Source: Miltoncostaeaceae bacterium | GTDB lineage: Bacteria; Actinomycetota; Thermoleophilia; Miltoncostaeales; Miltoncostaeaceae | Length of the DNA: 39,491 nt | Assembly (NCBI GenBank): GCA_030598395.1 | Contig: JAUVPZ010000002.1 | Coordinates: 1-39,491 of the forward strand | Reading direction: 5' to 3' | Part shown: in pieces, positions 1 to 39,491 of the stretch | How the letters are laid out: each line of letters starts with the position of its first letter | Position numbering within the stretch: the first letter of the stretch is position 1 | The notes under the pieces: generated by a model | Seen by the model: only the letters and a program-made list of their open reading frames with translations | Told to the model about the DNA's origin: nothing | The model's database searches: none | Position numbers and translations under genes: made by a program

Positions 1-202
1 CATCCGCGAGGGGTTCGGCACCGACGACGTCAACCTGTGTCTGTACGAGCGACCCCCTGGCGGCACCGAGCGCTACCACTGGCACCTGGACGTGGTGCCG
101 CGCCTGGACACCCTTGCCGGACTCGAGCTGGGCACCGGCGTGATGGCGGCCAACGTCGCTCCCGAGGACGCGGCGGCGGCGCTCCGAGCCGCCTTGAGCT
201 AG
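1..202 (+). CDS. galT: C-terminal fragment of a galactose-1-phosphate uridylyltransferase-like (GalT/HIT superfamily) protein, truncated by window start
   Basis: Frame 2 reads ...IREGFGTDDVNLCLYERPPGGTERYHWHLDVVPRLDTLAGLELGTGVMAANVAPEDAAAALRAALS*, stop TAG at 200-202; HWH followed by (D/E)xxPRL..AGxExGTG resembles the GalT C-terminal domain. Confidence 0.7.
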   Translation, partial: IREGFGTDDVNLCLYERPPGGTERYHWHLDVVPRLDTLAGLELGTGVMAANVAPEDAAAALRAALS

Positions 203-209
203 CGCCCCG

Positions 210-2729
<2,520 letters not shown>

Positions 2730-2793
2730 TTCTAGTGTGCCCTCCTGCTACTCAACGGACCCCCCGGTGTCCCACGCCCACGGACGGAGCACC

Positions 2794-5259
<2,466 letters not shown>

Positions 5260-5772
5260 TCACAGGGCGTCTTGTTGTGCCCTCTTTGCAGGGATTTTGG
5301 GTGTCCGCTCGAGCGCGATCCCGGCGGCGGCGGCGGCCCTGAGCAGCCGGCGCAGCTCTGGGTCGGCGACCTCCCCCACGAGCTCGTCCGCGAGGGCCCG
5401 GTGGGCTGCCGTCGGGCGCCTCCGGGCAGGGGGCTTGGCTTTCGTGGCCGGGTGGATCTGCTCCACGACGGCGAAGCGGAGTCGCCGAGGAACGGGTCCA
5501 GTGGACAGAGCCTCGCCGAGCCGCGCCAGCAACAGGTCGGATCGGGCGTCGAGCTCCTGTGCCCACGCCGCGTCGGAGCACCCGAGGGTCAGCGCCCCCC
5601 CGCGGCTGCGACGCACGGGCGCCGAGTGTGCTGCCGCCGCCGGCCCGACCACCGCGGGCCACGCGCCGCGGGCTGCGGCCAACGCCGGGTCGGCCGCCGT
5701 CCGTCCGGCCCGGCGCAACGCCGACCGCACCAGCGAACCGGCAGACGTCAGGTCGCGGCGGCGGCGCCTCAC
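5260..5772 (-). CDS. dciA: DciA-like (DUF721) protein
   Basis: GTG at 5772 overlaps the recF TGA (GTGA). Product: VRRRRRDLTSAGSLVRSALRRAGRTAADPALAAARGAWPAVVGPAAAAHSAPVRRSRGGALTLGCSDAAWAQELDARSDLLLARL..., DUF721 core, in the usual gyrB/recF context. Confidence 0.85.
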   Translation of the reverse strand: MRRRRRDLTSAGSLVRSALRRAGRTAADPALAAARGAWPAVVGPAAAAHSAPVRRSRGGALTLGCSDAAWAQELDARSDLLLARLGEALSTGPVPRRLRFAVVEQIHPATKAKPPARRRPTAAHRALADELVGEVADPELRRLLRAAAAAGIALERTPKIPAKRAQQDAL

Positions 5773-6884
5773 GCCGCCGCCTGGACGGGGATCCGCGTGG
5801 CGCCACAGTGCTCGGCCTCTGCGGCGGCGAGCGGATCGGCAGTGGTCAACAGAGCCTGCCCACCGGTGGCCAGGGCGCGCAACAGCGCGGCGCGGCGCGG
5901 CGGGTCGAGCTCGCTCAGGACGTCGTCCATCAGCATGACCGGGGCCGGGGCCGTCGTGGACAGCATGTCCCTGCCGGCCAACAGCAACGCCAGTGCCGCC
6001 AGGCGCTGCTCGCCCTGGCTGCCCAGGCGCCGGAGATCCCGCTGGCCGCGGCCGACCCACAGGTCGTCGCGGTGCGGACCGACCGTCGTCTGGGCCGCGG
6101 CGATATCGCGCTCGCGGCGCGCGTGCAGCGCGCGCGCCAGCGTGGACTCCAGCCGGTCGTCGGCGACCGTCGCGAACTCCGGAATGCTGGCCTCCACGGC
6201 GACCGCCGCGCCCTCCCCGCCGCCCAACTCATCGAGACGCCGGGCGAAGATCGGCGACAGGAGGGCCGTCGCCCGACGGCGCGAGGCGGCCACCCGAGCA
6301 CCGAGCTCGCTGAGCCGGGCCTCCCACGGTGCCAGCCCGGTCGATGCCGTCTCGCCGGCGCGCACGCGACGCAGCAGCGCGTTTCGCTGCGCCAGCGCCT
6401 CCTGGTAGCCGCCGAGCGCTGCGGCATAGCCGTCCTCGGCCGCTTCGAGCAAGCGGTCCAGCGACCTCCGGCGGGCCGCCGGCGGGCCCTTGACAGAACG
6501 AAGTTCGTCGGGAAGGAATACGAGCAGTGCGCCCGGCAGGCGCCACTCGCCGAGGGAGCGCACCGTCTGGCCGGCCCGCCGGAGGCGGCGGGGCCGGCCC
6601 GGCGCATAGCCGATCTCACGGCGTTCCAGCTGGCCGCCGTACCCGATGTCGAGACCGACCCACAGCGCCTCCGCCCCCGCGCGAACCAGATCGCCGCCGG
6701 ATGCCGTCCGGGGCGAGACGCCCACACACGCGAGGGTGATCGCCTCCAGGACGCTCGTCTTGCCGGCACCGTTGGGCCCAATCAGCACCGCCAGGCCATC
6801 GGGGAACTCCAGCGCCGCCCGGCGCCAGCAGCGCACGTTCGACAGCTCGAGCCGGGGGACCCGCCAGACGTCGGTGTGGCTCAG
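5769..6884 (-). CDS. recF: DNA replication/repair protein RecF (apparent CTG start)
   Basis: [44 protein letters not shown] (N-terminal strand and Walker A), LMDDVLSELDPPRRAALL (Walker B). The tracked start (GTG, 6836) cuts off the first strand; the only upstream initiation candidates are CTG codons, with CTG at 6884 overlapping the dnaN stop. Confidence 0.9.
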   Translation of the reverse strand: MSHTDVWRVPRLELSNVRCWRRAALEFPDGLAVLIGPNGAGKTSVLEAITLACVGVSPRTASGGDLVRAGAEALWVGLDIGYGGQLERREIGYAPGRPRRLRRAGQTVRSLGEWRLPGALLVFLPDELRSVKGPPAARRRSLDRLLEAAEDGYAAALGGYQEALAQRNALLRRVRAGETASTGLAPWEARLSELGARVAASRRRATALLSPIFARRLDELGGGEGAAVAVEASIPEFATVADDRLESTLARALHARRERDIAAAQTTVGPHRDDLWVGRGQRDLRRLGSQGEQRLAALALLLAGRDMLSTTAPAPVMLMDDVLSELDPPRRAALLRALATGGQALLTTADPLAAAEAEHCGATRIPVQAAA

Positions 6885-7981
6885 GGATTGAGGCGGATCG
6901 GCATGAGGAGATAGCGGTAGGCATCGCTCTTCCCGCGGATCAGTCCGGGCCGCAGCGGGCTGATGAGGCCCAGGCGGACCTCATCGCCCTCCACACTCTC
7001 GACCCCAGCACGCAGGAACTCGACGTTGAACCCGACGTCGAACGCCTCGCCCGAGAAGCCCACGGGCAGCGACTCCGCCCCCTCGCCCACGTTCTCCTGC
7101 GAGGCCGAAACCGTCATTTGACCCGAGCTGAGCGACAGCCGTAGCGCGGTGCCGCGCTCTGCCAGCACGCCGATGCGGCCCAGTACGGCGACCAACTCGG
7201 CGCGGTCGAACGTGAGCTGGTGTTCGAAGGCATCGGGGATGAGCTGGTGGTGGTCGGGGAATTGGCCCTCGATGAGGCGGCTGGACAGGCGCGCACCACC
7301 GGCCGTGAAGCGGGCCTGGCTATGGGAGAGGTCCAGCTTGATGGTCTCGGGCCCGGCCGCCGCCGACAGCCGGCCCAGCTCGGCCAGGGCCCGGGCAGGC
7401 ACGATGGCTTCCTGTGGCTCGGCGGGGACATCGGGAAGCTCTGCCGTCTGGACTGCCAGGCGGTAGGAGTCGGTGGCCACCATGGTGAGCCCGTCCGCGT
7501 CGATCCTGACGAGCACGCCCGTGAGGACGGGGCGCGTCTCGTCGCGCGACGCCGAACGGCCGACCCGGTCCGCTGTGCTCAGCACCGCATCCGCAGGCAG
7601 AGCAAGACCTTCGGCGGACTCTGACGGCAACTCTGGAAACTCGTCAGCCGGGCGGCAATTGAGGGTGAACGCGGAACTGCCACCCGAGACGCGTGCCGTG
7701 CCCTCGTTGGTGCGGTGCTCGATGGTGACGGGGCCCTCGGCCATGCTCCGCACGATGTCCGCAGCTACCCTCGGCAGCAACACCGCACCCGGCTCCTCCA
7801 CCGTGGCCTCGAGTGGAAGGCGCAGGGACAGCTCCATATCCGTGGCAGCCAACTCCACGGCGCCGGCGTCGGCTGACAGCCGGACCAGAGCAAGCACGGG
7901 GATGGTGTTCTTCGCCGAGGCAATGCGACTGACGGCGGTGAGCGCCGTCGCCAGAGCCGCCCTCGAACAAACGATCCGCAC
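6881..7981 (-). CDS. dnaN: DNA polymerase III beta sliding clamp
   Basis: 366 aa; beta clamp domains (e.g. TRPVLTGVLVRIDADGLTMVATDSYRLAV) and C-terminal YRYLLMPIRLNP. Confidence 0.97.
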   Translation of the reverse strand: MRIVCSRAALATALTAVSRIASAKNTIPVLALVRLSADAGAVELAATDMELSLRLPLEATVEEPGAVLLPRVAADIVRSMAEGPVTIEHRTNEGTARVSGGSSAFTLNCRPADEFPELPSESAEGLALPADAVLSTADRVGRSASRDETRPVLTGVLVRIDADGLTMVATDSYRLAVQTAELPDVPAEPQEAIVPARALAELGRLSAAAGPETIKLDLSHSQARFTAGGARLSSRLIEGQFPDHHQLIPDAFEHQLTFDRAELVAVLGRIGVLAERGTALRLSLSSGQMTVSASQENVGEGAESLPVGFSGEAFDVGFNVEFLRAGVESVEGDEVRLGLISPLRPGLIRGKSDAYRYLLMPIRLNP

Positions 7982-8304
7982 CGCTCGACCCTAGCGGCTC
8001 GCGCCGACGGCCGGCGACTGCTGAGGCCGGTAGTCGAAGTCCACAATTCTTGCTTTGGCTCTTGAGAGAAAGGGGTCTTGGGCAACGGCGGTGCTGGTGA
8101 TGGGGAAAGGGTGGACGGGTGCCGCGATCCCGGCCGTCGAGGGGGATACGACGGCTGCACGGCTGTGGGTGGGACCGTGGGTTCCGAGCGCCACCCGTCC
8201 ACGGAGTCCACAGCGGGATGCTGTGTGGAGGTCGAGGCGGCAGATCGTGTGGAGGGATGACCCGGTCTCAACACGGGTCGGTCCACAGCGGTCCAGGATG
8301 GCGG
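7982..8304. other. dnaN-dnaA intergenic region with TCCACA/TGTGGA cores; possible secondary origin element
   Basis: 323-bp noncoding gap with five DnaA-box-core hexamers at 8040-8045, 8207-8212, 8224-8229 (complement), 8248-8253 (complement) and 8282-8287; none is a perfect 9-mer TT(A/G)TCCACA. Confidence 0.45.
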
Positions 8305-9681
8305 TCATGCGCCACCCGTGAGGCGAGTCGTGAGCAACTGCACTGCCGAGTAGAGCTCGTTCTCGGTGGCCATTCGCTCGCGCACCTTCTCGACGGCATG
8401 CATCACGGTGGTGTGGTCACGCCCGCCGAAGGCCCGGCCGATGGCCGGCAGGGAGGAGTCGGTGAGCTCGCGGCTGAGGTACATGGCCACCTGGCGCGGG
8501 CGGACGATGCGGCGCGTGCGCTTGTGTCCGGTGAGTTCGTCCAGCGAGACGCCGTAGTAGCGGCAGATCTCACTCTGGATGGTGTCGATCCCGACCACGC
8601 CGTCGCCTGCTGGATACAGCTCCCGCAGTACCTCGCCGGCCAGATCCACTGTGACCGGCTGGCCGGTGATCGACGCCTGGGCGACCACCCGGGTGAGCGC
8701 GCCCTCGAGCGCGCGGACGTTGGTGGCGATGCGCGTTGCGATGAACGAGAGGACCTCGGGATCGTCGACCGAGTAGCCGTCGCCGCGCACGCGCCGGCCG
8801 AGGATGGCGATGCGCGTCTCGAGGTCGGGGGGCTGGATGTCGGTCATGAGGCCCATCTCGAACCGGGAGCGGAGGCGATCCTCGAGGGTGGCGATGGCCT
8901 TGGGCGGCCGATCCGAGCTGATGACGATCTGCTTGCCGCTGTCGAACAGCGCGTTGAAGGTGTGGAAGAACTCCTCCTGTGTGCCGTCCTTGCCCTCCAG
9001 CGATTGGATGTCGTCGATGGCGAGGATGTCCGTGGAGCGGTAGCGGTCCTTGAACGAGCGGATCCCTCCGTCGCGAAGGGCGTTGATGAACTCGTTCGTG
9101 AACGTCTCGGCCGACGCGTAGTGAAAGGTGAGGCCCGGGTGGTTCCGGACCACGAAGTGCCCGATCGCGTGGAGGAGATGGGTCTTGCCGAGCCCGACGC
9201 TGCCATAGATGAAGAGCGGGTTGTAGGCCCGCGCAGGAGCCTCGGCCACGGCGACCGCGGCGCCGTGCGCCAAGCGGTTGGAGGGTCCGATGACGAACGC
9301 CTCGAAGGTGAGCCGCGACTGCAGGCCCGGCGCGCGGCGCTCGTCCGGCAGCGGCTCGGCCGGCGCCTCCAGCGCGCCGTCGGCTTCTCCGGCGTCGCCG
9401 TGGGACGCCGCCAGGTCGGGATGCACCACGATGCTGACGTCGACGTCCCGGCCGAGGACCTCGAAGAGCGCGTCCCGCAGCACAGTGAGGAAACGATCCC
9501 GGACCCACTTTCGCGCCCAGTCGGTGCCGACCGCGAGGGTGAGCCGATCCTCGTCGAGCGTGACGGGGTGGGCGCCGCCGAAGACGATGTCGAAGGTCGT
9601 GCCGGCCATCGTGTTGCGCAGCCGCGCAGCAGTCTCTGACCAGACCTCATCGGGGGTGGGCGAGGTGGTGGCGGTGGTCAT
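8305..9681 (-). CDS. dnaA: Chromosomal replication initiator protein DnaA
   Basis: 458 aa; NPLFIYGSVGLGKTHLLHAIGH (Walker A), ILAIDDIQSLEGK (Walker B), C-terminal GRDHTTVMHAVEKV. Confidence 0.98.
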   Translation of the reverse strand: MTTATTSPTPDEVWSETAARLRNTMAGTTFDIVFGGAHPVTLDEDRLTLAVGTDWARKWVRDRFLTVLRDALFEVLGRDVDVSIVVHPDLAASHGDAGEADGALEAPAEPLPDERRAPGLQSRLTFEAFVIGPSNRLAHGAAVAVAEAPARAYNPLFIYGSVGLGKTHLLHAIGHFVVRNHPGLTFHYASAETFTNEFINALRDGGIRSFKDRYRSTDILAIDDIQSLEGKDGTQEEFFHTFNALFDSGKQIVISSDRPPKAIATLEDRLRSRFEMGLMTDIQPPDLETRIAILGRRVRGDGYSVDDPEVLSFIATRIATNVRALEGALTRVVAQASITGQPVTVDLAGEVLRELYPAGDGVVGIDTIQSEICRYYGVSLDELTGHKRTRRIVRPRQVAMYLSRELTDSSLPAIGRAFGGRDHTTVMHAVEKVRERMATENELYSAVQLLTTRLTGGA

Positions 9682-9702
9682 GGCGCCGGCCGACCGATCT
9701 CG

Positions 9703-10437
9703 CTAGAAGAGCGCGGCCACGAGCTCGCGGCCGGCGTCGGTGAGGGTGCGTTCTCTCGCTGGGCCCCGGACCACGAGCCCCCGGTGCTCGAGGACGGCGA
9801 GCTCGCGGCCACAGGCGGCGAGCGGGCTGCCGGTCTCGCGGGCGAGCATGTCGGGCGCCGCGCTCTCCAGCTCCAGCAGCAGCGCGAGAATCGCACGCTG
9901 GAGGTCGGACGGCCCCGCGACGGGCGCCGCGCCGCCGGTCTCGACGGGCACAGCCAGCGTGACCACGGCACCACCGGCGAGGTTTGGCTGGATGTCGAGC
10001 TGACCCGCGGCGTTCGCGAGCAGGGACGCCACCAGCGGGAGACCGGCTCCAGCGCCGCGAATGAGCTCTCGCTCGGCGGCGCCGGCGGTGGTGAACCCCG
10101 GCCGAAGAGCCCCTTCCACGTCGCCGATGCCCGGGCCAGCGTCGGAGACGCGGACCGTGGCGCCACCGTCGCACACGCTGATCAGCGCGTCCTCGAAATG
10201 GGCGTGGACCAAGTTCTCGACGACCTCGCGCACCGCCAGGGCCGGGACCGTCGCCAGCTCGACCGTTGCATCGACCGCCTCTTCGAGCACGATGCCTGCG
10301 TGCGAGGACTGGAACTCGACGAGCTCCGGCGGCTCGATCGCCGTTGTGTACCGCGCCAGCCGGACCGACGCGGGCGCCCTGGCGACCGACTGAGGGCCCG
10401 GGACGAGGTGGGGGGTGAGGGGGAAGACGGAGGACAT
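9703..10437 (-). CDS. Uncharacterised GHKL/HATPase-domain protein with C-terminal winged-helix-like region, upstream of dnaA
   Basis: ATG at 10437, 244 aa. N-box REVVENLVHAHFEDA, G1-like VSDAGPGIGD, G2-like GAGAGLPLVASLL, then DLQRAILALLLELESAAPDMLARETGSPLAACGRELAVLEHRGLVVRGPARERTLTDAGRELVAALF (wHTH-like). 21-bp gap to dnaA. Confidence 0.75.
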   Translation of the reverse strand: MSSVFPLTPHLVPGPQSVARAPASVRLARYTTAIEPPELVEFQSSHAGIVLEEAVDATVELATVPALAVREVVENLVHAHFEDALISVCDGGATVRVSDAGPGIGDVEGALRPGFTTAGAAERELIRGAGAGLPLVASLLANAAGQLDIQPNLAGGAVVTLAVPVETGGAAPVAGPSDLQRAILALLLELESAAPDMLARETGSPLAACGRELAVLEHRGLVVRGPARERTLTDAGRELVAALF

Positions 10438-10730
10438 CGGCTGCCGAGGCGCGACTCTAGCCGGGTACTCGTGGGCTCCGAAAGGCCATCCGAGGGGCTG
10501 TGGACAACAAAGGCTCGAGCGTGCGGCGAAATCGTGTGATGGGGATGCACCGAACAGGTGTACGTGGTCGCATGACCCCGATGCTGAGGGCGATCCGGTG
10601 GTATCCACATGGATCTCCACAGTTGTGGACGACGCCTCGCGGGGCCGCTGGTGGCCTCTGGTATGCTCGCGGCTCGGCGTCCTCGACGGCCGGGCGTCGT
10701 GGGCTGTTCACTTGGCGGAGGTGTGCGCGC
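10438..10730. other. oriC: Probable replication origin (oriC) between divergent dnaA and rpmH units
   Basis: Gene polarity flips here. TGTGGACAA (10499-10507) is the exact complement of TTGTCCACA; GTATCCACA (10601-10609) and TGTGGACGA (10624-10632) each have one mismatch; ATCTCCACA (10613-10621) is weaker. Confidence 0.7.
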
Positions 10731-10865
10731 GTGAAGCGGACCTACCAGCCCAACCGGCGCAAGCGAAAGAAGACCCACGGCTTTCGGGTCAGGATGCGCA
10801 CGCGCGGTGGGCAGGCAATCATCAAGCGTCGGCGCGCGAAGGGCCGTGCGCGGCTCTCCGTCTGA
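10731..10865 (+). CDS. rpmH: 50S ribosomal protein L34
   Basis: GTG start; [44 protein letters not shown]. Confidence 0.97.
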
Positions 10866-10905
10866 CGAAGCCGGGCTGCAGGCGCCCCGAGGTCGAGGCC
10901 GCCGA

Positions 10906-11259
10906 GTGCGCATCACGCGCTCGCGCGACTTCGACGCCGTCTACCGCAGGGGCGACTCGGCCGGCGGCCGTCAGCTCGTGGTCCACGCGTTCCGGCGCGA
11001 CGAAGCGGGTGACGACGCCGCGCGCCTCGGGCTGTCCGTGTCGCGCAAGGTCGGCGACGCGGTCGAGCGGAATCGGGTGAAGCGGGTGCTGCGAGAGCAG
11101 TTCGCGGCCCGCGCCGGGACATGGCCTGCCGGGATCGACTTTGTGGTGGTCGCCCGCCCGGGCTGCGCGGAGTACCTGGAGCGGCGCGGCGCAGAGGCGC
11201 TGGGCGAACGCCTCGGTGAGCTGGCGCAGCGCCTGGTCGACGGGCCGCTAGCGGCGTGA
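10906..11259 (+). CDS. rnpA: Ribonuclease P protein component (start uncertain; could be upstream, e.g. GTG 10807 inside rpmH)
   Basis: VRITRSRDFDAVYRRG...RLGLSVSRKVGDAVERNRVKRVLREQF (RnpA signature). Confidence 0.93.
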   Translation: MRITRSRDFDAVYRRGDSAGGRQLVVHAFRRDEAGDDAARLGLSVSRKVGDAVERNRVKRVLREQFAARAGTWPAGIDFVVVARPGCAEYLERRGAEALGERLGELAQRLVDGPLAA

Positions 11260-11501
11260 GTCGCTTCGCCACGGCGCCCATCAGGGCCTATCAGCGCTGC
11301 GTGTCGCCGCTGCTCGGCGCCCGCTGCCGGTACCACCCCTCGTGCTCGCGCTACGCCGTGGGGGCCATTGAGGAGTTCGGTGTCCGCCGGGGCCTGGCGC
11401 TCGCCGCGTGGCGGCTGCTGCGCTGCAACCCGTGGAGCTACGGCGGCGTCGACTACCCGGCTGACCAGCGGTTGTTCCGCCGGACGCGGGGCCCCCGATG
11501 A
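11256..11501 (+). CDS. yidD: Membrane protein insertion efficiency factor YidD
   Basis: IRAYQRCVSPLLGARCRYHPSCSRYAVGAIEEFG...RLLRCNPWSYGGVDYP; GTGA overlap with rnpA. Confidence 0.95.
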   Translation: MSRFATAPIRAYQRCVSPLLGARCRYHPSCSRYAVGAIEEFGVRRGLALAAWRLLRCNPWSYGGVDYPADQRLFRRTRGPR

Positions 11502-12646
11502 ACGGCGGCGACGACGGGCTGCCGGGCGAGGGCTCGTTCGGCTTCCTCCGCCTCCGTTTTCTGGAGGACGCGCTGCTGTGGGTGCTCGACCGACTCCACT
11601 TCGACCTGCTGCTCACCTACGGGTGGGCGATCGTCATGCTCACCGTGCTCGTGCGCGTCCTGCTGCTTCCGCTGTGGATCCAGCAGTACCGCTCGATGCG
11701 CCGTATGCGTCTGGCGACGCCAGAGATCAAGCGCATCCGCGAGAAGTACAAGGGCGACAAGCAGCGCATGAACGAAGAGATGATGCGCGTGTACCGCGAG
11801 TACAAGTTCAACCCCGCGGGCTCGTGCCTGCCGCTGCTGCCGCAGCTGCCGATCTTCTTCGCCCTGTTCTGGCTGCTGCGTGGCCTGCAGGACGACATCG
11901 CGGCGAAGGACCCCACCGCGGACCTGTCGTTCATGTGGGTGATCGACGACATCACCGCCTCGGTGAGCAGCCTTGGCGCCGGTGCGTTCGTTCTGGCCGC
12001 CGTCTACGGGCTGTCGCAGTTGATCTCCACGGAACTGTCGACCGGGCCCGAGGCGCAGCCCCAGGTGAAGCGCGCCATGCGGCTGCTCCCGGTGGTGATC
12101 GTGGTCTCGCTGTTCCTGTTCGACTGGCCGGCGGGCCTGGTTCTGTACTGGGCCAGCACGAACCTCTGGACGGCGGGCCAGTCGCTGGTCTTCCGCAAGC
12201 GCCTCCGGCTCCACATGCCGAAGGAGGAGGACTACGCGAGGGTCGGCAAGACGAGGGAGGACGTCGAGGCCGGCGTTGAGGACGAGGTGGCGCGCGAGGA
12301 GGAGGAGGCGCCCGCCGCCGCCGCCGTTGCGCGCAAGGCGCCGCCGCGCCGCCGGAGCAAGCGCCGCAGCGACGCTGCGGAGGCCCCCGAGCCGGTGACC
12401 GCGCCGGAGCCCGAGGCCCCCGGGGCCGAAAGGGCGCCGCCCGCCGCCGCGGATGGTGCTGGGCAACAGCCGGCTGCGAGCCCCGACCCCGACAACGGCG
12501 GGGCACCTGAGGAGGTCGTGCCGGCCGGGGGCCCGGGCCGCCGCCGCACCCCGCGCCAGGCGGGCCGCCCTGCGCCCCCCAAGGGCCGCCGCCAGCCCAA
12601 GGGCAAGGCCAAGCGCGGCGGGCGTCGCCCGCCCAAGAAGCGGTGA
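11498..12646 (+). CDS. yidC: YidC/Oxa1 membrane protein insertase with long basic C-terminal tail
   Basis: 382 aa; YGWAIVMLTVLVRVLLLPLWIQQYRSMRRMRLATPEIKRIREKYKGDKQRMNEEMMRVYREYKFNPAGSCLPLLPQLPIFFALF. Confidence 0.96.
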   Translation: MNGGDDGLPGEGSFGFLRLRFLEDALLWVLDRLHFDLLLTYGWAIVMLTVLVRVLLLPLWIQQYRSMRRMRLATPEIKRIREKYKGDKQRMNEEMMRVYREYKFNPAGSCLPLLPQLPIFFALFWLLRGLQDDIAAKDPTADLSFMWVIDDITASVSSLGAGAFVLAAVYGLSQLISTELSTGPEAQPQVKRAMRLLPVVIVVSLFLFDWPAGLVLYWASTNLWTAGQSLVFRKRLRLHMPKEEDYARVGKTREDVEAGVEDEVAREEEEAPAAAAVARKAPPRRRSKRRSDAAEAPEPVTAPEPEAPGAERAPPAAADGAGQQPAASPDPDNGGAPEEVVPAGGPGRRRTPRQAGRPAPPKGRRQPKGKAKRGGRRPPKKR

Positions 12647-13137
12647 GCGGCGACGGGCACATCGTGTCGCCGGGCGAGGGCCCGGACGGCGTGGAGGGGC
12701 TGCGCACGGGGCTTCGGGCGGCGCTGGAGGGCCTGGGCGTCGAGGCGGACGTGACCATCAGCGAGGATGAGGAGGACACGCTGGTGGCGGTGGTCGAGGG
12801 ACCCGGCGCGCAACGGCTGATCGAGGACGGCGGCGAGGTGCTCGACGCCCTGCAGCACCTGGGCGGCCGGCTGCTCGGTCCCTCGTCCGACGGCCGCCGC
12901 CGCCGCGTCGTGGTCGACGCCGCCGGTTACCGTGACCGGCGGGCCGAGGCGCTGCGCGGCCTGGCCGCGCTGGCAGCCGAGGAGGCCCTGGAGCACGGTG
13001 AGGAGATCGAGCTCGACGCCATGACCCCGCAGGACCGCCGCATCGTGCACATGGCCCTGCAGGATCGCCTTGACATCGTCACGCGCAGCGAGGGCGAGGA
13101 GCCCCGGCGCCGGATCATCGTCGAGCCCGCGGAGTGA
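12643..13137 (+). CDS. jag: Jag/KhpB-like RNA-binding protein (KH-R3H)
   Basis: DGRRRRVVVDAAGYRDRRAEALRGLAALAAEEAL...MTPQDRRIVHMALQDRLDIVTRSEGEEPRRRIIV (R3H region); position after yidC. Confidence 0.9.
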   Translation: MSGDGHIVSPGEGPDGVEGLRTGLRAALEGLGVEADVTISEDEEDTLVAVVEGPGAQRLIEDGGEVLDALQHLGGRLLGPSSDGRRRRVVVDAAGYRDRRAEALRGLAALAAEEALEHGEEIELDAMTPQDRRIVHMALQDRLDIVTRSEGEEPRRRIIVEPAE

Positions 13138-13197
13138 TCGTCCGCCCGGCGCCGGCCACGGCTGGGAAGGCGCCCCCAGCCCACCGCTGAGCGGCGC

Positions 13198-13917
13198 GTG
13201 GATGTTTCACGTGAAACATTGGACCCTGCGAGGCGTCTCGTCGAGCGCTGCTCGGGCATGGGCATCGAACTCGATCTGTCGCTGGCGGGGCGGCTGATCG
13301 CGCTGCTCGACCTGCTCGCGCTCCAGCCGCAGAACCTCACGGCCATCCACGGGCTCGAGGACGGTGTCGATCGCCACCTGGCCGACAGCCTTGCGGCGCT
13401 GGTGCTCCCCCAGGTGGCCCAGGCGACGAGCCTGCTCGATCTGGGGAGCGGGGCCGGCTTTCCGGGGCTGCCCCTCGCGATGGTCCGGCCCGAGCTTGCG
13501 ACCACGCTGCTCGAGAGCGAGGGGCGCAAGGCCGACTGGCTCCAACGCGCGTCCGCGTGCGCGCGTAACGTTCGCGTCGTGTCCCAGCGGTCCGAGCACC
13601 TTGCCCGCCGCCAGCCAGCCGCCTGGGACGTGGTGACCGCCCGCGCGCTGGGCCCGCTGCCCGTTGCGCTCGAGCTGGCGGCCCCCCTCACGACGGTCGG
13701 GGGCCACGTCGTACTTTGGCGCGCCGGCCGCGCGCCGACCGAGGAGAAGGCGGCCTCCCGCGCCGCCGCCGAACTTCATCTCCAGGCCTCGGCGGTCCGC
13801 CGCGTCCGCCCGTTCCCCGGCGCCGACCGCCACCTGCACGTGTACGAGAAGACGGGCCACACCCCGGAGCGGTTCCCTCGCCGCCCGGGTCGCGCCGCCA
13901 AGCGGCCGCTGGCGTGA
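13198..13917 (+). CDS. rsmG: 16S rRNA (guanine-N7) methyltransferase RsmG
   Basis: 239 aa; QNLTAIHGLEDGVDRHLADSL, LLDLGSGAGFPGLPLAMVRPE, WDVVTARALGPL. Confidence 0.95.
   Translation: MDVSRETLDPARRLVERCSGMGIELDLSLAGRLIALLDLLALQPQNLTAIHGLEDGVDRHLADSLAALVLPQVAQATSLLDLGSGAGFPGLPLAMVRPELATTLLESEGRKADWLQRASACARNVRVVSQRSEHLARRQPAAWDVVTARALGPLPVALELAAPLTTVGGHVVLWRAGRAPTEEKAASRAAAELHLQASAVRRVRPFPGADRHLHVYEKTGHTPERFPRRPGRAAKRPLA
13203..13218. promoter_or_regulatory. parS: parS centromere-like site (ParB binding)
   Basis: Exact 16-bp palindrome TGTTTCACGTGAAACA, matching the canonical bacterial parS, 0.7 kb upstream of parA-parB. Confidence 0.95.
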
Positions 13918-14663
13918 TCTACGCCATCGCAAACCAGAAGGGCGGCGTCGGCAAGACCACGACTGCGGTCAACCTCGCTGCGTGCCTGGCCGAGGCGGGG
14001 GCCGACGTGCTGCTGTTTGACGCCGACCCCCAGGCCAACGCGACGAGCGGCATCGGGCTGGCGGGCGGCGGGCCCACCACGGCCGACGTGCTGCTCGACG
14101 GCCGTCCCCTGACCGACGTTCTCGTGCCCTCGCGCGTCCCGAACCTCCACGTCGCGCCCAGCAGCCCCGACCTGGCGGGCGCCACGGTGACGCTGCCGGG
14201 ACGCGAGGATCGCGAGCACGTGCTCGCCAGGGCGATCGCGCCTGTGGCGGACCGATTCCGGTATATCTTCATCGACTGTCCGCCCTCGCTCGACCTACTC
14301 ACGGTCAACGCGCTGGCGGCGGCCGACCGGCTGATCGTGCCGGTGCAGTGCGAGTACTACGCGCTCGAGGGCCTCACCCGCCTGATGGATACGGTGGCGG
14401 TGGTGCAGGCCAGGCTGAACCCCTCGCTGCGGGTCACCGGGATGCTGCTGACCATGCACGACGCGCGCACGCGCGTCTCGGGCGACGTGGTGCGCGAGGT
14501 GCGTCAGCACTTTCCCGATCTGGCGTTCCGCACCGTGGTGCCGCGCAACGTGCGCGTCTCAGAGTCGCCCTCCTACGGCGAGCCCGTGATTCGCTTCGAT
14601 CCCCACTGTGCAGGCGCGGACGCCTACTTCGACGCGGCAAAGGAGGTGGCGGCGCGTGGCTGA
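13914..14663 (+). CDS. parA: Chromosome partitioning ATPase ParA/Soj
   Basis: GTG start; VIYAIANQKGGVGKTTTAVNLAACLAEAGADVLLFDADPQANATSGIG. Confidence 0.96.
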   Translation: MIYAIANQKGGVGKTTTAVNLAACLAEAGADVLLFDADPQANATSGIGLAGGGPTTADVLLDGRPLTDVLVPSRVPNLHVAPSSPDLAGATVTLPGREDREHVLARAIAPVADRFRYIFIDCPPSLDLLTVNALAAADRLIVPVQCEYYALEGLTRLMDTVAVVQARLNPSLRVTGMLLTMHDARTRVSGDVVREVRQHFPDLAFRTVVPRNVRVSESPSYGEPVIRFDPHCAGADAYFDAAKEVAARG

Positions 14664-15516
14664 CCAGAGCGGCCGGCGCGGCCTCGGGCGCGGCCTCGAC
14701 GCGCTCCTCGGCGGCACGCCCGCGGCCGCGGGCACGGCCATGCCCGAGTTGCCGATCGACGCCATCCGGGCCAACCCCCAACAGCCGCGCCGCCACATCG
14801 ACCAGGAGGCCCTCGAGGCGCTGGCGGCCTCCATCCGCCAGAGCGGCGTGGTACAGCCCGTGGTCGTGCGCCCCCCCGACGCCGGTGGCTCGCACGAGCT
14901 CATCGCCGGCGAGCGCCGCTGGCGCGCCGCCCGCAGCGCCGGCCTCACCGCCATCCCGGCCGTCGTCCGCGACGCCGACGAGGGCGGCCGGCTCGAGCTC
15001 GCGCTGGTCGAGAACCTCGCCCGCGAGGACCTCATCGCGATCGAGGTGGCCCACGCATGCGCGGCCCTTGTGGAGGATTTCGGGCGTACTCATGGCGAGC
15101 TGGCCGAGCGGCTCGGGCGCAGCCGCCCAGCCGTATCGAACCTCATGCGGCTGCTCGAGCTACCGGATGAGGTGCAGGAGCTGGTGGCCAGCGGCCGTCT
15201 CACCGAAGGCCACGCACGCGCCGTGCTGATGGTGGAGGGCGCTCGCGCCCGCCGCCGGCTGGCCGAGCGCGTCGTGGAGGAGGATCTGACGGTCCGCGCC
15301 GCCGAGCGCGCCGCGCGAGCGACGGCGCCGCGCAGAGCGCGCGCCACGCGGGCGGATCGGCCGGCCATCGCCGACGATGCCCTCGACGCCTTCGGCACCG
15401 CCTTCGGCGCACCCGTGCGGGTGCGCGGCCACTCGGGCGGGGAGGTGGTGGTCGAGCTGCGGTTCGCCGACGAGGATGCCCTCCTCGAGGCGATGCGCTC
15501 GTTGCGAAGCCGCTAG
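14656..15516 (+). CDS. parB: Chromosome partitioning protein ParB
   Basis: GTG start; VADQSGRRGLGRGLDALLGG, IRANPQQPRRHIDQEALEALAASIRQSGVVQPVVVRP, ELIAGERRWRAARSAGL, ALVENLAREDL. Confidence 0.96.
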   Translation: MADQSGRRGLGRGLDALLGGTPAAAGTAMPELPIDAIRANPQQPRRHIDQEALEALAASIRQSGVVQPVVVRPPDAGGSHELIAGERRWRAARSAGLTAIPAVVRDADEGGRLELALVENLAREDLIAIEVAHACAALVEDFGRTHGELAERLGRSRPAVSNLMRLLELPDEVQELVASGRLTEGHARAVLMVEGARARRRLAERVVEEDLTVRAAERAARATAPRRARATRADRPAIADDALDAFGTAFGAPVRVRGHSGGEVVVELRFADEDALLEAMRSLRSR

Positions 15517-17156
15517 CAGACGCTGCCCGGCGTGCCTGGTGTGGCGCCGGCGGGCACGCGCAGCCGCACAATCGTGCCGCACCCGATCTGGGACGTGATG
15601 GTCAATTCGCCACCTGCCAGCCGCGCGCGCTCGCGCATCGCGGCCAGGCCGAGGTGCCCCTCGTCGATGCGCGTGCCCTGCGCCGTGGGTTCGAAGCCGT
15701 CGCCGTCGTCCTCCACCTCCACCTCCACGGCGCCGCCGTCGCGGCGCGCTCGCAGCACGATGCGGCCGGGAGAGCCGTGCTTGGCGGCGTTGGCCATCGC
15801 CTCCTGCACGATCCGGAAGGCCACCGTGCGCTGCGGTTCGTCCAGCGCGTCGGCCGCGTCGAGCTCGAGGTCCACCACGATGCCGCTTCGCCCGAGCCGC
15901 TCCGCCAGCGTGCGGGTGGCCGCCGTGAAGCCCAACTCCTGAAGCGACATCGGGTGAAGGTCGAAGATCGCCTCGCGGAGCGTCCGCACCGTCTGGCGCG
16001 CCGACGTTGCGGCCAGGCCGACGGTCTCCACTGCGTCGTCGTCGCTCTCGGCCGCGAGGGAGTCCAGCAGCAGGCTGAGCCCCACCAACTCCTGCACCGC
16101 GCCGTCGTGGATGTCCTCGGCAACCCGCCGCCGCTCGAACTCCTGGGCCTCGACCAGCCGCGCCGTGAGCCGCCGCCGCTCGGCCTGCTCGTCCCGGAGG
16201 TCCGACAGCAGCTGGGCGTTGGTGAGCGCGGCGGTTGCCTGGTCCGCCAGGCCTCCAAGACGCTCCAGGTCATCGTGAACGAACATACGTTCGCTATCCC
16301 GCCACACGATGAGCGTGGCGGCCGCCCCCTGCGCTCCGGCGCCCACCGGCACGCCGGCGAACCCACTCGACACGGTTGGCTCACCGGTGCGCATGATGAT
16401 CGCGGCCTCTCGAGCCAGCGAGCTGGGTGGCAACTCGCCGTCGCTCGCCAGCGGCCGCATCTCACCATCTTCGTCCGGCAGCAGCAGCACCGCGCCCCTC
16501 GCCCGCACGAGCCGCCGCGCCTCGGCCACGACGGTGGCGCGCACGTCGGCCGGGTCCAGCGATCGCGCCACCGCGCGGGCGACCTCGGTGAGCGCTACCA
16601 GCTGTCGCACCTGCCGATCCATCTCGCGCGCGCGATCCTGAAGCCCGCGGAACAGCTGGGCGTTGCTGAGGGCCAGGGCGAGGATGCGCGCGGCGGCGCC
16701 CAGCGTGGCCCGGGCGGCCGGATCCATCCAACCACCCCCGGCGGGCTCGACGATCAACGCACCCAGCGCCTCGCCGCCCGCCCTCAACGGCACCATCAGG
16801 GCCTCGTCGACGCCAAGCGTGCCGCGGGCCAGTTGCGGCTGGAGCGCCGAGCCGTCCTCGTCCCCGTCGTACAGCGCCGTCAGCTGGCCCGCGTGAATCT
16901 GGGCGGCCGGCGCGAAGCTGGCGCCCGGCGCGAAGGAGCGCAGCTCCAGGTCGCCGCTGGTGGGCCGCTTCACGTAGATGGCGCCCCGGGCGGCACCCAG
17001 TCCGGCCAGCAGGGACACAAGGCCGGCCTCCAGGCCGCCATCCGGCGCGAGGCCACCATCGGACGCATCGCTGACGGCGGCGATCACCTCCACCAGGAGC
17101 TCGTCGCGGGGCTCGCCGACTCCCACCGCTGCTCTCACCTCAGCCATGCCACTCAC
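15513..17156 (-). CDS. GAF-domain sensor histidine kinase (HisKA_3/NarX-type)
   Basis: 547 aa; two GAF-like regions, EFERRRVAEDIHDGAVQELVGLSLLLDSL (H-box), FRIVQEAMANAAKHG (N-box), VEDDGDGFEP (G-box). Confidence 0.9.
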   Translation of the reverse strand: MSGMAEVRAAVGVGEPRDELLVEVIAAVSDASDGGLAPDGGLEAGLVSLLAGLGAARGAIYVKRPTSGDLELRSFAPGASFAPAAQIHAGQLTALYDGDEDGSALQPQLARGTLGVDEALMVPLRAGGEALGALIVEPAGGGWMDPAARATLGAAARILALALSNAQLFRGLQDRAREMDRQVRQLVALTEVARAVARSLDPADVRATVVAEARRLVRARGAVLLLPDEDGEMRPLASDGELPPSSLAREAAIIMRTGEPTVSSGFAGVPVGAGAQGAAATLIVWRDSERMFVHDDLERLGGLADQATAALTNAQLLSDLRDEQAERRRLTARLVEAQEFERRRVAEDIHDGAVQELVGLSLLLDSLAAESDDDAVETVGLAATSARQTVRTLREAIFDLHPMSLQELGFTAATRTLAERLGRSGIVVDLELDAADALDEPQRTVAFRIVQEAMANAAKHGSPGRIVLRARRDGGAVEVEVEDDGDGFEPTAQGTRIDEGHLGLAAMRERARLAGGELTITSQIGCGTIVRLRVPAGATPGTPGSVC

Positions 17157-17211
17157 TTCCGGTGCGCCGCGGCGGCCTCCTGAAGGCCCCGGCCCACCTA
17201 CCGCCTGCGGA

Positions 17212-17907
17212 TTAGTGGATCAGCGACTGGCGGATGCCGATCGCCACAGCCTGGGTCCGGTGCTCTGCTTCGAGCTTCGCGAGGATGTGCTTGACGTGGG
17301 TCTTGACCGTCTCGACGCTGACCACGAGGCCTTCGGCCACCTCGCGGTTGGAGAGCCCGTCGGCCAGCATCTGGAGGATCTCCCGCTCCCGCGCGCTGAG
17401 CACGCCGGAGGGGCGCGGCTTGCTGAGCTGCCGGAGGAAGTCGGGGGCAAGCCGGGGGTCCACATAGGGGTCGCCGGCCAGCACCTGACGGATGGCCGCC
17501 ATCAGCGCGGTGCTCTCGGAGTCCTTGAGTACGAAGCCCTGGGCGCCGGCGTCGAGGGCCTCCCACAGCAGGTCCTGCTCGGCGTGCGCGGTGAACATGA
17601 TGACGCGCGTGTCGGGAATGTCGGCGGTGATGCGCTGCGCTGCCCCGACGCCGCCGATGCCAGGCATGCGGACGTCCATCAGCACCAGCTCGGGCCGGCG
17701 GCGACCCACCAGCTCGACGGCCTCCTCGCCGGAGGCGGCCTCCCCCACGACCACCACGTCGTCCATCTGCGCGAGCACCCGCCGAAGGCCCTCACGGACG
17801 ATGGTGTGGTCATCCACGACGAGCAGGCTGGTGCGACGGGCGTCGTCGGCACCGGGCGACGAGGTGCTCACGACGGCCTCCGAGGCTCCGGTCGTGTCGG
17901 GGGACAT
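17212..17907 (-). CDS. NarL/FixJ-family response regulator (alternative GTG start at 17871)
   Basis: TSLLVVDDHTIVREGLRRVLAQ...LVLMDVRMPGIGG receiver; LSAREREILQMLADGLSNREVAEGLVVSVETVKTHVKHILAKL (LuxR HTH). Confidence 0.93.
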   Translation of the reverse strand: MSPDTTGASEAVVSTSSPGADDARRTSLLVVDDHTIVREGLRRVLAQMDDVVVVGEAASGEEAVELVGRRRPELVLMDVRMPGIGGVGAAQRITADIPDTRVIMFTAHAEQDLLWEALDAGAQGFVLKDSESTALMAAIRQVLAGDPYVDPRLAPDFLRQLSKPRPSGVLSAREREILQMLADGLSNREVAEGLVVSVETVKTHVKHILAKLEAEHRTQAVAIGIRQSLIH

Positions 17908-17980
17908 GGGCGATCCTGGACTCGAACCAGGGACCTCATCCTTATCAGAGATGCGCTCTAACCGACTGAGCTAATCGCCC
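17907..17980 (-). tRNA. tRNA-Ile (anticodon GAT)
   Basis: Complement: GGGCGATTAGCTCAGTCGGTTAGAGCGCATCTCTGATAAGGATGAGGTCCCTGGTTCGAGTCCAGGATCGCCCA; 7-bp acceptor stem GGGCGAT/ATCGCCC, anticodon loop CTGATAA; CCA not encoded. Confidence 0.97.
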
Positions 17981-18069
17981 GTTCGAGGGATTGCTTGAGG
18001 CTATCAACCCGCAAACGCCCGACCGAGCACGACGCGAACCGCCAGCGAAGGCGGCCGGGATGGCGGCCC

Positions 18070-18075
18070 TATAAT
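18070..18075 (+). promoter_or_regulatory. Candidate -10 element (TATAAT) upstream of the bifunctional nuclease gene
   Basis: Exact TATAAT in GC-rich surroundings, 41 bp before the GTG at 18117; no convincing -35. Confidence 0.4.
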
Positions 18076-18116
18076 CAGCGTCGCTCCGTTCTCTCGGCCG
18101 AAAGGAACCGGTCGCT

Positions 18117-18605
18117 GTGCAGGAGATGGTGATCTACGGCGTCAGCTTCGACATGGTGGGCAAGCAGCCCATCGTGCTGCTGAAGACGTCGAACGGAAAC
18201 AAGTTCCTGCCCATCTGGATCGGCCACGCAGAGGCCGCCGCCATCCTCATGAAGCTGCAGGGCGCCGACACGCCCCGCCCCATGACGCACGACCTGCTCA
18301 GCGAGATGTTGGCCGGGCTCAACGCCGAGATCGCCAGGATCACGGTCACCGAGCTCCGCGAGAACACGTTCTATGCGCTCATCACGCTCAAGGCGGCCGC
18401 GAGCGAGATCGAGATCGACTCCCGCCCCAGCGACGCCCTCGCCCTGGCCGTGCGCTCCGACGCGCCCATCTTCGCGGCCGACAAGGTCATCGAGGAGAAC
18501 GGCATCGAGTTCGAGCACGAGGTCGAGGACCAGGACGAGGTCGTCGAGAAGTTCAAGGAGTTCCTCGACGAGGTCTCCCCAGACGACTTCCTGACCGAGA
18601 GCTAG
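18117..18605 (+). CDS. Bifunctional nuclease family protein (DUF151)
   Basis: MQEMVIYGVSFDMVGKQPIVLLKTSNGNKFLPIWIGHAEAAAILMKLQG...RPMTHDLLSEML...IDSRPSDALALAVRSDAPIFAADKVIEENGI. Confidence 0.92.
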   Translation: MQEMVIYGVSFDMVGKQPIVLLKTSNGNKFLPIWIGHAEAAAILMKLQGADTPRPMTHDLLSEMLAGLNAEIARITVTELRENTFYALITLKAAASEIEIDSRPSDALALAVRSDAPIFAADKVIEENGIEFEHEVEDQDEVVEKFKEFLDEVSPDDFLTES

Positions 18606-18641
18606 CTTCGCGTCCCGCGGCGCGGGTGTCGCCGGCGGAGG

Positions 18642-18944
18642 TCAGGCCGCCTCGCCGCCACGCTCCGTCTCGCGCTTGGTGAGCTCGAGGACTTGCTCGT
18701 AGATCGCGCCGAGGCCGTCGTCGCTCAGCGGTCCGCGATTCGCCCCCCGCATGTAGGAGTGCAGCCATTCCTCGCGGGCCGGGTCGATGAACTCGATGTC
18801 GTGCTGGCGCTTGTACTCGCGCAGGCGGCTCACCAACTCGATGCGGTGGTTGACGGCCGCGAGCAGCCGGAGGTCGTTGTCGATGATGGCATCGCGCATC
18901 TGGCGCACGACGGCGTCTCGGGCGGAATCAGGCACGGCGGGCAC
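18642..18944 (-). CDS. Chorismate mutase (AroQ/type II)
   Basis: 100 aa; RDAIIDNDLRLLAAVNHRIELVSRLREYKRQHDIEFIDPAREEWLHSYM. Confidence 0.85.
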   Translation of the reverse strand: MPAVPDSARDAVVRQMRDAIIDNDLRLLAAVNHRIELVSRLREYKRQHDIEFIDPAREEWLHSYMRGANRGPLSDDGLGAIYEQVLELTKRETERGGEAA

Positions 18945-19002
18945 GTTACACGCGATGTCCCGGCGCCCGTTGGTGCCCCGCCCCGGGCTAACCTAGGTCC
19001 CG

Positions 19003-19302
19003 GTGTTCGACCTCTCGCCGATCCAGATCCTGATCGTGCTGATCATCGCGCTGCTGGTGTTCGGTCCACGGCGCCTGCCGGAGCTCGGCCGAACGATCGC
19101 CCGCGGGATGCGCGAGTTCCGGGCGGCCACCCAGCTGGCGTCCTCGGAGGATCCGCCACCCCGCCGCGAGTCGGACCCCACACCGCCCGAGCCGGCCGAG
19201 GACGAGGGCCTCTCCGGGGTGATCGTGGCCGGCGACGCACCCCCCTTCGTCGCGGCCGACCCCGCCGATGACGACGAGGAGCCCCGGGGAGCGTCCGGGT
19301 GA
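19003..19302 (+). CDS. tatA: Sec-independent translocase TatA/TatB-family protein
   Basis: MFDLSPIQILIVLIIALLVFGPRRLPELGRTIARGMREFR. Confidence 0.93.
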   Translation: MFDLSPIQILIVLIIALLVFGPRRLPELGRTIARGMREFRAATQLASSEDPPPRRESDPTPPEPAEDEGLSGVIVAGDAPPFVAADPADDDEEPRGASG

Positions 19303-20117
19303 GCCGACTGGGCGACCTGCTCGGCACGCGCCGCGTCGGCTCGCACGAGCGCCTGTCGGTCGTCGAGCATCTGGAGGAGCTGCGCCGCCGCGTCATCATC
19401 GCGGTAGCGGCTCTGGTCGTGGCGTTCGGGGCCATGTACGCGGTGCACGATCGGCTGCTCGACCTGCTGGCCTGGCCGCTGCCGGACGACCAGCGGACCC
19501 TGCTGACCCTTTCGCCTGTGGAGCCCTTCGTCACGGTGCTCAAGGTCTCGTTCTGGGCCGCGATCATCGTCGCGCTGCCGGTGTGGCTCTACCAGCTGTA
19601 CGCGTTCGTCATCCCGGCCGTGGGCCCACAGCCCCGCCGGAGGATGCTGGCGGTCGTGGCGGGCGTATCGGGACTGTTCGCCGCGGGGGTCGCGTTCGGC
19701 TTCTTCGTGGTCCTGCCCGTGGCGTTGGAGTTCCTCCTCGGCTTTGGCGGTGACCTGTTCACCACCGAGCTGCGCGCCGGCGAGTACTACGCGTTCATCA
19801 CCACGATGCTGCTGGCGTCGGGAGTGGTGTTCGAGGTGCCGGTCGCCATGGTGGCCCTCACCCGGCTGGGCGTGATTACCGCGAGCGCCTACCGCCGCAA
19901 CTGGCGCATCGCGATCGTGGTCATCGCCATCGTCGCGGCCATCCTCCCGGGCGGGGATCCGTTCAGCATGATCCTGCTGATGATCCCCATGATCGTGCTC
20001 TATCAGGTGGGGATCTGGCTGGCGACGGCGTTCGGCAGCCCGCCGCTGTGGGAACGCGGGCTGTGGGAGTCGGGGGCCGACGGCGACGCCGCCTCGGAGC
20101 CCGACTCCCAGCCCTAG
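19299..20117 (+). CDS. tatC: Sec-independent translocase TatC
   Basis: 272 aa; LSVVEHLEELRRRVIIAV, SPVEPFVTVLKVSFWAAIIVALPVWLYQLYAFVIPA. Confidence 0.96.
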   Translation: MSRLGDLLGTRRVGSHERLSVVEHLEELRRRVIIAVAALVVAFGAMYAVHDRLLDLLAWPLPDDQRTLLTLSPVEPFVTVLKVSFWAAIIVALPVWLYQLYAFVIPAVGPQPRRRMLAVVAGVSGLFAAGVAFGFFVVLPVALEFLLGFGGDLFTTELRAGEYYAFITTMLLASGVVFEVPVAMVALTRLGVITASAYRRNWRIAIVVIAIVAAILPGGDPFSMILLMIPMIVLYQVGIWLATAFGSPPLWERGLWESGADGDAASEPDSQP

Positions 20118-21074
20118 CTAGTAGGGGCCTTCGTCGCGCAGGCTGCGGCTCGTGAGGGCGAGGAAGACGTCCTCGAGGGTGGCCCGACGTGAGGTCTGCA
20201 GCTGCGCTGGCAGGCTGTCGCGCTGCGCCTGTGCCCACAGGTCGTCCGCGTCGTCCGTGAAGAGCAGCAGCAGGCTGCCGTCAACCTGGTGCCCGCGGGC
20301 CCGCGGACCGAGAGCCTCCGCGACGAGGGACGCGCGCGCGGGCTCGACGCGCAACTCCAGCACCTCCGCGCCGGTCACTCGCTCCACGAGCTCGCCCGGA
20401 GCGCCCGCGCCCACGATGCGACCCTCGTCCATGACCACCAGCCGATCGCACAGCTGCGCCGCCTCCTCCATGTAATGGGTTGTAAGCACCAGCGTGGTGC
20501 CGCCGGCGCTGAGCTCGCGCAGCCGTTCCCACACCACGTGACGGGCCTGCGGATCGAGCCCGGTCGTGGGCTCGTCGAGGAGCACCAGCTCCGGGCGGTT
20601 CACCAGCGCTCGCGCCACCTGCAGCCTGCGCCTCATCCCTCCCGACAGGCGCTCGACCGAATCGTCGGCCCGCTCGGTCAGTCCGACGAACGCGAGTAGC
20701 TCGGCAGCCCGTCGCCGGGCGTCTTCCCGCGGGACGTCGAAGTAGCGGGCGAAGACCACGAGGTTCTCGTAGACGGTCAGCTCGAGATCGAGGGTCGTCT
20801 CCTGCGCCACGACCCCGATGCGCCGTTTGAGCGCGCGCGGCGCGAGCTCCGGGTCCAGCCCCAGCACCGAGAGCGTGCCGCCGTCGCGCGGCGACAGTGC
20901 CCCCATCATGCGCATCGTGGTGGTCTTCCCGGCTCCGTTGGGGCCCAGGAGGCCGAACCGCTCGCCACGGTCGATGACGACATCGATGCCGTCCACCGCC
21001 ACGCGCTGGCCGTAGCGCTTGACGAGGCCGCGGGCTTCGATCGCCGGCCCGGTCGGCCCGCGACGGCCGCTCAG
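20118..21074 (-). CDS. ABC-2-type transporter ATP-binding protein (apparent CTG start)
   Basis: [80 protein letters not shown]. The tracked start (GTG, 21002) removes the conserved N-terminal strand; CTG at 21074 overlaps the upstream TGA. Confidence 0.92.
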
Positions 21075-22015
21075 GGTGCGACCGGCGCGCGCTCCGGGCT
21101 GGGGGCGGCCACGGTGCGCTGGAGCCCCTCGCCGAGCTCGACGGTGGGTGCCCAGGCCAGCAGCTCCCGGGCCACGGTGATGTCGGGCTGCCGCACGGCC
21201 GGGTCGTCCTGGGGAAGCGCCTCGTAGACGATCTCCGACGTGCTGTTCGTGACCCGGATGATCTCCTCGGCGAGCTGCAGGATGGTGTACTCGCCGGGGT
21301 TGCCGAGATTGACCGGCAAGTGATAGTCGTCGTCGATCAGTCGACGCAAGCCCTCGATGAGGTCCGAGACGAAGCAGAATGACCGCGTCTGGCTGCCGTC
21401 GCCGAAGACGGTGAGCGGCTTGTGCTCGCTGGCCTGGCGGATGAAGGTGGGGATGGCGCGCCCGTCGTGCGGCCGCATTCGTGGCCCGTAGGTGTTGAAG
21501 ATTCGCGCGATGTGCGTGTCGACGCCCTGCTGGCGATGGTAGGCCATGGTGAGTGCCTCGGCGTAGCGCTTCGCCTCGTCGTACACGCCACGGGGGCCGA
21601 TGGGGTTGACGTGCCCCCAGTACGACTCGGGCTGAGGGTGCTCCTTGGGGTCGCCGTAGACCTCGCTGGTTGAGGCGAGCATGAACCGCGCCCGCTTCGC
21701 CTTGGCCAGGCCCAGCGCGTTGTGGGTACCGTACGAGCCCACCTTGAGCGTGTGGAGCGGCAGGCGCAGGTAGTCGATGGGGCTGGCCGGCGACGCCAGG
21801 TGGAAGACGTAGTCGACCGGACCCTCGAGCTGGAGGTGCCGGGTGACGTCGTGCTGCAGGAACACGAACCCGGGGTCGCGGATGTGCTCGATGTTCTCGA
21901 GCGTTCCGGTGTCGAGGTTGTCGACGCAGATGACCCTGTGCCCCTCCTCGAGCAGCCGGTCGCAGAGGTGGGAGCCGAGGAAGCCGGCGCCGCCGGTGAC
22001 GATGGATGTCGCCAT
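21071..22015 (-). CDS. UDP-glucuronic acid decarboxylase-like NAD-dependent epimerase
   Basis: [82 protein letters not shown] (UXS-like). Confidence 0.9.
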
Positions 22016-22025
22016 CGGCCGCAAT

Positions 22026-23579
22026 CTACCCGACGGCCCGGCGTCGTCGGAGCAGCGCCCCGATCGACGCCTGTCCCTCCTTAAGCTCGGCCGGCGCCAG
22101 GAGCCGAGCGGCGATCAGGTACGCGCCGAGCGCGGCGGCGACCTTGGTCGTCAGGAGGACGGCCAGCGTCAGGGAGTCGGCGTCGCCGGTCGGCAGGATG
22201 AGGTTGGCGGCGACTGCCACCGCCACTGCGATGGCGGCCGCAAGGAGCAGCCGTCCCTGCTGCAGGCCCAGCCGCCCCAAGGACAGCGCCGGGAACCGGC
22301 GGTGCAGGAACGCCAGCAGCATGATGGCGTTGACGTAGAGGGCGATCGCTGTCGCGAGCGCCAGTCCGGCCTGCTCGAGCGGGCCCAGCAACACAATGTC
22401 CAGGACGATGGTGAGCGCCACGGTCACGACGGTGGCGACCATGATCTGGCGGGTCTGGTTCCCGGCAGAGAGGGTGCGGTTGCAGAGGAAGGAGATAAAG
22501 CCTGCCGGCAGCGCCAGCCCGTAGAACAGCAGCGGGAAAGCGATCTCATCGACGCACGACGCGTCGCAGGCGCCGCGCCCGAAGGCCAGCTGCGCGGCCT
22601 CCTGCGCGTACAGCGCCAGCAGCAGCGCGACGGGTGCCACCACCAGTCCCAGCAGCCCGGCCGCCCGCGCGAAGGCCCGCACGACACCGGCCTCGCGACC
22701 CTGTGCGACGAGCCGCGCGATCTCCGGGAAGAGCGGGGTCAGCATCGGGATCAAGAGCGCCGCGCGCGGCGCCTGGCCCAGGGCGTTGGCGAAGCTCAGC
22801 GCGGCGACCCGTCCGTCCTCCAGCGTGGCCGCGAAGAACTTGTCGGTGAAGTTGTTCACCTGCTGCAGCACCGAGGCGGCCAGCACGGGCACCGCGAGCC
22901 CTGCCACCCAGCCCAGCCGTGGGTGGCGGATGGCCGGACGGACGCCGTTCTCGCGCAGCAGGCGCACGAACTGCGGCAGCTGCAGCGCCACCTGCAGCGC
23001 GGCCCCGGCCGCCACGCCCCACGCCGCGGCGCGGATCCCGATCGTCTCCTGCCCGACGAGGACGCCGACGATGATCCCTGCGTTGAACGCGACGCCCACC
23101 GCGGCCGGCCCGGCGAACCTCCGGTGCACCTGCAGCATCGCCGTGAACAGCGCCGATAACCCCTGGAGCGCCAGGGCAGGCGCCATGATCCGGATCAGCT
23201 CGGCGGTCGTCGCGGCCCGCTCGTCGTCGAAGCCGAACAGTGCCGCCGGGCCCTCGGGCCAGAACAGGGCCAGCATGGCCAGCGCGAACAGGGCGAGGCC
23301 GATCCACCCGGCCAGCGCGGAGAGCAGCCGCCAGGCGCTGGGGACGCCGTGGTCCTCCCGTTCCTGCTGGAAGACCGGGATGACCAGCGTCACCAGCGTG
23401 TACAGCAGCACCGCCGCAACCGAGTTCACCAGCAGCAGGCTGCTGACGAACGCGTCGGCGTCGGCCGATGCCCCGAACGCGCCCGCGAGCACGGCCTCCC
23501 GCAGGAAGCCGAGCAGGCGGGAGACCAGCCCGAACACGGCGACGATCGCCGCCGCTCGCGCCAGACGCCCGACCGTCAC
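22026..23579 (-). CDS. murJ: MurJ/MviN-family lipid flippase
   Basis: 517 aa multi-[70 protein letters not shown]. Confidence 0.85.
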
Positions 23580-24817
23580 GCGGGCCGAAGGCCGTAGAGC
23601 GTGCGCACTCCCGTGACGATCAGCAGACCCTCGACCCCGACGGCCCCGGCGTAGCGGCCGTCGGGGAAGGACCAGACCTGGCGGCCCGTGCGGGCGTCGA
23701 GCGCGAACGTGCGACCCTCGCGAGGGTTCCGGGCGATGGTGGACGCGTAGACGAGCCCGCCGATCACGGTCGGCGACCCGGAGATGCGCTCACCGGCGTC
23801 GTAGCTCCAGGTGGGCACCCCCGTGACGGCGTCCAGCGCTCGGAGGTGCTGGTCGTAGCTGCCGACATAGACTGTCTCGTCGGCCACGGCGGCGCTCGAG
23901 TAGACGAAGCCGCCGAGGACGCGCACCCAGGCGATGCTGCCATCATCGGCGTCCAGCGCGAGCACCCGGCCGTTGATGTTGCTCACGAACACCCGCCCGT
24001 ACGCGACGGCGGGGCCGGCGTAGAAGCGCCCCGCCCCGCCGACCCGCGGACCGGGGCTCGTCTGCCGCCACAGCACGCGCCCGTCGCGACGGGCGTACGC
24101 GGTCACCCGCCCGCCGTAGTCCCCGACCACGACGGCGTCGCCGGAGACGGCGACGCTCGCCTTGACGTCGCCCTCGGCGCGGGCGGTCCAGACGCGCCGC
24201 CGTCGCCGGAGGTCCACGCGCATCACGCGCGCGTCGAGCGTCCCGACGTACGCGGCGCCGTCCACCACCACCGGCGAGCTCTCGACGGCCGTGCCCAGCC
24301 GGAGGCGCCACCGCTCGGCGCCCGTGGTCGCCTCCAGGGCGATCAGGTCGCCTGCGATGGTCGTGAACAGCACCTCACGTCCGGCAAGCGCCGGCGAGCT
24401 GGCGACGCGCCCGCGCAGCGCCCGCCGCCAGCGCACCCTGCCGGTGGCCGTGTCCACCGAGAGGGCGAGCCCTGCGTTGGTGCCGACGAAGAGCGCGCCG
24501 CCTGCCACCACGGGCGGGAACTCCAGCAGCGAGCCGGCGTCCACCCGCCAGGTCCGGCGGAACGGCGGGACGAGTCGTAGCGCGGTGTTCGATCTGGTCC
24601 TTCGCCGGGTGTAGCCGTATTCGGGCCAGGCTGTGGCGCGCGGGTCGCCGCGTGGTGCCTCGGCGGGCCGGAAGCCACGGGCGTCCCCCTCGACGCTGCC
24701 AGGGTCGAACCACCCCAACGCCAGCCCCGCCGCGATGGTCAGCCCGGCGACGAGGACGAGCACGGCCGCGCCGGCCGCGAACCAAACCGCTCTAGGTACC
24801 CGGCTCGCGGAAGGCAT
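23576..24817 (-). CDS. Membrane-anchored PQQ-like (BamB/YVTN-type) beta-propeller protein
   Basis: ATG 24817; single N-terminal TM (VWFAAGAAVLVLVAGLTIAAGLALGWF) then repeated blades such as ALDADDGSIAWVRVLGGFVYSSAAVADETVYVGSYDQHLRALDAVTGVPTWSY. Confidence 0.85.
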   Translation of the reverse strand: MPSASRVPRAVWFAAGAAVLVLVAGLTIAAGLALGWFDPGSVEGDARGFRPAEAPRGDPRATAWPEYGYTRRRTRSNTALRLVPPFRRTWRVDAGSLLEFPPVVAGGALFVGTNAGLALSVDTATGRVRWRRALRGRVASSPALAGREVLFTTIAGDLIALEATTGAERWRLRLGTAVESSPVVVDGAAYVGTLDARVMRVDLRRRRRVWTARAEGDVKASVAVSGDAVVVGDYGGRVTAYARRDGRVLWRQTSPGPRVGGAGRFYAGPAVAYGRVFVSNINGRVLALDADDGSIAWVRVLGGFVYSSAAVADETVYVGSYDQHLRALDAVTGVPTWSYDAGERISGSPTVIGGLVYASTIARNPREGRTFALDARTGRQVWSFPDGRYAGAVGVEGLLIVTGVRTLYGLRPA

Positions 24818-26213
24818 AGACGGTCCGTGTCCCCACCAGATAGAGACTCCTGCCAGCGGCGACCGCGGGCGAGTAGCGACCATCGTCGCCCTCGTACCGG
24901 ACGGCGCCAGTGGCTGCGTCGAGGCCGAACGTGCGCTTCGGCTCGCCGGGCCGCGTGAGCACCGTGGCGTAGACCACGTCGTCGACCACCGTGGCCGACC
25001 CCGAGATTCGCCCGCCCGCGTCGTGGCCCCAGCGCACCGCGCCGGTGTCGAGGTCCAGTGCTTCGAATCGGCCGTCGTAGGAGCCGATGAAGACCGTGCC
25101 CCGCGCGATCGCGGGGCTGGCGTAGACGAACGCCCCGCCCGTGCCGTGGCTCCAGCGCACCGCCCCGGAGCGCCGGTCGAGCGCCAGCACGGTGCCGCCG
25201 ACGTCGCCGATCACGACGGTATTGCCGCTCACGCCCGCACCCCCGTAGAACCGCCGGCCTCCGGAGTAACGCCAGACGCCACGCCCGGAGCGCCGGTCCA
25301 CGGCGTGCACCTGCCCGGCGTAGTCGCCTACCACCACCGCGCCACCGGCCAGCGCGGCGCTCGACTTGATCTCGCCGCCCGCCGAGTAGGTCCAGCGCAG
25401 CGCGCCCGACTGGGCGTCCAGGGCGTACAGCAGCCCGTTATGGGCGCCCACGTAGACGAGGCCGCCCGCGACCAGCGGGCTGCTCTCGATGGGGCTGCGG
25501 CCGGTGGTGAACTGCCACATCTGGCGCCCGTCGGAGCGCCGGTAGGCGGTGAGCGCCCCGTCCATCGAGCTCACGTACACCAGGTCGCCGGCGATGGCGG
25601 GGCTGGAAGCGATCTCGCCGCGCTGGCGACGGGCCCAAAGCAGGGCTCCGGTGCGGGCATCGAGCGCGTGCACGCGCCCGGAGTTGGCCCCCACCACCAC
25701 CACCCCACGGTCCACGACGGGCGGGAACTCGAGCAGCGTCCGGCTCTCGAAGACCCAATCCGGCGCGCCGCGCGGCACCCCGAGGCGGACCGCGGGCAGG
25801 TAGCGGTGGCGCTGCGCGTTCCCTCCGTACTCCGGGCTCTGCACTGCCGGGTCGTACAGCCGCACCGTCATCTGAGGGCCACGGGCCGCGGCGCGCGCCA
25901 TCCCGAACCTCCGGGCCGACGCGCGAACCAGCCGTACGTCACCGGCCAGCTGCACCGTGCCGTCCGCCTCCGAGGTCGCCTGCTGGTCCACCCCTGGGCC
26001 CAGCCCGCGGACGAGCGCCCCCGCGATGGGCGCGTCGGTGTCCCCGTCGATGACCCGCACGGCGACCCCGTCGTTGATCGGGCTCCCGGCGGGCGCCGTG
26101 GTCGGGGGCGCCGTGGTCGCCGGGGGCACCTCGGCCTCATCGCCGCCGCTGCAGCCGGCCGCGCCCGCGAGCACGACGACCAGCGCCATGGCCAGCAGCC
26201 TCCGGGGGATCAC
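24792..26213 (-). CDS. Predicted lipoprotein with PQQ-like beta-propeller
   Basis: GTG 26213; VIPRRLLAMALVVVLAGAAGC (lipobox LAGAAGC); blades such as ALDARTGALLWARRQRGEIASSPAIAGDLVYVSSMDGALTAYRRSDGRQMW. Confidence 0.85.
   Translation of the reverse strand: MIPRRLLAMALVVVLAGAAGCSGGDEAEVPPATTAPPTTAPAGSPINDGVAVRVIDGDTDAPIAGALVRGLGPGVDQQATSEADGTVQLAGDVRLVRASARRFGMARAAARGPQMTVRLYDPAVQSPEYGGNAQRHRYLPAVRLGVPRGAPDWVFESRTLLEFPPVVDRGVVVVGANSGRVHALDARTGALLWARRQRGEIASSPAIAGDLVYVSSMDGALTAYRRSDGRQMWQFTTGRSPIESSPLVAGGLVYVGAHNGLLYALDAQSGALRWTYSAGGEIKSSAALAGGAVVVGDYAGQVHAVDRRSGRGVWRYSGGRRFYGGAGVSGNTVVIGDVGGTVLALDRRSGAVRWSHGTGGAFVYASPAIARGTVFIGSYDGRFEALDLDTGAVRWGHDAGGRISGSATVVDDVVYATVLTRPGEPKRTFGLDAATGAVRYEGDDGRYSPAVAAGRSLYLVGTRTVYAFREPGT
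25166..25543. repeat. Repeated CGGAGCGCCGGT words matching propeller blade periodicity
   Basis: Copies at 25166-25177, 25286-25297 (120 bp apart, 40 codons) and 25532-25543 (246 bp further, about two blades), within RRSG/RRSD blade turns. Confidence 0.6.
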
Positions 26214-27043
26214 TCGGCCGTGCGCCCGCCCGGTCCGCCGCGCCAGATGAACGTGATGATCACGCCGACCAGGAACCCGATGATGGCGGCCAGCAGTACG
26301 GTTCGCGCCCTGCGCGGCGCGCTGCCCGACGACGATGGGCTCTCCGAGAGCGACACGATGGCGGGCTGCTCGATCTGCACCGCCTTGGCGACGTTGAGCT
26401 CCTGGGCCCCGACGTCGGCCTGCGCCACCGCGAGCTGTTCCTGGGCGTTGAAGAGGATGGACTGGAGGAGCACCTGGTCGTTGCCGCTCGCCGCCTGCAA
26501 CTGGCGCTGCACCGTCTCGATCTGCGTCGAAAGGCGGGCGACGTCCGCCCGGGATCGTTGCAGGCGATCTTCGAAGGCGCGAAGCGTCTGGGTGAAGGGC
26601 TCGCGTGCCTCGGCCAGAATTGCGCGCGAGTAGGCGTTGGCTCCCTCCCGCGCGATGTCGCGGTCGTCGTCGACGAAGGTCACCGTCACCACCGTCGGCT
26701 GGTTGCCGGCAGCCCCGCCCGGCGCGCGCGGAGCGCGCAGGCTCACGCCGGTTCGAACGCGCTCGACCGGAACGTCGATCTGGCGGGCGACCGCCGCCAC
26801 GATGCGGTCGCTCTCGAGCACCGTCGGTGCCGTGGCCGGGTTGGTGGCGGGCGTCGAGACGGGGACGCCGCTGATCGTCGTCGCCTGTCCGAGGTAGATG
26901 TCGGCGGTGGCCGTGTGGGTCGTGGTGCTGGCGAAGGTGAGCAGCAGACCCACCACCGCCGCGATGACCGTGGTGGCGAGGATCAGCCACCGGCCGCTCC
27001 ACAGCACGCGGCCGTAGTCTCGAAGGGTGATCTCCCGGTCCAA
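26210..27043 (-). CDS. Wzz/chain-length-determinant family protein
   Basis: 277 aa; two terminal TMs, REITLRDYGRVLWSGRWLILATTVIAAVVGLLLTF ... TVLLAAIIGFLVGVIITFIW with a coiled coil between. Confidence 0.88.
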   Translation of the reverse strand: MDREITLRDYGRVLWSGRWLILATTVIAAVVGLLLTFASTTTHTATADIYLGQATTISGVPVSTPATNPATAPTVLESDRIVAAVARQIDVPVERVRTGVSLRAPRAPGGAAGNQPTVVTVTFVDDDRDIAREGANAYSRAILAEAREPFTQTLRAFEDRLQRSRADVARLSTQIETVQRQLQAASGNDQVLLQSILFNAQEQLAVAQADVGAQELNVAKAVQIEQPAIVSLSESPSSSGSAPRRARTVLLAAIIGFLVGVIITFIWRGGPGGRTAE

Positions 27044-27098
27044 AGCGGCGGAAGCCTAGCGTTCGAGCGCGATTCGGGCGAGGCCGAGGGGCTGGCGC

Positions 27099-27719
27099 TC
27101 AGGCACCCCGGCTCCCCTCGGCGCGTCGTTGCGGCAGGTCGAAAGCACGGCTGCCCCGGCGGTAGGCGTCTCGCCCCGACAGGACCACGAAGACGGTTCG
27201 ACCGAGGATGCCGAGATCCGACCGCAGGCTCCAGCCGTCGACGTACTCGAGGTCCATCTCGATGCGCTGGGACCACGGGATGGCGTTGCGGCCCCGCACC
27301 TGGGCGAGACCCGTGACCCCCGGCCGTGCCAGCAGCCGCCGTCGCTGACGGGCGTCGTAGTGCTCCACCTGGGAGGGCACGGTGGGTCGCGGGCCCACCA
27401 GGCTCATGTCGCCGACCAGCACGTTCCACAGCTGCGGTAGCTCGTCCAGCGACGTTGCGCGCAGGAAGCGGCCAGCCCGAGTGATGCGCTCATCGTCCCG
27501 TTCCACGCGCAGTCCCGAGCCCATGCTCTCGGCGCCCACGACCATGGTGCGGAACTTGAGCAGGCGGAAGGGCCGCCCCGCGAGACCGACGCGCGTCTGG
27601 CGAAACAGCGCCGACCCGGGCGAGTCGCGGCGCACCCACGCAGCGATGGCAAGGGCGAAGGGCGCCGTGGCGACCGCCAGCGGCAGCACCACCGCGACGT
27701 CGAATGCGCGCTTGGTCAT
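27099..27719 (-). CDS. Bacterial sugar transferase (PglC/WcaJ catalytic domain type)
   Basis: ATG 27719; KRAFDVAVVLPLAVATAP, RVGLAGRPFRLLKFRTMV, TSLDELPQLWNVLVGDMSLVGPRPTVP, RPGVTGLAQVRGRN. Confidence 0.95.
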   Translation of the reverse strand: MTKRAFDVAVVLPLAVATAPFALAIAAWVRRDSPGSALFRQTRVGLAGRPFRLLKFRTMVVGAESMGSGLRVERDDERITRAGRFLRATSLDELPQLWNVLVGDMSLVGPRPTVPSQVEHYDARQRRRLLARPGVTGLAQVRGRNAIPWSQRIEMDLEYVDGWSLRSDLGILGRTVFVVLSGRDAYRRGSRAFDLPQRRAEGSRGA

Positions 27720-27741
27720 GCCGCCCACCGGGGCGGCCGTC

Positions 27742-28953
27742 TCAGGCAAGGGACTCCACCGTGCGCACGAACCGCTCGGCCAGCACCGCCCGGTCGTAGT
27801 GCCGGCGGGCGTGGTCGGACCCGCGTCGACCCATCTCACGCGCCCCCACCGGATCGGTGGCCAGGGCCCGGAGCGCCCCGGCGAGAGCGTCGGGGTCCTC
27901 GGCCGGCACGCTCACCCCGCACCCTGCGCGCTGCACCAGCCGGGTGAGCTCGCCGGGCGGCACCGACGCCACAAGGGGCCTCGCCGCAGCCATGTAGTCG
28001 AAGGTCTTGTTGGGGAGCGCGCCGGAGAACAACTCGAGATCCTGGTAGGGCAGGATGCAGGCGTCGGCGGCTGCCAGCCAGCGCGGGACGTCGCGCTTCG
28101 GAACGGGGTCGCAGAAGGTCACGTTGTCGAGCCCTCGCTCCTCGGCCTCCGCAACCAGCGCGTCCTTGCGGTCGCCCCCGCCCACGAGCACGATCTGGAT
28201 GGACTCTCCCCGCAGCCGGTCGGCGGCTGCCAGCACGCCGCCCAGGGCGTTGTAGGTGCCGTGCGCGCCCACGTACATGGCCACGAACCCCGCGTCTCTG
28301 CCCGGCACCTCGCTCGCCGGCTCGGCGCCGTCGGTCATGTTCAGGTCGACGCCGTTCGTGATCAATTCCACCCGTGCGGGGGGCACGCCGCCGGCCACCA
28401 CGCCGTCGCGGATGCCCTCGGTGAGCGCCACGACGCGCTCGGCCTTCGAGTAGCAGAAGCGCTCGAGGCGCTGGGCCGCCCCGATGATGCGAGGGTCGCT
28501 CACAAGCCCCATCGCCACCGCCGAGTCGGGCCAGAGGTCGCGGACCTCCAGCAAGAACCGGGCTCCACGCGCCCCCGCGACGGCGGCAGCAGTCGCGGCG
28601 GCCGGCAGCGACGGCGAGGAGGCCACCACGACGTCTGGGCGCTTCGCGCGGGCGCCGGCCACCGTCGACCACCACGCGAAGGTGCCGTAGTTGGAGACCC
28701 GCGAGCGGAGATCGCGGCCGTAGCCGGGGGTGGCGTAGGTGCGCCACACCACCAGGCCGTCCTCCTCCTCGCGAACCACCCGCCGGCCGCGGTAGCGCTC
28801 GGGGACCTCCCGCTCCTTGTGCTGTACGTACGACGTCACCACCTCGACCTCGTGCCCGGCCTGCGCCAGCGCCCGTGCGTGCTGCCAGTGCCGCACCCCG
28901 CCGGGCTGGTCGTCGCGCACGAAGTACTGCGACACGTAGAGGATGCGGCTCAT
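27742..28953 (-). CDS. Glycosyltransferase family 4 (WbuB-like)
   Basis: MSRILYVSQYFVRDDQPGGVRHWQHARALAQAGHEVEVVTSY ... EVRDLWPDSAVAMGL ... ITNGVDLNMT. Confidence 0.92.
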   Translation of the reverse strand: MSRILYVSQYFVRDDQPGGVRHWQHARALAQAGHEVEVVTSYVQHKEREVPERYRGRRVVREEEDGLVVWRTYATPGYGRDLRSRVSNYGTFAWWSTVAGARAKRPDVVVASSPSLPAAATAAAVAGARGARFLLEVRDLWPDSAVAMGLVSDPRIIGAAQRLERFCYSKAERVVALTEGIRDGVVAGGVPPARVELITNGVDLNMTDGAEPASEVPGRDAGFVAMYVGAHGTYNALGGVLAAADRLRGESIQIVLVGGGDRKDALVAEAEERGLDNVTFCDPVPKRDVPRWLAAADACILPYQDLELFSGALPNKTFDYMAAARPLVASVPPGELTRLVQRAGCGVSVPAEDPDALAGALRALATDPVGAREMGRRGSDHARRHYDRAVLAERFVRTVESLA

Positions 28954-31307
28954 CCGGTCACCCGGGCGTAGAGCGCCGACAGCCGACCCGCCTCGCGCTC
29001 GAATACCAGACCACCACGTTCCACCGCCTCGCGACCCGCAGATCCCATGCGCTGGGCCAGGGCGTCATCGGTGAGCAGCAGGCGCAGCGCCTCGGCGTGG
29101 GCGTCCGGGTCGTCCGGCGGGACGACCAGGCCGCAGCCCGCCGCACGGACGATGAAGCTCATGGTGCCGAGATCGCTGGCCACCACCGGCCGCCCAGCCG
29201 CCATCGCCTCAACGAGCTTCGTCGGCACCGCGCGATCGTAGTTGCCGTGCCGCTGCAGCGGTACCCAGCCCACCCGGGCCGCAGCGAGCAGTGACGGTAC
29301 CGCCGCCGGGCTTACCGGCCCCAGCGCCTCGACGCCGGGTGGCAGCGCGCCTGGCTCGCCCGGCCCGGCGAGCAGCAATTTCGCCCGCGGCACCTCCAGC
29401 CGGAGGAAGGCCTCCTTCATGACGGGCAAGCCCCGCAGCGGGCCAAGGCCGCCCACGTAGAGCACGATGGGGTCGACCGGAAGCGGCAGCGGCGCAGGGA
29501 AGTCGGCGCCCCAGGGCGCGTTCGTCACGGCCACCGCCTCGGTGGCCCCCGCGGCAGCGAACCTCGCCGCCAGGTCGCCGTTGGCGGCCACGACGCCGTC
29601 GAGGCGTTGCGCGAGGGCGCGTTCGGCGCGACCCGAGAGCGCTGCAGCGGGCCGGCGTAGGGCCACGGGAATCCAGCGCTTCGTGCGGACCGTGGATTCG
29701 AGGTACTCGTGCGCGTCGTAGATGACGGCACGTCCGGTGGTGCGCGCCAGCCACAGGCCAATCGGCAGCAGCTCCGGATCGTGCAGGTGGTAGACGTCGG
29801 CATCGCGGGCCCTGGCGCTACGGGCCAGCCGCACCGCCGCCAGCGGCCGCCGGGCCCGGGGTAGCCGCTTCCGGGGAGCCAGCGTCTCGGCGCGAGCGCC
29901 CGCTCGTGCGAGCGCCCTGGCCTCCTTGTGAAAGATGCGCACGTCCATGGGGCCGTGCACGGTCGTGAGGTGCAGCGCGCGCAGGCCGGCCAGCCCCGCA
30001 CCCGGCTCGGACGGCGGGGCGGCGGGACCCAGCGTAGCCCCGTCCGCGGCCAGGCCCTCCAACAGGCGCAGCCAGGCTGCGCCGTAGCCGGGTGCCCGGT
30101 CGTCGGCCAGGAAGGTGTTGTGCCACAAGAGGGACGCCCGTCCTCCGGCCTCGCGGACGGCTCCCAGGACGCCCATGGCCCGCTCCACCGCCTCCGCCGC
30201 GTCGAGGCCCAGGTGCCCGTGCAGCGTGGTGTCCATCACTGCGAGGGGCAACAGCAGAAGCCGGGCGGGCCGTTCCTCGCCAACGAGATAGGGCCGGAAC
30301 GGACGCGCCAGCCCGGCTGCGAAGCCCGGCGCCTCGCTGAAGCCGAGGCTGGCGTCGTAGTCGACGCCCGCCCGCTCGAGCCAGCGCACCGTCTCGTGAT
30401 AGCGGAAGCGCAGATAGTGGAACCGCACCCCGCACACGTCGCCGACCTCGGCGCGAAGCCGTGCCAGCTCGGCGACCAGCGCCTCGCCGTCGTCGGCCGA
30501 CGCGAACGACGCGTGAAGGCCCACCTCGCCGCCGGCGGCGCGCACGGCCGCCGCCCACCGGCGGCGCTCGCGCTCGTACGCCCGGCGCGGCGTGCCGTCG
30601 AGCCGATGGCGGTTGTGCCCGATCACGTAGGCGGTCGCCGCCAGCCCTCGCCGCGCGGTGGTGGCGATCATCTGTTCCAGGTTGTTCCAGGGGTCGGGGC
30701 CCACCAGCGCCCGGGCCAGGCCGCTGGCCCCGCGGCGCCGGGCGATTCCCGCCAGGCCCCGTGCCGTGCGCCGGCGGACGCGGTCGATGTCGTGGGTCAG
30801 CGCCACCGACCACCCGGCGGCAGCCGGCATCCCGAGCGCAGCGCGCAGCGCGCGCAGATACCCCTCCACCGGCGGATCGTCCAGCTCGAGGCCGGCGATG
30901 CGACCGAAGGCGCTCTCGGCCAGCGGCAGCCGCCCGAACCGGTCCCGTTTGGGTGTGCAGAGCTCGTCCCAGCGCGCCATCAGGTAGAAGGCGCTCGCCA
31001 CGATGTCGCCGGGGATCGGGCCCGCGCCGGGTACCGGCGGGAAGAGCAGGGTCAGCCCGCCGGCCCGGTGGACGGCGCTGCCGGGCTGGCGCTCGTCGCC
31101 TTCGAAGAAGGACTGAGCGTCCGCCTGCAGCGGGATCCAGACGCCGGCCGCGGGGCGCCGTAACGCGTACACCAGGTCGGCGCCGTCGCCGTCGACGAAC
31201 ACCGCCTTGCGCCCGAGCGCAGTCGCGAGCTCTTCCATGATCCAACGGGCGCGCGGCGCGAACGCGGGCCGCGCGTCCCTCACCGCAATGCGGAGCGCCT
31301 CAGCCAC
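28950..31307 (-). CDS. Fusion: N-terminal polysaccharide-deacetylase-like region plus C-terminal GT4 glycosyltransferase
   Basis: 785 aa; GDIVASAFYLMARWDELCTPKRDRFGRLPLAESAFGRIAG, WSVALTHDIDRVRRRT, EVGLHASFAS; then HLTTVHGPMDVRIFHKEARALARAGARAETLAP ... YHLHDPELLPIGLWLARTTGRAVIYDAHEYLEST. Confidence 0.87.
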   Translation of the reverse strand: MAEALRIAVRDARPAFAPRARWIMEELATALGRKAVFVDGDGADLVYALRRPAAGVWIPLQADAQSFFEGDERQPGSAVHRAGGLTLLFPPVPGAGPIPGDIVASAFYLMARWDELCTPKRDRFGRLPLAESAFGRIAGLELDDPPVEGYLRALRAALGMPAAAGWSVALTHDIDRVRRRTARGLAGIARRRGASGLARALVGPDPWNNLEQMIATTARRGLAATAYVIGHNRHRLDGTPRRAYERERRRWAAAVRAAGGEVGLHASFASADDGEALVAELARLRAEVGDVCGVRFHYLRFRYHETVRWLERAGVDYDASLGFSEAPGFAAGLARPFRPYLVGEERPARLLLLPLAVMDTTLHGHLGLDAAEAVERAMGVLGAVREAGGRASLLWHNTFLADDRAPGYGAAWLRLLEGLAADGATLGPAAPPSEPGAGLAGLRALHLTTVHGPMDVRIFHKEARALARAGARAETLAPRKRLPRARRPLAAVRLARSARARDADVYHLHDPELLPIGLWLARTTGRAVIYDAHEYLESTVRTKRWIPVALRRPAAALSGRAERALAQRLDGVVAANGDLAARFAAAGATEAVAVTNAPWGADFPAPLPLPVDPIVLYVGGLGPLRGLPVMKEAFLRLEVPRAKLLLAGPGEPGALPPGVEALGPVSPAAVPSLLAAARVGWVPLQRHGNYDRAVPTKLVEAMAAGRPVVASDLGTMSFIVRAAGCGLVVPPDDPDAHAEALRLLLTDDALAQRMGSAGREAVERGGLVFEREAGRLSALYARVTG

Positions 31308-32448
31308 GGCGGTGCAGGAGCCGGGCGTAGGCCATGGCGGGTCGCGGGTCGCGCAGGTCGATGACGCCGTCCGCCACCGGCGGGCGCAGCGAGCCGAGGA
31401 AGGCAGGCACGGTCCACTCGCGGCGCCGGATCTCGCGGGCGCTTCCCACGAGGTGCTTGGCGCTCAGCACCCACCGCCTGCCGTCGGGGTGCCCCCACCG
31501 CCGCGGCGCCGGGGCACCGATCGCGTCCAGGTGACACGTGTACGGAAGGTTGACACCGCAGGCCGTGGCGAGACCGATCCAGAGCCACGACCGCGGGTTG
31601 ACCTCGATCAGGTGGTCGCGCCCGTCCCGCGGGTCGCGCTTCACCTCCACCTGCGAGATGCCGTGGAACTCCAGCTCGTCGAGGAGGCGGTGGCAGCGCT
31701 CGGCCAGCGCCGGATCCCAGCGGGCCTCGGCGGCGCGCGCGGTGCCGAAGCCCGTGGGCCACTGTCGCAGCTTGCGACCGGTGAACGAGCCCAGCCGCTC
31801 CCCCCCGGCGTCGCGGTAGCTGCCGAGCGTCCACAGGTGCGAGTCGTCGCCCGGGATCACCTCACAGATCTGGGGGTCGTATGGCGCCGCGTGGGCGTAG
31901 GCCCGCCGCAGCGCGTCGGCGTCGTCGGCGCGCAGCACCTGGGCCCGGAAGCGGCGGCGGAACTCGGGAGCCGACCGCGGCTTCAGGATGACCGGGAACC
32001 GCAGCTCGCGCCCGGCGTGCGCAACGTCGTGCTCGTCGCGCGGCTCGACGGTCGCGGGCACGGGGAAGCCGATGCGCCGCGCGGCGGCGTGCTGGTGCGC
32101 CTTGTCGAGCACGTGTTCCATTCGCCCCCACGGGCTCCACGGACGCCGGAACACGGCATCCACCTCGTCCTCGCGCGCCCCGATGGCCGCGATGGCCTCG
32201 TCGTGGGTGGCGAACAGCACCGGCCGCGACCCGCCCAGGTCGTGGCCGAGGCGCAGCAGGTCGTCCACGAACGACCTCGGCGACGACAGCGGATCGGCCG
32301 TGATCGCCGGCCGCGCGTACCGCGAGAGCAGGCCCAGCGCCCGCCGGTCGTGGTCGGCGGCCACCACCGGCACCCCGGCCCGCCCGAGGCTGCGCACGAT
32401 GCCGAGCGCGTTGGGCCCCGACGCCTGGAGGACGACCGCCGTCGTCAA
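31300..32448 (-). CDS. ATP-grasp domain protein (carboxylate-amine ligase-like)
   Basis: TTG 32448 overlapping the upstream stop (TTGA); TTAVVLQASGPNALGIVRSLGRAGVPVVAADHDRRALGLLSRYA, FPVILKPRSAPEF, HGISQVEVKRDPRDGRDHLIEVNPRSWLW. Confidence 0.85.
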   Translation of the reverse strand: MTTAVVLQASGPNALGIVRSLGRAGVPVVAADHDRRALGLLSRYARPAITADPLSSPRSFVDDLLRLGHDLGGSRPVLFATHDEAIAAIGAREDEVDAVFRRPWSPWGRMEHVLDKAHQHAAARRIGFPVPATVEPRDEHDVAHAGRELRFPVILKPRSAPEFRRRFRAQVLRADDADALRRAYAHAAPYDPQICEVIPGDDSHLWTLGSYRDAGGERLGSFTGRKLRQWPTGFGTARAAEARWDPALAERCHRLLDELEFHGISQVEVKRDPRDGRDHLIEVNPRSWLWIGLATACGVNLPYTCHLDAIGAPAPRRWGHPDGRRWVLSAKHLVGSAREIRRREWTVPAFLGSLRPPVADGVIDLRDPRPAMAYARLLHRRG

Positions 32449-33641
32449 GCCGCGACGAGCTCCTCGTACAGCTCCGCGTGCCGGGCGGCGTTGGCGTCCC
32501 ATGTGTAGACCGAGAGCCCCAGCTCCAGCGCTCGCGCGCTCATGGCGCGCGCCATCGCGGGGTCGTCGAGGATCCGGGCCAGGGCGTCGGCGAGGGCGTC
32601 CGGATCGGTGGGCGGCACCAGCAGGCCCGTCTCGCCGTGGCGCACGATCTCGGGCGTGCCGTCCACCGCCGTGGCCACGACGGGCCGACCGCAGTTCATG
32701 GCCTCGCAGATCACCGTGGGCAGCCCCTCGCTGAGCGAGGGCAGCACGAACAGATCGCCGGCGGCCATCCACCAGGCCACCTCGTCGTGGGGCACCTTGC
32801 CGACGAACCGCACGCGGTCGGCCACCCCGAGTTCGTGCGCGCGGCGCTCGAGGTCGGGTCGCATCTCGCCGATGCCCGCCGCCACCAAGAGCGGTGCGCC
32901 CCTCGGGCGGGCGGCCAGCAGGCCCATCGCCTCGATCAGCGTGTCGACGCCCTTGCGCGGCACCAGCTTGCCCACATAGGTGACGATGCGCTCGTGCTGC
33001 GGCAGGTCGAGCCGGCGGCGGGCCTCATGGGCGTCGCGCGCTACGAACACCGACGTGTCGGCCCCGTTGGGCACCACCTGCGCCTGGCGGCGTGGGCGCC
33101 CGAGCGCCTCGGCGGCTTCGCGGATGGCGGCGCTGACGGCGGTGATCTGGTCCACGGCCTCGACCGCCTGGACGACCTGGGCTCGCTGGGCGTCGCTGCG
33201 CGCGGGCAGGTCCAGCACGTCGGCGCGATGGGTGGTTGCGAGCACGGGGACGCCAAGCTCGGCACCCACGGCCGCAGCCGCCCAGCCGTCCGGCACGAGC
33301 ATGTGGGCGTGGATCACCTCGAAGGGCCAACGGCGCCGGATGCGCCCGAGCGGACGGCGGATGGACCACAACATCGCGTCGGCGTTACGGGGTCCCAGTC
33401 GCGCACCCGGGAGGGTCAGCTTGCGCGGATACAGGACCGGCACACCCTCCACGTGATCGACCCCCGGCACGGCACGGTAGGAACTCCAGCGCCGCACAAG
33501 CGGGGGCGCCCACCCCTTCGGCGAGACCACCCGGACGTCGTGCCCGAGCCGTCTGAGCGCCTGCACCTGCTCGTGCACGAAGATCCCGGCCGTCGGGTTG
33601 ACCGGGCTCGGGTACATGTGGCTGAGCATCAGCACCTTCAC
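32445..33641 (-). CDS. Glycosyltransferase family 4
   Basis: GTG 33641; VKVLMLSHMYPSPVNPTAGIFVHEQVQALRRLGHDVRVVSP ... VPRKGVDTLIEAM ... LPSLSEGLPTVICEAMNCGRPVVATAVDGTPEIV. Confidence 0.93.
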   Translation of the reverse strand: MKVLMLSHMYPSPVNPTAGIFVHEQVQALRRLGHDVRVVSPKGWAPPLVRRWSSYRAVPGVDHVEGVPVLYPRKLTLPGARLGPRNADAMLWSIRRPLGRIRRRWPFEVIHAHMLVPDGWAAAAVGAELGVPVLATTHRADVLDLPARSDAQRAQVVQAVEAVDQITAVSAAIREAAEALGRPRRQAQVVPNGADTSVFVARDAHEARRRLDLPQHERIVTYVGKLVPRKGVDTLIEAMGLLAARPRGAPLLVAAGIGEMRPDLERRAHELGVADRVRFVGKVPHDEVAWWMAAGDLFVLPSLSEGLPTVICEAMNCGRPVVATAVDGTPEIVRHGETGLLVPPTDPDALADALARILDDPAMARAMSARALELGLSVYTWDANAARHAELYEELVAA

Positions 33642-35086
33642 GCGCTCTCGCTCTCTCCGCTGGCGAGCGCCATGGCCCCCATCGCCAGGCCGAAGGTGAC
33701 CCACATCGGCGCGAAGGCGATGGCCGTGGACGGCCCGAGACTACCCGCGATCCACCCGACCATCGCGAGCGCGCTCGCGAGGCCGAGGTAGCGCACGAAC
33801 GGGCCCCCCGCGCGCCGCCCGGCGCGCGCCGCCCCGCGGAGCACCACCACGAAGAACGCGACGTACAGGGCGAAGCCCACCAGGCCCCCGGTCACGAGCA
33901 CCTCCAGCCACCAGTTGTGGAGATTGCCCACGCCCGGGAAGTTGGCCAGCGCGACCACCTCGGTCTCTGCGTTGCCGGCGCCCACCCCCAGCCCGTCGCT
34001 TGTGGCCACCAGCCGGAGCCCCTCATCCAGCAGCGACGCCCGTACGCCCCCCGACCCGGACTGCGTCTCGACCTGCGCGGCCAGGATGCCGAAGTCCAGC
34101 TTGGTCACCGTGCGCTCCGGCAGGGGCACGATGCCACCGCCCAGGATGGAGGGCACCACCAGCACCACGGCCAGGGCCGCGACGGCCCCGCCCGCCACCA
34201 GGCGCCCCCGCCGCTGCCGGTCGGCGCCGAGCAGCACCAGGAGCCCCACGATCACCAGCCCCACCGCCAGCAACGCCGACTTGCTGCCGGTGGTCAGCGC
34301 GAGCACGAGCGTCAGGGCCCCGCCGCCCAGCCCCAGGGCGCGCAGCCGCACGTCGCGGTAGACGGCCGGCAGCACCAGAAAGAAGGGCAGCGTCAGCGCC
34401 AGGTACGTGGCGAAGTTGTTCTCGTTCCCGAACAGCGAGGAGGCGCCGAAGCGCCCCAGACGGCCGGCCGCGCGCGAGGTGGAAAGGTGAAAGCCGGTAG
34501 CGATCTCGGCCATTGCGATCAAACAGGCGAGCACGAAGATCGACCCGAGGAAGACCAGCAGGATCACGGCGCGCCGGCGCGTGCGGCACAGCAGTCCGAT
34601 GCCCACGGCCAGGCCGGCCCCCATCGCCAGCAGCGTCGTCCAGCGCAGCGCCTGGAGCGGCGCGCTGGCCCAGCCGATCGACAGGGCCGACCACACGATC
34701 CAGGCGCCGAGCAGCGCCGCGGGGCGCGAGACCTGGGCCGGCACGATCAGCCGCCCGTCCATGAGCAGGTACGCGACCACCCCCAGCCCGAGCAGGACGA
34801 TCAGGATCCGGAAGCCGAACAGCCAGGGCACGGCCGGCGCGGCCAGGTTGGGGCCGGCGATGGCGGCCACCGCGGCCAGCGCAACCAGGGCGCGGCCGAG
34901 CCGCGGAACCGGCGTGGCGCGCAGCAGGGTGGCGATCAGGATCGCGACGGCCAGCGCGACGCCCAGCAGGGGCTGGACGACCGCCATGAGGCCGGCCAGC
35001 GCCGCGCCCACCACCAGCGCGATCAGCAGCGCCCGCGACGGAGGCCCGGCGGCCCCGACGGGGCGGGCGGGAGCGTCCGTCGTCAT
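33638..35086 (-). CDS. O-antigen ligase/polymerase family membrane protein (Wzy_C/WaaL-like), copy 1
   Basis: ATG 35086, 482 aa multi-TM; SSLFGNENNFATYLALTLPFFLVLP and LVATSDGLGVGAGNAETEV...GNLHNWWLEVLVTGGLVGFALYV. Confidence 0.87.
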   Translation of the reverse strand: MTTDAPARPVGAAGPPSRALLIALVVGAALAGLMAVVQPLLGVALAVAILIATLLRATPVPRLGRALVALAAVAAIAGPNLAAPAVPWLFGFRILIVLLGLGVVAYLLMDGRLIVPAQVSRPAALLGAWIVWSALSIGWASAPLQALRWTTLLAMGAGLAVGIGLLCRTRRRAVILLVFLGSIFVLACLIAMAEIATGFHLSTSRAAGRLGRFGASSLFGNENNFATYLALTLPFFLVLPAVYRDVRLRALGLGGGALTLVLALTTGSKSALLAVGLVIVGLLVLLGADRQRRGRLVAGGAVAALAVVLVVPSILGGGIVPLPERTVTKLDFGILAAQVETQSGSGGVRASLLDEGLRLVATSDGLGVGAGNAETEVVALANFPGVGNLHNWWLEVLVTGGLVGFALYVAFFVVVLRGAARAGRRAGGPFVRYLGLASALAMVGWIAGSLGPSTAIAFAPMWVTFGLAMGAMALASGESESA

Positions 35087-36183
35087 CGGCGCTCGAGGGT
35101 ACCAGCGTGGCCGTCGAGTCCGGCCGCCGCCCCGGCGGCTCCTTGGAGCACGCCGAGGATCCGGCGCGCCTGGCGGTCCACGCCGTGGGCCTCGGCGATG
35201 CGGCGGCACGCCGCCGCCGAGGGCGGGTTGGAGAGAACCGCCGCGAGCCCCGCGGCGATGTCGTTCGGATCGTCGGGATCGACGATGGCGCCGCCGCGGC
35301 CGTCCGGAACGACCTCGACGGCACCGCCGACCCGCGTGGCCACGACCGGCCGTCCCGACGCCATCGCCTCGAGTGCCACGACGCCCAGGGGCTCCACCCG
35401 GCTCACCAGCGCGAGGGCATCGCTGGCGGCCATCCAGTCGCTGACCTCCTCGTGAGGGAGGGCTCCGGCGCGGATCACGTGCCCGGCCAGCCCGAGGCGC
35501 TCGGTGCCCGCGTCCACGGCGGCGGCCAGAGGCCCGTCGCCCACGAAGGCGAGGCGAACGCCCGGCGCCTGCGCGCGCAGCCGCGCGAACGCCTGCAGCA
35601 GGGTCAACGGGTTCTTGCGATCGGTGAGCCCGCCGGCGGCGAGCACGAGCGGACCGCGCGGCGCGAGCCGCAGCCGGGCCCGCGCCGCCGCGCGGTCCTG
35701 CGGCATGAAGCGGCGCAGATCGACGCCCATGTTCGCCACGTGCACCGGGGGCAGCTGCAGGCCGCTCGCACGGAGCTGCCCGGCCAGGTAGCGGCTCACC
35801 GCGATCACCGCCGCAGCTGCGGACAGCGCGGCCGCGGTGCCGCGGCGCACGCCCGGTCGGGCCAGGTTGCGCACGTCGCGCCCGTGTGCCGTGACCACGA
35901 ACGGTGCGCCGCCGGCCGCCCGGCACAGCCGCGCCACCGCGCCGGTCGGGAACAGGTAGTGGGCGTAGACGACATCGACCGAACGCGCCTGTGGAAGCGC
36001 CCGTCGCGTCAGCCCCCCGTACTTGGCCGGCGTGCGCAGCACGCCGCCACCGCGAACGTCGATCGCTGCCAGCTCGACCTCCGCGCCGGCGCGCTCCAGC
36101 GCCTCGCACATCGTGGCGACGAAGGCCCCGTAGTCTGGGTCGTCAGACCCCGGGTACATGTTGGTGAGACAGAGGACCCTCAC
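35083..36183 (-). CDS. Glycosyltransferase family 4
   Basis: GTG 36183; VRVLCLTNMYPGSDDPDYGAFVATMCEALERAGAEVELAAIDV ... AGGLTDRKNPLTLLQAFARL ... EPLGVVALEAMASGRPVVATRVGGAVEVV. Confidence 0.93.
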   Translation of the reverse strand: MRVLCLTNMYPGSDDPDYGAFVATMCEALERAGAEVELAAIDVRGGGVLRTPAKYGGLTRRALPQARSVDVVYAHYLFPTGAVARLCRAAGGAPFVVTAHGRDVRNLARPGVRRGTAAALSAAAAVIAVSRYLAGQLRASGLQLPPVHVANMGVDLRRFMPQDRAAARARLRLAPRGPLVLAAGGLTDRKNPLTLLQAFARLRAQAPGVRLAFVGDGPLAAAVDAGTERLGLAGHVIRAGALPHEEVSDWMAASDALALVSRVEPLGVVALEAMASGRPVVATRVGGAVEVVPDGRGGAIVDPDDPNDIAAGLAAVLSNPPSAAACRRIAEAHGVDRQARRILGVLQGAAGAAAGLDGHAGTLERR

Positions 36184-37730
36184 GTCGCCGGCTCCGCGAC
36201 GGCCCCGGGAGGAGCCTCCCGAGCGGTCTCGGTGGCGGGCGCGTGGGCGGCCGCTCCGATTGCCAACGCACCTCCGGCGATGACCCAGGTGAACGGGTCC
36301 TCGAACAGCGCCGAGTAGAGCAGGCTGTGAACGAAGATCGACGCCAGCATGGCGAGCAGCGCCCACTGGGCCCAGCCGGAGGCGCCGCCCACGCGCGAAC
36401 CCCGCGCAATGCTGAACGCCGTCATCCCCAGCAGGCCCAGAAGGAGGACGAATCCGACCACGCCGCCCTCGCTGAGCACGGTCACCGGGGTGTTGTGCGA
36501 GACGATCACCCGGATGCGCCGCCGCTCGGACGGATCGAGCGATGCCTCGAAGCGGTCCTCGAAGCCCCCGAGCCCTGCGCCCGCGACCGGCTCCGAGCGC
36601 CAGATGGTGAGGCCGCCCTCCAACAGGTCGAACCGCCCCTCGCTGACCTGGTCGAGCCGCTCGGTGGAGGTGGCCGCCCGCCGCACGTTGTCGCTGCCCA
36701 CGAGCGCGGCCGCGCCGAACAGGACCACCAGCACGCCCCCCACCGCCAGGGTTCGCTTCCACCCGAAGGCGTACCAGGCGAGCAGCCCGAGTCCCGCGAT
36801 GAGCCCCAGCGCGGCGGAGCGCGAGAAGGTCACCGCCAGCCCGGCGCCCGTCACGGCCACCGACGCGCCCAGCGCGATCAGGGTTCCCCGGCCACGGGCC
36901 ACCCAGGCCATGGCCAGCGCGGCCAGGATTGCGATCACCAGGAAGCGCCCCAGGATGTTGGGGTCGAAGAAGATGCTGTTCACCCGGAAGAGGCTGCTGT
37001 AGACGTTGGCCTGCTGCAGGGTCTCGTTCCAGTAGATCCCCCCCCGCACGACGTACTGTGCCACCGCGAGCAGCGACACCGGCACCGCGAGCGCCACGGT
37101 GGTGATCCCGAGTGCGCGCAGCGCGCCGCCGGCGGGCCACCAGGCGACGACGAGGCGGAAGAGCACCACGAAGGGCAGGTAGAAGAACACCACCTTGATG
37201 GCGGCCTCCTCCGGATCGCCGCTCCACAGCGAGGACAGCACCAGGTACGCGCTGAACAACCCAAGCGGCAGGTCGATGGGGGTGGACGCCGACGGCCGGC
37301 ACGCGTCGGCGCCACGGATGCGCCCGGCAATCCACGCCACCAGCCCGAGCCCGATGACCGCGTACAGCGGCACCAGCAGGTTGGCCTCCTGCGAGCCCAG
37401 CTCCACCGGCACACGGATCGGGAGCGCCAGCGCCAGCAGAACGAACCAGATCCACGGCCGTGAGAGGACGGCCCGCACCGCGAGCCACAGCACGGCCAGC
37501 ACCAGGACGAGCACCACCAGGGCGGCCAGCACGCGCGCGGCGCCCAGGTCGTCGGCCGCGCCCCCCGGAAGCAGCGTGCCCCCGAGCACCGCCCATCCGA
37601 TGCCCATGAGGCCGAGCCCGACCCCGCGGCGCGCCGCCGGCGGCAGTGGCTGCTCCAGCGGCAGCAGGAAGGCCAGGACGCCGACGGCGGCCACAATCGA
37701 CGCGGCCTCTCGCAACGCCTCGGTACTCAC
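36180..37730 (-). CDS. O-antigen ligase/polymerase family membrane protein (Wzy_C/WaaL-like), copy 2
   Basis: GTG 37730, 516 aa multi-TM; NSIFFDPNILGRFLVIAILAALAMAW, EGGLTIWRSEPVAGAGLGGFEDRF, VSHNTPVTVLSEGGVVGFVLLLGLL. Confidence 0.87.
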   Translation of the reverse strand: MSTEALREAASIVAAVGVLAFLLPLEQPLPPAARRGVGLGLMGIGWAVLGGTLLPGGAADDLGAARVLAALVVLVLVLAVLWLAVRAVLSRPWIWFVLLALALPIRVPVELGSQEANLLVPLYAVIGLGLVAWIAGRIRGADACRPSASTPIDLPLGLFSAYLVLSSLWSGDPEEAAIKVVFFYLPFVVLFRLVVAWWPAGGALRALGITTVALAVPVSLLAVAQYVVRGGIYWNETLQQANVYSSLFRVNSIFFDPNILGRFLVIAILAALAMAWVARGRGTLIALGASVAVTGAGLAVTFSRSAALGLIAGLGLLAWYAFGWKRTLAVGGVLVVLFGAAALVGSDNVRRAATSTERLDQVSEGRFDLLEGGLTIWRSEPVAGAGLGGFEDRFEASLDPSERRRIRVIVSHNTPVTVLSEGGVVGFVLLLGLLGMTAFSIARGSRVGGASGWAQWALLAMLASIFVHSLLYSALFEDPFTWVIAGGALAIGAAAHAPATETAREAPPGAVAEPAT

Positions 37731-38752
37731 GGCGCGCCCAGCGGGATCAGCGCTCGTCCGCCCGCCGCCCGGGCCAGCAGCCAGAGCTCGGCCGGGCCGG
37801 CGTCCGGCGGGACCGTCACCGACGCGGCGCCGAGCGGCCCCGTCACCGGCCCTGCGACCAGGGCGGTGGCCGGCGGCGTGAGATCGGTGCCCGGGGTGCC
37901 CGCCCTCTGCCGCAGCTCGAGCGCCACCTTCTGTCCCGGGTCGACGGTGGTGCCGTCTGGCCGCCGCAGCTGTGCACCGACCTCGGTGCCGGGCTCGGGC
38001 CGGGCCGGCGTGGCCCGTCCGGCCAGATGTCCCACCCAGCAGCTGCGCTCCTCCACCGTGCGGTTCCGGGCGGCGTCGCTGAGCGTGGCGCGGATGATCG
38101 CCAGCCCCGGCCGCACCGGTTGTCCGGCCGCGTTGCGGCCGTCCCACGCCCAGCGCAGGGGTTCACCCGGCTTGATCGGCCGGGGGCCGAGCTGCCGCGC
38201 CGGGTCCCCGTCGTCGCCGAACGGCCGTGCCTCCACGAGCACCGAGCTGGCGGCCGCGGGTGCCAGGACCACCCGGCACGCCGGCCGCGGCCGCGCGAAC
38301 GTGGCCGAGGTCGCGCGGAAGGTCGCCAGCCCGGGGCCCGCGGTGTCGATCACGATGCGCCGCGAGACGTTGAACTGCTTGCGACCGGAGCGGGCCTGCA
38401 GCTTGATCGCGTAGGTGCCGTCCGGCAGGCGTTGCCCCTCGTCGTCGCGGCCGTCCCACTGCGGTCGCGTCCAGCCCACAGGAAGCGGCTCGTCGGTGAT
38501 GATCCGGCGTACCACCTCGCCCTCGCGGCGGATCTCGATCGTGACGTGGGACGCCTCGTGCACGCGCACCGAGATCCGCGCCAGCTCGCGCCCTCCGTCG
38601 CCGTTCGGGCTGAAGAGCGCCGTGGCGGAGAAGCGGGTGATGATGGGCGGCGGGGTCGGGAACGCGAACGGCAGAACGAACACGACCACCGCCAGGACCA
38701 GCAGCCCCAGCATCGCGCCGCCGACGGCCCAGCGCCGCCCGCGGCCGCTCAC
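37727..38752 (-). CDS. Single-TM extracellular protein with FlgD-Ig-like domains
   Basis: GTG 38752 proposed; WAVGGAMLGLLVLAVVVFVLPFAF, FSATALFSPNGDGGRELARISVRVHEASHVTIEIRREGEVVR...WDGRDDEGQRLPDGTYAIKLQA and a second WAWDGRNAAGQPVRPGLAIIRATLSD unit. Confidence 0.75.
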   Translation of the reverse strand: MSGRGRRWAVGGAMLGLLVLAVVVFVLPFAFPTPPPIITRFSATALFSPNGDGGRELARISVRVHEASHVTIEIRREGEVVRRIITDEPLPVGWTRPQWDGRDDEGQRLPDGTYAIKLQARSGRKQFNVSRRIVIDTAGPGLATFRATSATFARPRPACRVVLAPAAASSVLVEARPFGDDGDPARQLGPRPIKPGEPLRWAWDGRNAAGQPVRPGLAIIRATLSDAARNRTVEERSCWVGHLAGRATPARPEPGTEVGAQLRRPDGTTVDPGQKVALELRQRAGTPGTDLTPPATALVAGPVTGPLGAASVTVPPDAGPAELWLLARAAGGRALIPLGAP

Positions 38753-38780
38753 CGAGAACCCCGTTCGCCCGACCGGCGAG

Positions 38781-39491
38781 TCAGGCCGGGATGGCGCGGA
38801 ACCCCAGGCACACGTAGAAGCCGAACCGCCCGACCGGTGTGCGCGACAGGGCCAGCTCGCCGCGCCGCACCCCGGGCACGGCATAGAGCCGGCCCAGCTG
38901 GGAGCCGGCGCGTCCGCCCGGCCGGAAGAAGATGCCCCGTCGGTTGACCGCCACGAGGCCCGCGGCCGCGCCGTGGCTCTCGAGGTCGGTCCAGGTCTGC
39001 CAGTTGTCGATCGGCGCGAGGCTGAGCTGGATGCGAAGGCCGGGATATCGCTCGGCCAGCCACCGCCGGGCGCCGGGCAGGCTGCGCCGGTTGGGGGTGG
39101 ACACCACGAGCAGGCCCCCCGGCGCGAGCCTGCCGCGCAGCGCCACGAGACAGGCCCGCGGGTCCTCGAGGTGCTCCAGCACGTCGGTGAGCGTGATCAG
39201 GTCGAACGTGCCCCCGGGGGGGTCGTAGGCGCTTCCGACCTCCGCGCGCAGCGCGCCGTCGAGGCCGATCTCGCGCAGGCGCTCGTTCGCGATGTCCACC
39301 GAGTCCGGCGAGAGGTCGACGCCCACCCCCCAGAAGCCGCGACGAGCGAGCCGCTCGGCCAGGAAGCCGGTGCCACAGCCCACGTCGAGCACGCGTCCAC
39401 CGGGCGTGGCCAGCCGGTCGATCGTCTCCATCACCAGCGCCATGCGGCTCTGAAGGTGCCAGTTGCCCTCCTCCACGGCAAACAGCCGGGG
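38781..39491 (-). CDS. Class I SAM-dependent methyltransferase, 5' end beyond window
   Basis: GGRVLDVGCGTGFLAERLARRGFWGVGVDLSPDSVDIANERL ... DLITLTDVLEHLEDP. Frame stays open to the edge (PRLFAVEEGNWHLQSR), so the tracked start at 39476 is probably internal. Confidence 0.88.
   Translation of the reverse strand, partial: PRLFAVEEGNWHLQSRMALVMETIDRLATPGGRVLDVGCGTGFLAERLARRGFWGVGVDLSPDSVDIANERLREIGLDGALRAEVGSAYDPPGGTFDLITLTDVLEHLEDPRACLVALRGRLAPGGLLVVSTPNRRSLPGARRWLAERYPGLRIQLSLAPIDNWQTWTDLESHGAAAGLVAVNRRGIFFRPGGRAGSQLGRLYAVPGVRRGELALSRTPVGRFGFYVCLGFRAIPA

Follow-up and report, generated by a model that had tools for sequence, protein, structure and literature searches.

A dnaA-linked GHKL ATPase-winged helix protein from three bacterial phyla is a candidate regulator of replication initiation

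What is known of how the initiator protein DnaA is regulated comes mainly from E. coli, B. subtilis, and Caulobacter. In the window analyzed here, a stretch of 39,491 nucleotides from a Miltoncostaeaceae bacterium (Actinomycetota), the first gene of the dnaA operon encodes a protein in which a GHKL ATPase domain is joined to a winged helix, which raises the question of what such a protein does beside the initiator gene. An unstudied protein that is coupled to dnaA in more than 100 genomes of three phyla indicates a missing part of initiation control, and we consider it a strong candidate regulator of the start of chromosome replication, one that has been overlooked so far.

The gene (9703..10437, minus strand) encodes 244 amino acids from an ATG at 10437, and is followed by dnaA (8305..9681, minus strand; 458 amino acids) after a gap of 21 bp (9682..9702, minus strand) without a terminator-like site; ORF calling returned exactly the length, strand, and spacing given by the initial annotation. 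A longer ORF of 305 amino acids from a GTG at 10620 was rejected, as it would be translated across DnaA boxes and a conserved -10-like element. The minus strand carries recF, dnaN, dnaA, and the GHKL gene in this order, and rpmH (10731..10865, plus strand), rnpA, yidD, yidC, rsmG, and parA follow on the plus strand, with rpmH diverging beyond a cluster of DnaA boxes (gene names from sequence and homology). This arrangement matches that of an origin region. The gene is present in a single copy in the genome; no plasmid or phage match was found for the window, by which a mobile or phage origin was rejected, and no structured RNA was found in the region.

Two clusters of DnaA boxes flank the gene pair. 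Four DnaA-box-like sites (10499-10507, minus; 10601-10609, plus; 10613-10621, plus; 10624-10632, minus) make up the upstream half of a likely bipartite oriC (10499..10632), with four TCCACA cores within 10499-10629, and five such cores in the dnaA-dnaN gap (8040..8287) make up the downstream half. The whole window contains 24 TCCACA cores against 11 +/- 3.2 expected, a number reached in none of 100 shuffles. The core clusters on both sides place the GHKL-dnaA pair between them, in agreement with the proposed location of the gene between dnaA and a putative oriC: its start adjoins one cluster, and the second lies past dnaA. The stricter TTNTCCACA pattern with one mismatch gave nine sites where 6.6 were expected, which is not significant window-wide, and four of these nine are concentrated in 134 bp. 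GC skew within the window gave no sharp position for the origin.

The N-terminal part of the protein (residues ~23-167; 9937..10371, minus strand) comprises a beta-hairpin and the GHKL ATPase domain, in which the N-box motif REVVENLVHAHFEDA (E71, N75, H78), the G1 motif DAGPGIGD (D99, G101, G103), and the G2 motif GAGAGLPLV (G128, G130, G132) are present. Pfam HATPase_c matched the window protein above its cut-off (E=4e-8; 34 bits versus 26.4) and was matched by 34/34 aligned family members. AF2 modeling with nine sequences predicted a two-domain protein (pLDDT 81.9, pTM 0.77), of which the ATPase part resembles histidine-kinase catalytic domains with modest TM-scores (Foldseek). Pfam, residues, model, and Foldseek all support membership of the GHKL superfamily as defined by a HATPase fold with N, G1, and G2 boxes. 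Among 102 distinct proteins with a usable adjacent dnaA, residues N75, H78, D99, G101, G103, G128, G132, G145, and G156 are invariant, and residue 71 is Glu in 99 (97%) and Ala in the other three. The resulting E-x-x-x-N pattern is typical of GyrB, MutL, Hsp90, and SpoIIAB, in which the Glu acts as a base. No ATPase data are available; judged from this pattern and the near-invariant ATP site, binding of ATP is very likely, and its hydrolysis, or phosphotransfer, is possible.

The C-terminal part (residues ~170-244; 9706..9930, minus strand) is a winged helix with a MarR/AspA-like fold, as supported by conservation, AF2, and fold search. Pfam DprA_WH matched it just above the cut-off (E=5e-5; 23.7 bits versus 22.9), and many of the 34 aligned members also match DNA-binding winged-helix families such as TrmB or MarR. 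The domain was modeled confidently when taken alone (pLDDT 93), and the model resembles AspA-DNA complexes and MarR regulators (TM about 0.8-0.89). In the 102 distinct proteins R211 of the recognition helix is conserved in 96% and R230 of the wing in 93%, and E201 is conserved as well, so that three helices, a wing, and conserved basic residues in recognition helix and wing are all in place. The recognition sequence (window residues 204-216) is of the type A-x-C-G-R-E-L in the window's family, changed from S-T-A-Y-R-D-L, the typical form of a recognition helix, in most other groups; DNA binding in the window's own family may differ in specificity or be weaker. The initial annotation had recognized a HATPase core with N, G1, and G2 boxes followed by a compact wHTH-like C-terminus, and both calls are borne out: structure prediction, which it had named as a possible refutation, yielded a GHKL fold and a winged helix. 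Its view that the protein is not a conventional histidine kinase likewise holds, as Pfam found no HisKA or receiver domain in the window protein and none of the HisKA type in the members, and the AF2 model contains no DHp/H-box, only the hairpin and one helix preceding the ATPase domain.

Linkage to dnaA was assessed in 150 full-length loci, some of which are repeats of one gene. In 138 of these dnaA lies directly downstream on the same strand, 131 by an automatic rule and seven (L002, L019, L030, L041, L064, L072, L122) in which the dnaA frame is split or extended upstream. The remaining 12 are located at contig ends; for eight of them, from six genomes, dnaA at base 1 of that contig closes the join, and in the other four the contig stops shortly beyond the gene, 5 bp past it in three and 318 bp past it in one. 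The gap to dnaA is below 60 bp in most loci. No counterexample to the linkage was seen among the 150 full-length loci from three phyla, and the second refutation named by the initial annotation, homologues that are not linked to dnaA, was thus not borne out; the linkage was confirmed at the window itself, and its age and breadth had not been part of the initial annotation. Ten genomes of the window's family had no match to the protein; in nine of these the assembly contains no dnaA either, and in the tenth dnaA is matched only in part (residues 249-456). In L139 and L039-L042 the GHKL gene and dnaA remain paired on a rearranged side where rpmH is not adjacent, which indicates that dnaA, not rpmH, is the gene to which it is linked. 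Moreover, tree distances of the GHKL protein and DnaA, calculated for 85 of the 102 distinct proteins, are correlated (r=0.50; 0/500 permutations), and both trees recover as clades the lettered families that have at least two members. Neither tree has the Bacillota group as a clade, and the GHKL tree, when midpoint-rooted, splits the Zipacnadia group. Because the deep branches are unresolved, a single vertical origin is not claimed.

A profile built from 34 members (A1) detected the family in 97 of 247 sampled genomes of Actinomycetota, spread over more than 20 families. Within the window's own class 65/199 sampled genomes were positive, or 66 if one weak partial match is included, all in three families (f1, f2, and f4). 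About 39 of 399 genomes were positive in the phylum of a Bacillota MAG (42 minus three short matches), 5/251 in that of a Zipacnadia MAG, and none of 150 in Pseudomonadota, in a search without a positive control of its own. Carrier genomes contain one full-length copy each. The weak matches L010-L017 and L046 were rejected; they are without dnaA and resemble other GHKL proteins.

Upstream DnaA boxes are likewise shared. They are found at similar distances before the gene in the window's family, with a pattern like TTGTCCACAGCTGTGGACATGCCTGTGGATAAC, and also cluster there in Rubrobacter-like and Bacillota genomes ("Rubrobacter-like" and "Coriobacteriia-like" are working family labels that rest on inference). 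The concentration occurs in every group, and few members are exceptions, among them L007, L008, L009, and L112, with few or no boxes. Almost without exception, the blocks conserved in the intergenic regions correspond to DnaA boxes or to promoter elements. A -10-like hexamer, TAGAGT (10454..10459, minus strand), lies ~16 nt before the ATG and is aligned with GGTAGaGT in relatives; a consensus promoter scan of the window found nothing. Footprinting of intergenic alignments recovered mainly DnaA boxes and did not define an operator, and a CCTGC-type element that recurs after the boxes in some families is not established as one. A further block conserved in the window's family, with consensus CGTTTTTCCCGCtCaCACG, is not a DnaA box and is, on sequence grounds only, a candidate operator or unwinding element, to be taken as a lead. 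In Rubrobacter-like genomes the word CCTGCAAAA occurs twice in the rpmH-GHKL gap, flanking a triplet of DnaA boxes (L127-L130, L155, L156, L161), and is a possible unwinding or regulator site.

With the predicted fold and the linkage established, the function of the protein remains inferred, as do ATP hydrolysis and sequence-specific DNA binding. A role in dnaA transcription or in initiation is the best reading by inference, without binding or biochemical data. More specifically, the protein would be an ATP-switched DNA-binding regulator that is made together with DnaA and acts on the adjacent oriC/dnaA promoter, a proposal to which, lacking ATPase or DNA-binding data, we give an even chance of being right. 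ATP binding would change how the GHKL domain dimerizes, and thereby how far apart, or how accessible, the two winged helices are; the protein would bind the rpmH-GHKL intergenic region, which is both oriC half and operon promoter, and tune, by its ATP state, the transcription of the operon that it shares with dnaA, or the opening of the origin, and hydrolysis through E71 would reset the switch. Against this proposal, no operator was defined, and the CGTTTTTCCCGCtCaCACG block, alone among those conserved in the window's family in having no explanation, has diverged in the window's own copy (10516..10537, minus strand); the changed recognition helix of the window's family and the Ala at residue 71 in three of 102 members also count against it. 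A wider version, that these proteins form an ancient, undescribed class of initiation controllers in deep-branching Actinomycetota, the Bacillota phylum, and Zipacnadia relatives, in which an ATP/ADP-sensing GHKL switch with an origin-binding winged helix is co-produced with DnaA as a second nucleotide sensor at the origin, is offered only tentatively and may well not hold.

Two other readings, each unlikely and neither excluded, compete with the regulator. The protein could be a SpoIIAB/RsbW-like kinase or partner-switch protein, the GHKL domain of which phosphorylates or sequesters a partner, possibly DnaA, while the winged helix serves merely to dock the protein at the origin. SpoIIAB and RsbW are likewise small cytosolic GHKL proteins, and the SpoIIAB-type catalytic Glu and Glu-Asn of the N-box, the SpoIIAB-like lid (DxGPGIxDxxxAxxPGFTTA), a match to TIGR01925 (anti-sigma F; E=6e-5), and a profile match to an anti-sigma F factor in the PDB (E=5e-4) all fit this reading, as do the other Bacillota matches above threshold, which are only ORFs of SpoIIAB size (142-162 amino acids). 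However, the TIGR01925 score is 22.9 bits against a curated cut-off of 135, by which membership of this anti-sigma family was rejected, and HATPase_c fits better than HATPase_c_2 (34/34 versus 12/34 members). In contrast to SpoIIAB/RsbW, the window protein has an extra N-terminal hairpin and a C-terminal winged helix that is conserved down to residues, and its gene adjoins dnaA; neither a STAS/SpoIIAA gene nor a sigma gene was seen next to it. A single narrow literature search yielded nothing on DnaA phosphorylation, which shows little.

Alternatively, the protein could be a direct DnaA partner or orisome factor that binds DnaA or origin DNA and helps or blocks assembly of the DnaA filament without a role in transcription. 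The linkage to dnaA rather than to rpmH in L139 and L039-L042 and the adjoining DnaA-box clusters suit this reading, whereas the winged helix is a transcription-factor-like domain and, as the same region also contains the operon promoter, sequence does not tell the two roles apart. Confidence left over from the regulator and these two readings goes to other roles. Finally, that the protein is the relic of a histidine kinase, or a fragment of an ordinary two-component sensor, with no function at the origin and a location due to an old operon accident, is very improbable and largely refuted: among solved structures, histidine kinases such as KinB, CpxA, and EnvZ come closest to the ATPase domain, but the phosphoacceptor domain is absent, the N-box Glu is conserved, the ATP site is under strong constraint, and a single full-length copy per genome keeps a fixed partner gene over three phyla despite rearrangement of its neighbors.

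The regulator reading can be set beside known systems. Histidine-kinase catalytic domains (HATPase_c; KinB, CpxA, EnvZ, PhoQ) share the ATP-binding fold and the G1 and G2 boxes and gave the best profile and fold matches, whereas the window protein has no DHp/H-box, sensor, or membrane part, carries the catalytic Glu in the N-box, and continues into a winged helix. GyrB, MutL, and Hsp90 have the E-x-x-x-N N-box with its general base in common with it, and a MutL profile weakly matches residues 63-106; membership of GyrB/MutL was rejected, as the window protein is a single-domain ATPase that passes directly into a winged helix without a transducer domain. The fold of the winged helix is that of MarR, TrmB, and the centromere-binding protein AspA, but it is presumably controlled by the GHKL domain rather than by a small ligand or partner. 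Csa3/CARF-winged-helix regulators likewise fuse a nucleotide-binding domain to a related winged helix; CARF senses cyclic oligoadenylate, whereas the window protein has GHKL/ATP and its site is oriC/dnaA. In a PADLOC defense search the window protein had no match, and for its relatives there were matches only to the Csa3/CARF winged helix and to a small number of other proteins. The proposed role, setting the level of DnaA or the firing of the origin, is comparable to that of the DnaA/oriC regulators YabA, Soj, SirA, DnaD, Hda, and SeqA, none of which, to our knowledge, is described as a GHKL-winged helix protein. Both domains are thus well known, and nucleotide-sensing winged-helix regulators such as Csa3 exist; their combination coupled to dnaA is apparently undescribed, as a literature search that left most subscription journals out of scope found no description of it.

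Several loci showed individual features. In three Bacillota genomes (G474, G487, G557) the sole match is a GHKL ORF of 142-162 amino acids, and these are possibly the nearest relatives that are unlinked to dnaA. In most Coriobacteriia-like families (L131, L132, L137-L139, L141, L142, L149, L150, L157, L158) the profile match stops after the ATPase domain, and the match of the adjacent dnaA to the window's DnaA is weaker in these loci than in others. In L122 (G855; 442-1830) dnaA occupies two adjacent reading frames, which is a frameshift or an assembly error, and the GHKL gene beside them is intact.
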